A DNA stretch of 64,000 bases from an uncultured Opitutia bacterium (lineage in GTDB: Bacteria; Verrucomicrobiota; Verrucomicrobiia; Opitutales; Opitutaceae): contig CAITWF010000086.1 in NCBI GenBank assembly GCA_903896015.1, positions 1-64,000 on the forward strand, read 5' to 3'. Shown piece after piece: positions 1 through 64,000 of this stretch. How positions within the stretch are numbered: position 1 is the first letter of the stretch; every line of letters begins with the position of its first letter. The position numbers and the translations under genes are program-made. The notes beneath the pieces were generated by a model. It worked only from the letters and a program-made list of their open reading frames with translations, was not told the origin of the DNA and did not search any database.

Positions 1-2450
1 ATCAACGTGGCGCTCGTTGTATCCGGTGCAATCCCGGAGGCCAATCGCCGTTTCCGCTGTTCGGACGGTGTCGTTAGGCTTTCGTTGCCTCTGCTCCCAA
101 ACGGGCACGTGCAATAAAAGCCTATGGTTTTACGAACGGTGAGACTGTAGGTGGCATCGAAGCCGAGGCGCGTGCGTTTGCCCTGATAATTGTAAGTGTT
201 GGCGGGAATCGTCGCGCTCGCGGCGGCGAGACCGGTGTTGATGTCGCCGACGTAGCTGACGGTGCCCTTGAGCGTCACACGGCCGCGCGCAAAACTAAGT
301 CCGCCTGCAGCGGACTTCGGGGTGTAACCGGAAAAATCGGCGGTGTTGGCCCCGCTGAGGGTGAGCTTCGTGGCATTGACGAACACTTGAAATCCCCGCG
401 CCCAGTTCGGCAAGAACGTCAGCGCCTGCCGGTAGCTGAATTCGACACCGGTGATCTTCGCGTTGCCGACGTTGTTGCGTGTGCTGATCGTGTAGTTGAG
501 CAGCGAGGAGTCGCCGCCGAGGCCGTAGGTCTCGAGCAGGTCGGGCGTGGCTTGCGTGTTCACGACCCCGAAGAAGTCGCGGATATTTTTCTGAAACACG
601 CCGATCGAGCCGAAGCCGTTTTTGATCTGATAGCTCTCCAGCGAAAGATCGTAGTTCTGCGCGGTCCACGGTTTGAGGCCGACATTGTTCACCGTGATCG
701 TCGGGTTGGCGGAATCGCTGTCGGTGATCGTTGTGCCGGGGATGATGTAGTTCAGATTTGGCCGTCCGAGGGTGACGGCGTAGGCGGCGCGCAGGAGGAG
801 GTTTTCGATAAGGTTGTAGCTCGCATTGAGGCTCGGGTAGTAGCCGCTGTAGCTGCGATCGGAGCGGGCGGCGCGCTCTTGGAAGCGCAGTTTGCGCAGC
901 ACGAGCGCGTCGCTCGTGATGAGCACCTTTTGACCGGCGGCGTTGCGGACGAAGGTGCCGTCGGACTTGCGCTGATATTGGGCGTTCGGGTCGTCGAGCG
1001 GGCCGACGCCGATGTCTTGCGTGCCCTCGAAGCGCACGCGCCCACGAGCCAGAGGCGGTTGTTTAGCAGACGGACGTCGCCACGCACGTATGCGGCTTCC
1101 ACGCGCTCGGTGAGCGCGCGGGAATTCGTCACGCAGTTCTGCCAGGTCGTCGGATCGTCGGCGACGAACCACGACGGGTTTTTCAGGTAGAGATCGTAGA
1201 GTTTCTTCCCGCTGATCCAGCGGACACGCTGGTCGTAAAGCGTGGGGCCGTCATCATTGAACGCCTGATCAAAGACATCGAAATTGCTCGCGAGGCGCGA
1301 GGTGACGTCGGTCGCGCCGTTCGGCCGGAAATTCCACGTGACGGGGCGACGGCGCTGATCGTTTTGGAGAGTGTTGGCGGCGCCGCCAACTTTGATCGTG
1401 AACGGAACGACGCCGTGAAAATCGCGCGCGAGATCGGCGCGCAAGTTGTAGACTTGGGAATTCCAGTCGGCCTGGTTGGTGTTGACGGTGTTGATCGAGT
1501 AGTTGCCGCCGTCGAGGAAGTTCACGGGCTGGCCGGTCTTGGTCGTGACGGTGTAGCGCGTCGGAATGAGGCCGCTGGAATTTTGCAGGTTGTCGCCACG
1601 GATGATGACGCTGGCGATCGTCGAGGGCGTGGTGTTGAAGAAGCCCTTGTCGATGTCGGGCCGATCGGAGCCCGACGTGGAGAACGAGGCGGCGGTGTCG
1701 AGGCGCCAGGTCTCGCCGCGGTGGCGGTATTTTACATTGTAGATTTTCGTCTGCGTGATCGCGTCGACGTTTTCGCCGCTACCGTTCATGGTGACGGTGC
1801 CGACGGCGGCCGCGGCGCCCTGTGAAAAAGTATTGTCGCCCGTCGCGCCGGCGCCGTAGGCGAAGCCGAGCACGCTGCGCGTGATCGCGAGATCATAGCG
1901 GCGATACTGAGCGTTGGCTGAAAGCGTGTCGGCCGGACTGATGCGCCAGTCGACGCCGAGCTGGCCCTGCAGTGTCTGGGTGATTTGCGCGAGGCTGTTC
2001 CACTGGCTGGTGGTCTGGACGAGCTTCACGAGATCCCATGTGGCGCTTTCGTCGGTGTCCTTGGTGCCGGTCTCCATCGGCTTCGCGCGCCACGTGCGCG
2101 CCCCACCGATCGTGATCGCGAGATGCTTGGTGAGGGGATTGAGGTAGTTGAAATCAAACGAGGGCTGCACGAAACGCGCGGTCGTGCTGGAATCGGCGTT
2201 GCGATGGCCACCGTCGAACGTGAAGCCGTTGTGATTGTTGAACATCGTGTAGGCGTTGAAATTCAAGGCCGCCTGCTTCGCTTCGAAGCCGTTGCGCGAG
2301 ATCAGGTTGATCGATCCGCCGAGGCCGCTCGCGGGCATGTCGGGCGTGGGCACCTTGGTGATCTCGACGCGCGAGACGTTGTTCATCGGCACCTCGCGCA
2401 GATCGAGGGCGCGGCTGTTGCCGTTGAAGGTCGCGGGCGTCTCGCCGCAT
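1..2450 (-). pseudogene. TonB-dependent receptor, broken (5' truncated, frameshifted, 3' disrupted)
   Basis: Outer-membrane beta-barrel receptor remnant. Reading down from about 2450, the frame enters inside the plug domain (FNGNSRALDLREVP, VEITKVPTPDMPA, GGSINLISRNGFE) and runs through barrel strands to about 1040. There one base is missing: LWLVG turns into ACASRARK, whereas in the next frame LVG is followed by VRFEGTQDIGVGPLDDP. The barrel then continues in that second frame to about 117 (DATYSLTVRKTIGF). After that, residues no longer look like a receptor, although no stop occurs before base 1. Signal peptide, TonB box and most of the plug are absent. Upstream the coding is replaced by the start of a GntR-type regulator. 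The substrate cannot be told; nearby glycosidases suggest an oligosaccharide. The frameshift alone could be a sequencing error, but the truncated 5' end could not. Confidence 0.85.
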
Positions 2451-2612
2451 TTGCGCGAGCGCGCGGCGCAGCGTGCTGCGGCTGACCTGGAGGGTCTCGC
2501 AGAGCGTGCGCTCCGGTGGCAGCCATTCGCGCCACTGGCCGGCCGCGATCTGCGCGTGGAGAAACGCGACCGTCTGGCCGACGAGCGAGTGGCGTTGAGG
2601 CAGGCCTGACAT
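2450..2612 (-). pseudogene. GntR-type winged-helix regulator, N-terminal fragment
   Basis: Fifty-four codons from an ATG at 2612 encode a typical GntR DNA-binding head: MSGLPQRHSLVGQTVAFL, then AGQWREWLPPERTLCETLQ and the recognition helix VSRSTLRRALAQM. In intact family members of this type, the head is followed by a wing and a LacI-like sugar-binding domain. Here the similarity stops around 2450, and the DNA then carries the interior of a TonB receptor in a different frame. The fragment therefore lacks the wing and the whole effector domain and is probably non-functional. It is divergent from the secreted protein gene at 2709. The junction is either a deletion in the genome or an assembly chimera. 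Confidence 0.75.
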
Positions 2613-2708
2613 CGGGTGCGAAGGAATGCGTTCCCATTTCGCGCGGCAATCCCAACTGCGCACTTGTGGCTTGAAACTTCGCGCGGCTGCGCCCGTCACT
2701 GGCGGTGC

Positions 2709-4472
2709 ATGAAGCCCGTTTTCCCCACCCGGCTTTTTCTACTGCTCGCGTCGCTCACGGCCACCTTCGGCCAGGAGGCCGCCAACGAAAAGCCGATCGA
2801 GCTCCCGGCCTATACGGTCGCGGAAACGCGCGCGCTGCCGCCGCCGGAAAAATGGAGCTACGGTCGGATCGCCGGCTTCGAGGTGCTGTCGAACGCTTCG
2901 CCCGCGGCGACCACGCGGCTGGTGAATGATTTTCAGCGGTTCTCGCTCGCGCTCGGCCTCGTGTGGCCCGGCGTGCAGCGGCCGGTGGCGGTGCCGGCGG
3001 AATTGATTCTCTGCGGGCGCGGGGGGAAATTCGACGCGTTTGTGCCGAAGGGCGAAGCGCGCTCCGATCGCGCGATGGCCAGCCTCACGCTGCGCGGTCC
3101 GGATGTGTCTGCGATCGTGATCGATTTTCAAACGAAGGTGCTGAACATCGCCACCCCCGAAGGGCTGGCGGCGGCGGCGGCGGCTCCGACCACCGATGCT
3201 GACGGGAACGCGATCGGCGGCGCGGGCGATCCGGGTTTGGCGATCGACGCCTACCGGCAGCTCTACCGGGAATACATCCACTTCCTCCTCGAAGGATTGA
3301 AGCCGCGGCCGCCGGCGTGGCTGGAAGAGGGCTTGGCGCAGATTTTCATGGCGATGGAGATCACCGACCGGTCGGTCACGGTGGGAAAGCTGGAGGATCC
3401 GAACGCGATCTCGGCGGAACAGGCGGCGCTCAACGACAGCGGAGCCGGCGGCACTGCGCCGCAGGAGGATCGCGATTTCAACGCGGCGCTAGCGCGCCGC
3501 GCGCTGCTGCCGATGGCGGAGCTGTTCGCGGTCGCGAACGATTCGGACATCGCGCGTCAGTCTCTCGGCGGCACGTGGGCGAAGCAGTGCTACGCATTTG
3601 TGCACTGGGGGCTTTACGGAGATCAAGGAAAGCACCAACAGGCGTTCATCACCTTTCTCCGGCGGCTCGACCGTGAGCCGGTCTCGGAGGCGCTGTTCAA
3701 GGAGTGCTATAAGAAAAGCTACCGGGATATGGAGCTCACGATCCGCGGGTATGTGGAGTTCACGTCGCACAACGTCGCGGGGGTGGCCGCAGCCAAGGGC
3801 CAGAAACTTCCGGAGCCGCCGCCGTTTGAATTGCGCGAAGCGACCGAGTCCGAAGTCGGCCGAATCAAGGGCGACGTGCTGCAGCTCGCGGGCCACGAGG
3901 AGGCGGCGCACCTCGAACTGATCGCGCCCTATATTCGCGGCGAGCGCGATCCGCAGTTGCTCGCAGCGCTGGGCTTGCAGGAGCGCGCGGCGGGCGATCG
4001 GCCGCGCGCGCGGAAATTTCTCGAGGCAGCGGCGCGTGCCAATGCGGTGCGTCCGCGCGCGTATCTCGAACTCGCGCACCTGCGGTTCGCCGATGCCGCG
4101 GCCCATCCCGCGGCGGGTGACGCGTTCAGCGCCGCGCAGACGGTGGAGATTCTCAAGGCGCTCTTTACGGCGCGCAGCCAGCCGCCGCCGCTGCCGGAAG
4201 TCTACGAGGCGATCGGCGAGGTGTGGAGCCGCTGCGCGGTCACGCCGACGGCGGCGCACCTCGCGGTGCTCGACGAAGGGGTGCGGTTATTTCCGCGTAA
4301 CGCGACCCTGATCGCGAGCACGGCCGAACTCAAAGTGAAGGCGGGACTCGTCAGCGAAGCGGCCACCCTGATTGATCTGGGGCTGCGAGTCGCGCCGGTC
4401 GGGCCGGCGCGGGAAAAATTCGAGGGGCTGAAGTTGGCGCTGCCGAAGCCGGCAGTCGCACCCGCGAAATGA
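2709..4472 (+). CDS. Secreted degenerate gluzincin-like (DUF1570/peptidase MA-like) protein with TPR-type C-terminus
   Basis: 587 residues starting at the ATG that gives a clean signal peptide (MKPVFPTRLFLLLASLTATF, cleavage near GQEA). The N-terminal half resembles DUF1570/peptidase MA-like domains: REYIH (residues 187-191) sits where HExxH is expected, and WLEEGLA (204-210) supplies the usual third-ligand Glu. The first zinc-ligand His is Arg, so peptidase activity is doubtful. The C-terminal half (about 380-580) is alanine-rich helical repeat of TPR character. It has a paralog at 20834-22561 sharing GFEVLS near the N-terminus and the PPLPEVYE and HLAVLDEGVRLFPR stretches near the C-terminus. 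It is transcribed away from the GntR fragment. The role is unknown; periplasmic location is inferred from the signal peptide. Confidence 0.75.
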   Translation: MKPVFPTRLFLLLASLTATFGQEAANEKPIELPAYTVAETRALPPPEKWSYGRIAGFEVLSNASPAATTRLVNDFQRFSLALGLVWPGVQRPVAVPAELILCGRGGKFDAFVPKGEARSDRAMASLTLRGPDVSAIVIDFQTKVLNIATPEGLAAAAAAPTTDADGNAIGGAGDPGLAIDAYRQLYREYIHFLLEGLKPRPPAWLEEGLAQIFMAMEITDRSVTVGKLEDPNAISAEQAALNDSGAGGTAPQEDRDFNAALARRALLPMAELFAVANDSDIARQSLGGTWAKQCYAFVHWGLYGDQGKHQQAFITFLRRLDREPVSEALFKECYKKSYRDMELTIRGYVEFTSHNVAGVAAAKGQKLPEPPPFELREATESEVGRIKGDVLQLAGHEEAAHLELIAPYIRGERDPQLLAALGLQERAAGDRPRARKFLEAAARANAVRPRAYLELAHLRFADAAAHPAAGDAFSAAQTVEILKALFTARSQPPPLPEVYEAIGEVWSRCAVTPTAAHLAVLDEGVRLFPRNATLIASTAELKVKAGLVSEAATLIDLGLRVAPVGPAREKFEGLKLALPKPAVAPAK

Positions 4473-4494
4473 TCCACGCGCCGCGCGGTGCGGC

Positions 4495-4896
4495 TTACAG
4501 GCGCACCGTCACGGCAATCTGGTAGGCCTCGACGAACTCGGTTTCCTTGCCGCCGTTGGCTGGAATACAGACAAAGCGGAGGTAGCTGCGGCTGGGGCGT
4601 TGCGCGATGAAGGCCACGGAGGTCGTCTCGGCTTTCGCCGCGACCTTGGTCGATTGGCGCAGGGCGCGCGGATCGTTGGTCACGAGCTGCCAGACAAAAC
4701 CCGGCCCGCGATCGTTCGGAATGACGACGCGCAGTTCGTCGCCAATATGCACGGTCACGGCCGACTGCGGTTCGTCCGGCTTGAGGGTGACAACCACCGG
4801 CGGCGAGCCGTTGCGGCCCGTCTCGGTGGAAGGCGCGCCGCAGCCGCCGAGTATCACGCCGAGACCGACCCAAAAAAGCAAACCCCGCACATTCAT
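4495..4896 (-). CDS. Small lipoprotein, possibly chagasin-like (I42 inhibitor fold)
   Basis: 133 residues from ATG 4896; another in-frame ATG lies at 4914, but the lipoprotein signal reads best from MNVRGLLFWVGLGVILGGC, with lipobox L-G-G-C. The mature part is a small beta-rich domain: GDELRVVIPNDRGPGFVW followed later by RSYLRFVCIP. The spacing of a glycine-rich loop ending in W and a later R-containing strand recalls chagasin-type cysteine protease inhibitors (I42), but the canonical NPTTGY motif is not preserved, so this is only a suggestion. It is convergent with the secreted gluzincin-like gene ending at 4472. Confidence 0.6.
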   Translation of the reverse strand: MNVRGLLFWVGLGVILGGCGAPSTETGRNGSPPVVVTLKPDEPQSAVTVHIGDELRVVIPNDRGPGFVWQLVTNDPRALRQSTKVAAKAETTSVAFIAQRPSRSYLRFVCIPANGGKETEFVEAYQIAVTVRL

Positions 4897-4971
4897 GGAT
4901 GCACTGCTAGACAAGCTGCGAGCGGACGAAAACTGAATTCGCGCGACAGCCGCCGCGCGAATTCACCGACA

Positions 4972-5241
4972 TCACTTCGTGTCGAAGAAAATGCCGCGCA
5001 TCCCGTCCTTCGGGACGGTGGCAGCCCACGTGAAATGCTTGTCACCGAACTCGGCGACGGGGAACGGATTTCCCTCGGTGTGGCCGTCGCCGATGCGATC
5101 ACGGAAGTAGAGGACAGCCTGCTTGGCGCCGAGCTTGCCGAGTTCGGCGGCGAGTTCCTTGGCGTCGGCGACTTCGACGTAGTGCGTGACGCTGCGGCCG
5201 AGGCGGCCCTGGTTGGAAACGAGTCCGATGCGAGTTTTCAT
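4972..5241 (-). CDS. Conserved-type small hypothetical protein (89 aa)
   Basis: Compact 89-residue soluble protein (MKTRIGLVSNQGRLGRSVTHY to RGIFFDTK) without signal peptide or membrane segment. Alternating hydrophobic strands and one helix (KELAAELGKLGAKQAVLYF) suggest an alpha/beta fold. I do not recognise the family. It lies downstream of the GH39 gene on the same strand with a gap of about 60 bases, so co-transcription is possible. Confidence 0.6.
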   Translation of the reverse strand: MKTRIGLVSNQGRLGRSVTHYVEVADAKELAAELGKLGAKQAVLYFRDRIGDGHTEGNPFPVAEFGDKHFTWAATVPKDGMRGIFFDTK

Positions 5242-5300
5242 GTGGGAATTGGAAAGTAAGCAAATGCCGCGCCGGAGCGGGCCGGAACATCAAGGTGAGG

Positions 5301-6977
5301 TCACCACTGAAAGACAAGCAGCGACACGGCCTGACGCGGCAACGTAAAACTCAGCGCCGCCGCGCCGCCGGCAACGGTGACGGTCGCGGGGGCGTTTTCG
5401 AGGAGACCGAGCTGGGCGGCGGCTTCGAGCTGCGCGTATTGAGCACGCGTCGGTGCCGTGGGCGAGCCGAGTGCCTGCCAGAGCGTGAAGGCGTTGCTGT
5501 GCGTGGCATCAACGCGGTAGTGCGCGAGCCGCGGTTGCGCTGCTTCTGCGGGCAAGCCGGCGATCGTCAACGCGACCGCGGCCGTCGGGCCGTGCACGTC
5601 GTCGTCATGATAATGCCACACCAGCACCGCGAGCTGGCGCTTCACCGCGTCGTAGCTTGCGAGTGCCGCGACATCGGGCGTCGCGCCGCGCACGCCCGAC
5701 TTGATGATCGCTTCGACGCCCGGATCGCCGCTGCTGATCGAATCGATCCGCTGGCCGGACATTTTCGCCATCATGCGAAACGTGTTGAAGACCGGCAGCG
5801 TGAGGCCGTTGCTCGCCATCACGCGGAAGCCCGCGAAATACGGCTGGTCCTCGAACTCAAACGCCCAGGTGACCGCGCCCTCGAGATTCACGCCGTGTTT
5901 TTCGGCGAGCAGATGCTTTCGCGCGAAAACCGCCGCGGTGTAGCTCGAAAACATCGTCGTGTTGCGATAGCCGAGCTGCGGCCCCTGGCACGCCGCGCAC
6001 CCATCGGGATCGGATTCGCCGATGACGATCGGCTTGTTTTTCAGCTCGGGAAACGACGCGAACCGCGTGAAGGCAGTGTCGATCGTGCGCAGCTGGTTCG
6101 CGATCCCGGTGCGGACGTGGCCATCCACAAACGTCGGCGAGCCTTTCGCGTGAAACGACAGGAAATCGATCGGCGTGCCGATCGCGCCCGTCGCGTAATT
6201 TTTTCCGTGCAGCACGTGCTCGAGAAAATCCTGCATGAACTTTCCGCCGTCGCCGGCCGAATCCATGCCGCCAACGCGCGCCGTCGGCAGCGCACGCCGC
6301 ACCGCATCCACGGCGTAGTCGTGGAGTTTGAAAAATTCCTCCGGGGTGCCGCGCCAGTAGCCGTCCTTGATGTTCGCCTCGTTCCACACTTCCCAATACC
6401 ATTTCTCCACTTCGGCCGCACCGTAGCGCGCGACGCAGTGTTTCGCCCATTGATAAACGAGCTCGCCCCATTTCGCATAGTCATTCGGCGGGTAGGCCCA
6501 GCCGGTGTAGATTTCGCTGTAGGGAAAGCCCGGCCGCCACGTGTGCTGATACGGCTGTGGATGCGTTGACATTGCCTCCGGCATGAACCCGATCTGAGCG
6601 TAAGGCTTCACGCCGTTGGCGAGGTAGGTGTCGAAAATCCGATCGACGATCGTCCAGTCGTAGATCGGGTTGCCGGTGGCGTCCTCGGTGTAGGCGTTGG
6701 TGCTGCCCCATTTCAACGCCGGTGTGCCATCGCCGGTGACGAGCAGGCTGTGCGCGCGAAAATACGCCTGCGGCGCGCCGAGCTGCCCGATGTCGTGCAG
6801 GAGTTTCTTGCCGTCCTTCATGTAAGCGTAGTTCGGCTCATCCGCGCCGAAGAAACGGTAGATTGGTTTCAACTCGCCGTGGGCTTTTGCGGCATCGACG
6901 CGGATCGTGACGGGGAAATTCTCGTCCGCAGCCAGCGCGGCCGAGACGAGGAGGATGAAAACGACGAGGTGGCGCAT
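5301..6977 (-). CDS. Secreted glycoside hydrolase, family 39-like
   Basis: 558 residues from ATG 6977, chosen because it opens a good signal peptide (MRHLVVFILLVSAALA). The TIM-barrel holds the clan-A signature pair: acid/base Glu in WEVWNEAN (about residue 200) and nucleophile Glu in VIGESDPDG (about residue 321). Family 39 includes beta-xylosidases and alpha-L-iduronidases; the exact substrate cannot be read from sequence. A short beta-sandwich follows the barrel at the C-terminus. It is probably periplasmic or secreted and fits the plant-polysaccharide theme of the window, although it lies about 11 kb from the main cluster. Confidence 0.85.
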   Translation of the reverse strand: MRHLVVFILLVSAALAADENFPVTIRVDAAKAHGELKPIYRFFGADEPNYAYMKDGKKLLHDIGQLGAPQAYFRAHSLLVTGDGTPALKWGSTNAYTEDATGNPIYDWTIVDRIFDTYLANGVKPYAQIGFMPEAMSTHPQPYQHTWRPGFPYSEIYTGWAYPPNDYAKWGELVYQWAKHCVARYGAAEVEKWYWEVWNEANIKDGYWRGTPEEFFKLHDYAVDAVRRALPTARVGGMDSAGDGGKFMQDFLEHVLHGKNYATGAIGTPIDFLSFHAKGSPTFVDGHVRTGIANQLRTIDTAFTRFASFPELKNKPIVIGESDPDGCAACQGPQLGYRNTTMFSSYTAAVFARKHLLAEKHGVNLEGAVTWAFEFEDQPYFAGFRVMASNGLTLPVFNTFRMMAKMSGQRIDSISSGDPGVEAIIKSGVRGATPDVAALASYDAVKRQLAVLVWHYHDDDVHGPTAAVALTIAGLPAEAAQPRLAHYRVDATHSNAFTLWQALGSPTAPTRAQYAQLEAAAQLGLLENAPATVTVAGGAAALSFTLPRQAVSLLVFQW

Positions 6978-7051
6978 GGGGAGGGTAGGGTGAGCGAGCG
7001 TTGGTCGCCGCAAGGTGCACCGCAAACCGCTCTGACGAGGACAGTCCGGCG

Positions 7052-8137
7052 TTACTCCGGCACCAGCTCCGGCACGATGGGCCGGCCGGTTTCGCGGCGG
7101 ATCGATTCGAGGTTTTCGCGGATGAGCGCGCCCATCGATTCGCAGCGCAAATAGTCCTTGCGGCCATAGTGGGCGGCGAGCTCTTCGCGGAGGTGGTGAA
7201 TCTTTTCGATGGGCGCGATGCGATCGGCGGTCATGTCGTGCAGCAGCAGGCCGAGCCGCTCGGATGCGAGGTGCGCGCGCTGGAGGATGATCGCCTGCTC
7301 CTCGCGCTGGTATTGCTTGGCGGTTTCGAGGCGCAGGTGGCGGATGCAGAAATTCACGAGCGGCGTGTTCTCCTTGAAGAACTGCGGGAGATAAAAATTT
7401 TTTCGGCCGTTGTAACTCTGCTGATCGAAATCCATGGCGCGCAGTCGCACCTGCCAGTCGTCGAAGTCGGGCGTGAGGAGCACGACGAAATTGTAGGAAC
7501 GCATGTCACCGAGGAGGCGGATGAAGCAGCGCTCGTTGAACTTGACGACTTCCTTCGCGATGCGGATCGGGCGCAGATCCTTTTGCGAAAGCCAGCGGCT
7601 GATGAAGATGTCGCCGGGGAGGCCGACGATGTGCTCCTCGACGAGCGTGGAATTGTGCGTGATGAAGTTGAGGCGGTTCGGCGAGAGGAGGTGCTCGAGT
7701 TCGAGGCCGTAGACGCGCGAGGCGTCGGCCTTCTTGATGTAGAAATAGTCCTGATTGTCGTTGTAGGCGTTGACGATTCGGATGCGGAACGGCGTCGAGT
7801 TGCCGAACGTGCAGAAGTCGATGCGGTCGACGTAAAGGTGGCTGAAGACGGACGTGTCGCCGTCGGTGCGGAGGAGCGCGTAGATGCGCTTCAGGTCCTC
7901 GTTGAGCGAGCGCATCTCGTGGGGATCGTAGATGACGGTGTCCCAAAGCGTGGGCTTGCCGTGCTCGTCGTTGAGCGGGATCGCTTCCTGAAAGCCGAGC
8001 ATGCGCTCGTAGGTCACGGGCAGCTCGCGATCGCGGCGGTAGCGGCGCAAGTAGACGCGCAGATCGTCGCGGATCGGGAAGCTCGGTTTTTTGTCCGTGC
8101 GCGGAAATTCCTGAGCGGGCTGCGCGTTCGCGTCCAT
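7052..8137 (-). CDS. Uncharacterised 361-362 aa protein, possible kinase-like fold
   Basis: Cytoplasmic protein starting at ATG 8137 (a TTG at 8143 is the alternative). No signal or membrane segment. Conserved-looking islands are DYFYIKKADASRVYGLELEH, LVEEHIVGLPGDIFI and FIRLLGDMRSYNFVVLL followed by LRAMDFDQQS. A lysine-bearing strand, an internal Glu-His pair and a late DFDQ acidic motif are arranged as in phosphotransferase/protein-kinase-like folds. That is an inference, not a recognised family match. The C-terminal third is helical. It is just downstream of the YhcG-like gene on the same strand (about 10 bases apart). Confidence 0.65.
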   Translation of the reverse strand: MDANAQPAQEFPRTDKKPSFPIRDDLRVYLRRYRRDRELPVTYERMLGFQEAIPLNDEHGKPTLWDTVIYDPHEMRSLNEDLKRIYALLRTDGDTSVFSHLYVDRIDFCTFGNSTPFRIRIVNAYNDNQDYFYIKKADASRVYGLELEHLLSPNRLNFITHNSTLVEEHIVGLPGDIFISRWLSQKDLRPIRIAKEVVKFNERCFIRLLGDMRSYNFVVLLTPDFDDWQVRLRAMDFDQQSYNGRKNFYLPQFFKENTPLVNFCIRHLRLETAKQYQREEQAIILQRAHLASERLGLLLHDMTADRIAPIEKIHHLREELAAHYGRKDYLRCESMGALIRENLESIRRETGRPIVPELVPE

Positions 8138-8147
8138 GGGCAAGGGA

Positions 8148-9304
8148 TTAGGGGTGGTAGCGCTCGAGTCGAGCGCGGTCGGCCTCGACGAATTTTTTCA
8201 ACTGCGCGACTCTCGGGAGTGCGACGAGATAGCGCGAGACAAAGAGTTTTGGTGAGACGCCGGCCGTGGCGTATCTGGCCTTGGTCTCGTCCTTGTCGCT
8301 GCACAGGAGAATGCCGACCGGCGGTTGGTCACCCGCAGCCATCAGGTGCTGCTTGAAATAATTCAGATCGAAATTCATCTGCCCGGCGTCGCCATGGCCG
8401 AACGCGCGGATTTTCAAATCGAGCAGGACGTGGCAGCGAAGGCGGCGGTGATAGAAGACGAGATCGACGCAGTCGCGCTCGTTGCCGACGGTGATGCGAA
8501 ACTGCCGCGCCCCGAAGCAAAACCCAGTGCCAAGTTCGAGGAGAAAGTGCTGCACATGCTCGAGGAGCGCGGACTCCAGATCATTCTCCGAATAGGCCGG
8601 CCGGTCGGCGGGCCCGGTGAATTCGCGAATGTAGGGATCGCCGCTGAGATGTTCGATGACTGTGGACGTATCGGCAGACTGCTTGCGCGCACGGGCGACG
8701 ACGGTGCGTTTGTCTTTGGAGAGACGGGTGCGTGCGTAAAGCTGCGATCCGATCTGCCGCTGAAGATGACGCGCGGACCAAGTGCCGAGTAGACACTCGT
8801 TTTCGTAGAAAGCGCGTCTCCGCGGATCGTCGAGGCGGATGAGTTCGAGCAGGTGAGTCCAGGAGAACTGGAGGACTTGTCGGGGCGTAAGCGGAGTGGG
8901 GGGCGCATCCACCGATTTCTGCGATGCGGTAAAGGAAATCGGTTGCGCGACCATTTCGCCAGTCGGTGACTGGCTTTTCTTGGATTTCTGCAGCGGTAGT
9001 GCGGAAATTTCCGGACCGTCAAAAACGCCAATCGGTGATTGGCTAATCTGGGGATAAGGTTGGTAGAATAGCCGGCGGTTCTTGAGTGTGCTCAAACCCA
9101 GGCCGGGCAGCCCTCGGCTGGTCAGATCCTTGGCAAGCCGAGGCATCAAGCTCTCGCCATACTTCGTGCGGTCTTCGCCTCGACGACGTAGGCGCCGACA
9201 AGCCCGTTGCGGAGGACAAGGCTCTGGTTGACCGCCGCCGCCGCGCGCCCGACCGCCGACGTGTGGGCTTGGGCGATGGCCGACAGGAGCAGGCGGTAGT
9301 GCAT
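8148..9304 (-). pseudogene. YhcG/DUF1016-type PDDEXK nuclease, frameshifted
   Basis: The C-terminal DUF1016 nuclease domain is clear: FYENECLLGTWSARHLQRQ, then DCVDLVFYHRRLRCHVLLDLK (catalytic D...DLK) and GQMNFDLNYFKQH. The N-terminal YhcG domain is also present but in another frame, beginning at ATG 9304 (MHYRLLLSAIAQAHTSA, AAAVNQSLVLRNGLVGAYVVEA). The two parts join at about 9175-9179, where restoring one G gives VEAEDRTKYGESLMPRL. So a single-base deletion splits the gene. YhcG proteins are predicted Holliday-junction or restriction-type nucleases often found with mobile DNA. Either a true recent mutation or a sequencing error would explain it, because both halves are otherwise intact. 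Confidence 0.85.
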
Positions 9305-9355
9305 GGCGGGAAGAAAAACGTCTCACTGGCGAAACGTCAAAGCCAGCGCGGCGCG

Positions 9356-10234
9356 TCACGCGAGCAACCGCTGGCACATTGCGAGCAGCCGTACGCGCAG
9401 TGGTTCGCCGCGGGTGGCAAAGGCGCGCTGGTGCTGCTCATATTCGGCGCGGCCGAAAGGTGTCTCGATTGCGATGGGCGAGAAGCCGAGCGCGCGCAAA
9501 TCGTAGGGGCTCGCGCGCATGTCGATTTCACGGATGTCGCGGGCGAGGGCGAAGCAGTCGGCGATGAGCTCCGAGGGCGTGAAGGGCGCGAGTTTGAACG
9601 CCCACTTGTAGAGATCCATGTTGGCGTGGAGGCAGCCGCGTTGCTCGAATTGCGAGGTGGTGGCGCGGGTGGGCTGGAGCTTGTTGAGGGGCGCGGCGGG
9701 CGCGGTGAAGAAACGAAACGCGTCGAAGTGCGAGCAGCACACCGGCTGCGATTCGACGATGCGCGCGAGTTCGTCCGGCGCGAAGCGCAGCGAGTAGGCG
9801 TTGTGGCGGACTTCGGCGGGCGTCTGCCGGTAAACCATCGCCCACTCATGCAGGCCTGCGCAGCCGAAAAAGGGCGGGCGCGTTTGCATTGCTTCGAGCG
9901 AATCGCGCAGCCACGCGACGAACGCACGGCGGTGCGCGGGCAGCTTGGCGCAATCGATCGTCACACCGTCGCTCGTTTCCCGGTATTCCGGCCAGCGGAG
10001 AAATTCGCGCGCGCCCTCGCCGGCGAGCGCGACGTCCGGACCGGGGTGCCAGCGGCGCAGCCAAGCGACGCGGAATGCGTAGTAACTGAAAAGAAAATCG
10101 TAGACGGGATGTTTTTCCCCGTGCTCCGCGCGCGCCTGGTGCGGATCGGTCCACGCGCGGACCCGGGCGTCATGGGCGCGCTGCCGCGCGCGCCACTCGG
10201 CCTCAGCGAGAGTTTCACCCGCACCGATGAGCAT
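9356..10234 (-). CDS. Protein of the family commonly labelled 3-methyladenine DNA glycosylase
   Basis: 292 residues from ATG 10234 (MLIGAGETLAEAEWRARQ), four bases after the kinase stop, so probably co-transcribed. Characteristic stretches: GEKHPVYDFLFSYY, FGCAGLHEWAMVY, VRHNAYSLRFAPDEL, CSHFDAFRFFT, GCLHANMDLYKWAFKL and IDMRASPYDLRALGF. Proteins with these signatures are routinely annotated as 3-methyladenine DNA glycosylase. I see no helix-hairpin-helix glycosylase motif, so the functional label is doubtful. Many His, Cys and Asp residues are conserved-looking, which would suit a metal-binding enzyme. No signal peptide. Confidence 0.7.
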   Translation of the reverse strand: MLIGAGETLAEAEWRARQRAHDARVRAWTDPHQARAEHGEKHPVYDFLFSYYAFRVAWLRRWHPGPDVALAGEGAREFLRWPEYRETSDGVTIDCAKLPAHRRAFVAWLRDSLEAMQTRPPFFGCAGLHEWAMVYRQTPAEVRHNAYSLRFAPDELARIVESQPVCCSHFDAFRFFTAPAAPLNKLQPTRATTSQFEQRGCLHANMDLYKWAFKLAPFTPSELIADCFALARDIREIDMRASPYDLRALGFSPIAIETPFGRAEYEQHQRAFATRGEPLRVRLLAMCQRLLA

Positions 10235-10238
10235 GGCT

Positions 10239-11144
10239 TCAGCCGTTGCGCGCGAGCAGCCGGCGCACGCCTTCGATCGGGGCCTCGGTGATGGGCGCGA
10301 GCGGGAAGGGCGCGCGTGGCGCGAGGGCGCGAGCGACGACGGGATGCGTGAGCAGCGCGCCGCTGAGGCCGACGCGCAGCGTTTCGAGCGGAGTGGCGGG
10401 AAAAAGTTTCGTCGCGACCTGCACGGCGAGCGCGAGCAGTTCGTTCGCCGATTCGAGCACGAGCGCAAGTGCGACCGAGTCGCCCTCGGCGGCGAGCCGC
10501 AGCACGGCGGGCGCGAGCGCGGCGATGGTGCGGTTGGGCTCGCCGTGCTGATAAAAGAAGCGCGTGACGGCCGCGGCGTCGGCGCCTTCGCCGAGTTGGG
10601 TGTGATCGCGGACGAGCGTGGCGAGCCGCGTGGGCGGCTGCCAGCCTTGCAACTCAAGCAGCGCGCGCCCGATCGCGCGGCGGCCGAGTTCGTAGCCGCT
10701 GCCCGGATCGCCGAAGCGCCAGCCGATGCCGCCGGCGTAGTGGACGGCGCCATCCGGTCCGCGCGCAGCGACAAACGATCCGGTGCCGGCGTGCAACACG
10801 AGGCCCGGCGCGCCGTCGGTCGCGAGTTCGAGCACCGGTAGTGAGTCGGGCCCCGCCACCGTGCGGCCGAAGTCCGCGAGCGAAGCGGCGAACTCGCGCC
10901 AAAAGCCGGTGGCGCCGGCGACGTAAAAATGGGTCGCGGAGATCTTAGATTTGGGGTTTTCGATTTTGGATTCTTCCAGCAACGTGCACAGGGCGTCCGT
11001 CATGATCAGCCGCGCCTGTTCGGGGCCGACGATGCTCGGGTTGCAGCCGGGCGCGAGGTGGCGTGCGACGATCGCGCCGCCGTCATCGACGAGGATGCAC
11101 TCGGTTTTGGTGCCACCGCCGTCTACGCCGATTTTAAAATTCAT
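10239..11144 (-). CDS. BadF/BadG/BcrA/BcrD-type ATPase, probable N-acetylglucosamine kinase
   Basis: 301 residues from ATG 11144. The ASKHA-fold phosphate-1 motif is at the very start (KIGVDGGGTKTECILVD), followed by the acidic catalytic region and adenosine motif (LVLHAGTGSFVAARG, GIGWRFGDPGSGYELGRRA). The family phosphorylates amino sugars such as GlcNAc or MurNAc. The downstream partner at 11242 on the same strand is a SIS-domain protein, which favours amino-sugar salvage. The start 33 bases further up is rejected because it adds a tail before the first beta strand. Confidence 0.85.
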   Translation of the reverse strand: MNFKIGVDGGGTKTECILVDDGGAIVARHLAPGCNPSIVGPEQARLIMTDALCTLLEESKIENPKSKISATHFYVAGATGFWREFAASLADFGRTVAGPDSLPVLELATDGAPGLVLHAGTGSFVAARGPDGAVHYAGGIGWRFGDPGSGYELGRRAIGRALLELQGWQPPTRLATLVRDHTQLGEGADAAAVTRFFYQHGEPNRTIAALAPAVLRLAAEGDSVALALVLESANELLALAVQVATKLFPATPLETLRVGLSGALLTHPVVARALAPRAPFPLAPITEAPIEGVRRLLARNG

Positions 11145-11241
11145 GAGGAGGGGTTGGCCACGGAGGCCTAGAGACACGGAGAAATCCGGTGAAAAGCAGA
11201 TCGAGTTTGGGTTCTGTGACTGCGGGCCTCTGTGGCCAAAA

Positions 11242-11970
11242 TCACGCGAGCTGTTTGCTGAGGCGGTGCTTGTATTTTGCTCCGACCGCGCGGTTGTGAT
11301 CGATTGCGCCGGGGATGTTCTGGCTGCGGAGGACCGGGAGGTCGTGGTCGTTGGCCTTCAGCCACTCCATCGTCGAAAGCATCAGCCAGTTCAGGAGCGA
11401 ACCGCCGACAAATGTGCTCGTCGGGCCCGTCGCGATCTCCGGCGTGAGCTGCATGATTGTGTCGCCGGGGACGCCGCCATTATCGAGCGTGTAGTCGGCG
11501 ATCGCGTGGAGGTTTTGGCCGCCAGGGTGGACCGTCTTGGCCGTCGTCGACATCGAGAGCGACGTGAGCGCGACCACCACGCAGCCTTTTTTCTTCGCAT
11601 GCAATGCGACCTCAATCGGCGAGGCGTTTTTGCCGGAGTTGGAAATCACGATGACGACCTCGCCGGCGCGCAGCTCGTATTGCCGGTCGTAGCGCTCAAC
11701 CAACTTGGTGCCGTATCCGACGAGATTTTCGATGAAGCCAGCGGTGGGATCGTTGATGCTGGTGATGCAGACGAGGCCGCCGGCACGGCCGACAATTTCG
11801 CGGGCGATGATTTCGCTGTGGCCGGAGCCGAAGGTGTGGATGACTTCGCCGCGAGCGACCGAGGCGCCGAGGATGGGCGCGAGTTTCGCGATCGTGGGCG
11901 TGTTGACGGTCCACGCGCGGGCGAGGAGTTCGTTGGTCTTGGCAGAGTAGGATTCGGCGAGCGAGGGCAT
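11242..11970 (-). CDS. SIS domain protein (phosphosugar isomerase/binding)
   Basis: 242 residues with a single SIS domain: EVIHTFGSGHSEIIAREI (sugar-phosphate loop), VVIVISNSGKNASPIEVAL (the Ser/Asn-Ser-Gly strand) and GCVVVALTS. Such proteins bind or isomerise phosphosugars. Closest by layout are the stand-alone SIS proteins sometimes called UPF0309 or sugar isomerase domain proteins. It lies first in a minus-strand group with the amino-sugar kinase (98-base gap), so the natural reading is processing of the kinase product. It is divergent from the VOC gene at 12069. Confidence 0.85.
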   Translation of the reverse strand: MPSLAESYSAKTNELLARAWTVNTPTIAKLAPILGASVARGEVIHTFGSGHSEIIAREIVGRAGGLVCITSINDPTAGFIENLVGYGTKLVERYDRQYELRAGEVVIVISNSGKNASPIEVALHAKKKGCVVVALTSLSMSTTAKTVHPGGQNLHAIADYTLDNGGVPGDTIMQLTPEIATGPTSTFVGGSLLNWLMLSTMEWLKANDHDLPVLRSQNIPGAIDHNRAVGAKYKHRLSKQLA

Positions 11971-12068
11971 GGGCGAGGTTTGAATCCGAGAGGTAGAAGG
12001 CGCCGGGCGCGGCTCGCAATGCCGGAAACGGCGTTGCCGTGCCGGTGCGCCCGCTTAGCGTCGCGCGC

Positions 12069-12530
12069 ATGATTCAAGGGATCGATCATCTTAACGTCGT
12101 CGTCACCGACATGGATCGGTCGCTGAAATTTTACTGTGGCGTGCTCGGCTTCGCCAAGACGAAGGAAGCACAGCTTTCCGGCGAGTGGATCGAACGCATC
12201 GTGGGTTTGAAGGCAGTGCGGGCGCATGCGTTGTTCGTGGAGGCGCCGCGCGGCGGGCCGAGGATCGAATTGCTCAAATATGAGGCGCCGACGGGCGTGG
12301 CTCTCGCGGAAAATTCCCGGGCGAACACGATCGGGCTGCGGCACTTCGCGCTGCGCGTGTCGGACATCGTGGCGATGGTGGCGAAACTGCGGGCCGCCGG
12401 CGTCGAGGTTTTCAGCGATCCAGTGCTCGTGCCGTCCGGCGTGGTGGAATTCGAGGCGGGCGCCCGCAAGACGCTCGTCTACTTCCTCGACCCGGACGGC
12501 GTGATTATCGAGTTGGCAGAGTATAAGTGA
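12069..12530 (+). CDS. VOC (glyoxalase/dioxygenase superfamily) protein
   Basis: 153 residues starting at ATG 12069 (MIQGIDHLNVVVTDMDRSL). Two beta-alpha-beta-beta-beta modules typical of the vicinal oxygen chelate fold: the first metal-ligand His in IDHLNVVV, another in GLRHFALRVSDI, and the terminal Glu in GVIIELAEY after the usual FLDPDG turn. A glyoxalase, epimerase or dioxygenase role cannot be chosen from sequence. It is divergent from the SIS gene and about 50 bases upstream of a decayed TIR gene. Confidence 0.85.
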   Translation: MIQGIDHLNVVVTDMDRSLKFYCGVLGFAKTKEAQLSGEWIERIVGLKAVRAHALFVEAPRGGPRIELLKYEAPTGVALAENSRANTIGLRHFALRVSDIVAMVAKLRAAGVEVFSDPVLVPSGVVEFEAGARKTLVYFLDPDGVIIELAEYK

Positions 12531-12582
12531 CACAGCGCGCTTGCTCGCGACCGGGGGCCCGCCTATCCACGCTCACCACCGC

Positions 12583-13262
12583 TTGAGCACCGCCGCCGTC
12601 TTTCTCAGCTACGCGTCGCAGGACGCAGACGCGGCGAAGAAAATCTGCGAGACGCTGCGCGCGACGGGCGTCGAAGTGTGGTTCGATCAAAACGAACTCG
12701 TCGTCGGCGATGCGTAGAATGCGATGATCTGTGGGCAGATCAGTTCGTGCGCACTGTTCGTGCCGGTGATTTGGGCGGCGACACAGGCGCGCGGCGAAGG
12801 GTATTTCCGGCTGGAGTGGAAACTCGCCGTCGACCGGTCGCACCTCATGACGCACGACCAGCCGTTCCTGCTTACCGTGGTGATCGGTGCGACGAAGGAT
12901 GGCGAGGCGCGCGTGCCGCCGGAATTTCGCGCGCGGGTGAAAAAATTGCTCGACGGCGAGGCTGGGGTCGCTGGGTCCGATGTAGGGGTGAGCCTTGAGC
13001 GCGCCCCTACGCAAACCATCGCGCCCGTGGCTCGCATGGCGCCCGCCCACGGAGAATCCGTATTACGCGGCGCGCGCCACACTGCCGGTGCTCGTGAACG
13101 TGTTAGCCCGCTTCGGGATGATGGACGAAGCGATCGCAATCGAACGGGAGCAGATCGCGGCGGGTTGGTGGCGGCGCAATCGACTGCTGCTGATTCCGGA
13201 ATCTTTTCCAGGCCCGCAAAGACCCGCGCTTCCGCGCGTTCGCGGAGCAGGCGCCGCTGTGA
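12583..13262 (+). pseudogene. TIR - TPR protein, decayed copy
   Basis: Starts with TTG 12583 and the same TIR domain as the intact copies at 31300 and 59460: AAVFLSYASQDADAAKKICE, GVEVWFDQNELVVGDA, then an in-frame TAG at 12715-12717 where the paralogs have WDQKIRGQI. The frame continues with GYFRLEWKLAVDRSH, still holding the Glu that aligns with the TIR NADase catalytic position. After residue 130 or so the reading frame changes at a small palindrome (12982-13010). Only the C-terminal tail follows (NPYYAARATLPVLVNV, MDEAIAIEREQIAAGWW, RAFAEQAPL, stop at 13260-13262). Transmembrane segment, TolB-like domain and most TPRs are deleted. Confidence 0.8.
12982..13010. repeat. Small palindromic repeat inside TIR pseudogene
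   Basis: Seven-base perfect terminal inverted repeats, GTAGGGG at 12982-12988 and CCCCTAC at 13004-13010, enclose a partly complementary core with CCTTGAG in the centre. It sits exactly at the point where the pseudogene loses its frame and its middle. This looks like an interspersed REP-type palindrome inserted in, or left by, the deletion. Confidence 0.5.
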
Positions 13263-13277
13263 GCGGGGCGGAGGCCT

Positions 13278-14318
13278 TCACCGCACGACCGACACGCTGA
13301 TCGAGCCGAAGACGTCGCGTTGTTTCTGGGCGTAGAATTCGAGCGTGCGGTAGTTTTGGGTGTAGGCGAGGTGCAGCCAACCGAGGTAGAACGCGAGGCC
13401 GGCGCTGAAATCGCCCACGAGGGGGCGTTTGCGCACGGTGCTCGTGTGGTGGAAGAGGTTGCCGTCGAGAAACGCGTCGCGCGCTACGAGCCGCGCATCG
13501 GCGCTGCCGAAAAGAAACACGCTCGCGCCTCGGATCAGCGCGCCGCTGCCCCCGCCGGAGCGAATGAGGTCGGGGCCGAAGTCGTCGGGGAGATTCCAGC
13601 CGGCGCGCAGTGCGGGGCCGCCGTGGAGGTAGGTGCGGGGGTTGCCGACGGTGACGCCGTAGCGGCGGATCACATCGAAGGCGAAACCGGTGTCGGGCTG
13701 GGTCGAGGTGGAGCCGCGCAGCCAGCGGTAGCGCCAGTCGTAGGCGAGGCTGGCGCCGGGCTCGTTGCGGAGTTGGTGGCCCCAGCCTTCCGCGTGCGCA
13801 ACGCCGATGAGATCGTGGAAGCCGTTTTGGATTTCGCGACCGAGGGCCATCGGACCGATGACGCCGAGTTGCAGCTCGATCGTCTGGAGCAGATCGATTT
13901 CTTGGCGTTGAAACGCGACTGCGCCGTAAAGCCAGGCGGCGTAGGGCCGGTCGTCGGTAATGAGCGCCGCGGTGTGGATTTCGGTCGGGGTATAGATGTC
14001 CTGACCAAAGGAAAACGAGAGCTTCAGATCGACGGGCTGGCCGTTGACGGAGGGCGGCTCGAAGACGCGGAGCTGGCGGCCAAGGTCGTCGAGTTTTCGA
14101 CCGAGCGCGCTGAATTCGGGGTGGGCGAGTTGGTCGGAATAGGAAAACTTGGCGCCGTTGGTGTAGTGGCGATCGGTGCCCGCGAAATAGCGGTCATTTT
14201 CCGAGTAGAGCGTGAAGGATTGGTTCACGCAGCCCGAGAGTAACGCGATCGCAAAGGCGGCGAAGGCGAGTGGGACGATTCCGGTGCGCGGCTTCACCAC
14301 GGTCACTTGACGCTTCAC
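13278..14318 (-). CDS. LpxR-family (DUF2219) lipid A deacylase-like outer-membrane protein
   Basis: 346 residues from a GTG at 14318 that overlaps the TGA of the upstream methyltransferase (GTGA). The N-terminus is a lipoprotein-like signal (IALLSGC). The barrel begins SFTLYSENDRYFAGTDRHYTNG, the LpxR signature with the Asn-Asp catalytic region, followed by SFSFGQDIYTP and ITDDRPYAAWLYGA. The end is a typical outer-membrane terminus (SISVSVVR). LpxR removes the 3'-acyloxyacyl chain of lipid A in Gram-negative bacteria. Whether this homolog does so is unproven, and the gene could simply encode a DUF2219 barrel. Confidence 0.85.
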   Translation of the reverse strand: MKRQVTVVKPRTGIVPLAFAAFAIALLSGCVNQSFTLYSENDRYFAGTDRHYTNGAKFSYSDQLAHPEFSALGRKLDDLGRQLRVFEPPSVNGQPVDLKLSFSFGQDIYTPTEIHTAALITDDRPYAAWLYGAVAFQRQEIDLLQTIELQLGVIGPMALGREIQNGFHDLIGVAHAEGWGHQLRNEPGASLAYDWRYRWLRGSTSTQPDTGFAFDVIRRYGVTVGNPRTYLHGGPALRAGWNLPDDFGPDLIRSGGGSGALIRGASVFLFGSADARLVARDAFLDGNLFHHTSTVRKRPLVGDFSAGLAFYLGWLHLAYTQNYRTLEFYAQKQRDVFGSISVSVVR

Positions 14319-15223
14319 GCTTCCCACCGGCCGTAGATGCCGCACGGCAGAACTTTGCCGTCGCGCTGGATCGGCAGGCCCACTTCGCCGGCGGTGATTG
14401 TGCCGGGTCGGCCGGTCATCAATTCGGCAAGGAGATTGGCGACGACCGTCGGTGAAAGGCGCGCGGTGTAGGCGTTGATGAGGAAAAAGAGTGGGGTGTC
14501 GCTGAGGAGTGCGCGGCACTCGTTGAGAAGTTCCCAGAGGTGATCCTCGAGTTTCCACATTTCGCCGGTGGAGCCGCGGCCGTAGGTGGGCGGGTCCATG
14601 ATGATGGCGTCGTAGCTGCGACCGCGTTTAAGTTCGCGGCGGGCAAATTTCAGGCAGTCGTCAACGATGTAGCGGATGGGCGCCTCGGCTAGGCCGCTGA
14701 GCGCGGCGTTTTCGCGGCACCATTTCACCATGCCCTCGGCTGCGTCGACGTGGCAGACGCTAGCGCCGGCTTTCGCGGCGGCGACGGTCGCGGCACCGGT
14801 GTAGCCGAATAGGTTCAGGACGTTCACCTCGCGGCCGGCTTTTTTCGCGGCGGAGATTTTCGCCGAGAACCACTCCCAGTTGACCGCTTGCTCTGGGAAG
14901 AGACCGGTGTGTTTGAACGAGGTCGGGTGAATCTTGAAAGTCAGACCGAGCGAGTCGTAGGAAATTTTCCATGAGTCGGGGAGAGGGCGACGGTATTCCC
15001 ATTTGCCGCCACCGGTTTCTGCGCGGTGATAAAATCCGTCCCATTTTTCCCAACGGGCGTTTTTCTCGACGCCGTGCCGTGGCCAGATGATCTGCGGATC
15101 CGGGCGGACGAGAGTGAATTCGCCCCAGCGTTCCTGCTTCATTCCGTCGCCGGCATCGAGCAGCGCGTAGTCGCGCCAGCGGTCGGCGACGATGAGGGCG
15201 GGGCGGTGGGCGGGCGCGGTCAT
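14315..15223 (-). CDS. Class I SAM-dependent methyltransferase, RlmI-like
   Basis: 302 residues from ATG 15223 (MTAPAHRPALIVADRW). The SAM site is clear: VLNLFGYTGAATVAAAKAGA (motif I), CHVDAAEGMVKWCREN (acidic loop) and the catalytic motif AIIMDPPTYGRG. The domain plan matches RlmI-type rRNA methyltransferases that have an N-terminal substrate-binding part; the PUA domain of true RlmI is not evident. The target, RNA or otherwise, is unknown. Its stop overlaps the LpxR-like start by four bases, indicating translational coupling. Confidence 0.85.
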   Translation of the reverse strand: MTAPAHRPALIVADRWRDYALLDAGDGMKQERWGEFTLVRPDPQIIWPRHGVEKNARWEKWDGFYHRAETGGGKWEYRRPLPDSWKISYDSLGLTFKIHPTSFKHTGLFPEQAVNWEWFSAKISAAKKAGREVNVLNLFGYTGAATVAAAKAGASVCHVDAAEGMVKWCRENAALSGLAEAPIRYIVDDCLKFARRELKRGRSYDAIIMDPPTYGRGSTGEMWKLEDHLWELLNECRALLSDTPLFFLINAYTARLSPTVVANLLAELMTGRPGTITAGEVGLPIQRDGKVLPCGIYGRWEA

Positions 15224-15311
15224 GCGGCGCCGAGCGAAAGCGTCGCCGCGCCGTGTGTCGAGCAGCGGTTCGGCTCCGTAATTGCCGTAAATGGTGTGCG
15301 CTGGTCGGTCA

Positions 15312-15339
15312 TTGACTGGGGGTATTCCCCTGTTATCGA
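15312..15339 (+). promoter_or_regulatory. Candidate sigma-70 promoter for the DUF481 gene
   Basis: TTGACT at 15312-15317 and TATCGA at 15334-15339 with a 16-base spacer, ending 23 bases before the start codon. The spacer contains a GGGG-GTATT-CCCC palindrome that could be an operator. The site lies in the 139-base divergent interval between the methyltransferase and the DUF481 gene. It is a motif match only; no transcript is known. Confidence 0.3.
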
Positions 15340-15362
15340 CGTGCCCCTTCATCCCTGTAGCT

Positions 15363-16397
15363 ATGAACCAAAACAAACTCCTCCTCTGCTCCGCGATCGC
15401 TTTGATCGCGGCGCTCGGCCTCGCCCGCGCCGATATCGTTGAAACGAAAAATGGTGCCCGCATCGTAGGCAAAGTTGCCAAGATCGACGGCGGCACCGTC
15501 TCGGTCGACACCGACTTCGCTGGCACCCTCGCGATTAAGCAGTCAGAGGTCACCAGCATCACGACCGATGCTCCCGTGTCCATTCGCCTCGCGAGCGGCA
15601 CGCGCATCGATGGCAAGGTTTCCGGCTCCGCTGGCGCTGTGACTGTCACGGGCGCCGACGGCACGGTGAGCACCACCGTCGAGAAAGTCGCCGCGTCATG
15701 GGCGGCGGGGGCCAAGGACCCGCAGCTCGTCGCGCTCGAGCGCGGCTGGGCCTACGAGGCCCACGTCGACATCGCCGGCAAGAACGGCAACAAGAGCCAG
15801 CTCGGCACCTCGGCCGGCGTCCGCGCGACGCTCGCGGGCGTGAGCGATCAACTGGTGTTCTACACCGCCTACGATCGCCAGACGACGGACGGCCAGAAGT
15901 CCGCCGATCAATTCAAGGCCGGCGTCGACTACTCGAGCAATTTCTCCGGCAAGAATTCGTGGTATGTGCGCGACGAGGGCGGCTTCGATCGCATCAAGGA
16001 CATCCAGTTTTACGACGTCGCCGCGTTCGGTCTCGGCTACGATCTGATCAAGGAGGCGAAAGAAACGCTCACCGCCCGCCTCGGTCTTTCGTTCCGCAAC
16101 GAAAATTACCGGAGTCCGCTTACGCCCGACATCAACGCGGCCGGTCTCGACGTTGGCATCAACCACACGCTCACGTTTGACAGCGCCGCGCTCGTCAACC
16201 GCGTGAGTTTCGTGCCCTCGTTCAACGATTTTGCGAACTTCCGCCTCACGCACGAGAGCTTCCTCGAGCTGCCGATCGCGGCCTCGCAGTGGAAGCTCCG
16301 CCTGGGCATCAACAACGACTACAACAGCAAGCCCGGCAAAGGCGTCGACAAGCTCGACACCGGCTACTTCACGCGCCTCGTGTTGAGCTGGAAGTAA
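15363..16397 (+). CDS. DUF481 outer-membrane protein (YdiY-like)
   Basis: 344 residues with signal peptide (LLLCSAIALIAALGLARA). Residues about 24-110 form two short beta-rich repeats (ETKNGARIVGKVAKIDGG and IRLASGTRIDGKVSGSAG). Residues about 125-344 form the DUF481 beta-barrel ending in FTRLVLSWK. DUF481 proteins are predicted outer-membrane proteins, some induced by salt. The gene is followed by a strong intrinsic terminator. Confidence 0.85.
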   Translation: MNQNKLLLCSAIALIAALGLARADIVETKNGARIVGKVAKIDGGTVSVDTDFAGTLAIKQSEVTSITTDAPVSIRLASGTRIDGKVSGSAGAVTVTGADGTVSTTVEKVAASWAAGAKDPQLVALERGWAYEAHVDIAGKNGNKSQLGTSAGVRATLAGVSDQLVFYTAYDRQTTDGQKSADQFKAGVDYSSNFSGKNSWYVRDEGGFDRIKDIQFYDVAAFGLGYDLIKEAKETLTARLGLSFRNENYRSPLTPDINAAGLDVGINHTLTFDSAALVNRVSFVPSFNDFANFRLTHESFLELPIAASQWKLRLGINNDYNSKPGKGVDKLDTGYFTRLVLSWK

Positions 16398-16446
16398 ATC
16401 CCCGCGCTTTCCATCCGATCGATCGGGCGGAATAATTTTGCTCCTG

Positions 16447-16479
16447 ACGGCCTCATGTTCGCATGAGGCCGTTTTTATT
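16447..16479 (+). terminator. Rho-independent terminator whose stem includes the next start codon
   Basis: Perfect 11-bp stem: arm 16447-16457 (ACGGCCTCATG), TTCG tetraloop 16458-16461, arm 16462-16472 (CATGAGGCCGT), then a T-rich run to about 16479. The ATG of the DUF1223 gene is at 16463-16465 inside the right arm, so codons 1-4 of that gene are part of the hairpin. It ends transcription from DUF481 and would also mask the downstream start. Confidence 0.8.
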
Positions 16480-17200
16480 TCTCGCGACCGCGGTCGCGCT
16501 CACCGCCGCGGAACCACAGCGCTTCACAAGCGGACCCACGCGCGTCGCGCTCGTCGAACTCTACACCAGCGAAGGCTGCAGCTCGTGCCCGCCCGCCGAG
16601 CGCTGGATCGCGGCGCGGAAGGGCGACGCCGGGCTTTGGCATGAGTTCGTCCCGGTGGCGTTTCACGTCGACTACTGGAACCAGCTCGGCTGGCCCGATC
16701 GGTTTTCGGCGCGCGAGTTCACGCAGCGGCAATACGCGATCGCCGAGGCGTGGGACACGGGCTCGGTCTACACACCGTGCTTTGTGCGCGACGGCGCCGA
16801 GTGGCGGCCCGCCGGCGAACCCGAACTGCGCGCGAACCCGGCGCCCGCCGGCCCGCTTTCGGTCACACTCGATGGCGAAAAGGTGATCGCGGAATTTGTG
16901 CCGGCGAACGCAAAGGACGCGACGGGCAGATTTGAAATCACGGTGGCGCTGCTCGGCGGCGGACTCGTTTCAAAAGTCACGGCCGGAGAAAATTCCGGCG
17001 CGACGCTGCGGCAGGAATTTGTCGCGCTGGGTCTCACCCGCCGCGCGCTCGCTGCGACTGGAGGAAGCCACCGTGCGGAGTTTTCGCTGCCGAACGTGAT
17101 CGTGAAGTCGAAGGAAGCGCCGCGCGCCATGGCCGCGTGGGTGACGCGCCACGGCGAACTCGCGCCCGTGCAGGCGACGGGCGGTTGGCTCGCGCCGTAG
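16463..17200 (+). CDS. DUF1223 secreted protein, thioredoxin-like
   Basis: 245 residues with short signal peptide (MRPFLFLATAVALTAA). The DUF1223 hallmark LVELYTSEGCSSCPPAERWI carries a CxxC pair, followed by VPVAFHVDYWNQLGWPDRFS and the conserved Y-T-P-C turn. The family has a thioredoxin-like fold of unknown function. No Shine-Dalgarno is seen, and the start codon lies in the terminator hairpin of the upstream gene, so translation may need a leaderless or internally started transcript. It is convergent with the nucleosidase gene. Confidence 0.85.
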   Translation: MRPFLFLATAVALTAAEPQRFTSGPTRVALVELYTSEGCSSCPPAERWIAARKGDAGLWHEFVPVAFHVDYWNQLGWPDRFSAREFTQRQYAIAEAWDTGSVYTPCFVRDGAEWRPAGEPELRANPAPAGPLSVTLDGEKVIAEFVPANAKDATGRFEITVALLGGGLVSKVTAGENSGATLRQEFVALGLTRRALAATGGSHRAEFSLPNVIVKSKEAPRAMAAWVTRHGELAPVQATGGWLAP

Positions 17201-17212
17201 CGTCGCCTCGGG

Positions 17213-18097
17213 CTACAGCTTTTCGAACACCGCGCGCAACACATGCGCGGCAATCTCCGAAACCGAAAGCTCGTTTTGATCGATTGGATTTTTTCCGTGC
17301 TGACCGCCAGCGAGATCGCTCAACCCGCGCACGATGAGGATCGGTTTTGCATTGGCGTAGGCGACGTGCGCGAGCGCGGCGGATTCCATGTCGGTGCACT
17401 GCGCTCTCCACGTGCGGAAGACCCATTCGCGATACTTCGCGTTGTCGAGAAACACCGGGCCGGTCACACCCGTGCCACCGACGGCGACCCGCACGGTGCG
17501 GCCGGATTTCTTCAGCGGCGGCAGCGAAGGCGCCACGGTCTTCGCGACCGCCAGCATCCCCGCATCGACCGGGATCAGATCGAAGCGGCGGCTTTGGCCA
17601 TCAGCGCGCGTGATTTCGACGCCGGTCGGAAATATCATGCCGAAGTTTTCCTTTCCCGCGGGCAGGTAGTCGGGGCGCGCGTAGCTGCCGTGACCGTCTT
17701 CGTTGAGGTAGGCCGCCTCACTGTGGTAGGCCCAGTTTTCCGGTATGACCACATCGCCGACCTCAAGCGCCGGATCGGTGCCTCCGGCAACACCCGCGAA
17801 GAGCACGTGCGTGATCGGAAAATGATCGAGCGCGAGTTGCAGGCGGAAGGCGGCGTTGACGACGCTCACGCCCGTGCGAAACACGATCACGTCTTTCCCG
17901 GCGTAGCGGCCGCGCGAGAACTCGATGCCGTTGACGGTGGTGCTTGTCCACCCGGCCGCCGGATCGACGCCGAATTCCTTCACGAGAGCGGCGATCTCGG
18001 GCGGGTAGGCGCCGCAGATGGCGTAGAGCGGTTCAGCCCCCGCGGGCAGCACCGCGGCGAGCCACAGGAGGGTGAAGAGGAAAAAGCGGTGGCGCAT
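17213..18097 (-). CDS. Exported 5'-methylthioadenosine/S-adenosylhomocysteine nucleosidase-like protein
   Basis: 294 residues from ATG 18097, chosen because it begins a signal peptide (MRHRFFLFTLLWLAAVLPAGA). The purine-nucleoside phosphorylase/MTAN fold follows: VLFAGVAGGTDPALEVGD, the ribose-binding QCTDMESAALAHVAY and the catalytic Asp in IVRGLSDLAGG. MTAN cleaves adenine from MTA and SAH and normally acts in the cytoplasm; the signal peptide puts this one in the periplasm. The substrate could be another nucleoside. It is divergent from the DUF6807 gene. Confidence 0.85.
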   Translation of the reverse strand: MRHRFFLFTLLWLAAVLPAGAEPLYAICGAYPPEIAALVKEFGVDPAAGWTSTTVNGIEFSRGRYAGKDVIVFRTGVSVVNAAFRLQLALDHFPITHVLFAGVAGGTDPALEVGDVVIPENWAYHSEAAYLNEDGHGSYARPDYLPAGKENFGMIFPTGVEITRADGQSRRFDLIPVDAGMLAVAKTVAPSLPPLKKSGRTVRVAVGGTGVTGPVFLDNAKYREWVFRTWRAQCTDMESAALAHVAYANAKPILIVRGLSDLAGGQHGKNPIDQNELSVSEIAAHVLRAVFEKL

Positions 18098-18185
18098 AGG
18101 ACGGTGTGAGCAAGGGCGGTGCCACGTGCAAAACTCACGCCGTTCGGGTTTGAACCTTTGTCCGGCGCGATTCGTCATACAGCGC

Positions 18186-19184
18186 GTGAAACCCTGCTTC
18201 GTCACCCCTCTCATGTTAACTGCGCTCGCGAGCGCACTCGTCGCAGCCGAACCGACCATAAAATTCACTAAACTCGCTGACCGCGTGCGCGTCGAAGTCG
18301 GCGGCGCGCCGTTTACCGAGTATATTTTCGGCGACGGTGCCTCGCGGCCATATGTCTACCCGCTCACCGCGCCCGACGGAACGTCGCTGTCGCGCAATTT
18401 TCCGATGAAGAAAGTCGAGGGGGAGGAAACCGATCATCCGTGGCACCGCTCGATGTGGTTTGCTCATAGTATGATGAACGGCGTCGATTTTTGGAACGAG
18501 GGCGCGGGCGATGTCGGCCGCTCGCCTAAGGACAAGGGGCGCTCCGAGCAGCAAGAATTTATCGAGCTTAAGGACGGCCCGGTCGGTGTCATCAGCACGC
18601 GCAACCGCTGGGTCTCACCCGACGGCAAATTAGTCGCCACGGATGAGCGCTCGGTGAAATTTTCCGCGGGCGCTGACGGCCGTTTTATCGATTTTGAAAT
18701 CACGCTGCACGCGCTGCCGGATGCGCCGCTGCTCTTCGGTGACAACAAGGACGGAACCTTCGCCACGCGCCTCGCGCAGTGGATGACGATGGCGCACAAA
18801 ACCAAGGGTCAGGAAGTCGGCGGCACCGGTCACATCGTCACCGCCAAGGGCGATCGCGACGGCAAGGTGTGGGGCACGCGCGCCGACTGGTGCGACTATC
18901 ACGCGGAGCACAACGGCCAGACCTACGGCATCGCGATCTTCGATCATCCGCAAAACCTCCGCCACCCAACGTGGTGGATGGCGCGCGATTACGGTCTCTT
19001 CGGCGCGAATCCCTTCGGCTGGCACGATTACGAGAAGGAATTCGCGAAGGAGCCGCACAAGGGCGACTACACGATTCCGGCTGGCGGCACGTTGACACTG
19101 CGCTACCGCGTCTTCCTGCACCTAGGCGACGAGGCGTCCGCGCACGTCGCGGCGCACTACGCCGACTACGCCGCTGGAAAATAA
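18186..19184 (+). CDS. DUF6807 (PmoA family) secreted protein
   Basis: 332 residues from GTG 18186 (VKPCFVTPLMLTALASALVAAEP), the first start that gives a usable signal peptide. It shows the family landmarks FGDGASRPYVYPL, TDHPWHRSMWFAHSMMNG, FWNEGAG, DYHAEHNGQTYGIAIFDHP and YGLFGANPFGWHD. These proteins have a galactose-mutarotase-like beta-sandwich and are typically encoded beside Gfo/Idh/MocA oxidoreductases, as here (32-base gap). The exact role is unknown; sugar binding or processing is likely. Confidence 0.85.
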   Translation: MKPCFVTPLMLTALASALVAAEPTIKFTKLADRVRVEVGGAPFTEYIFGDGASRPYVYPLTAPDGTSLSRNFPMKKVEGEETDHPWHRSMWFAHSMMNGVDFWNEGAGDVGRSPKDKGRSEQQEFIELKDGPVGVISTRNRWVSPDGKLVATDERSVKFSAGADGRFIDFEITLHALPDAPLLFGDNKDGTFATRLAQWMTMAHKTKGQEVGGTGHIVTAKGDRDGKVWGTRADWCDYHAEHNGQTYGIAIFDHPQNLRHPTWWMARDYGLFGANPFGWHDYEKEFAKEPHKGDYTIPAGGTLTLRYRVFLHLGDEASAHVAAHYADYAAGK

Positions 19185-19215
19185 GTTCACTCACGTTTGC
19201 TTCGCCCTTTACCCC

Positions 19216-20721
19216 ATGAATCACCTCTCTCGCCGCACGTTCCTCAAAAACACCGCGCTCCTCGGCGCTGCCACGGCGCTTTCGGCCCGCTCGTGGGCGC
19301 AGGTCGCGGGAGCCAATGGCGACGTCCGCGTCGCTGTCCTCGGCCTCAACGGCCGCGGCAAGAATCATCTCCAAAGTCTCGCCAAAGTTTCCGGCGTCCG
19401 CGTAGTCGCACTCTGCGATCCGGACTCGGCGGTGCTCGATCGCGCGGCGAAATCGCTCGGTGGCGACGTGAAGAAATTCACCGACCTGCGCGAGTTGTTC
19501 AAGCTGTCGGATCTCGACGCCGTCACGATTGCGACGCCAAACCACTGGCATTCGCTCGCCGCGATCTGGGCGATGCAGGCGGGCAAGGATGTTTACGTCG
19601 AAAAGCCCGTCTCGCACAACATCTGGGAGGGTCGCCAACTGGTCGCCGCGGCGAAGAAATACAACCGCGTCGTCCAAGCCGGCACGCAGATCCGTTCGGG
19701 TGAAGGCCTGCGCGAGGCGGTGGCATGGGTGCAGGCTGGCCACCTCGGAAAAATCACCGCATCGCGCGGCTTCTGCTACAAGCGCCGTCCGAGCATCGGC
19801 AAGACCTCCGGCCCGCAGCCCGTGCCCGCGACCGCGAACTATGATCTTTGGTGCGGACCTGCGCCGATGGAGCCGTTGCGCCGCAAGAAACTCCACTACG
19901 ACTGGCACTGGGTGAACGTCACTGGCAATGGCGACGTCGGCAACCAAGGCATCCACCAGATGGATGTCGCGCGCTGGTTTCTCGGCGAGGCCGGCTTGCC
20001 GCGGCACACGCTTAGCATCGGCGGCCGGCTCGGCTACGATGACGACGGCAATACGCCCAACACGCAGGTCGTGATCCACGACTACGCGAGTGCGCCGCTG
20101 ATTTTCGAGGTGCGTGGGCTGCCGGCGAAAGCCGGAGGCGCGGACGGCGAAGTCAACGGCAGTGAAATCTCCGAGGCCGCGTCGGCCGCGATGGATCACT
20201 ACGCCGGTGTCTGGCCCGCCAAGATGAGCGTCGGTGTGGGCAATGTGGTTGATTGCGAAGGCGGTTTTCTGGTCACGAACAGCTACTTCACCGCGACCGC
20301 TTACGACAAAGCGGGCAAGACGGTGAAAGAGTTCAAGGGCGCCGATCGGCACATGCAGAATTTCATCGATGTCGTGCGCAGCCGGAAGCTCAGCGATCTT
20401 TACGGCCCGATCCAAGAGGGCCACGTGTCGAGCGCACTCTGCCATCTGGGCGGCCTCTCGCACCAGCTCGGCCATACGGCCACGCCGGGCGAGTTGCAGG
20501 AGAAAGTGCAGGGCAACGCGCCGCTCGCTGAAGCCTACGGTCGCATGGTCGGGCATCTCGCCGCGAACAAGGTGGATTTCGGCAAAACGCCCGCGACTCT
20601 CGGCCTCCCGCTCGCCATCGATCCGGCGGCGGAGAAATTTACCGGTCCCGATGCCGCCGCGGCCAACGCCATGCTCCGTCGTGACTATCGCGCCGGCTTC
20701 GTGGTGCCGCAATTGGCGTAA
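19216..20721 (+). CDS. Tat-exported Gfo/Idh/MocA family oxidoreductase
   Basis: 501 residues. Twin-arginine signal SRRTFLKNTALLGAATALSA, then a Rossmann domain (VRVAVLGLNGRGKNHL, NAD-binding) and the family catalytic Lys in DVYVEKPVSHN. The C-terminal alpha/beta domain contains GDVGNQGIHQMDVARW. Exported members keep NAD(P) bound and act on sugars or glycosides outside the cytoplasm. The adjacent DUF6807 gene and the glycosidases downstream support a role in saccharide modification. The substrate is undetermined. Confidence 0.9.
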   Translation: MNHLSRRTFLKNTALLGAATALSARSWAQVAGANGDVRVAVLGLNGRGKNHLQSLAKVSGVRVVALCDPDSAVLDRAAKSLGGDVKKFTDLRELFKLSDLDAVTIATPNHWHSLAAIWAMQAGKDVYVEKPVSHNIWEGRQLVAAAKKYNRVVQAGTQIRSGEGLREAVAWVQAGHLGKITASRGFCYKRRPSIGKTSGPQPVPATANYDLWCGPAPMEPLRRKKLHYDWHWVNVTGNGDVGNQGIHQMDVARWFLGEAGLPRHTLSIGGRLGYDDDGNTPNTQVVIHDYASAPLIFEVRGLPAKAGGADGEVNGSEISEAASAAMDHYAGVWPAKMSVGVGNVVDCEGGFLVTNSYFTATAYDKAGKTVKEFKGADRHMQNFIDVVRSRKLSDLYGPIQEGHVSSALCHLGGLSHQLGHTATPGELQEKVQGNAPLAEAYGRMVGHLAANKVDFGKTPATLGLPLAIDPAAEKFTGPDAAAANAMLRRDYRAGFVVPQLA

Positions 20722-20833
20722 GTCGTTTCGATCGCGGCGGCCGATGAAACTCGCCGTCGCCGCGATCATTTTGCGGTGGGCGAACCGACGGCTTGTTTCG
20801 CGCGTCTCGCCGTGCGAGATGTTCGTGCTCGTT

Positions 20834-22561
20834 ATGCGCCTGTTGCCGTGTCTGCTCCTTGTTTTCGCCGTGTTTAGCGGTGGAGTTTCTCTGCGTGCGC
20901 AGGGCGACAGTGCGGTGCCGTTGCCGCCGTTTATCGTCGAGGAGGCGAGCAAGGGTCCGCCGTGGCGTTATGCGGAGATGCCCGGCTTCGAAGTGCTCTC
21001 GCGCTGCCCGGATCGCACGACGCGCGATCTCGCGGCGGCGCACTGGCGGCTGCACCGGCTGCTCGAACTGCTGCTACCCGAGCGACTCCAGCTCACGTTC
21101 GCGCTCCCCAAGGCGATGATCTTTTACGACGAATCGCTCCAGTCCGCCGCCTCGCAGGAGGTGATTTCTTCGATGTTGAAACGTTCCGCGCGGGACGCAG
21201 CGCCGGTGGATTTGCAGGACATGATGGGCCGGCGGGGCCTGCGCGGGACGGCGCTGCCGGCGCCGCGATTGAATTTTCTACCCAACCTTCGCCTCTGGGA
21301 TCGCGACGCGATGATGGTCTTCGCGATTGTGCGGGACGGCGGCTACGACGCCGATCGGCTCGCTTTGACGGCGGACTACGTGAACTACCTCCTGCTCAAC
21401 CGCGTCCCGGCGCTGCCCTGGTGGTTCGTGACCGGCGTGCTGAAACTTTACGAGCACGTCGAATACGATTCGAACTCGCTCGCGCTCGATCCGATCACCT
21501 GGTTGTCCGACGACGACACGTCGGCGCTGAAACGCGATCCGAAGACCGCGCCGGGGCCGCTGCCGCTGGCAGAGTTTTTCAACAGCCTGCCACCGCTGCA
21601 TCCCGCGACGCCAGAGGAGGAATTGCGGCGCAAAATCTGGGTCTCGCAGGGCGCGCTGGTCGTGCGCTGGGTGCTCGACGCTCACCCGCCCGAGCAGCGC
21701 GAAAAATTATGGGACCTCGTCGGGCTGGGCGCGGGCGCCATCACTGCGGCGACGTTTCAAGCCAGCCTTGGGATCGATTTTGCGACGGCCGATGCGCAGC
21801 TCGCGGCTTATCTGCCCACGGCGGTGCGTAAGGCGCTCACGCTGAAACCGGCGAAGCCGCTCAAGGCGCCCGTGCTCGCGCTGCGCGATGCCACCGATGT
21901 CGAACTGGCGCGCATCAAGGGCGACTGGGAGCGGCTCGAGGTCGGCTTCGTAAAGAAGAATACCCCGGAGCTCGCGGACAAGTATCTTGAGCAGGCGCGC
22001 CGCACGCTGCGCCGGCCTTACGATCGCGATGTGCGCGAACCGCGGCTGCTTGCGGCGCTGGGCCTCTGCGAATGCGACGCGGGCGACGATCGGGCGGCGC
22101 GCGATTTCCTCGAGTCCGCCGCGCGAGTCGGAGCACTGCGCCCCCGCGCGGCCTACGAGCTGGCCCGGCTGCGTTTCGCCGAAGCGGCTGCCAGTCCCGA
22201 CGAGGCGGATGGGAAGCTGAGCACGTCGCAGGTCGCCAAAATTTTCACGCCGCTCTTCGCCGTGCGGGAGCAGGCGCCGCCGTTGCCGGAAGTTTACGAA
22301 CTGATCGCGCACGTGTGGGCGCGCAGCGTGTATCGCCCGACGCGCGGCCACCTCGCCGTGCTCGATGAGGGCGTGCGACTCTTCCCGCGCCGCAGCGAAC
22401 TCGTCTACCAGACCGCCGCGCTCTATGCGCACAACGGCCTGGACGCCGAGTCGGCCGACCTCGTGAAACTTGGACTCCTTGTTGCTCCCGCTGGCACCGA
22501 TCACGATCGTTTCGCGCAGCTCGCGGCGCAGCTCGCGGCGGCGCCGCCCGCCGCCAAATAA
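20834..22561 (+). CDS. Secreted pseudo-peptidase/TPR protein, paralog of the 2709 gene
   Basis: About 575 residues from ATG 20834 (MRLLPCLLLVFAVFSGGVSL signal); ATG 20819 is the alternative. It shares with the 2709 product a PPFIVEE/PAYTVAE opening, GFEVLS, the overall length and the C-terminal helical repeats (PPLPEVYE, HLAVLDEGVRLFPR). The peptidase motif is fully lost: ADYVN (about 180-184) replaces HExxH and WFVTGVL (197-203) replaces WLxEGLA. A structural or binding role is therefore more likely than proteolysis. It lies between the oxidoreductase and the GH51 gene in the saccharolytic cluster. Confidence 0.75.
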   Translation: MRLLPCLLLVFAVFSGGVSLRAQGDSAVPLPPFIVEEASKGPPWRYAEMPGFEVLSRCPDRTTRDLAAAHWRLHRLLELLLPERLQLTFALPKAMIFYDESLQSAASQEVISSMLKRSARDAAPVDLQDMMGRRGLRGTALPAPRLNFLPNLRLWDRDAMMVFAIVRDGGYDADRLALTADYVNYLLLNRVPALPWWFVTGVLKLYEHVEYDSNSLALDPITWLSDDDTSALKRDPKTAPGPLPLAEFFNSLPPLHPATPEEELRRKIWVSQGALVVRWVLDAHPPEQREKLWDLVGLGAGAITAATFQASLGIDFATADAQLAAYLPTAVRKALTLKPAKPLKAPVLALRDATDVELARIKGDWERLEVGFVKKNTPELADKYLEQARRTLRRPYDRDVREPRLLAALGLCECDAGDDRAARDFLESAARVGALRPRAAYELARLRFAEAAASPDEADGKLSTSQVAKIFTPLFAVREQAPPLPEVYELIAHVWARSVYRPTRGHLAVLDEGVRLFPRRSELVYQTAALYAHNGLDAESADLVKLGLLVAPAGTDHDRFAQLAAQLAAAPPAAK

Positions 22562-22692
22562 TCTCTGGGTGCTTCGGCGGACTGTCTGGCGGAAATTGCG
22601 CGGTTGTTAGACTGAGGATGGTGTTGAATCGGCAATAGTGGCGCGCGAGTCTGCGCCTCCGCGTCCTTCACCCCGTCGCTTTCGCTATCCCC

Positions 22693-24246
22693 ATGAAATT
22701 CCTCCGTCTGTCGTTCGCCGTCGCGGCACTTGCCGCGTTTTTCACGCCCGCCCGCGCCGCGGATTCCACGGCCACCCTCGTCCTCGACGCCACCAAACCA
22801 GGGCCTGTCATCAACAAGAACATCTACGGGCAGTTCTCCGAGCACCTCGGCCGCTGCATCTACGAGGGGCTCTGGGTCGGCGAAGACTCAAAAATTCCCA
22901 ACACCAAAGGCTACCGCAACGACGTGATCGCTGCGCTCAAGGAACTGCAGGTCCCCGTGCTGCGCTGGCCCGGCGGGTGTTTCGCCGACGAATATCACTG
23001 GCGCGATGGCATCGGCCCCCGCGCCTCCCGTCCTGCGATGATCAACACCCACTGGGGCGGCGTCGTGGAGAACAACCATTTCGGCACGCACGAGTTTTTG
23101 GATTTCTGCGAGCTGATGGGCATCGAGCCCTACGTGTGCGTCAATGTCGGCAGCGGCACCGTGCAGGAGGAAATGGAGTGGATCGAATACATGACCTCCG
23201 ATGCCGATTCGCCGCTCACCCGACTGCGCAAACAGAACGGCCGCGCCCAGCCGTGGAAAGTTCATTATGTCGCCGTCGGCAACGAGAGCTGGGGCTGCGG
23301 CGGCAACATGACCGCGCAGTTCTACGCCGACAATTACCGCCGCTATAACACCTTCGTCAAAAATTACGGCGCCAACCGCATCCAGCGCATCGCCGGCGGC
23401 CCGAGCGATTTCAACTACGAGTGGACCGAGACGCTCATGAAAAGCGCCGCGAAACAAATGAACGGCCTCTCGCTGCATTATTACACGCTGCCCACCGGTG
23501 TCTGGAGTGCAAAGGGCAGTGCCACAGAGTTCGGTGAAGACCAGTATATCGCGACGCTAAGCCGCACGCTGAAAATGGAGGAACTCGTCACCAAGCACTC
23601 AGCGATCATGGACAAGTATGATCCGCAGAAAAAAGTCGGCCTCGTCGTCGACGAGTGGGGCACGTGGTATGATAAAACGCCCGGCAGCCATGATGGTTTC
23701 CTCGAGCAGCAAAACACCCTCCGTGACGCGCTTGTCGCCGCCCTCAACCTCCACATTTTCCAAGCGCATGCCGACCGTGTGACGATGGCCAACATCGCGC
23801 AGTTCATCAACGTCCTCCAGGCGATGATCCTTACGGACAAGGAAACGATGATCCTGACGCCGACGTATCACGTCTTCGAGATGTTCAAACCGCACCAGGG
23901 CGCGACTTCGCTGCCCATCGCGCTCACCTCGCCCGATTACGCGCTTGGCGAAAACAAAATCCCCGCCGTCAGCGCGTCCGCCTCGCGCGACGCCGCCGGA
24001 AAAATCCACATCTCCTTCGCGAACACCGATCCGAACAAACCGACGACCGTCGCCTGCACGCTCACCGGTGTGACGGCAAAATCCGTCACCGGTCGCGTGC
24101 TCACCGCCACCGCGATGAACGCCCACAACACCTTCGCCGCCCCGCACACGATCGAGCCCGCCGCCTTCACTGGCGCCAAACTTGAAAACGGCTCGCTCAG
24201 CGTCACGCTGCCGGCGAAGTCCGTCGTGATGCTCGAACTCAATTGA
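22693..24246 (+). CDS. Secreted GH51 alpha-L-arabinofuranosidase
   Basis: 517 residues with signal peptide ([17 protein letters not shown]). GH51 signatures: [35 protein letters not shown], acid/base Glu in [11 protein letters not shown] (about residue 198) and nucleophile Glu in [10 protein letters not shown] (about 321). The C-terminal beta-sandwich follows. It removes terminal arabinofuranose from arabinan or arabinoxylan. It is the first glycosidase of the plus-strand cluster, followed by two GH43-type genes and a GH2 gene. Length and motifs are standard for the family. Confidence 0.95.
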
Positions 24247-24261
24247 GCCGATCCCTCAGCC

Positions 24262-25266
24262 ATGCGCCGCTTCGTAGCAGGATTGATTTGGGCTGGGGCG
24301 GCACTTCTTAGCTTCGCGACTGACGCTTCCGCGGGAAAACTCGCCCCGAAACCGCTCTACCGCGATCCGGCATTCGACGGCGCGGCCGATCCAACGATCG
24401 TTTACGACCGTGCGGAGAAAAAGTGGCTGATGTTCTACACCAACCGGCGCGCCAACGTCTCCGGTCTCACCGCCGTCACGTGGGTCCATGGCACGCCGAT
24501 CGGCATCGCAGAATCCGCCGACGGCGCGGAGTGGCGCTATCGCGGCACGGTTGAGTTTCCCAGAAACATTCCCGGCACCAACGTCGAGACGCCGACCTAC
24601 TGGGCACCCGCCGTCCTCGAACACGCCGGCGTTTACCACATGTTCGTCACGATTGTGCCAGGCGTTTTCACCGACTGGAATCACCCGCGCAACATCGTCC
24701 ACCTCACGAGCCCCGATCTCAAAAAATGGAGCTATGAAAGCACGCTCCCGCTCGTCACCGACAAGGTCATCGATCCCTGCGTGCTGCGGCTCCCTGACGG
24801 CACGTGGCGCCTCTGGTATAATAACGAGCGCACCGGCAAGACCACGTTCTACGCCGACAGCCCCGATCTTTTCCATTGGACCGACAAGGGCTCCGCTCAT
24901 CTCCCAAAAGATCGCGGCGAGGCCCCGCTGGCTTTCGTGTGGAAGGGCCACACGTGGCTACTGATCGATCTGCTCGGCAACTACGGCCTCGGCGCGTTCC
25001 GCTCCGACGATGCGCTCACGTGGGAACGCCAGCCCGACAGCCTGCTCGACAAACCCGGCACCGGCACCGATGACAACAATGGCGGCCACCACCCCGAAGT
25101 CGTCGTGAGCGGCGGTCGCGCATTTTTGTTTTATTTCGTTCACCCCGGCGTGCCCGACATGAAGCGCAGTTCGATCCAAGTCGCCGAATTAAAACTCGGC
25201 GCCGATGGCTGGCTTGCCTGCGATCGTGACGCGCCGACCTTTATCCAGCTGCTTCCGCCGCCATGA
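24262..25266 (+). CDS. Secreted GH43-like five-bladed propeller glycosidase
   Basis: 334 residues with signal peptide (LIWAGAALLSFATDASA). Beta-propeller repeats and the acidic triad of clan GH-F/J-like enzymes are visible: Asp in GAADPTIVYD, Asp in VIDPCVLRLPDG and Glu in HHPEVVV. The sequence is less canonical than the next gene and could belong to a GH43/GH117-like relative. It starts 16 bases after GH51 and its stop overlaps the next start (ATGA at 25263), so it is translated with the neighbouring arabinan-type enzymes. Confidence 0.8.
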   Translation: MRRFVAGLIWAGAALLSFATDASAGKLAPKPLYRDPAFDGAADPTIVYDRAEKKWLMFYTNRRANVSGLTAVTWVHGTPIGIAESADGAEWRYRGTVEFPRNIPGTNVETPTYWAPAVLEHAGVYHMFVTIVPGVFTDWNHPRNIVHLTSPDLKKWSYESTLPLVTDKVIDPCVLRLPDGTWRLWYNNERTGKTTFYADSPDLFHWTDKGSAHLPKDRGEAPLAFVWKGHTWLLIDLLGNYGLGAFRSDDALTWERQPDSLLDKPGTGTDDNNGGHHPEVVVSGGRAFLFYFVHPGVPDMKRSSIQVAELKLGADGWLACDRDAPTFIQLLPPP

Positions 25267-26273
25267 AACGGTTTTTCGCGGCTATTCTTTTCGCGTCGAC
25301 GTGCGCGCTTGAAATGCGATCCGCAGAACTGCCGTGGCCGAATCCGCTTATCCTGCAGCGCGCTGATCCGCAGATCTCGCTGCACACAGACGGTTATTAC
25401 TATTTCACCGCGACCGTGCCCGATTACGATCGGCTCGAGCTGCGCCGCGCAAAAACGATCGCCGCGCTCGCCTCCGCTGAACCAAAAACGATCTGGCACA
25501 AGCACACGAACGGCGCGATGGGCTCGCACATCTGGGCGCCTGAACTCCACTTCATCGATGGACGCTGGTTCATTTATTTCGCGGCGGGCGGCGCAGAGAA
25601 AGTGTGGGATATCCGAATCTATGTCTTGGAAAACGCTGTGGCGAATCCACTCGACGGCGAATGGATTGAGCGTGGGCAGTTGAAGACGAATGGGGAGTCG
25701 TTTGCGCTCGACGCGACGACGTTCGAGCACCGCGGCGTGCGCTATCTCTGCTGGGCGCAGAAAGACCCGAAGATCAAGGGCAACACGAACCTCTACCTCG
25801 CGAAGATGGACAGCCCGACTTCGATCACGGGCGGGCAGGTGATGATATCGAAGCCCGATTTGCCGTGGGAGCAGGTGCGCTATTGGGTCAACGAAGGTCC
25901 GTCGTTTCTCCGCCACGGCGACAAGGTTTTTATCAGCTACTCCGCCGCGGGCACAGGCGCGGAGTATTGCCTCGGACTGCTCACCGCCGACACCAACGCC
26001 GATCTCCTCAATCCGAAATCGTGGACGAAATCACTCGCGCCCGTTTTCACGACGAGCGAAACGAACGGCATCTTCGGCCCCGGCCACAACAGCTTCACGA
26101 CGACGCCCGACGGCCAAACTGATCTACTCGTCTACCACGCGCGCAACTATGCCGAAATCAAAGGCGACCCGCTGCACGACCCCAACCGCCACGCCCGCGT
26201 GCAACCCTTCAGCTGGAAACCCGACGGCATGCCCGACTTCAGTGTGCCGCTGCCCGAAACGAAATCGAAATGA
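25263..26273 (+). CDS. Secreted GH43 glycosidase (arabinan-type)
   Basis: 336 residues, signal peptide MKRFFAAILFASTCA. GH43 catalytic triad: base Asp in LQRADPQISL, pKa-modulating Asp in FALDATTFEH and acid Glu in WVNEGPSFL. APELHFIDGRWFIYFAA is the typical second-blade motif. This pattern (GAMGSHIWAPELH) is common in exo-alpha-L-arabinofuranosidases acting on arabinan, but the specificity is inferred. Both ends overlap neighbours by ATGA, indicating translational coupling with the propeller enzyme upstream and GH2 downstream. Confidence 0.9.
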   Translation: MKRFFAAILFASTCALEMRSAELPWPNPLILQRADPQISLHTDGYYYFTATVPDYDRLELRRAKTIAALASAEPKTIWHKHTNGAMGSHIWAPELHFIDGRWFIYFAAGGAEKVWDIRIYVLENAVANPLDGEWIERGQLKTNGESFALDATTFEHRGVRYLCWAQKDPKIKGNTNLYLAKMDSPTSITGGQVMISKPDLPWEQVRYWVNEGPSFLRHGDKVFISYSAAGTGAEYCLGLLTADTNADLLNPKSWTKSLAPVFTTSETNGIFGPGHNSFTTTPDGQTDLLVYHARNYAEIKGDPLHDPNRHARVQPFSWKPDGMPDFSVPLPETKSK

Positions 26274-29224
26274 ATGTCCTCCGTCGCGCCTGGCTCTTGG
26301 TTTTGCTGCTTGGATCGCTCGCGCCGCTCCGCGCGCAACGCGAAACGCAATCGCTCGCCGGCGAATGGCGTTTCGCCCTCGATCGCGCCGATATCGGCGT
26401 GACGGAGCAATGGTTCGCGCGCGAGCTCGCCGGCACCGATCGGATTGGGCTGCCGGGGATTTTGCAGGCGCAGGGCTATGGCGACGAGATTCGCACCGAC
26501 ACGCCGTGGGTGCTTACGCTTGGCGACGCCTGGTGGAAGCTCCAGCCTGCCGCCCTGCGCGAAAAATTTTCGCAGCCCGGTCACGTCGAGGTGCCGTTCC
26601 TCGCGCAGCCGCCGCGCCACTATCTCGGCGCCGCGTGGTATCAGCGAGCGATCGAGATTCCGGCGACGCAGGCCGGGAAACACTTCCAACTCTTCCTTGA
26701 GCGCGCCCACTGGGAATCGACCGTGTGGCTCGACGATCAAAAAATCGGCGCGTGCAACAGCCTCGTCGTACCGCACGAATTCAATCTCGGTTCGATCGCA
26801 CCCGGCAAACACCGACTCACGGTGCGCGTGGACAACCGCCAGATCGTCCGTGATCCGGCGAACGACGGGCACGGGGTCGACGGGCATGCGGTGTCCGATT
26901 CGCTGGGAGCAACATGGAACGGCATCATCGGCCGGATCGAACTCACCGCCACGCCGCCGGTGTGGATCGAGGACGTGCAGGTGTTTCCGAACGTGGCGGC
27001 GAAAGCGGCTAAGGTGCGGGTTAAGCTGACCAACGGCTCCGGCCTCAGTGGCACTGGAGAGATCACCATCGGGCGTCGTGTGACCACACCATCGATGGAC
27101 CTGCCAAACGGAATTTTCACGCAGTCGGTCACATGGGATGAAATTGGAGGATCTGCTGAAATCGATTTCCCTCTCGAGAACGACGCGAGCACGTGGGACG
27201 AATTTCAGCCGCGGCTCCACATGGTTATCGTCCAGCTGAAGGGCTCAAATCTGCGCGATTACCGAATAGTCACCTTCGGCCTTCGCGAAGTCACCCACCG
27301 CGAAAAAGATTTTTTAATCAACGATCGCGTGGTGAGTCTTCGCACGACGCACTTCGGCGGGGATTTTCCGCTGACCGGCGCGCCGGCGATGGATGTGGAC
27401 TCGTGGAGGAAAATTTTTCGGACGTGCCAGGGCTTTGGGTTGAACGGCATGCGATTTCACTCGTGGTGTCCACCCGAGGCGGCCTTCACCGCGGCGGACG
27501 AGTTGGGCTTCTACCTCGCGCCGGAGCTGGGCTTTTGGGCGCCGTTCAGTCCGGGGAGCGTTTACACGAAATATCTCGACGAAGAGACGCCGCGACTGCT
27601 CCGCGCGTATGGAAATCACCCGTCGTTTATTCTGCTCTCGCCGAGCAACGAGCCCGCCGGCCGCTACACCCAAGTGCTCCCCGCGTGGGCAAAGGCGAAT
27701 TACGAAAAAGATCCGCGGCGACTCTACGCGGCAGCGACGGGTTGGAACGCGCCCGAGCAGGTCACCGGTGGCGCGCAATACGCCGCGCTCGTGCGGTTCG
27801 GTCGCGGCGAGTTGCGCAACGCGAGTGCGTGGTTCGGCGGCGACTATCGCACGGCGCTCGAGGGCGTGGGGATTCCGGTTCTCTCGCACGAGGTGGGCCA
27901 GTGGTGCGCCTACCCGGACTTCGACGTGATCAAGAAATTCACGGGCTACCTGCGACCGTCGAACTACGACATTTTTAAACTCATCGCGGAGCAGAACGGT
28001 CTCCTCGACTACAATCGCGACTTCGCGTGGGCGTCGGGCCGGTTCCAACTCGCGTGCTACAAGGAGGAGATCGAGGCCAACCTTCGCACGCCGGGGCTCG
28101 CGGGCTATCAGTTGCTCGATCTGCACGATTACCTTGGGCAGGGCACGGCGCTAATCGGGGTGCTTGATGCGTTTTGGGAATCGAAAGGCTACGTCGAAGG
28201 GGAGGAGTTTCGCCGCTTCAACTCGGCGACCGTCCCGCTCGCGCGGCTGGAGAAACGCATTTTCACGACCGCCGACACGCTGACGAGCGAGGTGGAGCTT
28301 TACCACTTCGGCGCCAGACCGATCGAGGGGGCGGTGCCGTTTTGGAAGATCACTGATGCCGCCGGCCACACCGTCGCCGGTGGCGAGTGGCTTGCCCGCG
28401 ACATCCCGATTGGGAAAAATATTCCGCTTGGAACGATCGAAGCCAGTTTGGCGAAACTCGCCGCTCCCGGGTCCTACAAGATCGTGGTTGGCGTGAAGGG
28501 TCGGGATGTGACAGCGGAGAACGACTGGAATTTTTGGCTTTATCCCGCGTCGATCGAAAATCCCGCGCCCGCCGACGTGCTCGTGACGGATCTATGGGCC
28601 GACGCCGAGGCGAAGCTCGCCGCGGGCGGCAAAGTTTTGTTCACCCCGCGCCCCACCGATCTCGATCCGGCGAAATCGCCGCCGATGAAAAAGATGCCCG
28701 TCTTCTGGAATATCCAGATGACCGTCCGGCCGCCGCGCAACCCCACACCGCGGTTCGATGCGATGCTCGGGCTGTTGGTTGATCCGAGGCATCCCGCCGT
28801 TGAGGAATTTCCGACCGATCGAAACTGCGACTGGCAATGGACGCCGCTCGTCGACGGCGTCCGCTCCGTTAATCTCACGGACGCCCCGCGCGAGTTGAAG
28901 CCGATCGTCGCCGCGATCGATGATTGGAATCGCAACTGGCGCCTCGGTGTAATTTTCGAGTGCAAGGTTGGCCCGGGCCGCCTGCTCGTGTCAGCGATCG
29001 ATCTGGAGAAGAACACCGCGCCTGGCGCGCAACAGCTCCGCCTCTCGCTGATCGATTATGCCGCGAGCGAAAAATTTCGCCCGGCGGCGGCGCTGACGCC
29101 CGCCCAAGTCCGGGCACTGTGGTCAGTCTCGAGTGAGCCAGTGAAAAATGCTCCCGCCCCCCGCGCGCTCGACCGCGATTTGGACGACGGCTCGACGCGT
29201 CCACCGGCATCGAAAAAATCATAA
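26270..29224 (+). CDS. Secreted glycoside hydrolase family 2 enzyme
   Basis: 984 residues with signal peptide (MNVLRRAWLLVLLLGSLAP). Order: sugar-binding jelly roll (LAGEWRFALD, WYQRAIEIP, RAHWESTVWLDDQKIG), immunoglobulin-like linker (about 225-340), TIM barrel with acid/base Glu in LLSPSNEPAG (about 461) and nucleophile Glu in VLSHEVGQW (about 541), then a long C-terminal extension of about 350 residues. The nucleophile sequence differs from classical LacZ. Beta-galactosidase, alpha-L-arabinopyranosidase and others remain possible. It is coupled by ATGA to GH43, placing it in pectic side-chain digestion. Confidence 0.9.
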   Translation: MNVLRRAWLLVLLLGSLAPLRAQRETQSLAGEWRFALDRADIGVTEQWFARELAGTDRIGLPGILQAQGYGDEIRTDTPWVLTLGDAWWKLQPAALREKFSQPGHVEVPFLAQPPRHYLGAAWYQRAIEIPATQAGKHFQLFLERAHWESTVWLDDQKIGACNSLVVPHEFNLGSIAPGKHRLTVRVDNRQIVRDPANDGHGVDGHAVSDSLGATWNGIIGRIELTATPPVWIEDVQVFPNVAAKAAKVRVKLTNGSGLSGTGEITIGRRVTTPSMDLPNGIFTQSVTWDEIGGSAEIDFPLENDASTWDEFQPRLHMVIVQLKGSNLRDYRIVTFGLREVTHREKDFLINDRVVSLRTTHFGGDFPLTGAPAMDVDSWRKIFRTCQGFGLNGMRFHSWCPPEAAFTAADELGFYLAPELGFWAPFSPGSVYTKYLDEETPRLLRAYGNHPSFILLSPSNEPAGRYTQVLPAWAKANYEKDPRRLYAAATGWNAPEQVTGGAQYAALVRFGRGELRNASAWFGGDYRTALEGVGIPVLSHEVGQWCAYPDFDVIKKFTGYLRPSNYDIFKLIAEQNGLLDYNRDFAWASGRFQLACYKEEIEANLRTPGLAGYQLLDLHDYLGQGTALIGVLDAFWESKGYVEGEEFRRFNSATVPLARLEKRIFTTADTLTSEVELYHFGARPIEGAVPFWKITDAAGHTVAGGEWLARDIPIGKNIPLGTIEASLAKLAAPGSYKIVVGVKGRDVTAENDWNFWLYPASIENPAPADVLVTDLWADAEAKLAAGGKVLFTPRPTDLDPAKSPPMKKMPVFWNIQMTVRPPRNPTPRFDAMLGLLVDPRHPAVEEFPTDRNCDWQWTPLVDGVRSVNLTDAPRELKPIVAAIDDWNRNWRLGVIFECKVGPGRLLVSAIDLEKNTAPGAQQLRLSLIDYAASEKFRPAAALTPAQVRALWSVSSEPVKNAPAPRALDRDLDDGSTRPPASKKS

Positions 29225-29237
29225 GACAAACTCGCCC

Positions 29238-30158
29238 ATGAAAACATGCACGCGCGTTCTCGTGAGGTTCGCCCTAATCGCGGTCACTTCGCTCGCGTTG
29301 GCTCAGGAAAAATCCGAGCCGGCCGCGCCGCCCGCCCCTGTGGTGCGTCAGCGCCCGCGCATGCCCGAGCCCGCCGACCCGAAACTTCCCTCGGTGATCC
29401 TCATCGGCGACTCCACCGTCCGCAACGGCGCCGACGATGGTCAGGGTAAAGGCGACGAGGGCCAGTGGGGCTGGGGCAACCCAATCGCGAGGTATTTTGA
29501 TTCAACGAAAATCAACGTCGTCAACCGCGCGGTCGGCGGCCTGAGCAGCCGCACGTTTTTCACCGGGGGGCACTGGGAGCGGGTCCTGGCGTTTCTCAAA
29601 CCGGGCGATGTCGTCGTCATGCAGTTTGGCCACAACGACGATGGCGCCTTCAACGACGAGCCGCCCGGGCCGCTCCGCGCCCGCGGCACGATCAAAGGCA
29701 TCGGTGAGGAGACGAAGGAAATCGACAATGTGATGACGAAAAAACACGAGGTTGTGCAGAGCTACGGCTGGTATCTGCGGACGTTCATCAACGACGCGAA
29801 GGCGAAGGGCGCTACGCCGGTTGTGTGCTCGCTGATTCCGCGCAAGAGCTGGGACGATGCCGGGAAAATCAAGCGGAGCGCCGACACCTACGCCGGATGG
29901 GCGCGGCAGGTCGCCGCGGCCGAGAAAGTCGGCTTTATCGATCTCAACGGACTCGTTGCCGCAAAATACGACGCGCTCGGTCGCGACGCGGTGATGAAAC
30001 TTTTCCCGCGGGTCACGCCCGACGAGCACACCCACACGAATATGCCGGGCGCCGTGCTGAACGCCCAGACCGTCGTCGCCGGTCTCAAGGCGCTGAAGGG
30101 CAATCCCCTCGCGCCGTATTTTTCCGCGGCGGCGGGCGATATTCCGCCTGCGAAGTGA
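29238..30158 (+). CDS. Secreted rhamnogalacturonan acetylesterase-like (CE12, SGNH)
   Basis: 306 residues from ATG 29238, chosen for its signal peptide (VLVRFALIAVTSLALA). SGNH blocks: nucleophile Ser in VILIGDSTVRNG, Gly in VVNRAVGGLSSRTF, Asn in VMQFGHNDDGA and the catalytic Asp/His pair in DEHTHTNMPGA. CE12 enzymes remove acetyl groups from the rhamnogalacturonan I backbone, which is consistent with the arabinan-directed enzymes directly upstream. It starts 13 bases after the GH2 stop, probably in the same transcript. Confidence 0.9.
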   Translation: MKTCTRVLVRFALIAVTSLALAQEKSEPAAPPAPVVRQRPRMPEPADPKLPSVILIGDSTVRNGADDGQGKGDEGQWGWGNPIARYFDSTKINVVNRAVGGLSSRTFFTGGHWERVLAFLKPGDVVVMQFGHNDDGAFNDEPPGPLRARGTIKGIGEETKEIDNVMTKKHEVVQSYGWYLRTFINDAKAKGATPVVCSLIPRKSWDDAGKIKRSADTYAGWARQVAAAEKVGFIDLNGLVAAKYDALGRDAVMKLFPRVTPDEHTHTNMPGAVLNAQTVVAGLKALKGNPLAPYFSAAAGDIPPAK

Positions 30159-30210
30159 ATGCGTTTCACGCTGATAATTTGCTCCTCATCCCAACCCAAA
30201 ATATGCACCA

Positions 30211-30609
30211 ATGAAATCCACCCTAAAGTTCCTCTCCCTCATTGTCGCGGCGCTGGCTGCGGTCACGTTCGCACGCGCCGCCGATATCGATGGCAAATGG
30301 AAAGCCGAGTTCGACACGCAGGTCGGCGTCCAAAAATACGTCTACGAGCTGAAACTCGAAGGCGACAAACTCACCGGCAAGGCGACGTTCGAGCGCGCGG
30401 AACAGAAAGGCACCGTCGATCTGCTCGAAGGCAAAGTCACCAAGGATGAAGTGACCTTCGTTGAAATCCTGAATTATCAGGGCAACGAGATTCGCATCGT
30501 CTACAAGGGCAAGCTGGCTGGCGACGAACTGAAGCTCTCGCGTGCCGTGGGCGAATTTGCGACCGAAGAGCTGGTCGCGAAACGCGTGAAGGCTGCGCCC
30601 GCGAAGTAG
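30211..30609 (+). CDS. Small secreted calycin-like protein
   Basis: 132 residues: signal peptide (LKFLSLIVAALAAVTFARA), then a small up-and-down beta protein (IDGKWKAEFDTQVGVQKY, LEGDKLTGKATFE, GNEIRIVYKGKL, GDELKLSRAVGEF). Similar short modules occur alone or fused to secreted esterases and glycosidases in Acidobacteria and Verrucomicrobia; this is recalled, not searched. It follows CE12 with a 52-base gap and is the last gene of the saccharolytic cluster. The function is unknown; ligand binding is plausible. Confidence 0.75.
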   Translation: MKSTLKFLSLIVAALAAVTFARAADIDGKWKAEFDTQVGVQKYVYELKLEGDKLTGKATFERAEQKGTVDLLEGKVTKDEVTFVEILNYQGNEIRIVYKGKLAGDELKLSRAVGEFATEELVAKRVKAAPAK

Positions 30610-30616
30610 CCACAAC

Positions 30617-30650
30617 TTGACTCTGCGGCAGGCTGTCTGACATTTGTCAG
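30617..30650 (+). promoter_or_regulatory. Candidate promoter and palindromic operator of the toxin-antitoxin pair
   Basis: A TTGACT -35-like hexamer (30617-30622) is followed after 17 bases by a weak -10 (ACATTT). It is overlapped by the perfect palindrome CTGACA-TT-TGTCAG (30637-30650), which ends two bases before the antitoxin ATG at 30653. Autoregulation through such a site is usual for VapBC systems. The assignment rests on position and symmetry only. Confidence 0.4.
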
Positions 30651-30652
30651 GC

Positions 30653-30913
30653 ATGGAGACCACCGCCCGCGAGTTTACGCGAAACTTCCGCAAGCTGCGC
30701 GCCGTGGCGGCGCGCGGGAAGACGGTGCGGGTGACCGCGCCCGAGGGAGTTTACGTTTTTTCGCGCGAGAAAACCCACAAGACCTGCGGCGGTGTGCTGG
30801 CGGGGCTCGCGCGCTACCACGCCAAGGGTTTTCTTGCCGAAGATGGTGCGCGTGAGCTCGAGGCGAGCAAGCGGCGGCCGGTGCCGGCGAAGTCGCCGTG
30901 GTATCAGCCGTGA
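30653..30913 (+). CDS. Type II antitoxin (VapB/Phd-like)
   Basis: 86 residues from ATG 30653 (METTAREFTRNFRKLR). The short N-terminal beta-alpha unit with KTVRVTAPEGVYVFSRE resembles the Phd/YefM or AbrB-like heads of antitoxins. The C-terminal tail (KRRPVPAKSPWYQP) would wrap the toxin. It is recognised mainly by context: its TGA overlaps the GTG start of the PIN-domain gene (GTGA, 30910-30913) and a palindrome lies just upstream. Confidence 0.75.
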   Translation: METTAREFTRNFRKLRAVAARGKTVRVTAPEGVYVFSREKTHKTCGGVLAGLARYHAKGFLAEDGARELEASKRRPVPAKSPWYQP

Positions 30914-31290
30914 TTTTCGACTCCACATTTTTCGTCGCGCTGCACCGCGAACTCCAGCGCGGCGCCTCCGGGCCAGCGCAGATTTTTTTCCAGCAGCACG
31001 CCGACGAAGTTCCCGGCATGAGTGAAATCACGCGCGGCGAACTGGCGCGTGGCTTCACGTCGCGCGCGGCGTGGACGGATTTCTGTGATCGGTTCGTGAG
31101 CTTTCCGTTCAACGACGCGGTGGCTTGGCGCGCCGCGGTCATCTTCACCGACCTGCGCCGGCGCGGCGTGCCGACAGCAGAACACGATCTTTGGATTGCC
31201 GCGACGGCGATCGAGGCGGGTGAAACAGTGGTGACGCGAAACCTTAAACATTTCCGCGAAATCCGCGGGCTGAAACTTGTCGCGCACTGA
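30910..31290 (+). CDS. PIN-domain toxin, VapC-like ribonuclease
   Basis: 126 residues from GTG 30910 (read MIFDSTFFVALHRE), which overlaps the antitoxin stop by four bases. PIN acidic residues are in place: Asp4 (IFDSTFF), Glu in EITRGELARG (about residue 44) and Asp in AEHDLWIAATA (about 93). The end VTRNLKHFREIRGLKL is typical. VapC toxins cleave tRNA or rRNA when the antitoxin is degraded. Expression is presumably controlled by the operon operator upstream. Confidence 0.88.
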   Translation: MIFDSTFFVALHRELQRGASGPAQIFFQQHADEVPGMSEITRGELARGFTSRAAWTDFCDRFVSFPFNDAVAWRAAVIFTDLRRRGVPTAEHDLWIAATAIEAGETVVTRNLKHFREIRGLKLVAH

Positions 31291-31299
31291 TGCGCGCCT

Positions 31300-33387
31300 T
31301 CACTTGCCCGGCAGCTTCGGGTTGAACTTTATTCCGGCCACCTGCTCCGGCGCGCGGCCAATTTTACGCAGGAACGGGAGCCACCGTGGGTCCGAGTGAA
31401 GGTTTTCAAAACGGGGGTCAATTGCCGAGAGCGTGAGGCCAGTGTCCTGATAGGCGATTGCCTTGTCCAGCCACTCAAACGCGCGGTCGACTTCGCCGCG
31501 AAAGGCGAGGGCGTAAGCGATATTCCACGCAGCAGTTTTTTCGTATTTGCTGATGCTCTCAGCCAATGCCGTGTCAGATTGGGCCTTCTGCCCCAGCGCA
31601 AAGTAGGCCATGGCTAGGTTGACGGGTCGGTCTTCATCCACCGGCCCTTGGAGAAATTCCGCTATCGCAGCCTTGGCGTCCTGCTTTAGCAGGAGCTCCC
31701 CTCCGATCGCATTATGATGCAAGGCAATGTCAGGGGACAGTCGCAGGGCGGTTCGAAAAGAGGAAATCGCTTCATCCCGGCGCCCCATCCAACGATAGGC
31801 CCTCCCAAGGGTAAAATGAGCTAAAGAACCCACCGGGTCATGCGCCACGCAATATTCTCCGAACGCAACCGCCTCCTCGCTTCGGCCGAGAATCGGAAAG
31901 AGATTTAGCGAATCGATGAGGGTTTCGGCATTTGCGGGATCCAGTGCGAGCGCGTGTTCATAGTAACGTGCCACGGTTGCCAGATCGCCACCGGGACTGC
32001 GTAGGATCAGGGTCCCGAGTGTGGTGTAGGCCGTCGCAGAATCCGGGTCGAGGGCGAGAGTCTGGTTCGCCGCCTCGCGGGCCAACTGCTGAATTTCATC
32101 AGCCGTGCCCCACACCATAATGTATTGTCGAAGACGGCAGAGGGTGATCCCCTCCCACGCGGCAGCAAACTTGGGGTCAATGGCCAGCGCCTCGGAATAG
32201 AGCGAAAGCGCTTGCGCGACACTTTCACGCGTGCCTCGACGCCGCAGCTGTCTGGCTTGGAGGGAGAGCGCGTAGGCCTTGGGGTCGGCAGCTTTAGCTT
32301 TCGGTGCGGCGCCGAGCAACGTCACCTTGAGCTGCGATACGACTGCACCGGCGATGTCGTCCTGCACCGCGAAGATGTCGTCGAGCGAGCGGTCGTAGGT
32401 TTCCGACCAGATGTGCTTGTCCGTGCGGGCGTCAATCAACTGCGCGGTGATGCGAAGACGATTGCCCGCCTTGCGCACCGAGCCTTCGAGGATGTGCGCG
32501 ACGCCGAGCTCGCGCGCGACTTGGGCGAGCTTCACCTCCTTCCCCTTGTAGGAAAACGCCGAGCTGCGCGAGGTGACCGACAGCGCGGGAATTTTCGCGA
32601 GCAGGTTCAGCAGCTCCTCGGACAATCCGTCCGAAAAATATTCCTGGTCCTTCGCCTGGCTCATGTCCACGAAGGGCAGCACGGCGATGGATTTGTCGTC
32701 GACGACGGTTGGCGCGGGCGCGGGTTTGGGCGTGGCTGCGGCGTCTCGCCGGAAGGGTTCGGCCGAATCTGCGGCGGGACGCCGCAGCCACTGAAGCGCG
32801 ATGAACACCACGAGCCCAAGCACGACCGCGCCGAGCGCGGCCACGAGACCGATCGGAAAATTGGACTTCGCGTTGGCGGGCGCGGCCGAAGCCTGCGGCG
32901 CGACGGAGCCGGATTTTTTCGCGGCGACGGTTTTGCGCGGTGGCTCGAGCAGGCGTTTGATTTGCTCGACGAACTGCGGCGACGGGAGCGCGCCGGGCAG
33001 TCGCGTCCACTGCACTTTCATGAATTCCGCCGGCACTGCGGCGTCGGCCTCGGCGGTGTCGTCAACGACGACCGGCGCGAGGAAGGGAACGCCTTCCAGC
33101 ATCAAGTGCGTCCGCTCGACCGCGAGTTTCCATTCGAGGCGAAAGTAACCCTCGCTGCGATCCTGCGTGTGCGCGGAGACGACCGGCACGAACAGCACGC
33201 ACTCCTTGATCTGGCGGCGGATTTTTTGATCCCACGTGTCGCCACCGCGGAGTTCGTTCTGATCGAACCAGACTTCGACGCCATGGCTGCGGAGCGCCTC
33301 GGCGATGCGCTGCGCCGGGACGGTGTCTTCGCGGGCGTAGCTGACAAAGACGGCGCGCTTGGCGTCGGTGGTGGGAGTGTCAGACAT
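31300..33387 (-). CDS. TIR - membrane - TolB-like - TPR protein
   Basis: 695 residues. Residues 10-145 are a TIR domain (AVFVSYAREDTVPAQ, GVEVWFDQNELRGGDTW) with EGYFRLEWKLA placing Glu85 at the NADase-type catalytic position. Residues 178-200 form one transmembrane helix. Residues about 230-355 are a TolB/FlgO-like domain (KSIAVLPFVDMS, YFSDGLSEELLNLL, GVAHILEGSVRKAGN), and 380-690 are TPRs. In CadC- or cyclase-type relatives the same rear half follows a DNA-binding or cyclase head, so this looks like a membrane sensor with a TIR output. A second intact copy is at 59460, a dead one at 12583. No cognate partner gene is adjacent. Confidence 0.88.
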   Translation of the reverse strand: MSDTPTTDAKRAVFVSYAREDTVPAQRIAEALRSHGVEVWFDQNELRGGDTWDQKIRRQIKECVLFVPVVSAHTQDRSEGYFRLEWKLAVERTHLMLEGVPFLAPVVVDDTAEADAAVPAEFMKVQWTRLPGALPSPQFVEQIKRLLEPPRKTVAAKKSGSVAPQASAAPANAKSNFPIGLVAALGAVVLGLVVFIALQWLRRPAADSAEPFRRDAAATPKPAPAPTVVDDKSIAVLPFVDMSQAKDQEYFSDGLSEELLNLLAKIPALSVTSRSSAFSYKGKEVKLAQVARELGVAHILEGSVRKAGNRLRITAQLIDARTDKHIWSETYDRSLDDIFAVQDDIAGAVVSQLKVTLLGAAPKAKAADPKAYALSLQARQLRRRGTRESVAQALSLYSEALAIDPKFAAAWEGITLCRLRQYIMVWGTADEIQQLAREAANQTLALDPDSATAYTTLGTLILRSPGGDLATVARYYEHALALDPANAETLIDSLNLFPILGRSEEAVAFGEYCVAHDPVGSLAHFTLGRAYRWMGRRDEAISSFRTALRLSPDIALHHNAIGGELLLKQDAKAAIAEFLQGPVDEDRPVNLAMAYFALGQKAQSDTALAESISKYEKTAAWNIAYALAFRGEVDRAFEWLDKAIAYQDTGLTLSAIDPRFENLHSDPRWLPFLRKIGRAPEQVAGIKFNPKLPGK

Positions 33388-33453
33388 CGTGCGGCGGGAA
33401 CGCGGAGCATGGTGAGAACCGTGCCGGAGTGACGAGCAGAAAGGCGGCTGCGC

Positions 33454-34074
33454 TCACGTCCCATACAGTCGATCGCCGAAATCGCCGAGGCCGGGGAGGA
33501 TGTACTTCTTCGCGTTGAGCGTGCGGTCGAGCGCCGCGGTGTGGATCGTCGTGCCGGGGTGGTTTTTTTCCACTTCGGCCACGCCTTCGGGCGACGCTAC
33601 GATGCACACGAGCGTGGGATTCACGGAGCCGTGTTGCTTCACGACCGTGAGCGCCTGCGCCGCACTGCCGCCCGTCGCCAGCATGGGGTCGATCACGAAG
33701 ACACGTTTGCCGGCGAGCGGCGGAAGTTTGCAGTAGTAGTTGCGCGCGACGGCGGTCTCGTGGTGGCGCTCGAGGCCGAGGTAGCCGACGCTCACATCGG
33801 GAAAAATATCTGTGAAAGGCTGCACCATCCCCAGCCCGGCCCGAAGAATCGGGACGACGACGAGCGGTTGGTGCGCCAGCACGCGCGCCGTCATTTTTTC
33901 GAGTGGCGTATCGATCACTTTATCTTCGGTCGGAAGGTCGGCGGTCGATTCGATCGCGAGCAACAGGCTGATTTGATAGGCGAGCGTGCGAAAGGTCGCT
34001 GGCTTCGTCGTCTGGTCACGCAGGTGCGTGATGATGTGGGCGGCGAGCGGATGATCGAGGACGTGCGTGGGCAT
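33454..34074 (-). CDS. upp: Uracil phosphoribosyltransferase
   Basis: 206 residues, standard length. PRPP-binding loop VIDPMLATGGSAAQAL, flexible loop region YLGLERHHETAVA and the C-terminal uracil-binding segment LPGLGDFGDRLYGT are all present. Converts uracil and PRPP to UMP in pyrimidine salvage. Eight bases downstream of a nucleoside deoxyribosyltransferase-like gene on the same strand, so a salvage pair is likely. The start MPTHVLDHPLAAHII is standard for the family. Confidence 0.95.
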   Translation of the reverse strand: MPTHVLDHPLAAHIITHLRDQTTKPATFRTLAYQISLLLAIESTADLPTEDKVIDTPLEKMTARVLAHQPLVVVPILRAGLGMVQPFTDIFPDVSVGYLGLERHHETAVARNYYCKLPPLAGKRVFVIDPMLATGGSAAQALTVVKQHGSVNPTLVCIVASPEGVAEVEKNHPGTTIHTAALDRTLNAKKYILPGLGDFGDRLYGT

Positions 34075-34082
34075 GGCGAAGA

Positions 34083-34778
34083 TTAAAGCAGATCGCGTTC
34101 TACCTTGTGCTCAAGGTAGCCCTCGAACTCCTTGCGCAGCGTCTTTTGTTTGCCGCGCAGAGCGGGCAGCATTGAGAGCCAGTGGTAGGCCTCCTCGCGC
34201 AGGTATTTTGGCATGGCGGGCTCCAGGGCAACAACGCGGTCGAGGGCGCGGACGCATTGCGCGGCGACGCGTTCGCAGACGAGCTGGGCGACGGCGGAAC
34301 TGTGCTGACCGGCGAGCCGGAGCGCGTCGTCGAGCCGGCGGTGGCGGTTGACGAGATGACCGCGATAGTCGAAGAGCGACGGCACGACGACGGTCGCGGT
34401 GCGCGGAAAACCACTCGACATGAGGTTCCACGGCTCGCTCTTCCAGTCGCCCGCGTTGCGCAGATCGGTGCGAAGGAGGACGGACGGGATGTCGGCGAAC
34501 TTCGCGAACATGAACTCGATTACGGTGCCCGAATCGAGATCGGGGCCGTCGTAATTGAAGAGCGCGAGATCGCAGGCGACGAGCGCGCGGATGTTGCCGT
34601 CGCGGATCGCGCGTGCGCCACGGCCGCGCCAAACGAAATCTTGCGGAAGCAGGCAGCGGTATTTGCCGTGCGACTTTTCGTAGATCGCCTCGGCGAGCCA
34701 GGCGTTGCCGATGAGGTGCTTCAGCGAAAAAAGTTCGCCGGCAAAATAGACGGTATAGCTCTGTTTTTTCTTCTTCAT
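34083..34778 (-). CDS. Nucleoside 2-deoxyribosyltransferase-like protein
   Basis: 231 residues. The first 140 match the deoxyribosyltransferase fold: YTVYFAGELFS at the start, ALFNYDGPDLDSGTVIEFMF with the D-S-G-T...E active-site arrangement, then SVLLRTDLRN. The family swaps bases between deoxyribonucleosides or cleaves them. About 90 C-terminal helical residues are an extension I do not recognise. It is immediately upstream of upp (eight bases), so the free base produced could feed that enzyme. Confidence 0.75.
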   Translation of the reverse strand: MKKKKQSYTVYFAGELFSLKHLIGNAWLAEAIYEKSHGKYRCLLPQDFVWRGRGARAIRDGNIRALVACDLALFNYDGPDLDSGTVIEFMFAKFADIPSVLLRTDLRNAGDWKSEPWNLMSSGFPRTATVVVPSLFDYRGHLVNRHRRLDDALRLAGQHSSAVAQLVCERVAAQCVRALDRVVALEPAMPKYLREEAYHWLSMLPALRGKQKTLRKEFEGYLEHKVERDLL

Positions 34779-34851
34779 CGCGCGGCGCCGTCAGCCAACG
34801 CCCGCGTGTCGTGAGGCTCAACGCCAAACTCCGTGACGAATGTTTTCGCCT

Positions 34852-37266
34852 TCAACGCGGCGCGAGCGTGAGCGTGTATTTCGTTTCGCCCGGCAGAAAC
34901 GGCGTCGGCTCGCCGTGCACCCACGCGGCGTGGCCCGCGCGGAAAAACGGCGAAAGGGGGTGCCCGCTCTGGCCGCCGGGCATGTGAAAGACGCCCTCGG
35001 CCTCGTGGCCCGGCGAGACGACAAACCGCTCGCTCGCGCCAAAGGTGTTGCCCTGCACGCGCGGCATGTCGACGTCGCCCGGCAGCGGATCGGCGGGCAT
35101 GTTCAGCCACGAGCAGAGCCACGCGGGCAGCACGCGGGCGAGCGGATGCTGGATGCGCGCAACGTTCCGTGCGCCCCACGTCGCGCGATTGAGTGGCACG
35201 CCTTGCTTCGCGATGTCGTCGACGACGCTATCGGCGGCCGCGAGCAGGAGATCGCCCCACGTCGCGAACTCTGAAGTCAGCAAATGCGCAGGCTTCTCGC
35301 GCAGCAGCGTCCACGTCGCCGTCTCCAGATCGAGTCGCGTCCAGGCGAAACCCTCATCACCGTCGATGCACGACTGAAAAATCGGCGCCCACATCCGCCG
35401 GCGCACCTCGTCTCGGAAGGCGCGCACGAGCCGGTAGCTCACCGAATCAACGCTCGCGCGGCCGTCCCATTTTTCCACGAGCGCGCGCAGCTCAACGCGT
35501 GATTTGTTATGCGCGATCGTGGTGGGCGTGAGCGTGTCGAGCAGCAGTTTTTGCCAGCGCGCGAGAAACAGCGCGCGATCGTCGAGCTGGACGGCGAGCA
35601 GATCGCGCGGGGTGGCTTTCTCCAGCGGTGCGAGATCGTCGCGGACTTGCGCGGCGCGCGCGGGGCGCGCGGGGCCACCGTCGCCGAGCAGCGCGAGCGC
35701 GGAACCGCCGACGGCACGCTGGTTCGACGACCAGACGCGGCCGCTGGACGGGGCGATGACGGCGGGCATTTCGTTGGGAGGTACGAACCCGTCCCACTTG
35801 CGATCGCCGAAGGCCCAGTTGACGGGCAGGCGCCCGTCGTAGCCGACACGGAGCGGGAGTAACCCCGTCGCGCTCCACGCGATCTGGCCGGCGGAGTCTG
35901 CGACGACGAAATTCAAATGCTGGATGCCGGCGCGATGAACGACGTCGACGGCGGATTTTGTGTCGGTCGCGCTTTCGAGATCGACGAGCGAGAGATTGGT
36001 GGCGGACGGCTCATAGGCGATCCAGTGCGCGGCGAGCGGGTGGTGGCTGTCGTTTTCACCGATAATCGGGCCCCAGACGGTCCAGTCGTAAGTGATCTCG
36101 ACGGGCTTCTTGCCGCGGACGCGGATCAGTTCCTTTCGACGCTCGATTTCGAGAATCGTGTCGTGATCCCCGCCGCGGTAAAGCGAGTGCGAGCCAGGCA
36201 CGCGCTCGATCACGACGAGATCGAGCGCGTCGGTGTAGCCGACGGTGAAGCCCCACGCGATGTGGCCGTTGCTGCCGTTGGTGACGATGGGCGTGCCGGG
36301 CAGCGAGGTGCCGGTGATTTTGTGGCCGGGGAATTCGAGCGAGGTGCGATACCAGATGTTGGGCACGGCGAGTCCGAGGTGCATGTCGTTCGCGAGGAGA
36401 CCGGCGCCGTTCGCGGTGTGTGCGCCGTCGAGCGCGAAGGCATTCGAGCCGATGTCTGTGGCGTGTTCGCTGTCGATCGCGGTGAAAAACTCCCCTGCCT
36501 TCGGATGTTCGATCCCGCTGGTGGACTTCGGGCGTTTGCGCAGATCGATCACGCTTGGGCCAGGCGGCGGAGCGGCGGGGGCGGTCGTGGCGTCGAGCGC
36601 GGCGTCGGCGGGCGTGAGTTGCGGCGCGAAAAACGCGAGCGACTCCGCGCCAAACTGATCGCGCAGCGTCATCAGCGTGTGCTCGTAGCGTCCGTGCGAA
36701 TCCTCGAGATCGAGCCACATGGTGAAACTCACGAGCAGCGTGTCGACGGGCGACCACGGCTTCGGCGTCTCGCTCAGGAGGAGATACTCGAAGGGTTTTT
36801 CGCCGAGCGCGGCGAGACCGGCGTTGGCGCCGGCGGCATAGGCTTCGAGGAGCGCGCGCTGATCGGCCGGTGCCTGGGCCAGGATTTTTTCCGCGAGCGC
36901 GCGGAAGCCATGCCGGCGTGTGTCGCGATCGAGCGGCAGCGCCGCCTCGCCGAAGAGCTCGGCGAGTTCGCCAGCGGAGCGCCGCCGCAGCAAATCCATC
37001 TGGAAAAACCGATCCTGTGCATGGAGCCAACCGAGCGCACGGGCGACGTCGGCGCGATTCTCCGCCTTGATGGTCGGCACGCCGAGCGCATCGCGCGTGA
37101 CGGTGGCATTCGAGCCGAGCCCGGCGATCACGGCGGTGCCGTCGAGCTGCGGCAGGCTCGCACGCATCCGAAAATAGAACCAGGCGGCGGCGAGCACGGC
37201 GAGCAGCGCGAGCAGGCTCACGGCGCTCGCGAGCAGACGGAAACGTTTGGCGGCGGCGGGGCTCAT
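34852..37266 (-). CDS. Penicillin acylase family protein (Ntn hydrolase)
   Basis: 804 residues with an N-terminal membrane anchor or signal (LLASAVSLLALLAVLAAAWF). The alpha-chain motif TRDALGVPTIKAENRADV, a spacer, then autoprocessing nucleophile Ser274 in DIGSNAFALDG, followed by LLANDMHLGLAVPNIWY and SNGHIAWGFTVGYTD (oxyanion Asn region). Such enzymes hydrolyse amides: beta-lactam side chains, acyl-homoserine lactones or other acylated amines. The substrate is not predictable. Its start overlaps the gluconokinase stop (ATGA at 37263-37266). Confidence 0.9.
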   Translation of the reverse strand: MSPAAAKRFRLLASAVSLLALLAVLAAAWFYFRMRASLPQLDGTAVIAGLGSNATVTRDALGVPTIKAENRADVARALGWLHAQDRFFQMDLLRRRSAGELAELFGEAALPLDRDTRRHGFRALAEKILAQAPADQRALLEAYAAGANAGLAALGEKPFEYLLLSETPKPWSPVDTLLVSFTMWLDLEDSHGRYEHTLMTLRDQFGAESLAFFAPQLTPADAALDATTAPAAPPPGPSVIDLRKRPKSTSGIEHPKAGEFFTAIDSEHATDIGSNAFALDGAHTANGAGLLANDMHLGLAVPNIWYRTSLEFPGHKITGTSLPGTPIVTNGSNGHIAWGFTVGYTDALDLVVIERVPGSHSLYRGGDHDTILEIERRKELIRVRGKKPVEITYDWTVWGPIIGENDSHHPLAAHWIAYEPSATNLSLVDLESATDTKSAVDVVHRAGIQHLNFVVADSAGQIAWSATGLLPLRVGYDGRLPVNWAFGDRKWDGFVPPNEMPAVIAPSSGRVWSSNQRAVGGSALALLGDGGPARPARAAQVRDDLAPLEKATPRDLLAVQLDDRALFLARWQKLLLDTLTPTTIAHNKSRVELRALVEKWDGRASVDSVSYRLVRAFRDEVRRRMWAPIFQSCIDGDEGFAWTRLDLETATWTLLREKPAHLLTSEFATWGDLLLAAADSVVDDIAKQGVPLNRATWGARNVARIQHPLARVLPAWLCSWLNMPADPLPGDVDMPRVQGNTFGASERFVVSPGHEAEGVFHMPGGQSGHPLSPFFRAGHAAWVHGEPTPFLPGETKYTLTLAPR

Positions 37267-37754
37267 GCCTCGAGCGAAAGCGCCCGGCGGATTTCTGCGA
37301 CGATCTTTTCCGGCGGCGGGGCGATGTCGACCGCGAGTGCGTCGCGCGGCGGCTCAAGCGCGGCGAGCTGGGAGGCGAGCATTTGCGGTTTCATAAAATG
37401 ATCGGTGCGGTCGGCGATGCGCGCGGCGAGCAAAGCGGGATCTCCCGTGAGGTGGACGAGTTTGACGCGCGCGGGATCGGCGAGGAGTTGGGCGCGGTAA
37501 CTTTCCCGCAGCGCGGAGCAGGTGACGACGGCGTTCTCGCCGCGCGCAAGTTTGTCGTCGAGATGGGCGCGAATCGCGGCGAGCCACGGCGCACGATCGG
37601 CGTCGGTCAGCGGCTGGCCGGCGGACATCTTGGCGACATTGGCGGCTGGATGAAAATCGTCGGCGTCGCGAAAGCTCCAGCCGAGCGAGGCGGCGAGCGC
37701 GCGGCCGATAGTGGTCTTGCCACTGCCGGCCACGCCCATGATCAGAATGACCAT
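37263..37754 (-). CDS. gntK: Gluconokinase
   Basis: 163 residues. Walker A at the very start (ILIMGVAGSGKTTIGRAL), FRDADDFHPAANVAKM, PLTDADRAPWLAAI and HFMKPQMLASQLAALEPP are diagnostic of the P-loop gluconate kinase family. Phosphorylates D-gluconate to 6-phosphogluconate. No gluconate transporter or dehydratase is adjacent; instead it is coupled to a penicillin acylase gene, probably for positional rather than metabolic reasons. Confidence 0.92.
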   Translation of the reverse strand: MVILIMGVAGSGKTTIGRALAASLGWSFRDADDFHPAANVAKMSAGQPLTDADRAPWLAAIRAHLDDKLARGENAVVTCSALRESYRAQLLADPARVKLVHLTGDPALLAARIADRTDHFMKPQMLASQLAALEPPRDALAVDIAPPPEKIVAEIRRALSLEA

Positions 37755-37767
37755 CGTGCGGGCGGCG

Positions 37768-38223
37768 TCAGATTTTCAGCCAGGGTTGCTCACCGCTCGG
37801 ATCGCGGCCCTCGTCGAAGTCGAGGTAGTCGAACATCGTGAGCACGGGTTTGCCTTCGAGCGCACTTTCCTTGATGCGCTTCGCAAGCACCTCGGCGCCG
37901 GCATCGCGCCAGCCGCGCTTCGCCATGAAGCCGCACCACACCTCGCATTCCTCGTCGGTGCGCCGGCCGCCGCGATCCTCGGCCCAGAGGAGCATCTGCT
38001 CGTCGTTGAGATCGCCCTTGAGGACACGGGCCTTGAGCTCGTCGTATTGGACGCGAAGGAAACTGCAGCAGCGCCCGTCGAAGCCTTTGCCGAGGTTTGC
38101 GACGTAGTCGGCCTCGGGGAGTTGGCCGGCGGCGTGAAGCCGGATTTTGTCGAGCATGCGCCCGAAATAGACGAGGCGGCCGACTTTGACGTAAGGACTG
38201 CGCAGACCGGGGACGTGAGGCAT
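37768..38223 (-). CDS. DUF5069 protein
   Basis: 151 residues from ATG 38223. DUF5069 landmarks: LRSPYVKVGRLVYFGRMLDKIRLH, GFDGRCCSFLRVQY, and the C-terminal Asp-rich tail FDYLDFDEGR. Cytoplasmic, no signal. The family has no known function and is widespread in Verrucomicrobia and Planctomycetes. It sits 13 bases upstream of gluconokinase on the same strand, so co-transcription is likely. Confidence 0.85.
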   Translation of the reverse strand: MPHVPGLRSPYVKVGRLVYFGRMLDKIRLHAAGQLPEADYVANLGKGFDGRCCSFLRVQYDELKARVLKGDLNDEQMLLWAEDRGGRRTDEECEVWCGFMAKRGWRDAGAEVLAKRIKESALEGKPVLTMFDYLDFDEGRDPSGEQPWLKI

Positions 38224-38260
38224 AGGCCGACAGACAAAGGCGCCCGCCGAAAAACTTCAA

Positions 38261-38548
38261 CTACGCCCGCCGTGTGCGTCCGAAGTAGACCGTCGTGGCG
38301 AGAACGCCGAGCAACCACGTGGGAAAATTGATCCAGAGTTGGTGGAACGGGATCCGATAGTGCCACACGACCCAGATAATCGCGGCGTGTTTGATCGCGA
38401 TCAATGTCCACGCGAGAGCGATGAGTCGCACAACGCGCGGATCGCGGACGGCGACCTCGGGCGTGCGCACTTCTTCGACGAAGGCAGGCGCGCCGATGGG
38501 TGGAACCGGCGCGCGGCCGGCAATGAGTTGGACGAAATTAGCAAACAC
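38261..38548 (-). CDS. Small membrane protein (95 aa)
   Basis: GTG start at 38548. Two hydrophobic helices, VVRLIALAWTLIAIKHAAII and WINFPTWLLGVLATTVYF, separated by a short polar loop, with a proline-rich N-terminal tail. No family recognised. It lies 37 bases upstream of the DUF5069 gene on the same strand and is divergent from the amine oxidase gene at 38635, so the 86-base interval should hold both promoters. Confidence 0.55.
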   Translation of the reverse strand: MFANFVQLIAGRAPVPPIGAPAFVEEVRTPEVAVRDPRVVRLIALAWTLIAIKHAAIIWVVWHYRIPFHQLWINFPTWLLGVLATTVYFGRTRRA

Positions 38549-38634
38549 CGTGGGAACGCGCGCACCCTAGCCAAGGTGCGCAAAAAGAAAAGCGGTCTCG
38601 TCAATCGGCGCGGCAGTTGCTTAACGTCGCGACC

Positions 38635-40239
38635 ATGCTCGTGAAGCCCGTTTCCCCCACCAGCACCTTGTCGCGGCGTGAATTTTTTTGGCGCGTCGGC
38701 CGGCACGGAGGCGCGGTGATGGGCGCGATGCTCGCACTCGATCTGCTCGGCCGCGATCGACCGGACGGGTTTAAGCTCGAGGGCCGCGCGCCCGTGGCGA
38801 AGAAGCGTGTCGTGATTCTCGGCGCGGGTCTGGCGGGTCTGACGGCGGCCTACGAGCTCGGCAAACTCGGCTACGAATGCACCGTACTCGAGGCGCGCGC
38901 GCGGCCGGGCGGCCGCTGCTGGTCGGTGCGCCGCGGGGTGACAGAAACGGAAGTCGGCGGGGAAAAGCAGGAGTGTGTTTTCGACGATGGTTATTTCTAC
39001 AACCCGGGCCCGATGCGCATTCCGGGTCACCACCATACGACGGTGGATTATTGCAAGGAACTCGGTGTCGAGCTGCTCACGTTCACGAATTTCAATGAGG
39101 CCGCCTACGTTTATCGCGACGGTTTTCCGCGGATGCGCGAGCGCGAGGTCCATACCGATCTGCGCGGCTACACCGCCGAATTGCTCGCCAAAGCGATCAA
39201 CCAGAAGGCGCTCGACGCGCCGCTCACGGCCGACGATCGCGAGAAGCTGATCGAGTATCTGCGGGTCGAGGGCGGCCTGAGCCCGGATTTGTTTTACGCG
39301 AAAAAGGGCGCCGGCAATGTGCGGGCGAACGGCGAAATCGATGCGCCCCGTGGCTACTCGAAATGGCCGACCGTGAAGGACGGCACGCCATCGCTGCCGG
39401 TGGATTTGGAGCTCTTGGTGAAATCCGGCTACGGCACGATGCTGAGCAACGAGCACGTAATCGACTGGCAGCCGGCGATGCTGACGCCCGCCGGTGGCAT
39501 GGATCGGATTGCTTACGCGCTCGCGGCCAAAGTGCCGCAGGTGAGCTATCGCACGGAAGTGCGTGAGATACGCCGCACGTCTGCAGGTGGCGTACGCATC
39601 GCCTGCGCCGATCTCGCGCAGGGCGGGGCGGCGCGCGAAGTGACGGGCGATTTCTGCATCTGCACGATTCCGCCGAAGGTGCTGACGAAGATTCCCGCGG
39701 ATTTTTCGCCGGAGTTTGTGGCCGGACTCGCCGCGGTTGACGGCGCGACGACCTTTAAGATTGGTCTTCAATTCAAGCGGCGGTTTTGGGAGGAAGACGA
39801 CGACATTTACGGCGGCATCTCGCGCACCGCCGACGCGATCTCGCAGATCGTTTATCCGTCGGATCACATTCAGGGTAAAAAAGGCGTCGTGATCGGCGCC
39901 TACAATTTCGGCGGCGCGGCGGCCGAGTTTGCCGCGCTGACTCCGGCGAAGCGCACCGAGCGCGCGCTGGCGCAGGGCGAGAAAGTTCATCCGGGACAAT
40001 ATAGCGCGGAATTCGAGAACGCGTTCTCCGTGGCGTGGCCGAAGATTCCCTATTCGCTCGGCGGCTGGGGCGAGTGGCCGGGGAACTCGCACGAAAAATA
40101 TTTCGCGCTGCTCAACCGTGCCGACGGGCCGTTCTATTTCGCCGGTGAACACCTCACCCATCTCGGCGCTTGGATGGCGGGAGCGTTTGTCTCCGGGCAG
40201 CGCGCCTCGATCGAAGTGCATCGCCGCGCGCTCGCCTAA
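38635..40239 (+). CDS. Exported flavin monoamine oxidase-like protein
   Basis: 534 residues from ATG 38635. A twin-arginine-like signal (LSRREFFWRVGRHGGAVMGA) precedes the FAD-binding Rossmann motif VVILGAGLAGLTAAYELGKL and the second dinucleotide segment VLEARARPGGRCW. C-terminal FAD contacts are in YFAGEHLTHLGAWMAGA. These enzymes oxidise amines or L-amino acids to imines, releasing hydrogen peroxide. An exported RidA-family protein is encoded 31 bases downstream, suggesting joint action on the imine product. Confidence 0.88.
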   Translation: MLVKPVSPTSTLSRREFFWRVGRHGGAVMGAMLALDLLGRDRPDGFKLEGRAPVAKKRVVILGAGLAGLTAAYELGKLGYECTVLEARARPGGRCWSVRRGVTETEVGGEKQECVFDDGYFYNPGPMRIPGHHHTTVDYCKELGVELLTFTNFNEAAYVYRDGFPRMREREVHTDLRGYTAELLAKAINQKALDAPLTADDREKLIEYLRVEGGLSPDLFYAKKGAGNVRANGEIDAPRGYSKWPTVKDGTPSLPVDLELLVKSGYGTMLSNEHVIDWQPAMLTPAGGMDRIAYALAAKVPQVSYRTEVREIRRTSAGGVRIACADLAQGGAAREVTGDFCICTIPPKVLTKIPADFSPEFVAGLAAVDGATTFKIGLQFKRRFWEEDDDIYGGISRTADAISQIVYPSDHIQGKKGVVIGAYNFGGAAAEFAALTPAKRTERALAQGEKVHPGQYSAEFENAFSVAWPKIPYSLGGWGEWPGNSHEKYFALLNRADGPFYFAGEHLTHLGAWMAGAFVSGQRASIEVHRRALA

Positions 40240-40270
40240 AATTCATCCAACCTTCGCTTCGAAAATTTCC

Positions 40271-40783
40271 ATGAAAACCCAAACACTTCGTCTTCGTTTC
40301 GTTGCTCTCGCCCTGTTCTCAGCCGGCCTCGCGTGGGCCGAGCCACCGCCCGCCGTCGTCTTCACCGGCGGCGAAGGCACGTCGCCGATCTCGAGCGGTG
40401 TGGGTGTGCCGGCGGGCCGCGCGTATTTCTGGACGAGCGGAACCGGCGCGCCGGTGATCAAGAAAGAAGGCGCGACCACCTACGATCGCTACGGTGACAC
40501 CTATGTGCAGGGCGCGGCGACGTTGAAGGCGCTCGCGGCGACGCTCGCGAAGCAGGGCCTGACGATGGCGGATGTCGTATATCTGCGCGTTTATGTCGCG
40601 CCCGACGCGGTGAAGGGTGGCAAGCCGGATTTCCCGGGCTGGTTCAAGGCCTATGGCGAAGTGTTCAACACGAAGGAAAACCCGGTGAAGACCGCGCGCT
40701 CGACCGTGGGCGTCGCCGCGCTCGTCAATCCCGACTGGTTGCTCGAGATCGAAGCGGTCGCGGTTTATCCGGAGAAAAAGTAG
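40271..40783 (+). CDS. Exported RidA-family protein
   Basis: 170 residues from ATG 40271 with a Sec signal peptide (LRFVALALFSAGLAWA). The YjgF/RidA fold follows: GGEGTSPISSGV, ALAATLAKQGLTMADVVYLRVY, KTARSTVGVAALVNPDWLLEIEAVAV. The conserved Arg that binds carboxylates is present in KTARSTVG. RidA hydrolyses reactive enamines and imines. The usual family length is about 130; the excess is signal peptide and an insertion near residue 110. Its pairing with the exported amine oxidase is informative. Confidence 0.88.
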   Translation: MKTQTLRLRFVALALFSAGLAWAEPPPAVVFTGGEGTSPISSGVGVPAGRAYFWTSGTGAPVIKKEGATTYDRYGDTYVQGAATLKALAATLAKQGLTMADVVYLRVYVAPDAVKGGKPDFPGWFKAYGEVFNTKENPVKTARSTVGVAALVNPDWLLEIEAVAVYPEKK

Positions 40784-40855
40784 GCGGAGTGCGACGGGCC
40801 CGCGACCGTGGCTGGCGCGGGAACAATTTTGTGCTAAGGTTCGTCTCATCGAAGC

Positions 40856-41386
40856 ATGAAAACGCCCTGCCTTCTTTTCGCCGCCGCGCTCGGCCTCATG
40901 GCTGTCGGCGCGGCCCATGCCTTTGATCCCTCGAAACCGGGGCCGAAGGTTGAAGTCGTGTTTTTCGAGCCTGATAAATTTACCGACGTGCGCGACAGCG
41001 CGTTCAGCGACGACGAAAAGGCGCGCAACGCGACGCTTGGTGAGTTGCGCACGTATATCGTCAGGCAGGCCGGTCGGCTCCTCTCGCCCGGCCAGCAGTT
41101 GAAAATCACCGTGACCGACGTCGATCTCGCGGGCGACTTCGAGCCGTGGCGCGGCGGCCAGTGGGCCGACGTGCGGATTGTGAAGGAGATTTACCCGCCA
41201 GAGATCAAGCTGGCCTACCAACTTACGTCCGAGGACGGCGCCGTGCTCAAACAAGGAGACCGTGATCTGCGCGATATGAGTTTCATGATGACGCTCTCGA
41301 TCGATCGAAACGATCCGTTACGCTTTGAGAAGGACATGCTCGACAGCTGGCTGCGGGAGGAATTTCGCGGCGTGAGACCCAAGTGA
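40856..41386 (+). CDS. DUF3016 secreted protein
   Basis: 176 residues, signal peptide MKTPCLLFAAALGLMAVGAA. The mature part carries DUF3016 features: VEVVFFEPDKFTDVRDSAFS, PGQQLKITVTDVDLAGDFEPW, and a C-terminal Y..F-type segment ending DSWLREEF. The family is periplasmic and of unknown function. It is 13 bases upstream of the S4 protein gene, so the three genes 40856-42216 may be one transcript. Confidence 0.85.
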   Translation: MKTPCLLFAAALGLMAVGAAHAFDPSKPGPKVEVVFFEPDKFTDVRDSAFSDDEKARNATLGELRTYIVRQAGRLLSPGQQLKITVTDVDLAGDFEPWRGGQWADVRIVKEIYPPEIKLAYQLTSEDGAVLKQGDRDLRDMSFMMTLSIDRNDPLRFEKDMLDSWLREEFRGVRPK

Positions 41387-41399
41387 ATCGCAGCGACGC

Positions 41400-41795
41400 G
41401 TGACTGAGCCAGCTCCCGCCTCCGACTCCAGCGCCCGCCTCGACAAGTGGCTCTGGGCCGTGCGTATTTTCAAATCCCGCGCGCTGGCGACCGATGCCTG
41501 CCGGGCCGGCTCCGTCACGATCAACGAACTCGCGGCCAAGCCGGGGCGTGACGTTCATGCCGGTGAGATCGTGTGCGTGCGGCAGGGTTTGATGACGCGT
41601 TCGCTGAAGGTCATCGGCGTGCCGCGTTCGCGTGTGGGTGCGAAACTCGTTGCAGAGTTTTGCACCGATCTCACTCCGGCGTCGGAATGGGAAAAAGTGA
41701 AGGTGCAGCGCGTGCAGCAGATTCTCGCCCGCGAAAAAGGCAGCGGCCGGCCCACGAAGCGGGATCGACGGATGCTCGATCGCTTGTATGAGTGA
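41400..41795 (+). CDS. S4-domain RNA-binding protein (Hsp15-like)
   Basis: 131 residues from GTG 41400. The S4 domain occupies the first 65 residues (SARLDKWLWAVRIFKSRALA, CRAGSVTINELAAKPGRDVH, AGEIVCVRQG). The rest is basic and helical, ending GSGRPTKRDRRMLDRLYE, as in Hsp15 (HslR), which recycles stalled 50S subunits carrying nascent chains. Overlaps the next gene by eight bases. Confidence 0.9.
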   Translation: MTEPAPASDSSARLDKWLWAVRIFKSRALATDACRAGSVTINELAAKPGRDVHAGEIVCVRQGLMTRSLKVIGVPRSRVGAKLVAEFCTDLTPASEWEKVKVQRVQQILAREKGSGRPTKRDRRMLDRLYE

Positions 41796-42216
41796 GCGGT
41801 GCATGGACGTCTTTTCCAAATTCGAAACCGAGCTTTCGGTCCGCCCCGACGACATCGATCTTTATCAACACGTCCACTCGACACGGTACCTCGACTACGT
41901 GCTCGCGGCGCGGTTCGAGCAGATGGAAAAGAACTATGGCATGTCGATGCAGGGCTTCGCCGATCGCGGGCTGGGGTGGTGGATGACGGTGGCCAACATC
42001 CACTACAGGCGCCCGCTCGGCTGGGGCGATCGGATGGTGGTGCGCTGCTGGATTGATCATTTTACGGAGACGGGTTGCCGGGTTTCGTTTGAGATCGAGA
42101 AGCTGCCCACCGGAAAACGCGTGTGCGATGGACACTGCGACTATGTGCTCGTCACCCTCGCGACGGGTCGGGCGACGCCAATTCCCGAGGATGTGCGGTT
42201 GAAATACTCCATCTGA
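41788..42216 (+). CDS. Acyl-CoA thioesterase, 4HBT/hot-dog family
   Basis: 142 residues from ATG 41788 (or 41803, MDVFSK). Hot-dog motif VRPDDIDLYQHVHSTRYLDYVL contains the catalytic Asp and the H-x-H-x-T-x-Y pattern of YbgC-type thioesterases; WWMTVANIHYRRPLGWGDRM follows. It cleaves acyl-CoA or similar thioesters in the cytoplasm. Its start overlaps the S4 gene stop, so it is translationally coupled. Confidence 0.88.
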   Translation: MSERCMDVFSKFETELSVRPDDIDLYQHVHSTRYLDYVLAARFEQMEKNYGMSMQGFADRGLGWWMTVANIHYRRPLGWGDRMVVRCWIDHFTETGCRVSFEIEKLPTGKRVCDGHCDYVLVTLATGRATPIPEDVRLKYSI

Positions 42217-42440
42217 GCCTAACTAATATCCCGCCTGAGCGCGGAATGGGGAGGATTACCCACGGCCCGAGATTTACCTTGCGTCCGTGCGCCGACCGTG
42301 CGTCCTTCCCCGCCTCGTTAGTGAAAGCGTTAGATGACAGGATCTGGTGAGTCGTTGGCTGAGCGTCTGGCTTAAGTGATGATTTCGAAACCCAAGGTGG
42401 GAACGGAACTGGCAGAGACGGTGGATCTACGAATTATCAC

Positions 42441-42833
42441 ATGAGCAATTCCAAACTCTACGTTGGAAACCTCTCCTTCAAGACCACCGAAGACGAACTC
42501 CGCTCGCACTTCGGCCAGTTCGGTTCCGTGACCGACGTTTACGTCGCCATGGACAAGATGACCGGCCGCCCGCGCGGTTTCGCCTTCGTGACCATGGGCA
42601 CGGCCGATGAGGCCAAGATTGCCGCGGAAAAGATCAACGGCACCGAACTCGGTGGCCGCCAACTGACCGTCAATGAGGCGCGTCCGAAGGAAGATCGTCC
42701 GGCTGGTGGCGGCTTCGGCGGCGGTGGCGGCGGTCGCGGCTTCGGCGGCGGCGGTCGTTCCGGCGGTGGTGGCGGCGGCGGCGGCTGGCGCGGTGATCGC
42801 GGCGGCGGCGACCGTGGCGAGCGCCGTTACTAA
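42441..42833 (+). CDS. Glycine-rich RRM RNA-binding protein
   Basis: 130 residues. One RRM: RNP2 LYVGNL (residues 6-11) and RNP1 RGFAFVTM (about 45-52). Residues about 84-130 are glycine/arginine-rich with RGG-like pieces and end GERRY. Bacterial proteins of this build (Rbp-type, best known in cyanobacteria) are often cold-induced RNA chaperones. A 224-base leader without any gene precedes it, which could hold a regulated 5' untranslated region, and a DEAD-box helicase follows. Confidence 0.92.
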
Positions 42834-42861
42834 TCGACGCTTTCGAGCGATTTGATTTTCG

Positions 42862-42900
42862 AGGGACGGAGTCCTTTGGGCTCCGTCCCTTTTCATTTTT
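42862..42900 (+). terminator. Rho-independent terminator of the RRM gene
   Basis: Perfect 10-bp stem, arm 42862-42871 (AGGGACGGAG) and arm 42881-42890 (CTCCGTCCCT), nine-base loop, then a T-rich tail. It lies 29 bases after the RRM stop codon, so the helicase downstream needs its own promoter or read-through. Confidence 0.85.
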
Positions 42901-42918
42901 TCCGGTGCTCCTTGGTCA

Positions 42919-43010
42919 GTCATTCTGAGCACAGCGAAGAATCTTGCGGGCTCCTGCCTGCACCAATGCAACGAGTGTCCGATTGGATTCTTCGCTGCGC
43001 CCAGAACGAC
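42919..43010. repeat. Imperfect inverted repeat element between RRM and helicase genes
   Basis: Two 25-base arms, 42919-42943 and the reverse complement of 42986-43010, match at 22 of 25 positions (both contain GCAGCGAAGAATC or ACAGCGAAGAATC). They enclose about 42 bases. The arms closely resemble a palindromic repeat I recall from many bacterial intergenic regions, whose translations read RFFAxLRMT or ILRCAQNDR. It ends 14 bases before the helicase start and could act as a mobile miniature element or an RNA hairpin. Confidence 0.65.
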
Positions 43011-43024
43011 CGACAATTATCACC

Positions 43025-44248
43025 ATGGCTTTTAAAGCTCTCAATCTCTCCGAGTCCGTCCTCCGCGGCATCCAGGCCGCCGGCTACACCGATCCGACTC
43101 CGATCCAACTTCGCGCTATTCCCGTCGTCCTCGGTGGTGGCGACCTTATCGCCTCGGCACAGACCGGCACGGGCAAGACGGCGGCGTTTGCGCTACCGAT
43201 TCTTTCGCGGCTCGGCAACCACGGCCGCGCCCGGGTGCTCATCCTCGAGCCCACGCGCGAACTCGCCGCACAGGTCGAAACCGCTTTCCGCGATTTCGCG
43301 CGCTTCACCGATTTGCGCACGGTCGCGGTTTTCGGTGGCGTCGGCTACGGTGTCCAGCGCACCGAACTGAAGCGTGGCGTCGACATCATCGCCGCCACGC
43401 CGGGTCGCCTGATGGATTACCTCAAGACCGGCGAAATCAATCTCCGCGACATCCAGATTCTCGTCCTCGACGAAGTGGATCGCATGCTCGACATGGGCTT
43501 CCTGCCGGTCGTGAAGGATATCATCGCGCGCTGCCCGCGCGAACGTCAGACGCTTTTCTTCTCGGCCACCGTCCCGCCGGAGATCGCGGCCGTTGCCTCG
43601 TTCGCCCTGCGCAATCCGACGCGCATAGAGGTCGGTGTCAACCGCTCGGTCAACGAGTCGGTGAAGCACGCTCTCTATCCCGTCGCCGCTGATCAAAAGT
43701 TTGATCTGCTCGAGGCGCTGCTCGCGAAGACCGATTTTGACAGTGTGCTCGTGTTTTCCCGCACCAAGCACGGCGCTGACAAAATAGCGCGCCGGCTGAA
43801 AGCCGCCAACCACTCCGTCGCCGTCCTGCATGCGAATCGCTCGCAGAACCAGCGCATCGAGGCGCTGGCGGGCTTCAAGTCCGGCAAATACGAAGTGATG
43901 GTCGCGACCGACATCGCCGCACGCGGCATCGACGTCGCGGGCGTCTCGCACGTGATCAATTACGATGTCCCGGAAAAGCCCGAGGACTATGTTCACCGCA
44001 TTGGCCGCACGGGTCGTGCGCAGGCGGTCGGCGACGCGTTCACGCTCGTCACGCCGGAAAACGCCAACGACATCCGCGACATCCAGCGCTTCATCGGCGC
44101 GAAGATTCCGGAGCTGCGGCTCGAGGGTTTCCCGTATCGGGCGTTCGTTGCGCGCACCGAGGAACCGACGCACCAGCGCGGTCGCGGCAGCCTCCCGGGC
44201 CAGATTCGGCATAAGGGGAGTTTCAATCGCTATCGCGGACGACGCTGA
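43025..44248 (+). CDS. DEAD-box RNA helicase (RhlE-like)
   Basis: 407 residues from ATG 43025 (MAFKALNLSESVLRGIQAAG). Q motif GYTDPTPIQ, motif I AQTGTGKT, Ia PTRELA, motif II as DEVD rather than DEAD, III SAT, and motif VI HRIGRTGRA. The short basic tail (RGRGSLPGQIRHKGSFNRYR) would bind RNA. Upstream lies an RRM RNA chaperone; both are typical cold-shock or ribosome-assembly factors. The inverted repeat element ends just before the start codon. Confidence 0.92.
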   Translation: MAFKALNLSESVLRGIQAAGYTDPTPIQLRAIPVVLGGGDLIASAQTGTGKTAAFALPILSRLGNHGRARVLILEPTRELAAQVETAFRDFARFTDLRTVAVFGGVGYGVQRTELKRGVDIIAATPGRLMDYLKTGEINLRDIQILVLDEVDRMLDMGFLPVVKDIIARCPRERQTLFFSATVPPEIAAVASFALRNPTRIEVGVNRSVNESVKHALYPVAADQKFDLLEALLAKTDFDSVLVFSRTKHGADKIARRLKAANHSVAVLHANRSQNQRIEALAGFKSGKYEVMVATDIAARGIDVAGVSHVINYDVPEKPEDYVHRIGRTGRAQAVGDAFTLVTPENANDIRDIQRFIGAKIPELRLEGFPYRAFVARTEEPTHQRGRGSLPGQIRHKGSFNRYRGRR

Positions 44249-44294
44249 GCGTGTTCGCTTGCGCGCGCGTGCCGGCTCCCGCCAGCATCCGCGC

Positions 44295-44930
44295 ATGAGT
44301 GTTTCCGTCGCCGCGGTCGAAAAGCATCTCGTCGCGCTCCGTGCCTGCGAGCGCTGCGTGCGCATGCACAAGCCGGTCGTTGTCGGCCGCGCAACCGCGA
44401 GCAAAATCTTTCTGGTCGGCCAGGCGCCGGGCGACAAAGAGCCGGTGATGGGCCGGCCCTTTGCGTGGACTGCGGGCAAAACGCTGTTCAAATGGTTCAA
44501 CGCCTCGCTCGGCTGGACGGAGGACGAGGTGCGTGATCGAATTTATTTTGCGGCGGTGTGCCGCTGTTTTCCCGGCAAACGTCCCGAAGGCGGCGATCGC
44601 GTGCCCGCACCGGACGAGATCGCAAATTGTTCGGCGTGGCTCGAGCGCGAGTTCGCGTTGCTGAAACCGTCGCTGGTATTGCCCGTCGGCAAACTCGCCA
44701 TCGCGCAATTCATGGAGCCGGCGCCACTCAACGACGTGATTGGAAAGAATTTTTCGATCACGTATCGCGGGCATTCGGTGGACTGCATCCCTTTGCCGCA
44801 TCCGTCGGGCGCCTCGCCATGGCACCGGATGGAACCAGGGAAGACGTTGCTCAACCGGGCGCTCGCACTGGTGGCGAAGCATCCGGCGATGACCGGGGCA
44901 TTTGCCCCGCGAGAGCGCGGGCCGGCCTAG
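44295..44930 (+). CDS. Uracil-DNA glycosylase superfamily protein (family 4/5-like)
   Basis: 211 residues from ATG 44295. Motif A GQAPGDKEPVMGRPFAWTAG (about 42-61) and motif B HPSGASPWH (about 169-177) identify the superfamily. Four cysteines suited to the family's [4Fe-4S] cluster are C18, C21, C89 or C91 and C112. Removes uracil or related lesions from DNA in base-excision repair. Convergent with, and four bases overlapping, the hybrid kinase gene at 44927. Confidence 0.88.
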   Translation: MSVSVAAVEKHLVALRACERCVRMHKPVVVGRATASKIFLVGQAPGDKEPVMGRPFAWTAGKTLFKWFNASLGWTEDEVRDRIYFAAVCRCFPGKRPEGGDRVPAPDEIANCSAWLEREFALLKPSLVLPVGKLAIAQFMEPAPLNDVIGKNFSITYRGHSVDCIPLPHPSGASPWHRMEPGKTLLNRALALVAKHPAMTGAFAPRERGPA

Positions 44931-47900
44931 CCAGCTTCGGCGAGTGCGACGGAGATGCGTTCAAGGAGCGCGCTCAGCTCAAACGGCTTTGGCATGAACT
45001 GCACGTTGCCTAATCCGGCAAGGTCCTCCTTCGAGACATAGCGGGCGTTGCCCGAGAGGATGATGATGGGCGTCTTATTGCCGGATTCGCGTAGTTGGCG
45101 GATGAGTTCCAATCCGGTCGTGCCGGGCATGGTATGATCGGTGATGATCAGATCGAAGGGCTCGCCGTCAGCCTGGAGGTGTTCGAGTAAGCCGGACGCG
45201 CTCGCAAAGGTCGTCGGATTATACCCGCGCATTGAGAGGCCGCTCTGGGCAACCAGCGTGATGGCCGGTTCATCATCGACAAACGCTATGCGCTGACCCT
45301 GGCCACTGACCTTCATGGGCTCGTTTTCGTTCTCGGTGTCGGGATCGGCTGCGGCTGCGGGAAGAAGAATATCGAACGAAGTGCCGTTGCCGGCTTCGGA
45401 CTGGACATCGATGGCGCCGCCGTGGGCGAGGACGATGCCAAGCACAATCGAAAGGCCGAGTCCGGTGCCTTCGCCGGAGGGTTTGGTGGTGAAAAACGGC
45501 TCGAACATCCGCGCCATCACCTGCGGCGAAATGCCCGCACCTGTGTCGTTGACGCGCAAGCGCAGGTAGTTTCCGGCGCCGATCGTGCCAGCGGTAGCCT
45601 TGAGCGGGCGGTCGAGCGTGCAGGGTTCGACGCTGACACGCAGGAACCCACCTTGCTCCCGCATGGCGTGTGCGGCGTTGGCGCCAAGATTCAACACGAT
45701 TTGCTGAATGTCCGTTGAATTGGCGAGGACCGTGAGATCGTTGCTCGCAATCGAGAGGTCCACCTTGATGGTGGACGGAATGCTGGCGCGAAGCAGAGGG
45801 ATGACTTCAGCGACGAGATGGCCGAGGTTGATTTTCGTGCGATCGGAGGGGCCGCGGTGGCTGAAGGACAGGATGCGTTGCACCAAGTCCGACGCGCGGC
45901 GACTGGCCTGCCGCACCTGCCGCATGCACTCGGCCGCCGGATGCGGCGGCGGGGCGAGTTCGGCGGCGAGGTCGGTGTGCCCGATGATCGCGGTGAGGAT
46001 GTTGTTAAAGTCGTGCGCGATCCCGCCGGCGAGCGCGCCGAGCGTTTCCATTTTCTGCACCTGCGAAAGCTGCTCCTCCATCCGGCGCGCCTCGTCGTCC
46101 GCCGATTTGTGCGTGGTGATTTCTTCCTTCAGTGCAACGTAGTGAGTGACGCAGCCATCAGCGTCCTTGAGCGGTGCCATGGTGGCTCGTTCCCAATACC
46201 CGCGGCCATCCTTGCGTCGGTTGCAAAGCTCGCCCTGCCAGGTCTCACCGCGTTTAAGGGAATTCCACATGTCGCGAAACGTCGACTCGGGTTGATCGGC
46301 GGATTTCAGGATGCGGGGATTCTGGCCGATCACTTCGCGGGCGGTGTAGCCAGTTACGTCGGAGAAGTGCTGATTGACGTATTCGATGTTACCGTCGAGG
46401 TCGGTCATCATGACCATCACCGGGCTGCGTTCGAGGGCGAGGTTGAGTTTGCGGATTTCCTGCTCGGCGAGGAAGCGCTCGTGGATGTCCTGCGTGGTGC
46501 CGAGCATCCGGCTGGGACGGCCGGAGGCATCGCGGGCGGCGACTTTGCCTTTGTTGACGACCCAGCGCCACTGGCCGTCGCGCGTGAGGAAACGGTGCTG
46601 GCATTCCCAGCGGGCGACGTCGCCGCGCAGACAGCTTTCGAGGCTTTGCTTCACTCGATCGAGATCCTCGGTGTGGATCAGGTTGTGCCATTCGTCCGAG
46701 GTCGTCGTGATCATGGAGCCCGCGTAGCCGAAGATCGACTGGCCGCCGGTGTGCGTATTGAGCACTTGTTCGTGGAGATCCCACTCCCACCAGACCATGC
46801 GGGAGAACTCCATCGCGAGGTTGAGTTTGTCCTGGATGGATTTGACGCCGGAGATATCGGTGAACGTCATGACGACACCGTCGATTTTGTCCTCGGTCGT
46901 GCGGAAGGGCAGCACACGCTGGAACAGCCAGTTGCCATCGCGCGTGCGGATCTCGCGCTCGAGCGGCGAGCCGCTGGCGAGCACGTCGCGCAGCCGCTGC
47001 ATGAGATCGATCTCGCCGTCGAGTTGGTAGGCGAGGTGATCGATCGGGCGGCTGATGTCCTGCGGTAGAAGATGGAAAATCCGCGCGATTGCCGGCGTGA
47101 AGCGCCGGATGCGCAGGTGGCGATCAAGGAACAGTGTGCCGATGTCGGTGCTCGCGAGCAGATTGTTCAGATCTTCGCCGATGGTTTTTAGCTCGTGGTT
47201 TTTGCGCTCGAACTCGGCGTTGACGGTGTAGAGCTCCTCGTTGACCGAGTGGAGTTCCTCGTTGGTGCTTTGCAGCTCCTCGTTGGCGGCGAGCAGCTCC
47301 TCGTTGGTGGCCTGCAGTTCCTCGTTGCTCGTCTGGAGTTCTTCGACGGTGGACTGGAGATTTTCCTTGGTGGTGTGGAGCTCAAGTTCGAGGTCCTCCA
47401 CGCGGTGGCCGAGCGCATCGCTTGCCGCGAAATTATCGTTGGCGTGGCGCAACACCTCGGGGGAGAGCGGCGTGGGCGCCTCGCGCGGATTGAGGAGCAC
47501 GACATGGACGAGGCTGACGCCGTTGCGATCGTCGGGGATCGGCGTGACCTTGAGATCGAGCACTTGCTCGCCGGCCGGTCCGTTTTGTCGGACGCTGCGG
47601 GCTTCCGCCGGCACGCCGGTCTTGATCGCTTTCGGAATGATCGTGGATAGCGCGAGGCGCAGATCGCCTTCGGTGCGGTTGAAGAGGTTATCGTGCGAGC
47701 GGCCTTCGGGCGGCAGCAGGAAGCGACTCGAATGGTCGAAATACTGCACGATTTCGCCGTTTTCGGCGACGATGAAGCTGGTGGGCATCGATTGCTTCAG
47801 GAGGTAATCGTAGGCTTGGAGCAGCGCGCGGCTGACCGTGATCGTGCTGGGCAGCGAGCCGGTCATAGACGTGGCGACGGTGCGCAGCGTCCGGGCCGAG

Positions 47901-49363
47901 GGCATGGCGCGGATTTCGGGCGGCGCGATCAGGCTGTCGGCCGTCTTGCGGTAGACTTTGTGCCGCGTATTGATCGTGGCGAAGCCTCCTTCCACGCCGC
48001 CGAGGCCTTCGCTGGAGCCGAGAAACAGGCAGCCGCCGCGGCGCAGCGCGAAATGGAACAGCGCCAGCACGCGTTCCTGGGTGGCCGGCTGAAAATAGAT
48101 CAGCATGTTCCGGCACGTCAGCAGATCGATCTTCGTGAACGGCGGATCGCTGACGACGTTGTGTGCCGAGAAGATGATGCGCTGCCGCAATTCCGGCACG
48201 ACGCGGAGCTGGCCGTTGGGCTCCTCCTTGAAATAGCGCGTGATGCGCTCGGGCCCGAGGTTTTCGAGGCGCCCGCGCTCGTAGAGGCCGGCGGCCGCGT
48301 GCGCGAGCGAGTCGCGGTGCATGTCGGTCGCAAAGATCGAGACGCGGCCGCGGTAGCCGGAGGCCCGGACCTGTTCGTCCACGAGAATACCGATCGAGTA
48401 GGCTTCTTCGCCGGTGGCGCAGCCGGCGACCCACACGCGAAGTTCCTCGCGGCCGGGCTCGTTGATCATCGCGGGTAGGATGTCGCGCCCGAGTGTTTCA
48501 AAGGCCTCCGGATCGCGGAGAAATTCGGTGACGCCGATCAGGAGATCCTTGTAGAGCTCGTCGAGTTCGCCGGGTTGGTCGCGCAGCAAATGCGCATAGG
48601 CATGGACATCGGCGAGGTGCAGGAAGCTCATCCGGCGGTGGATGCGCCGCTGCACGGTGGGGATTTTGTATTCGCCGAAATCGATGCCGTAGTTGTGGCG
48701 GAGCTGTTCGAGCACCGGGCCGAAGCTGCTGGCGGCCTCGTGCGCGGTCATGGGGCGGGCGTTTTGCACCATGCGAAGTTGCGGAAATTTCGCGTAGGTG
48801 ATGACAGCCTCCGGCATGCGCTCGGGCGGAAGGACGTAATCGGCGAGCTCGGTGTTGATCGCGCTGCGGGGCATGCCGTTGAAATCGGCGGAGTCGAGCG
48901 ACTGGACGATGACGAGGCCGCCGGCCTCGTGGACGGAGCGGACACCTTGCGTCCCGTCGGTGCCGGTGCCCGATAACACGACCGCGACGGCCTGCGGGCC
49001 ACAGTCATTCGCGAGCGAATCGAGAAAGACATTGATCGGAAACTCAAGTTGCCGGGCCGCCTCGCGCTCCGTGAGGAACAGGCGGCCGCCTTTCACTGTC
49101 ATGAGTTTTTTGGGCGGAATCAGGTAGATGCAGTCGCGCTCCAGCAACATGCCGTCGTCGACCCGATGGATCTGCATGCGCGTGTGGCGCGCAAGAAGAT
49201 CGTCCATCAGGCTCTTGAAGTCGGGCGATAGGTGCTGGACGACGACGAAAGCGCAGCCGCTGTCGCACGGCATCGCCTGAAAGTAGGTTTCGAGCGCCCG
49301 CAGGCCGCCGGCTGAGGCGCCGATGCCGACCACGAGCTCCGGAGGATGCGTGGGTGAGTTCAT
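44927..49363 (-). CDS. CheB-CheR-PAS hybrid histidine kinase with receiver
   Basis: 1478 residues from ATG 49363 (GTG 49381 is possible). Numbering here is from the upstream GTG. CheB methylesterase 8-190 (GIGASAGG, QHLSPDF, GTGTDG); CheR methyltransferase 205-475 (VWVAGCATGEEAYSIG, CRNMLIYF); coiled coil 650-730 built from repeated NEEL heptads; three PAS regions about 735-840, 850-965 and 975-1090; HisKA 1105-1170 with the phospho-His in GGIAHDFNNIL; ATPase 1210-1338 (DTGAGI, GEGTGLGLSI); receiver 1362-1480 with Asp in IITDHTMPG and Lys in MPKPF. No chemotaxis genes are adjacent, so it probably works as a stand-alone signalling protein. A hemerythrin is encoded upstream. Confidence 0.93.
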   Translation of the reverse strand: MNSPTHPPELVVGIGASAGGLRALETYFQAMPCDSGCAFVVVQHLSPDFKSLMDDLLARHTRMQIHRVDDGMLLERDCIYLIPPKKLMTVKGGRLFLTEREAARQLEFPINVFLDSLANDCGPQAVAVVLSGTGTDGTQGVRSVHEAGGLVIVQSLDSADFNGMPRSAINTELADYVLPPERMPEAVITYAKFPQLRMVQNARPMTAHEAASSFGPVLEQLRHNYGIDFGEYKIPTVQRRIHRRMSFLHLADVHAYAHLLRDQPGELDELYKDLLIGVTEFLRDPEAFETLGRDILPAMINEPGREELRVWVAGCATGEEAYSIGILVDEQVRASGYRGRVSIFATDMHRDSLAHAAAGLYERGRLENLGPERITRYFKEEPNGQLRVVPELRQRIIFSAHNVVSDPPFTKIDLLTCRNMLIYFQPATQERVLALFHFALRRGGCLFLGSSEGLGGVEGGFATINTRHKVYRKTADSLIAPPEIRAMPSARTLRTVATSMTGSLPSTITVSRALLQAYDYLLKQSMPTSFIVAENGEIVQYFDHSSRFLLPPEGRSHDNLFNRTEGDLRLALSTIIPKAIKTGVPAEARSVRQNGPAGEQVLDLKVTPIPDDRNGVSLVHVVLLNPREAPTPLSPEVLRHANDNFAASDALGHRVEDLELELHTTKENLQSTVEELQTSNEELQATNEELLAANEELQSTNEELHSVNEELYTVNAEFERKNHELKTIGEDLNNLLASTDIGTLFLDRHLRIRRFTPAIARIFHLLPQDISRPIDHLAYQLDGEIDLMQRLRDVLASGSPLEREIRTRDGNWLFQRVLPFRTTEDKIDGVVMTFTDISGVKSIQDKLNLAMEFSRMVWWEWDLHEQVLNTHTGGQSIFGYAGSMITTTSDEWHNLIHTEDLDRVKQSLESCLRGDVARWECQHRFLTRDGQWRWVVNKGKVAARDASGRPSRMLGTTQDIHERFLAEQEIRKLNLALERSPVMVMMTDLDGNIEYVNQHFSDVTGYTAREVIGQNPRILKSADQPESTFRDMWNSLKRGETWQGELCNRRKDGRGYWERATMAPLKDADGCVTHYVALKEEITTHKSADDEARRMEEQLSQVQKMETLGALAGGIAHDFNNILTAIIGHTDLAAELAPPPHPAAECMRQVRQASRRASDLVQRILSFSHRGPSDRTKINLGHLVAEVIPLLRASIPSTIKVDLSIASNDLTVLANSTDIQQIVLNLGANAAHAMREQGGFLRVSVEPCTLDRPLKATAGTIGAGNYLRLRVNDTGAGISPQVMARMFEPFFTTKPSGEGTGLGLSIVLGIVLAHGGAIDVQSEAGNGTSFDILLPAAAADPDTENENEPMKVSGQGQRIAFVDDEPAITLVAQSGLSMRGYNPTTFASASGLLEHLQADGEPFDLIITDHTMPGTTGLELIRQLRESGNKTPIIILSGNARYVSKEDLAGLGNVQFMPKPFELSALLERISVALAEAG

Positions 49364-49430
49364 GGGTGATTCGCGGGGCACGGTGATCGGCGTGCGTTTC
49401 GCAGCGGTTGGCGAAGATCAGTGGCGGTCT

Positions 49431-49838
49431 TCATGGGGCGGGTTCTTTCGACGAGCAGCCCCGCAGGCGGCAGTCGATATTGATGATATGCGCCTCGATC
49501 CACGAGATCGACTCCCGGTGAACGTCGAGTAGCATTGAAACCTGGGTGCCGCTCATCGTCAAAATTTCGAGCCAGCGGTCGAGTTTGAGCGCAAAGTCGC
49601 GATGAGCGGCACAATTAGCTCCCAGCGCCGGACAGGCGACGCGAGCCATGTGGGCTTCCTCGCGAGCGAAATGTCCGAGCACATATTTTTGGAGAATCCC
49701 GATGAGTTCGACCACCCGCTCGCGTCCCGCGCCGGCTTCGACCGCGACCTTCAGGGCCTGCAACTGGCGAAAGAACTCCTGATGTTCCGCGTCGATTTGG
49801 GCATGACCGGTTTCGAAGCGTTCGTTCCACGTTGTCAT
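49431..49838 (-). CDS. Bacteriohemerythrin-like protein, one ligand replaced
   Basis: 135 residues. The four-helix hemerythrin ligands are visible: His19 (IDAEHQEFF), His56 and Glu60 (HFAREEAHM), His79 (AAHRDF), His117 and Asp122 (AHIINID). The canonical HxxxH on helix 3 reads NCAAH, so one His is Asn75. Loss of that ligand may weaken or change the di-iron site; nearby His63 might substitute. The family binds oxygen or senses redox state. It ends 68 bases upstream of the hybrid kinase start on the same strand, suggesting a joint signalling role. Confidence 0.85.
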   Translation of the reverse strand: MTTWNERFETGHAQIDAEHQEFFRQLQALKVAVEAGAGRERVVELIGILQKYVLGHFAREEAHMARVACPALGANCAAHRDFALKLDRWLEILTMSGTQVSMLLDVHRESISWIEAHIINIDCRLRGCSSKEPAP

Positions 49839-50141
49839 TGGGGCGGGGGGGGCTCAGGTTGGGGCGGGCGGGCCGAGCAAACCACCGTGAGGCGAGCGCT
49901 CATTGCGTGACGCAGAGCATACGCAGAAATTGTCGCATGCCGCTGCGCAGATATTGGCGATCACTCGCCGTGGGCTGGCAGGCGCATCGTTGGCCCCGGT
50001 GGGCGGGATCCTGCGGCGAAATAAAATGAGAAACGCCGCGGGGGCACCGGAAGGATCCGGGGAAGATTATGCTCCACCAAGCACTTGAGCTCGTGGTGGC
50101 GCACGAGGCATTTCAAGCTCTGGCAGCGGCCGGGCGGAAAA
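49839..50141. other. Intergenic stretch without recognisable gene
   Basis: 303 bases between the secreted protein ending at 50142 and the hemerythrin start at 49838. I see a poly-G tract at 49845-49851, an imperfect hairpin around 50073-50098 (CCACCAAGCAC against GCTCGTGGTGG), and no reading frame with coding character. It should contain the promoter of the hemerythrin-kinase group and possibly the terminator of the gene at 50142. Confidence 0.5.
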
Positions 50142-51476
50142 TTAGCGGCGACGGGCAGCCGGAACAGAGCTGGTCTGATCGGGGGCGGCCTTGGGCGGTG
50201 ACTCAGGAGTGGCGCGTGTCGCGACATATTCGAGAAAGAGACTCCATTCCCGCGGCCCCAGCGGGTCGCGGCCGCGGAGGGATTGGGAGGAGACCAGTTT
50301 AGCCAGCGCGTCGAGGGCTTCGACTGAAAGCGTTTCGCGCAGGAAATCTTTTTCTTCGGCAAACCGGCGGTTGACGAACACGAGGACCTCCATCGCCTTA
50401 TCCTCGTTGGGCGCGCCGACGCCGAGAAAATCCTGATTGCGCGCGCGCAGGCCGAGCCGCAGCGCCCGCATCACTTCGATCCGTTCGGGGCTCTCGTTCG
50501 GCAGCACGGTGGCGAGTTCGGCCAGCGCTCGCATCATGATGTAGTGATAGGCGGGCCGGGCGTTGTGGGCATCGAGCCAGCGGCCGGCTCGTGGTCCGTC
50601 GGTGAGTTGCCCCGGGATTACACCGACGCGCGCCTTGTCGATGGCCGCGGTGAGATATTTCGCCTCATGCGTGACGGCGAAAAATTTCGCGAGCAGATAG
50701 ACGGAGAAGCTGTTGTAGTTCCAGTTGGGCGAGAGTGGACGGGCGAACGCCCAGTCGGCCGCCTTCCGCGCCGATTCGAGGTAGCTGGGCGCATGCGAGA
50801 CTTCATAGAGCTCAAGCAACGCGACGCCGGCCTCGCCGTTGTCGAATTGTAGCCCGCCGTCGCCGTGGTCGTCGACAATCCAGCCATTGTGCACGAACTC
50901 GTCCAACTTCCCGGCTTGCGCTGCTTTTTTTAGAAAGCCGGCCGCAGCAGCAAACGCGCGGTCGTTTTCTTTGCCCGTCGAAGCGGGAAACGGAAACACT
51001 CCCGTGCCGCCCTGCGTTTGCGCCCAGATCAGGAAATCCGCCGCCTCGCGCGCGAGCGCGAGGGCGCGCTCACCGCCGTCCAGGCCGGCGCCTTGCGCGT
51101 GCACGCCGCACGAGACGACCGAGGCCGGTTCGCGCAATGCGTGATCGAGCTTCGTCGGATCGAGACCGATTTTCCACCAACGCAATGTTTCGAGCTTGGC
51201 AGGTGCCTTTGCGAAGGCGTGCTTCGCTTCGGCCGCGGTCAGCCAGCGCGCGTCTGGCGGAATTGGTTGAAATTTGTCGGGCACCTCGGGCAGGCCGGCT
51301 TTCTCGCCGAGCTTGGCCGTTGCCCGCGCAACTTTTTCGCGGATCGCGGCGAGTTCGCGGCTGGTCGCGTCGTCGAGCGCCGAGGGCGCAGCGGGCGCGA
51401 GTGGCGTGGCGGGCCGAGCCAACGGAATGACCGCAATCAGCGGGGCTAGGAGCAAGGTGGCGGTTGGATTTCGCAT
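50142..51476 (-). CDS. Secreted protein, probably helical (alpha/alpha) barrel, function unknown
   Basis: 444 residues from ATG 51476, chosen for its signal peptide (TATLLLAPLIAVIPLARPA). The body is helical with repeated aromatic-rich segments: EAADFLIWAQTQGGTGVFPF, GWIVDDHGDGGLQFDNGEAG, ARKAADWAFARPLSPNWNYN, NARPAYHYIMMRALAELA. The spacing resembles six-hairpin glycosidase or lyase toroids, but no catalytic motif is recognisable. Its start overlaps or abuts the dehydrogenase gene ending at 51491, so co-transcription is probable. Confidence 0.65.
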   Translation of the reverse strand: MRNPTATLLLAPLIAVIPLARPATPLAPAAPSALDDATSRELAAIREKVARATAKLGEKAGLPEVPDKFQPIPPDARWLTAAEAKHAFAKAPAKLETLRWWKIGLDPTKLDHALREPASVVSCGVHAQGAGLDGGERALALAREAADFLIWAQTQGGTGVFPFPASTGKENDRAFAAAAGFLKKAAQAGKLDEFVHNGWIVDDHGDGGLQFDNGEAGVALLELYEVSHAPSYLESARKAADWAFARPLSPNWNYNSFSVYLLAKFFAVTHEAKYLTAAIDKARVGVIPGQLTDGPRAGRWLDAHNARPAYHYIMMRALAELATVLPNESPERIEVMRALRLGLRARNQDFLGVGAPNEDKAMEVLVFVNRRFAEEKDFLRETLSVEALDALAKLVSSQSLRGRDPLGPREWSLFLEYVATRATPESPPKAAPDQTSSVPAARRR

Positions 51477-51490
51477 GAGCGGACGCGACG

Positions 51491-52468
51491 TCAATTAACC
51501 CGGTTCCACACCGTCTCGCCGAGCACGGCGGCGCGGGCGATTTTGGCTGAGGTGCTGCGCATCTCGATCATGCCTTCGGGCGAACAGAACGCGGCGTGGC
51601 AGGTGACGATGAGATTCGGCGTCGCGGCTTCATCAGCGGTCCGGAGCGGCTCGGCTTCGACGACATCGAGGCCGGCGCCGGCCAGATGGCCGGACCGGAG
51701 CGCGGCGAAGACGGGCACCTTTTGGACGATTTCGCCGCGAGCGGTATTCACGAGGAACGCCCCGGGTTTCATTCGCGCGATTTCCTTTTCGCCGATCATT
51801 CCGCGCGTCTCGGTGGAGAGCGGGCAGTGGATCGAAATCGTGTCGGAAATTTTCAGTAGCTCATCGAGCGAGCCGACACGCTCGATCCCGATCGCTTTTT
51901 GTGTGCCGGTCGGCGCGTAGGGATCGAAGAAGACGACGCGGAATCCGAATGCCTTCGCGCGCAGCGCGGTCGCGGTGCCGATGCGGCCTAGGCCGATGAT
52001 GCCGAACGTTTGGGTGCGCAGGCGGCGCATTTTAGCGGCGCGGGGCTGCTCGATCTTCCAGCCGAGCGATTTCGCCTCGGCGTCGAGCGGGAAAAGCTGG
52101 CGATAGAGCGCCAGCGTGAGCGCTACCGCGTGATCGGCGACTTCTTCAGTGCCGTAGTCGGGGACGTTGCAGACTGGGATGCCGGCGAGCGCGGCGGCGG
52201 CGATGTCGACGCTGTCGAAACCGACACCGTTGCGAATGATCGCACGGCAGTTTATCAGCTGGGCGATCACGGCGGCGGTGACGAGCGGGCCGTGCCAGAG
52301 GATGATCGCGTGGGCGTCGAGGACTTCGGCGGGGAAGGGAGCGTTGAAGTCGAGCCAGACAGTCTTCAGGTCGGCGACATCGGCGAGGAAGGGCGTCTCA
52401 ATCGTCGCGGCGGGGTCGGTGAACTTGAACTCCTTCGGGCAGAGAATGACAACTAGGGGGCGGCTCAT
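51491..52468 (-). CDS. D-isomer-specific 2-hydroxyacid dehydrogenase (CtBP-like)
   Basis: 325 residues. NAD-binding motif FGIIGLGRIGTATALRAKAFG, catalytic Arg in FLVNTARGEIVQK, Glu in GLDVVEAEPL and the catalytic His in LIVTCHAAFCSPEG. The N-terminal catalytic half has IIRNGVGFDSVDI and CNVPDYGTEEVADHAV, as in C-terminal-binding-protein-like dehydrogenases. Oxidises a D-2-hydroxyacid or reduces a 2-ketoacid; substrate unknown. It is 14 bases upstream of the secreted protein gene and divergent from FKBP. Confidence 0.9.
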   Translation of the reverse strand: MSRPLVVILCPKEFKFTDPAATIETPFLADVADLKTVWLDFNAPFPAEVLDAHAIILWHGPLVTAAVIAQLINCRAIIRNGVGFDSVDIAAAALAGIPVCNVPDYGTEEVADHAVALTLALYRQLFPLDAEAKSLGWKIEQPRAAKMRRLRTQTFGIIGLGRIGTATALRAKAFGFRVVFFDPYAPTGTQKAIGIERVGSLDELLKISDTISIHCPLSTETRGMIGEKEIARMKPGAFLVNTARGEIVQKVPVFAALRSGHLAGAGLDVVEAEPLRTADEAATPNLIVTCHAAFCSPEGMIEMRSTSAKIARAAVLGETVWNRVN

Positions 52469-52515
52469 GCGGAAAAATCTTTGACCGGACGAAGCGCCGA
52501 TGGCACGGATAAACC

Positions 52516-52980
52516 ATGCGTTCCGTCCGTCTGCTTTGCCTCGGTTTGATGTTCATCGCGCCGCTCGCTTTGCACGCGCAGCGGGAAAAATTGCCGCCCG
52601 AGGATCTGGAGTTTGTCGAAAAGACGTGGCCCGAGGCGAAGAAGACGAGCACGGGGATACGTTACATCGTGCTCCAAGAGGGCAAGGGAGAGGTCGGCAA
52701 GCCGGGCGATCGCGCGGCGGTGCTCTACATCGGGCGGCTGCTCAACGGTATCGAATTCGATCGCAACCTCGATCGGGAGCATCCGTTTTCGTTTCGCGTG
52801 GCGCGCGGACAGGTGATCGAGGGGTGGGAGCAGATTTTGCAGCAGATGAAGCCAGGGGAGAAGCGCCTCGTGATTATCCCGCCCGAGCTGGGCTACGGCA
52901 CGCGCGGGCAGCCGCCGAAGATTCCGCGGACCGCGACGCTGGTCTTCGAGATGGAAGTGCTGGAGTTCAAAAAGGACTGA
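52516..52980 (+). CDS. Secreted FKBP-type peptidyl-prolyl isomerase
   Basis: 154 residues with signal peptide (LLCLGLMFIAPLALHA). One FKBP domain, about 45-152: AAVLYIGRLLNGIEFDRNLD, FSFRVARGQVIEGWEQILQQ, MKPGEKRLVIIPPELGYGTR and TLVFEMEVLEF. Catalyses cis-trans isomerisation of proline bonds during folding of exported proteins. Single-copy, divergent from the dehydrogenase; 76 bases upstream of the YncE/phosphoesterase gene. Confidence 0.93.
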   Translation: MRSVRLLCLGLMFIAPLALHAQREKLPPEDLEFVEKTWPEAKKTSTGIRYIVLQEGKGEVGKPGDRAAVLYIGRLLNGIEFDRNLDREHPFSFRVARGQVIEGWEQILQQMKPGEKRLVIIPPELGYGTRGQPPKIPRTATLVFEMEVLEFKKD

Positions 52981-53056
52981 GCCGTCACCGGATAGCGGCA
53001 CAGAAACGTTGCGGCTCTGCGCTTGGATTCAGCCGAGCGATTCGTAGTGTAGCGGG

Positions 53057-55699
53057 ATGACTACGAGCTTTCGGCGTGCGTGCGTGACGGTCACGACGCT
53101 CGTCTTGCCCGCCCTCGCCCTCGTCTCCTGCCAGTCGAATTCCGCCGAACCGGCGCCCGCCTCGGTCGCCACGGCGCAACCGGTCGCTACGGCCGTGCAG
53201 CCGACGACCCCAGTGCCCGCCGGCAAGCGGCTCGCGACCCTGCCGGGATTGCAACTCGACGGCTCGGTATTGCTGCCCAACCAGTGGTCGCTGCGGCCCG
53301 TGGGCCGGCAGATCGTGGTGGGCGACTTCCCGGTCAATATCGCGGCGCACCCCGGCGGCACGTTTGCGGCGATCATGCACAGCGGCTGGGGCCAGCACGA
53401 GGTGCTCATTCTCAACGTAAGAACGCGGCAGCCTGTTTCCCAGGTCGCGCTACCCGAGGCGTTCTACGGTCTGGCGTGGTCGCCCGACGGAAAAAAACTT
53501 TTCGCCAGCGGCGCGGGCTTCGAGGTGATCCATGCGTTCGATTTCGCGGACGGTTTTCTCTCGGCGCATCGCGAGTTGCGACTGCGGCCGGCCAAGGACG
53601 TGGGTGCGCCGGCAGGCCTCGCGGTCTCGGCGGACGGCGGCGCGATCTATATCGTCGAGCTGTGGGGGCAGCGCGTCGAAAAAATTTCGACCTCGGACGG
53701 TCGCGCGCTCTGGACGCGCTCGATTGGTGTCGCGGAGCAAAAGGGCGAAATGGGCGACCCCGAGGGCGAGCGCTGGGGCGCGAGCTACAATCCCGACTCG
53801 CCGTTTCCTTACACGTGCGTCGTCGACGAGAAGCGCGGCCGGGTTTACGCGAGCCTGTGGGGCAAATCCGCCGTGCTTGTGCTCGACGCCAAAACCGGCG
53901 ACGAGCTCGCGCGCTGGCCGGTCGGTCCGCATCCGTGCGAGCTGCTCCTCGCGGGCGACGGCCGGCTCTTCGTGGCCGAGTCGAATCTCAACTCCGTCAG
54001 CGTCGTGGACACCGCGACCGGCCGCGTGACCGAGACGCTCACCGCGTCGCTCTTCCCGCATTCCCCGCCCGGCTCGATGCCCAATAGCGTCGCGCTCACG
54101 CCAGACGAGCAAACACTCTTCGTCGCCAACGCGAACAACAACAACGTCGCGATCTTCGATGTCTCCTCCGCCGGCCACGCGCAGTCGCTGGGCTTCATTC
54201 CCGTTGGCTGGTTTCCCACCAGCGTGCGCGTCACCCCCGACGGAAAATCGCTGCTCGTGGCCAACGGCAAGGGCGTCACCTCGGCCGCAAATCCGCGCGG
54301 CCCGTTCCCCGGTGATCCGCGGCCGCGCAACCTCCAGGAATACATCGGCGGCCTCATGCAGGGCACGGTTTCGATCATCGATTTGCCGCCGGGAAAAAGC
54401 CGCGCCGAGCAATTCGGCGCTTGGACCAAGACCGCTTACGCCTGCAGCCCGCTCGACGCCGAGGCGACGCCGCGCGGCGCCCGCCCCGCCGAGAGCCCGA
54501 TCCCCGCGAAGCTCGGCGACCCGTCGCCGATCAAGCACGTGATCTACGTCGTGAAGGAAAATCGCACCTACGATCAGATTCTAGGCGACATGCCCGAGGG
54601 CAACGGCTCGCCGCAGCTCTGCCTCTTCGGTGAAAACGTCACGCCCAACTTCCACGCGATCGCGCGCGAGTTTGTGCTGCTAGACAATCTTTTCGCCGAT
54701 GGCGAAGTGAGCGCCGACGGCCACGAATGGACGATGGGCGCTCAAGCCACCGACTTCGTGGAAAAACTCTGGCCGCTGAACTACGGCCACAAGGAAACGA
54801 AGAAGTGGGACGGCACCGCCGAAGGCCGCTATCCAGCCGCGTTTCCCGCCAACGGCTACCTTTGGAACCGCGCCGCCGAAGCCGGCGTCAGCTACTGGAG
54901 CTACGGCGAATTCTGCAACACCACGCGCAAAGGCAGCCCGACGCTCTCTGAGCCCGCGCTCCCGATCCTCCGCGGCCACTTTGATCCCTATTACCGGCCA
55001 TGGGATCTTAGCTACCTCGATGGAAAACGCGCCGATCGTTTCATCTCCGAGCTTCACCGGCTCGAGACCGCGGGTGACATGCCGCATCTTCAGGTCGTGC
55101 GCCTCGGCCGCGATCACACGGAGGGCACCAAGGTCGGTGCCCATACGCCGACCGCGATGGTGGCCGAGAACGATCTTGCGCTCGGCCGGATCGTCGAGGC
55201 CGTCTCGCATTCCAAATTCTGGGCCGACACCGCGATCTTCGTACTCGAGGACGACGCGCAAAACGGCCCTGACCATGTCGACGCGCATCGCATGCCCGGC
55301 TTCGTGATCAGCGCATGGACTAAGCGCCATGCCGTTGACTCCACGCTTTACTCGACCACGAGCATGCTTCGCACGATCGAACTCATCCTCGGCCTGCAAC
55401 CGATGTCGCAGTTCGACGCGGCCGCGATGCCGATGTGGAACTCGTTCGCCCCGCAGGCCGATCTCACGCCCTATGCCGCGCGGCCTGCACAAGTCGATCT
55501 CAACGCCCGCAATACGAAGCTGGCATGGGGTTCGCGCGAATCGGAAAAAATGGACTTCACGGAACCGGACAAGGTCGATGACATCGTGCTGAACGAAGTC
55601 GTCTGGCGCAGTGTGCGCGGCCCGAATTCGCCGATGCCGGCTCCGGTGCGCGCTGCGTTTTTTAAAGCACACCCGAAGCTGGACGACGACGATTTTTGA
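53057..55699 (+). CDS. Lipoprotein with YncE beta-propeller and phosphoesterase domains
   Basis: 880 residues. Lipobox LVLPALALVSC. Residues about 60-470 form a seven-bladed propeller (LAWSPDGKKLFASGAG, VFVAxxN-type blades such as PDEQTLFVANANNNNVAIFD). Residues about 490-830 are an alkaline-phosphatase-superfamily/phosphoesterase domain starting HVIYVVKENRTYDQILGD, with EWTMGAQATDFV and AIFVLEDDAQNGPDHVDAHR as metal-binding segments. It is annotated elsewhere as a bifunctional YncE/alkaline phosphatase family protein; the substrate (phospholipid or phosphate ester) is unknown. Convergent with the GDSL gene. Confidence 0.88.
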   Translation: MTTSFRRACVTVTTLVLPALALVSCQSNSAEPAPASVATAQPVATAVQPTTPVPAGKRLATLPGLQLDGSVLLPNQWSLRPVGRQIVVGDFPVNIAAHPGGTFAAIMHSGWGQHEVLILNVRTRQPVSQVALPEAFYGLAWSPDGKKLFASGAGFEVIHAFDFADGFLSAHRELRLRPAKDVGAPAGLAVSADGGAIYIVELWGQRVEKISTSDGRALWTRSIGVAEQKGEMGDPEGERWGASYNPDSPFPYTCVVDEKRGRVYASLWGKSAVLVLDAKTGDELARWPVGPHPCELLLAGDGRLFVAESNLNSVSVVDTATGRVTETLTASLFPHSPPGSMPNSVALTPDEQTLFVANANNNNVAIFDVSSAGHAQSLGFIPVGWFPTSVRVTPDGKSLLVANGKGVTSAANPRGPFPGDPRPRNLQEYIGGLMQGTVSIIDLPPGKSRAEQFGAWTKTAYACSPLDAEATPRGARPAESPIPAKLGDPSPIKHVIYVVKENRTYDQILGDMPEGNGSPQLCLFGENVTPNFHAIAREFVLLDNLFADGEVSADGHEWTMGAQATDFVEKLWPLNYGHKETKKWDGTAEGRYPAAFPANGYLWNRAAEAGVSYWSYGEFCNTTRKGSPTLSEPALPILRGHFDPYYRPWDLSYLDGKRADRFISELHRLETAGDMPHLQVVRLGRDHTEGTKVGAHTPTAMVAENDLALGRIVEAVSHSKFWADTAIFVLEDDAQNGPDHVDAHRMPGFVISAWTKRHAVDSTLYSTTSMLRTIELILGLQPMSQFDAAAMPMWNSFAPQADLTPYAARPAQVDLNARNTKLAWGSRESEKMDFTEPDKVDDIVLNEVVWRSVRGPNSPMPAPVRAAFFKAHPKLDDDDF

Positions 55700-55721
55700 G
55701 CGGCGCCGGTTCGCCGCCGAA

Positions 55722-56516
55722 TCACTTCAGCATTTCGGTCAGCAGCGGCTGCATCGCCTCGGCCCAGAGTTGGTAGCCGGCGGCGGTCGGGTGCAGTTGA
55801 TCGGGCATGATCTGCCAGGGAATCTTGCCGTCGCGGCCAAGGAAGCTGGCGCCGATGTCGAGGAAGCGGACGTTTTTGCCGTCGTCGAGTTTGGCGAGGA
55901 GGGCGTTGGCGCGATCGATGGCGGCCATGCGTTTGCCGGCGTCGGCGATGGCGGCGTCGGTGATGAGGCCCTCGGAATTTCGGCGAGCGTCGCGGGGAAA
56001 AATGGCGAGTAAAAGGACCTTCGTCTCGGGGATTTTGGCGCGGATCATCTCGACGATTTTTTTGTCAGCGGCAAAAATTTCGTCGGCGGTGTGGCCACCG
56101 GAGTTGTTGGTGCCGATCATGAGGACGACGACTTTCGGATGGATGCCGTCGAGTTCGCCGTTTTCGATCCGCCAGACGACGTGCTGTGTCTGATCACCGC
56201 CGATGCCGAAGTTCGCGGGATCGAGTTTGCCGTAGTAGCGTTCCCAGACGTGCGGCGCTTTGCCCCAGCCTTCGGTGATCGAATCGCCGAGGAAGAGGAC
56301 GCCGATGGGGCCGCTCTTGGCGCGCTCGAGGAAGCTGGCGTGCATTTTCTGAAACTTGCCGGAGGGATCGTTTTTCTCGATCGCGGCGGAGGCGTCGACT
56401 TTTTGCGATGCTGGTGCCGCGGAGGCGGTCGCGGCAGCGGGAGCCGGCGTTTGGGCGAAGGCGGGCGCGACGAGTGTGGCGAGGAGCAGGAGGAGGGTCG
56501 GGGCGGATTTTTTCAT
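55722..56516 (-). CDS. Secreted GDSL/SGNH esterase
   Basis: 264 residues with signal peptide (TLLLLLATLVAPAFA). SGNH blocks: GVLFLGDSITEGWG (nucleophile Ser), NFGIGGDQTQHV (Gly), VVLMIGTNNSGG (Asn) and DQLHPTAAGYQLW (Asp/His). The arrangement is that of platelet-activating-factor acetylhydrolase-like bacterial esterases, often acting on acetylated sugars. It starts 51 bases downstream of rarD on the same strand. Confidence 0.9.
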   Translation of the reverse strand: MKKSAPTLLLLLATLVAPAFAQTPAPAAATASAAPASQKVDASAAIEKNDPSGKFQKMHASFLERAKSGPIGVLFLGDSITEGWGKAPHVWERYYGKLDPANFGIGGDQTQHVVWRIENGELDGIHPKVVVLMIGTNNSGGHTADEIFAADKKIVEMIRAKIPETKVLLLAIFPRDARRNSEGLITDAAIADAGKRMAAIDRANALLAKLDDGKNVRFLDIGASFLGRDGKIPWQIMPDQLHPTAAGYQLWAEAMQPLLTEMLK

Positions 56517-56566
56517 GGGGTGAGTCGGCTATGACGAGCGGCGCCGGGGATCGGTTGCGGCGGCGA

Positions 56567-57544
56567 TCAGTTCGCGGCGCGGAATTTTTTCCGCTGCGTC
56601 CAGAGGTTGTCGGCGGTGTAGAGGGCAAGGCCGAGCCAGATGAAGGCGAAGCTGGCGGCGCGGTCGCGCGAAAAGGGCTCGTGATAGACCGCGACGCCGA
56701 TGGCGAACTGCACGGTGGGCGCGAGGTATTGGAGGAGGCCGAGCGTGGAGAGCCGGATGCGCCGCGCGGCGTAAGCGAAGAGCACGAGCGGCACGGCGGT
56801 GATGATGCCGGCGCCGATGAGCAGCGTGTGAGTGCGGGCATCGGCGTGGCCGAAGGCGGCGAGGCCGGTGCTCTCTCGCCAGAGCAGAAATGCGAACGCG
56901 AACGGCACGATGAGCAGCGTCTCGACCGTGAGGCCGAGGAGCGCACCGAGCGGGGATTTTTTCCGCATTAGCCCGTAGCCGCCCCACGTGCCGGCAAGCG
57001 CGAGCGCGATCCACGGCGGATGGCCAATCTGGAAAATCATCAGCGCGACGCCGACGGCCGCGAGAGCGATCGCAATCCATTGGAGGCGGCGGAGGTGTTC
57101 GTGGAGCACCCAGCGGCCGGCGGCGACGTTGACGAGCGGCACGAGGAAATATCCGAGACTGGTCTCGATCACGTGGCCGGTGTTGACGCCCCAGACGTAG
57201 ACGAGCCAGTTGGCGGTGAGGAGGGTGGCACTGAGGGCGTTGACGGCGAAGCGTCCGGGCGTGGCAAGCGCGGCGCGGACTTCGCCGAATCGCCGCTGAG
57301 CCGCGATGCGGATCGCGACGAGCACGCACGTCCATACGTAGCGATGCGCGATAAGTTCAACGGAATTTACGGTGGCGAGCTGTTTCCAGTAGAGCGGAAA
57401 CGCGCCCCACAATAGATAACAGGCCGCTGCGGCCCACGCGCCTGCCTTCGCCGGGGCGGAGGCAGATAAATCCGCGGATTGGCGCACGGCCACCTCGTGC
57501 GACGGGGTGGGAGACTGACTGAAATTGCTGGCGGGCGTGGACAC
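56567..57544 (-). CDS. rarD: EamA-family permease RarD
   Basis: 325 residues from GTG 57544. About ten membrane helices in two EamA halves; RarD signatures AACYLLWGAFPLYWKQL, ELIAHRYVWTCVLV, ANWLVYVWGVNTGHVIETSLGYF (in part) and LGLLQYLAPTVQFAIGV. A drug/metabolite-superfamily transporter of unknown substrate. The first 35 residues are a polar extension, so a later start is possible. Confidence 0.9.
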   Translation of the reverse strand: MSTPASNFSQSPTPSHEVAVRQSADLSASAPAKAGAWAAAACYLLWGAFPLYWKQLATVNSVELIAHRYVWTCVLVAIRIAAQRRFGEVRAALATPGRFAVNALSATLLTANWLVYVWGVNTGHVIETSLGYFLVPLVNVAAGRWVLHEHLRRLQWIAIALAAVGVALMIFQIGHPPWIALALAGTWGGYGLMRKKSPLGALLGLTVETLLIVPFAFAFLLWRESTGLAAFGHADARTHTLLIGAGIITAVPLVLFAYAARRIRLSTLGLLQYLAPTVQFAIGVAVYHEPFSRDRAASFAFIWLGLALYTADNLWTQRKKFRAAN

Positions 57545-57603
57545 GCGACGACGTTCGCGGCGCGCGGCTCGCCGTCAACGCCGGCGGCGCTGTGACGGTG
57601 TGC

Positions 57604-57861
57604 CTATTTCTTTCCGGCGTTGGTGAACGCGTAGCGCTCTGCGAATTCGGCGGCGGCCTGGGTGCGCGCGGCGGTGGCCGTCTGGCCCTGCGCGACGAGT
57701 TCGCCGGTGCGTTTTTCCATCCAGCGGGTTTTGAAATCGGCGTCAGTCTGGCCGGCGATCGAGGTGTCGACGGGCGCGGATTTCTTGAAATGCGAGCAGC
57801 CGCTGGTAAACGCGGCGAGCGTGACGAGGAGGGTGAGGACGGGGCGTTGGGTGATGGGCAT
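57604..57861 (-). CDS. Small lipoprotein (85 aa)
   Basis: ATG 57861, signal MPITQRPVLTLLVTLAAF, lipobox TSGC followed by SHFKKSAP. The mature 60 residues are helical and charged (ADFKTRWMEKRTGELVAQG, ARTQAAAEFAERYAF). No family recognised. Divergent from the proline-rich membrane protein at 57954 with a 92-base interval, and just upstream of rarD. Confidence 0.65.
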   Translation of the reverse strand: MPITQRPVLTLLVTLAAFTSGCSHFKKSAPVDTSIAGQTDADFKTRWMEKRTGELVAQGQTATAARTQAAAEFAERYAFTNAGKK

Positions 57862-57953
57862 GAGCGCGAGAGTGGTGAGTCGTGACGGGCGGGGAGACCC
57901 GGTGCGAATCTTTTTGGTTTCGTGCGACGCGAAAAAATGTTTTGTTGTCCCGA

Positions 57954-59402
57954 ATGAGTGACGAGCAAACGCCTCCGCCGCCCTCGCTTCGGCTGAAGCC
58001 GCGCTTGAAGCCCCCTGAAGGGGAAACGTCTTCCGCCGCGCCCAGCGCTGCGCCGCCGCCGCCTCCGGCCGCGCCGCCCGAAGCGGCAGCTCCCGCCAGC
58101 GAGCCCGCAGGAAAAATTCGCCTCCGGCCACGTTTGTCGCCGGGCAGCGCCGACCCCGCTGCCGCCTCACCGGCGTCCGCGATCGAGACTCCGCCCGCGC
58201 CGATCGCCGCACCGGAGCCGGTGCCACCGCCCGCCGCGCCTGGGGCTGAAGGCGCGCCGCGCATTCGCCTCAAGCCCCGCGTCCCCGATCCTGCGGCTGC
58301 TGCGAGTGCACCGCTTCCTCCGCCGCCTCCCGTATCTGTGGCACCGGAAGCGGTCATGCCTGCGCCGCCCCCGCCGCCCGTTGCGGTGGAATCGGCCAAC
58401 CCCGCGCCTGCCGGCGAGCCGCCGAAATTTAAATTCAAGCCCAAGGTGCCCGCCGCACCGCCCTCCGCCGCGGCACCAGCACCGGAAGCCGCTGCTACCG
58501 CCACGTTGCCGCCGCCGCCTCCTCCTCCGGCCGCGGCCTCACTGCCGCCGCCGCCCGGACTCGCTTCAAAATCGAAAGCTCCCTTTCCGCCGCCGCCCGG
58601 CGTCGGAGGTGCCCCGAAAGTGCCGCCGCCATTTCCGGTGGTCGCGCCGCCGAGCACCGGCAAGACCACGCCGCCGATTCCGCACATCCGCGCCAAGGAA
58701 GAAGTGGCCGTCCCTGAACCCGCGCCGCTTCCGCGCAAGCCGCCGCTCTGGAAAAGCAAAACCCTGCTGCTCGCCACCATAGGCGTGGTCGTCGTCATCG
58801 CCGCCGCCAGCGGTTGGTTTTTCTTCCTCCGGCCCGGCCCGCCCCCACCTCCTCCTGCTAAGCGCCCCGTCGCTCCCACCGTCGCTGCTCCGGCCCCCAA
58901 GCCGGCCGCGCCTGCTGCCGCGCTCGCCGACAAACCTGCGCAATCTACCCCCGGCCTCTCCGAAACCCAAAACGCGATCGCGCACGCCCCGATCAACGCG
59001 ATTAACAAAGCCAAAGACGTCATCGCGAAGCGCGAAGCCAGTGGCCAGGGCCGCGATGCCGTCAACGCGATCATGGACACCGATGCGCCCGGAGCGAAAT
59101 CCGCGCCCGTCTCACCGGGCGTCCAAACCTCCACCTCGATCGCACCGGGCGTCTCGGCGACCAATGACAACGTGACCTCCGCCGGCGAGGCCAGCCCCGC
59201 GTTCCGCTCGTTCGTCGCCAACGCGAAAGTCAACGGCGTCTTTCAAGGCAGCCCGCCACGCGTCATGCTTAACGGTCGCCTCACCCGCGCCGGCGATCTC
59301 GTCGAGGCCACGCTCGGCGTCGTCTTCGACAGCATCGACCCCGACAAAAAACTGATCCTCTTCAAGGACAAGACCGGCGCTACCGTCACGCGCCGCTACT
59401 GA
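57954..59402 (+). CDS. Proline-rich single-pass membrane protein with basic repeats
   Basis: 482 residues from ATG 57954. No signal peptide. Residues 1-270 are almost all Pro/Ala punctuated by four basic repeats: LRLKPRLKP, IRLRPRLSP, IRLKPRVPD and FKFKPKVPA. One transmembrane helix, LLLATIGVVVVIAAASGWFF (about 287-306), is followed by another Pro/Ala linker and a C-terminal beta domain (VMLNGRLTRAGDLVEATLGV, FDSIDPDKKLILFKDKTGA), which recalls periplasmic GspB/PulC-like ends. This places the basic Pro-rich part in the cytoplasm and the beta domain outside. Function unknown. A strong terminator follows. Confidence 0.75.
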   Translation: MSDEQTPPPPSLRLKPRLKPPEGETSSAAPSAAPPPPPAAPPEAAAPASEPAGKIRLRPRLSPGSADPAAASPASAIETPPAPIAAPEPVPPPAAPGAEGAPRIRLKPRVPDPAAAASAPLPPPPPVSVAPEAVMPAPPPPPVAVESANPAPAGEPPKFKFKPKVPAAPPSAAAPAPEAAATATLPPPPPPPAAASLPPPPGLASKSKAPFPPPPGVGGAPKVPPPFPVVAPPSTGKTTPPIPHIRAKEEVAVPEPAPLPRKPPLWKSKTLLLATIGVVVVIAAASGWFFFLRPGPPPPPPAKRPVAPTVAAPAPKPAAPAAALADKPAQSTPGLSETQNAIAHAPINAINKAKDVIAKREASGQGRDAVNAIMDTDAPGAKSAPVSPGVQTSTSIAPGVSATNDNVTSAGEASPAFRSFVANAKVNGVFQGSPPRVMLNGRLTRAGDLVEATLGVVFDSIDPDKKLILFKDKTGATVTRRY

Positions 59403-59408
59403 AGGTGA

Positions 59409-59440
59409 AGCGCGTTGGCCCCAACGCGCTTTTTTATTTT
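59409..59440 (+). terminator. Rho-independent terminator
   Basis: Perfect 10-bp stem: AGCGCGTTGG (59409-59418), CC loop, CCAACGCGCT (59421-59430), then TTTTTT-A-TTTT. It follows the proline-rich gene stop by seven bases and isolates it from the TIR gene starting at 59460. Confidence 0.88.
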
Positions 59441-59459
59441 CAATTTTTCGCCGCCGCCC

Positions 59460-61787
59460 ATGTCCGCCGTTTTTCTTAGCTACGCGTCGCAGGACGCCGC
59501 TGCCGCCCGCCGTATCTGCGATTCGCTGCGCGCCGCCGGACTCGAAGTCTGGTTCGATCAAAGCGAACTCGTCGGCGGCGATGCATGGGATCAAAAAATC
59601 CGCGGCCAGATCAAGGCGTGCGCGCTCTTCGTCCCGCTGATTTCGACGGAAACCCAGGCTCGCCGCGAAGGCTACTTTCGTCTCGAATGGAAGCTCGCCG
59701 CACAACGCACCCACACGATTGCCGACGGCACGCCGTTTCTCCTGCCCGTCGTGATCGACACCACGCGCGACGCTGACGCGCTCGTGCCGGAGGAGTTTCG
59801 CGCTGTGCAATGGACGCGCCTCATAGGTGGAGGAGCGAACGCTGCGTTCGTCGCGCGCGTGAAAAATCTGCTGACCGGAGAAATTGCGCAGGTTGGCTCG
59901 GCGGTAGGGGCATCGTTTAACGAGGCCCGAGGACGCGGATCTGCCACGCACCTTCCGAACAAGCGCTCGCCGTTCGCACTGACGGCGGGCGCCTTTGCTA
60001 TCGTCGTTGCAATCGGCACGGCTTGGTTCGTGTCGAAAAAATCCGAGCGCAGCGCAGTGCCAGTCCAACCCGCCGCGAGCATTCCTTCACCGGCGCCTCA
60101 GCCCGCCGCACCCGCCGTTTCGGATAAATCCATCGCCGTGCTCCCGTTCGCCAACATGAGCGATGAAAAAGACAGCGCGTTTTTTTCCGATGGTATTCAG
60201 GAGGACGTGCTCACCAATCTCGGCTCGGTCCGGGACCTGCACGTCGTCTCGCGCACCTCCGTCGAGCAATTCCGGAAGACCACCAAGCCCATCCGCCAAA
60301 TCGGCGAGGAACTGCGCGTCGCCTACGTGCTGGAGGGTAGTGTGCGCCGCGCAGGTGGCAAGGTGCGCGTCACTGGGCAGCTCATCCACGCGGCCACCGA
60401 CGAACATGTGTGGGCCAAATCCTACGACCGCGATTTGACCGACATTTTCGCGGTGCAGACCGAACTGGCGCATGACATCGCGCTCGCGCTGAGCGCTGCG
60501 CTTTCGCCGCAGGAAAAAATGAGTCTCGCCCGGCGGCCGACGGAAAACGTCGCCGCCTACGAACTCTATCTGAAAGCGCGTGAATGGCGGGAAAAGAAAA
60601 GCGGCTCCGGGCGAATTGTCTCCGCGATTTCGCTTTTGCAGCAAGCCGTCGAACTCGATCCCAAGTTCGCGGTCGCGTGGGCCGAGCTCGGCGACTGCCA
60701 CGCTCACCTCGTCTTCGACGAATGGGATCGGACTGAGCAGCGGTTGGCCTCGGCGCGCGCCGCGATCGAGACGGCGGTGCGGCTCGCTCCGGACGACCCC
60801 GGCGTCATCGCTAAGCTCGGTGTCTATTACCTCCATGCCGACCGGGACTACGCGCGCGCCACCGAGCAATATGTGCGGCTCGCCCAGATTCGTCCGAACG
60901 ATCCCGAGGTGTTTCGCGCTCTTGGTAGCATTCAGGTGCGCCAAGGCCGATTGGCGGACTGCGTCGCCAATCTTCGCCGTGCGTTGGAACTCGATCCCGG
61001 AAATTTTGCCGAAACCCGAAACCTCGTTTCGCAGCTCGAAGCCGGCCACCACTACGATGAAGCCGAGGCGCTCGCCCGACGGCTCGTGACGGTTTTTCCC
61101 GATGAGCAAGACGGTTATTTTTTTCTGGCATCGACTGTCTTCAAGGCGCGCGGTTCGACTGCGGAAATGGATGCGCTGGGTCGGCACACATTCGACCCCA
61201 ATCGTCGCAGTGCGGTCGATTATTTGAGAATAACTCTCGCGCGATTTCGGGGGGATATGGCTGAGGCCATCCGCCTTGATCGCCAGCAACCCGTGTGGGA
61301 CGGGGGTCTGTCGCCGTGGGCGCAGGACATGGCTGCTGCGATCACTCTGGTAAACGCTGGCGAACTCACCGCGGCGCGCGCCCGGCTAACGACCGCGATG
61401 GCGGTGATGAACGAGAAAAAGGAAAAGGAGCCATTAAACTCGTGGCTTTTCGCCTGGCTGGGTCAGGCGCACGCGCTGTTGGGTGAAAAAGCCGAGGCGC
61501 TGGCATGCGCGCAACGCTCGCTCGATATCCTGCCGGAATCGCGCGATGCGATCTACGGCGTCGAAAACGCCGTGATTGCCGCCTCGACCTATGCTTGGGT
61601 CGGCGAAAAGGAGCGCGCTCTTGCCGAGTTTGCGCGGCTACTAAAAACGCCCCACGGCACCAATAGTTTCACCGCTGCGCGCGGCTTGAACGATAGCGAC
61701 ACGCAAGTCTCGTTCAAACCCCTTTGGGACGACCCGCGCTTTCAGGCGCTGGTCGCCGACCCGAAAAACAACGCGCCGCTATTTTGA
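59460..61787 (+). CDS. TIR - membrane - TolB-like - TPR protein
   Basis: 775 residues from ATG 59460; an earlier in-frame start at 59415 lies in the upstream terminator and is rejected. TIR 1-135 (AVFLSYASQDAAAARRICD, LEVWFDQSELVGGDAW, Glu76 in GYFRLEWKLA), transmembrane helix about 172-191, TolB/FlgO-like domain about 220-345 (KSIAVLPFANMSDEKDSAFF, GEELRVAYVLEGSVRRAGG), TPRs 370-770 ending FQALVADPKNN. Same architecture as the protein at 31300, but the TPR halves differ strongly. The TIR would face the cytoplasm and the TPRs the periplasm. Confidence 0.88.
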   Translation: MSAVFLSYASQDAAAARRICDSLRAAGLEVWFDQSELVGGDAWDQKIRGQIKACALFVPLISTETQARREGYFRLEWKLAAQRTHTIADGTPFLLPVVIDTTRDADALVPEEFRAVQWTRLIGGGANAAFVARVKNLLTGEIAQVGSAVGASFNEARGRGSATHLPNKRSPFALTAGAFAIVVAIGTAWFVSKKSERSAVPVQPAASIPSPAPQPAAPAVSDKSIAVLPFANMSDEKDSAFFSDGIQEDVLTNLGSVRDLHVVSRTSVEQFRKTTKPIRQIGEELRVAYVLEGSVRRAGGKVRVTGQLIHAATDEHVWAKSYDRDLTDIFAVQTELAHDIALALSAALSPQEKMSLARRPTENVAAYELYLKAREWREKKSGSGRIVSAISLLQQAVELDPKFAVAWAELGDCHAHLVFDEWDRTEQRLASARAAIETAVRLAPDDPGVIAKLGVYYLHADRDYARATEQYVRLAQIRPNDPEVFRALGSIQVRQGRLADCVANLRRALELDPGNFAETRNLVSQLEAGHHYDEAEALARRLVTVFPDEQDGYFFLASTVFKARGSTAEMDALGRHTFDPNRRSAVDYLRITLARFRGDMAEAIRLDRQQPVWDGGLSPWAQDMAAAITLVNAGELTAARARLTTAMAVMNEKKEKEPLNSWLFAWLGQAHALLGEKAEALACAQRSLDILPESRDAIYGVENAVIAASTYAWVGEKERALAEFARLLKTPHGTNSFTAARGLNDSDTQVSFKPLWDDPRFQALVADPKNNAPLF

Positions 61788-61802
61788 GCAACGTGTTGCG
61801 GC

Positions 61803-62483
61803 TTACTTTGCCAGCGCCGCATCGCGGATCGCGTGAATCACGGCCGGGTCCTGCACGATGCCGAGCACCCCGTTCACGACGAACTGGATGCCGATGCAGA
61901 GGATGATAAACCCCATCACCTTCGAGAGCGCGTTCATGCCGTTGACGCCGATTACACCCACGATTTGTTCCGACAGGCGCAGCACAAAATAGGTAATCGC
62001 GGCGACGACGAGGATGCCGACGATGATCGCGACGTAATCCACCCAGCCGGTCGAGAGCGACGTGAAGCCGATCGTCACCGCGATCGATCCGGGGCCGCTC
62101 ATCATGGGCATCGCGAGCGGGGAGAACGACACATCGCGTTTTGCGCGGGCGGCGGCGCGCGCGGGGTCCTCTGATTCGAGGTCGCGTGGCGGCGCGAGCA
62201 GCATCCCGGAGCCGATGCCCGACACCAGCAGGCCGCCCGCGATGCGCAGGCCCGGGATCGAGAGGCCGAAGAATTTCATGATGAACGTCCCGCCGAGCAG
62301 AAAGCTCACGAGAATCGCCACCGTGTAAACACACGCCATGCGGAGCTGCTGCATCCGCCGCTCGTGCGAATCGCCCTCGGTGATCGCGAGAAACGTAGGC
62401 GCCGACGCGAGCGGGTTGATCAACGGCAGCAGCGCGATGACCGTGCCGAGGATGAGTTGCCAAAAATGACTGACGCTGAGCAT
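61803..62483 (-). CDS. MarC-family integral membrane protein
   Basis: 226 residues with about six membrane helices. MarC signatures: LLPLINPLASAPTFLAITEG at the N-terminus, LRIAGGLLVSGIGSGML, FSPLAMPMMSGPGSIAVTIG, and FIILCIGIQFVVNGV near the end. The family's function is unsettled despite its historical link to multiple antibiotic resistance. Convergent with the TIR gene, which ends 15 bases away. Confidence 0.92.
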   Translation of the reverse strand: MLSVSHFWQLILGTVIALLPLINPLASAPTFLAITEGDSHERRMQQLRMACVYTVAILVSFLLGGTFIMKFFGLSIPGLRIAGGLLVSGIGSGMLLAPPRDLESEDPARAAARAKRDVSFSPLAMPMMSGPGSIAVTIGFTSLSTGWVDYVAIIVGILVVAAITYFVLRLSEQIVGVIGVNGMNALSKVMGFIILCIGIQFVVNGVLGIVQDPAVIHAIRDAALAK

Positions 62484-62552
62484 GGCCGACGTTCGCAGTC
62501 GCGCCGGCGAAGTTCAAGCGCCCGCGGAGTGATCCCGTCGTTGGCGATCGGG

Positions 62553-62638
62553 TTTGGAGTGCGGTGACGTGTCACCACCCTCGACGTCGGGACGTGTCCC
62601 GACGCAAACAAGGCGGCGACGCATCGCCGCACTCCAAA
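62553..62638. repeat. 86-bp element of three hairpins bounded by inverted repeats
   Basis: Outer inverted repeats TTTGGAGTGCGG (62553-62564) and CCGCACTCCAAA (62627-62638). Inside lie three palindromes in a row: GGTGAC-GT-GTCACC (about 62563-62576), GTCGGGAC-GT-GTCCCGAC (about 62586-62603) and GCGGCGA-CGCA-TCGCCGC (about 62613-62630). It fills the gap between MarC and the dihydrouridine synthase and contains no reading frame. It resembles a miniature mobile or REP-cluster element. Confidence 0.7.
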
Positions 62639-62651
62639 ATTTACTTTGCGC

Positions 62652-63755
62652 TCACCACGTGTCGACCGGACCTTTCGGCACGGGGATCGCCGGGTGACCG
62701 ATATCGCCTTCCTCCGCCATGAACGACGCGACCATCGGCGCGGGCGCATATTTTTCGAGGAGCACGCCGTTCGCGTCGCAAAATTGTGCGCGCCAGGCGA
62801 AATACTCCGCGAGCGCCGCCTCGAAATCGGCGCGCGACTTGATTGTAAGGATGCGGCGCTTGAACGGCTTCGCCGGTCCGAAACGCTTCGCATACCACGG
62901 TGCCACGCGGCGGAAAAAGACCGCACCGCGCTCCTCGCCGTAAAACTCAACGTAGCGCTCGAAGTGCCGCCGCAGCACGCGGATTCGCTCCTCGAAATCC
63001 GGCTCCGGCTGCAACACGCCCGTGCGCAACAACGCTTCCGTGCGCCGGAAAATCCACGGATCGTAGAATGCGCCGCGACCAATGCTCACGCCCGCGCAAC
63101 CCGTCTCGTCGAGCATGTGCTTCGCGGCTTCGGGTGTGGTTACGTCGCCGTTGCCGATGACGGGGATCGTTTTCACCGCCTGCACCACCGCGCGGATGCC
63201 GGGGAGATTGACCCGGCCGGAAAATCCCTGCGCCCGCGTGCGCCCGTGAACGAAAATCGCCGCGATGCCAACCTCCTCGAGCACGCGCGCGAGGTCGGGC
63301 GCGGTGAGGTTGTCGTCGTCCCAGCCGAGTCGCATTTTCGCGGTCACAGGAATTTTCACGGCAGCGATCATGCCGCGGACAAGGGCGGCCGTCTTTTCGA
63401 GTTCGGTCATCATCGCGGAGCCGCCGCCGATCTTGACTACCTTCTTCACGGGGCAGCCCATGTTGATGTCGACGCCCTGCGCGCCGAGTGACTCGCAGAT
63501 GACCGCGGCGTCGCGCATCTCCTCCGGCACGCTGCCGAACAACTGAATCGCCATGGGCTGATCGCCGGGAGCGGTGGCGCAGAGTTTCAACGCGACCGGA
63601 TTTTTTTCGATGAGCGAGCGGGCGTTGACGAGATCGGTCGTGACCCAACCGAGTCCGCCGAGTTCGCGCAGCGTGAGCCGCATGGGCAGGTTGGTGTAGC
63701 CCGCGAGCGGGGAGAGGCAAAGATTCGACGATAGCTCGTGCAGGCCAAGGCGCAT
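62652..63755 (-). CDS. dusB: tRNA-dihydrouridine synthase
   Basis: 367 residues from ATG 63755 (MRLGLHELSSNLCLSPLAGY). FMN barrel motifs: LSPLAGYTNLPMRLTLRELG, QLFGSVPEEM, catalytic Cys in VDINMGCPVKKVVK, GRTRAQGFSGRVN, and IPVIGNGDVTTPEAAK. The C-terminal helical domain of the family follows (RHFERYVEFYGEERGA). Reduces uridine to dihydrouridine in tRNA. The DusB subgroup is the best guess. Seventy bases downstream of the PLP enzyme on the same strand. Confidence 0.9.
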   Translation of the reverse strand: MRLGLHELSSNLCLSPLAGYTNLPMRLTLRELGGLGWVTTDLVNARSLIEKNPVALKLCATAPGDQPMAIQLFGSVPEEMRDAAVICESLGAQGVDINMGCPVKKVVKIGGGSAMMTELEKTAALVRGMIAAVKIPVTAKMRLGWDDDNLTAPDLARVLEEVGIAAIFVHGRTRAQGFSGRVNLPGIRAVVQAVKTIPVIGNGDVTTPEAAKHMLDETGCAGVSIGRGAFYDPWIFRRTEALLRTGVLQPEPDFEERIRVLRRHFERYVEFYGEERGAVFFRRVAPWYAKRFGPAKPFKRRILTIKSRADFEAALAEYFAWRAQFCDANGVLLEKYAPAPMVASFMAEEGDIGHPAIPVPKGPVDTW

Positions 63756-63824
63756 TACCGGCAAGGTAGTTCAGAAGCCAGAAAACCAGAAAGATAATTT
63801 CTTGGTTTCATGGATTCTGAATTT

Positions 63825-64000
63825 CTATTTCAGCGCCGTTTTCATCCGGCGCAGCGCCTCGGCGAGGGTGGCGCGGGTGCATCCGAAATTGAGGCGGACG
63901 TGCGAGCCTCTCGGGGCACCGAAGTAGGCGCACTCGCTCAGGCCGACGCCGTGTTTTTCAAAATGCGCGATCGGATCGGCGAGGCCGAGCGCCTCGAGGT
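63825..64000 (-). CDS. PLP-dependent aminotransferase, MalY/PatB type (3' part only)
   Basis: The last 57 codons enter from the right edge and end at TAG 63825-63827. The translation LEALGLADPIAHFEKHGVG continues to LSECAYFGAPRGSHVRLNFG and CTRATLAEALRRMKTALK. The F-G...VRLNFGC-xRATLxEALxRM ending is typical of MalY/PatB cystathionine beta-lyase-type enzymes, where the Arg in VRLNFG binds the substrate carboxylate. The rest of the gene lies outside the window. Confidence 0.8.
   Translation of the reverse strand, partial: LEALGLADPIAHFEKHGVGLSECAYFGAPRGSHVRLNFGCTRATLAEALRRMKTALK

Follow-up and report, generated by a model that had tools for sequence, protein, structure and literature searches.

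A REPIN-like hairpin element beside a dusB-like gene in an uncultured Opitutia bacterium, and the RAYT clade linked to its foot in relatives

The 86 bases at positions 62553-62638 of the window (the whole 64,000-nucleotide stretch of DNA analysed here, from an uncultured Opitutia bacterium) are very probably a non-autonomous, REPIN-like mobile repeat in which two inverted REP-like hairpins, each with the foot TTTGGAGT, a 7-bp stem and a 4-nt loop, enclose one extra hairpin. An initial annotation of the sequence had offered a miniature transposable element or a REP cluster as readings, and the evidence favours the two jointly, as a REPIN-like doublet that is the non-autonomous partner of a RAYT. 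We call it REPIN-like and not a canonical REP because the strict GT[AG]G definition does not fit it: the GTAG or GTGG tetranucleotide placed 5' beside the palindrome in the text of PMC3686654 and PMC6006769 is absent, the foot being TTTGGAGT in the window and YTTGGAGT at 96 units from RAYT loci.

Anatomy of the element and its occurrence in related genomes

The outer repeats that the annotation described are an exact 12-bp inverted pair, TTTGGAGTGCGG, enclosing three hairpins (Table 1), and an imperfect inverted repeat of the element extends to 27 nt at 81% complementarity. It had also described three perfect palindromes, two of them with the same GT centre; there are indeed three hairpins, and the first two share the core GACGTGTC around that centre, but the third is a 7-bp stem carrying an unpaired CGCA loop. 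The left unit ends in CCAC, one base off the consensus CCGC. The judgement that such symmetry lies far above chance was borne out by folding: the 101 nt from 62545 to 62645 fold as RNA to -55.4 kcal/mol against a shuffle mean of -33.5 (z -6.1), and the other strand folds as DNA with z -5.8, none of 200 shuffles equalling either value. At the gathering score, Rfam returned no family in the window.

The element lies within the 168 bp that separate a dusB-like from a marC-family gene, both on the minus strand, 13 nt after the dusB stop codon. Elsewhere in the window, positions 59415-61787 encode a protein of 790 aa whose N-terminal part is a TIR_2 domain and which also carries numerous TPR repeats; it may act in signalling or defence.

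Table 1. Parts of the element, its neighbouring genes and its copies in the same genome
Feature	Position	Strand	Details
Whole REPIN-like element	62553..62638	.	86 bp
Left terminal repeat	62553..62564	+	TTTGGAGTGCGG
Left REP-like unit	62553..62578	+	foot TTTGGAGT, GCGG, TGACGTGTCA, CCAC
Left-unit hairpin	62563-62576		GGTGACGTGTCACC
Inner hairpin	62585..62604	.	CGTCGGGACGTGTCCCGACG; core GACGTGTC common to left unit
Right-unit hairpin	62613-62630		GCGGCGACGCATCGCCGC
Right REP-like unit	62613..62638	-	foot TTTGGAGT, GCGG, CGATGCGTCG, CCGC (consensus architecture)
Right terminal repeat	62627..62638	-	TTTGGAGTGCGG
marC-family gene	61803..62483	-	PF01914; other side of element
dusB-like gene	62652..63764	-	TIGR00737, 329 bits (cut-off 293)
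Copy in the window	C86		86 bp
Second copy	C22:24681-24740		60 bp
Third copy	C103:14739-14797		59 bp
Decayed fourth copy	C82 near 7860-7920

The draft genome to which the window belongs (G000; 4.96 Mb in 123 contigs, 97.9% complete) holds five exact copies of the end TTTGGAGTGCGG, against two of the reversed word. That count is not significant alone, and what matters is the inverted pairing: all five sites, together with a sixth that has a single mismatch, form three inverted pairs. These are the three clear copies, each built of two close inverted units, and with the decayed fourth they make up the whole set, which is short of the high genomic copy number of REP sequences. The element is nonetheless not the lone occurrence with unconserved palindromes that the annotation had set against its own reading, since there are extra copies in the genome and the hairpin is conserved elsewhere with covariation. 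The inner hairpin gave only matches with E of about 0.9-5.9 when sought as a separately dispersed repeat in this genome. All three clear copies stand close behind the stop codon of a long ORF (13, 13 and 15 nt), the genes ahead of them being dusB, an M48 peptidase gene and, for the C103 copy, an ORF (L058:2114-3625, minus strand) with weak, below-cut-off matches to the SLATT effector domain. The annotation had suggested looking for target-site duplications, and there are none: no direct repeat of 2-10 bp abuts the ends of any of the three copies. Such duplications are not expected from REP elements.

Among 95 genomes of the genus, family and order, seven contain at least five exact feet: G000 (5), G003 (28), G012 (17), G051 (22), G053 (12), G068 (22) and G076 (7), with reversed-word counts of 2, 7, 1, 6, 0, 0 and 0, respectively. 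The reversed word also reaches five in G006, G035 and G043, and therefore a foot count of five proves nothing alone. Many of the feet in G003, G051, G053, G068 and G076 stand in inverted pairs of about 60-130 bp with an apex typical of the genome, such as TGATTTATCA in G053, TGCTTCAGCA in G068 and CGGCTTGACG in G076; the units inspected in G012 are mostly single or directly oriented. Two loci of G003 (L149 on C3 and L152 on C9) have identical flanking bases on both sides over the stretch inspected, as if they belonged to one larger duplicated block. Satellite-like TGCGGA repeats of G002, G050 and G052, which a gapped N{20,50} search for the foot also returned, were set aside; at L065, L066, L068, L069, L071 and L072 of these genomes the foot is surrounded by words resembling GGAATGCGG and GGATTGCGG, unlike the doublets.

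Among the genomes searched just one other belongs to the genus, G001; it has 49 bp between dusB and marC and no exact TTTGGAGTGCGG anywhere. The gap is about 119 bp longer in the window, so that some 33 bases besides the 86-bp element also differ. Nor does GGAGTGCGG occur between the two genes in any of the five relatives that keep them adjacent, namely G001, G004 (gap of 148 bp), G007 (372 bp), G008 (25 bp) and G010 (68 bp). G001 lacks about 570 bp at the C103 copy, and its sequence aligns with only one flank at the site of the C22 copy. Thus the relatives document the presence of the element in the lineage of the window and provide no clean empty site.

A hairpin unit found across phyla and its linked RAYTs

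The recurrent unit consists of the foot YTTGGAGT, a 7-bp stem, a 4-nt loop and a following TTT. It is about 26-29 nt long, within the 20-40 bp of a short REP palindrome, and its stem covaries. Scanning the genomes of named species for TTTGGAGTGCGG-N(4-30)-CCGCTTT gave at least 146 matches in at least 117 stretches, and in at least 98 of them the gap was exactly 10, a fixed 10-nt apex block. By our own arithmetic, with equal base frequencies, about two matches of gap 10 would arise by chance, and a few isolated records may therefore be accidental. Among the matches listed, units of gap 10 occupy at least 78 loci with labels of at least 14 phyla, and the labels include Planctomycetota (at least 21), Verrucomicrobiota (at least 15), Acidobacteriota (at least 14) and Lentisphaerota (at least 8); the cross-phylum loci come mostly from MAGs, and some labels look wrong.

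The 57 distinct 10-mers among the matches listed preserve pairing while changing sequence. Of the 57, 52 are Watson-Crick at each of the two outer pairs of the upper stem, where shuffles reached at most 33 and 40, and each of these pairs occurs as four pair types. At the third upper-stem pair 35 are Watson-Crick (at most 25 in shuffles), and at the pair after it, which falls within the loop, 44 are (at most 40). Four slid control pairs did not rise above the shuffles. The commonest loop is CTTG, in 36 of the 98 gap-10 units among the matches listed. At the 96 RAYT-locus units the bases before GGAGTGCGG are T in 71 and C in 23 at -3, T in 59 at -2 and T in 89 at -1, and the three positions after CCGC are T in 74, 70 and 79.

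The first RAYT genes noticed close to the foot were those of G051, G003, G053, G076 and two named MAGs, L252 (labelled WOR-3) and L259 (labelled Planctomycetota); G006 followed. The proteins of G006, G053, L252 and L259 are 58%, 48%, 51% and 57% identical to that of G051, against 25% for the RAYT on contig C60 of the window's own genome, and the HUH motif of the foot-linked proteins is NHYH (NHDH in L259). A profile, A2, was built from four of them, all four of which match NF047646 (REP-associated tyrosine transposase), and the profile matches a single PDB entry, 4er8 (TnpArep, E 1.6e-8). With the best eight first-look candidates per genome scored, A2 found at least 54 places in at least 43 of 387 genomes of the phylum, 52 of the 54 with NHYH or NHFH. 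As controls we took 28 RAYTs, being 30 RAYT loci of relatives less L121 and L131, which both have NHYH; NHYH occurs in none of the 28. The taxonomic spread of the two sets is unequal, the controls all coming from the order and the NHYH set from the phylum.

Of the 54 NHYH RAYTs, 41 have an exact GGAGTGCGG no more than 450 bp away, and of the 28 others none does. It is on both sides of 29, and there are 116 sites in 46,080 bp of flank as against zero in 24,298 bp for the controls; requiring the following CCGC arm as well leaves 32 of the 54. The reversed word was seen at 0 of 54 and 1 of 28. Thirteen NHYH RAYTs are without an exact GGAGTGCGG nearby (L330, L356, L357, L360, L363, L364, L369, L372, L374, L375, L377, L378 and L379), some of them with short flanks or near matches, and L114, with one GGAGTGCGG beside one piece of a broken gene, was left uncounted with the whole-gene flanks. 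The word GT[AG]GG[GC], tried as a marker of the other RAYTs, discriminates weakly (26 of 28 against 35 of 54, with 27 and 45 for the reversed word). A quick maximum-likelihood analysis of 83 rows, from which rows under 100 aa had been dropped (2 of the 54 NHYH places and 4 of the 28 controls), puts the 58 NHYH rows on one side of a branch with SH-aLRT 96. The two named MAG rows fall among them, a placement that would fit transfer between phyla or MAG misbinning.

The matching transposase that the annotation had proposed looking for is thus present beside the repeat in relatives, but was not found in the window's own genome: all 14 candidates there were scored and none was of A2 type at E<=1e-25. 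The G051 protein used as query met its best match in the C60 RAYT (26% identical, E 7e-4). That gene, rejected as the cognate enzyme, is of the GTAG type and about 25-26% identical to the G051 protein, and its flanks carry GTCAGCAAGACTGAC followed by CCTGC or CCTAC, which is a GTAG-type repeat read the other way. It is the only RAYT found in the genome (L063:1380-2010) and adjoins a prephenate-dehydratase-like gene; the direct GTAG-type copies around it (reverse complement GTAGG..GTCAGTCTTGCTGAC) form a second REP family there. Flanking of a cognate RAYT by the same unit in the same genome, which marks REPINs, is accordingly seen at the 41 of 54 loci of relatives and is not seen in G000. An NHYH RAYT was found in four of the seven foot-rich genomes (G003, G051, G053 and G076) and not in G000, G012 (67% complete) or G068, while G006 has the RAYT and GGAGTGCGG doublets and lacks TTTGGAGTGCGG. 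As no NHYH-clade RAYT was found in the own genome, the copies there appear to be orphans that have outlived their cognate enzyme; they are probably relics that no longer move and may have a role at the RNA level.

Explanations weighed

On the REPIN-like reading, the hairpins would fold when the element is single-stranded, a RAYT of the NHYH clade would bind foot and hairpin, and it would cut beside the hairpin and then move or copy the doublet. At the conserved CCGC/TTT junction a CT is formed where the hairpin ends on its 3' side, which makes it a candidate cut site. The studied TnpA-REP enzymes cleave at CT, chosen in the model of PMC8266576, as described there, by A3G4 of GTAG; GGAG and GTAG are one base apart, and GGAG would keep the AG. 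Given that Pseudomonas units read GT[AG]GGAG in the text of PMC3686654, either GGAG or TTTG may be the guide position. Once the cognate RAYT had been lost, the window's copies would sit passively or serve as RNA hairpins behind genes. The points against this reading are that a RAYT of its own was not found in the genome, that only three clear copies exist there, that the sites in relatives are not cleanly empty, that the foot is not GT[AG]G, that 13 of the 54 NHYH RAYTs are without the exact word nearby and that three of the seven foot-rich genomes (G000, G012 and G068) gave no NHYH RAYT.

A function in RNA, whereby a strong hairpin behind dusB and two other genes terminates, stabilises or processes the mRNA or limits transcription running on into marC, is rather unlikely as the explanation, though a former REPIN could have been put to such use later and the two readings are compatible. 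The short distance of the three own copies from a stop codon and the strength of RNA folding argue for it, as do two overlapping terminator-like sites on the dusB strand (0.4 expected in shuffles), in which the right-hand stem is followed by CTTGTTTG. Yet this T-run is short and broken, the element is missing from the dusB-marC gap of five relatives, and in other genomes the nearest stop codon stands at varied distances or was not found. A role in RNA also leaves the RAYT linkage unexplained, and an intrinsic terminator was rejected as the whole story on these grounds.

A classical MITE, mobilised in trans when a DDE transposase acts on its terminal inverted repeats, is very unlikely: small size and exact 12-bp repeats would suit it, but the copies have no target-site duplication, each end is itself a hairpin and occurs also singly or directly in G012, and the enzyme linked in relatives is an HUH tyrosine transposase. 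Extremely unlikely is an operator array, in which the palindromes would bind, as duplex, a dimeric regulator of dusB or marC. The annotation had listed a protein-binding array, which gained no support of its own; GACGTGTC is common to two palindromes, as such an array would have it, whereas from one copy or genome to another the stems and apices change with pairing preserved, a pattern more in keeping with a folded strand than with a fixed operator, and the window has 5 occurrences of SGACGYGTCS where 7.6 are expected.

Extra hairpins recur inside the REPIN-like doublets. We examined 50 distinct doublets whose two units both follow the fixed architecture, using a lower stem threshold and drawing on few independent genomes; the window's element, with its left unit one base off consensus, lies outside this count. 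Inner hairpins, 38 in total, occur in 22 of the 50. The central 6 nt of the inner hairpin equal the apex of a flanking unit in 17 of 38, against 63 of 1,754 (3.6%) in comparisons with the units of other genomes, and the two units of one doublet have the same apex in 28 of 50 (null 4.1%). Examples of reuse are L368, with AATTCATT on GACGG and CCGCGA stems, L373, L331 and L121. The other 21 inner hairpins do not share the apex, and 7 of 13 genome labels have no apex-sharing inner hairpin. G053 shares in 5 of 14; a second inner apex, GTTTTAAC, is common in that genome, and in 396 kb of it, with stems of at least 7, GATRAATC apices occur on GCGGYG stems only, that is, without reuse. Some inner hairpins may be decayed full units. 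The same 396 kb (L380-L399) contain other abundant hairpins, of the types GGGCTTCGCAAGCGAAGCCC (11), GGCGGGTCAGGAGACCCGCC (9) and GGAGGGCGGGTC.., probably further REP families. As a tentative proposal, these elements could reflect a RAYT/repeat pair, distributed among many phyla, that keeps the foot YTTGGAGT constant and has in the apex a variable address for each RAYT to read, inner hairpins with the same apex on unrelated stems being extra docking sites and the elements concentric multi-hairpin structures.

Known systems and significance

The REPINs and RAYTs of Proteobacteria, as presented in the text of PMC3686654 and PMC2817692 and the subject also of PMC3116915, are alike in having two inverted hairpin units that share a foot, in being dispersed and mostly intergenic, and in flanking a RAYT gene, and a Pseudomonas REP table shows the CTTG loop to be common there too. 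They differ in having GT[AG]G directly before or near the palindrome where we find YTTGGAGT; the separate NHYH RAYT clade and the extra inner hairpins of the elements described here are further differences. Subclass 2.8 of TnpA-Y1, which we compared by its description in PMC6006769 alone, has the HUH signature NHYH and a Y-motif of the form Y-x-H-x-N-P, as here; it is confined to Cyanobacteria in that sample and has GT[AG]G repeats. Measured against its traits as described there (NHYH, YIHYNP and GT[AG]G), our clade has NHYH, a Y-motif that is similar only, and no GT[AG]G. TIRtrons with their TIRYTs (PMC3733652) also combine RAYT-like genes with non-GTAG inverted repeats, some self-complementary and dispersed; their TIR motif is GGGGWSAS, and the main text of that paper contains neither TTTGGAG nor GAGTGCGG, a comparison that covers the main text and so leaves overlap possible. 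Opitutus terrae, a verrucomicrobium, is described in the same text as rich in GTAG repeats.

Literature searches, in which relevance was judged partly by title and which covered text other than figures and supplements, found no earlier description of a YTTGGAGT repeat; the exact repeat strings gave unrelated matches only, and 'REP-associated tyrosine transposase' together with GGAG gave none.

What is unusual is a foot other than GT[AG]G, together with inner hairpins that often reuse the flanking apex on differing stems. Automatic REP rules based on GT[AG]G, as described in PMC6006769, and the definition given in PMC3686654 would miss the YTTGGAGT class, although records labelled Planctomycetota, Verrucomicrobiota and Acidobacteriota, among others, contain it. 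Loop recognition has been shown for two group-3 enzymes by SELEX and cleavage, according to PMC8266576. The natural variation of the present elements, with the foot fixed, the apex changing and the apex set on new stems, provides ready-made substrates for asking what a RAYT reads, and apex recognition by RAYTs becomes testable.
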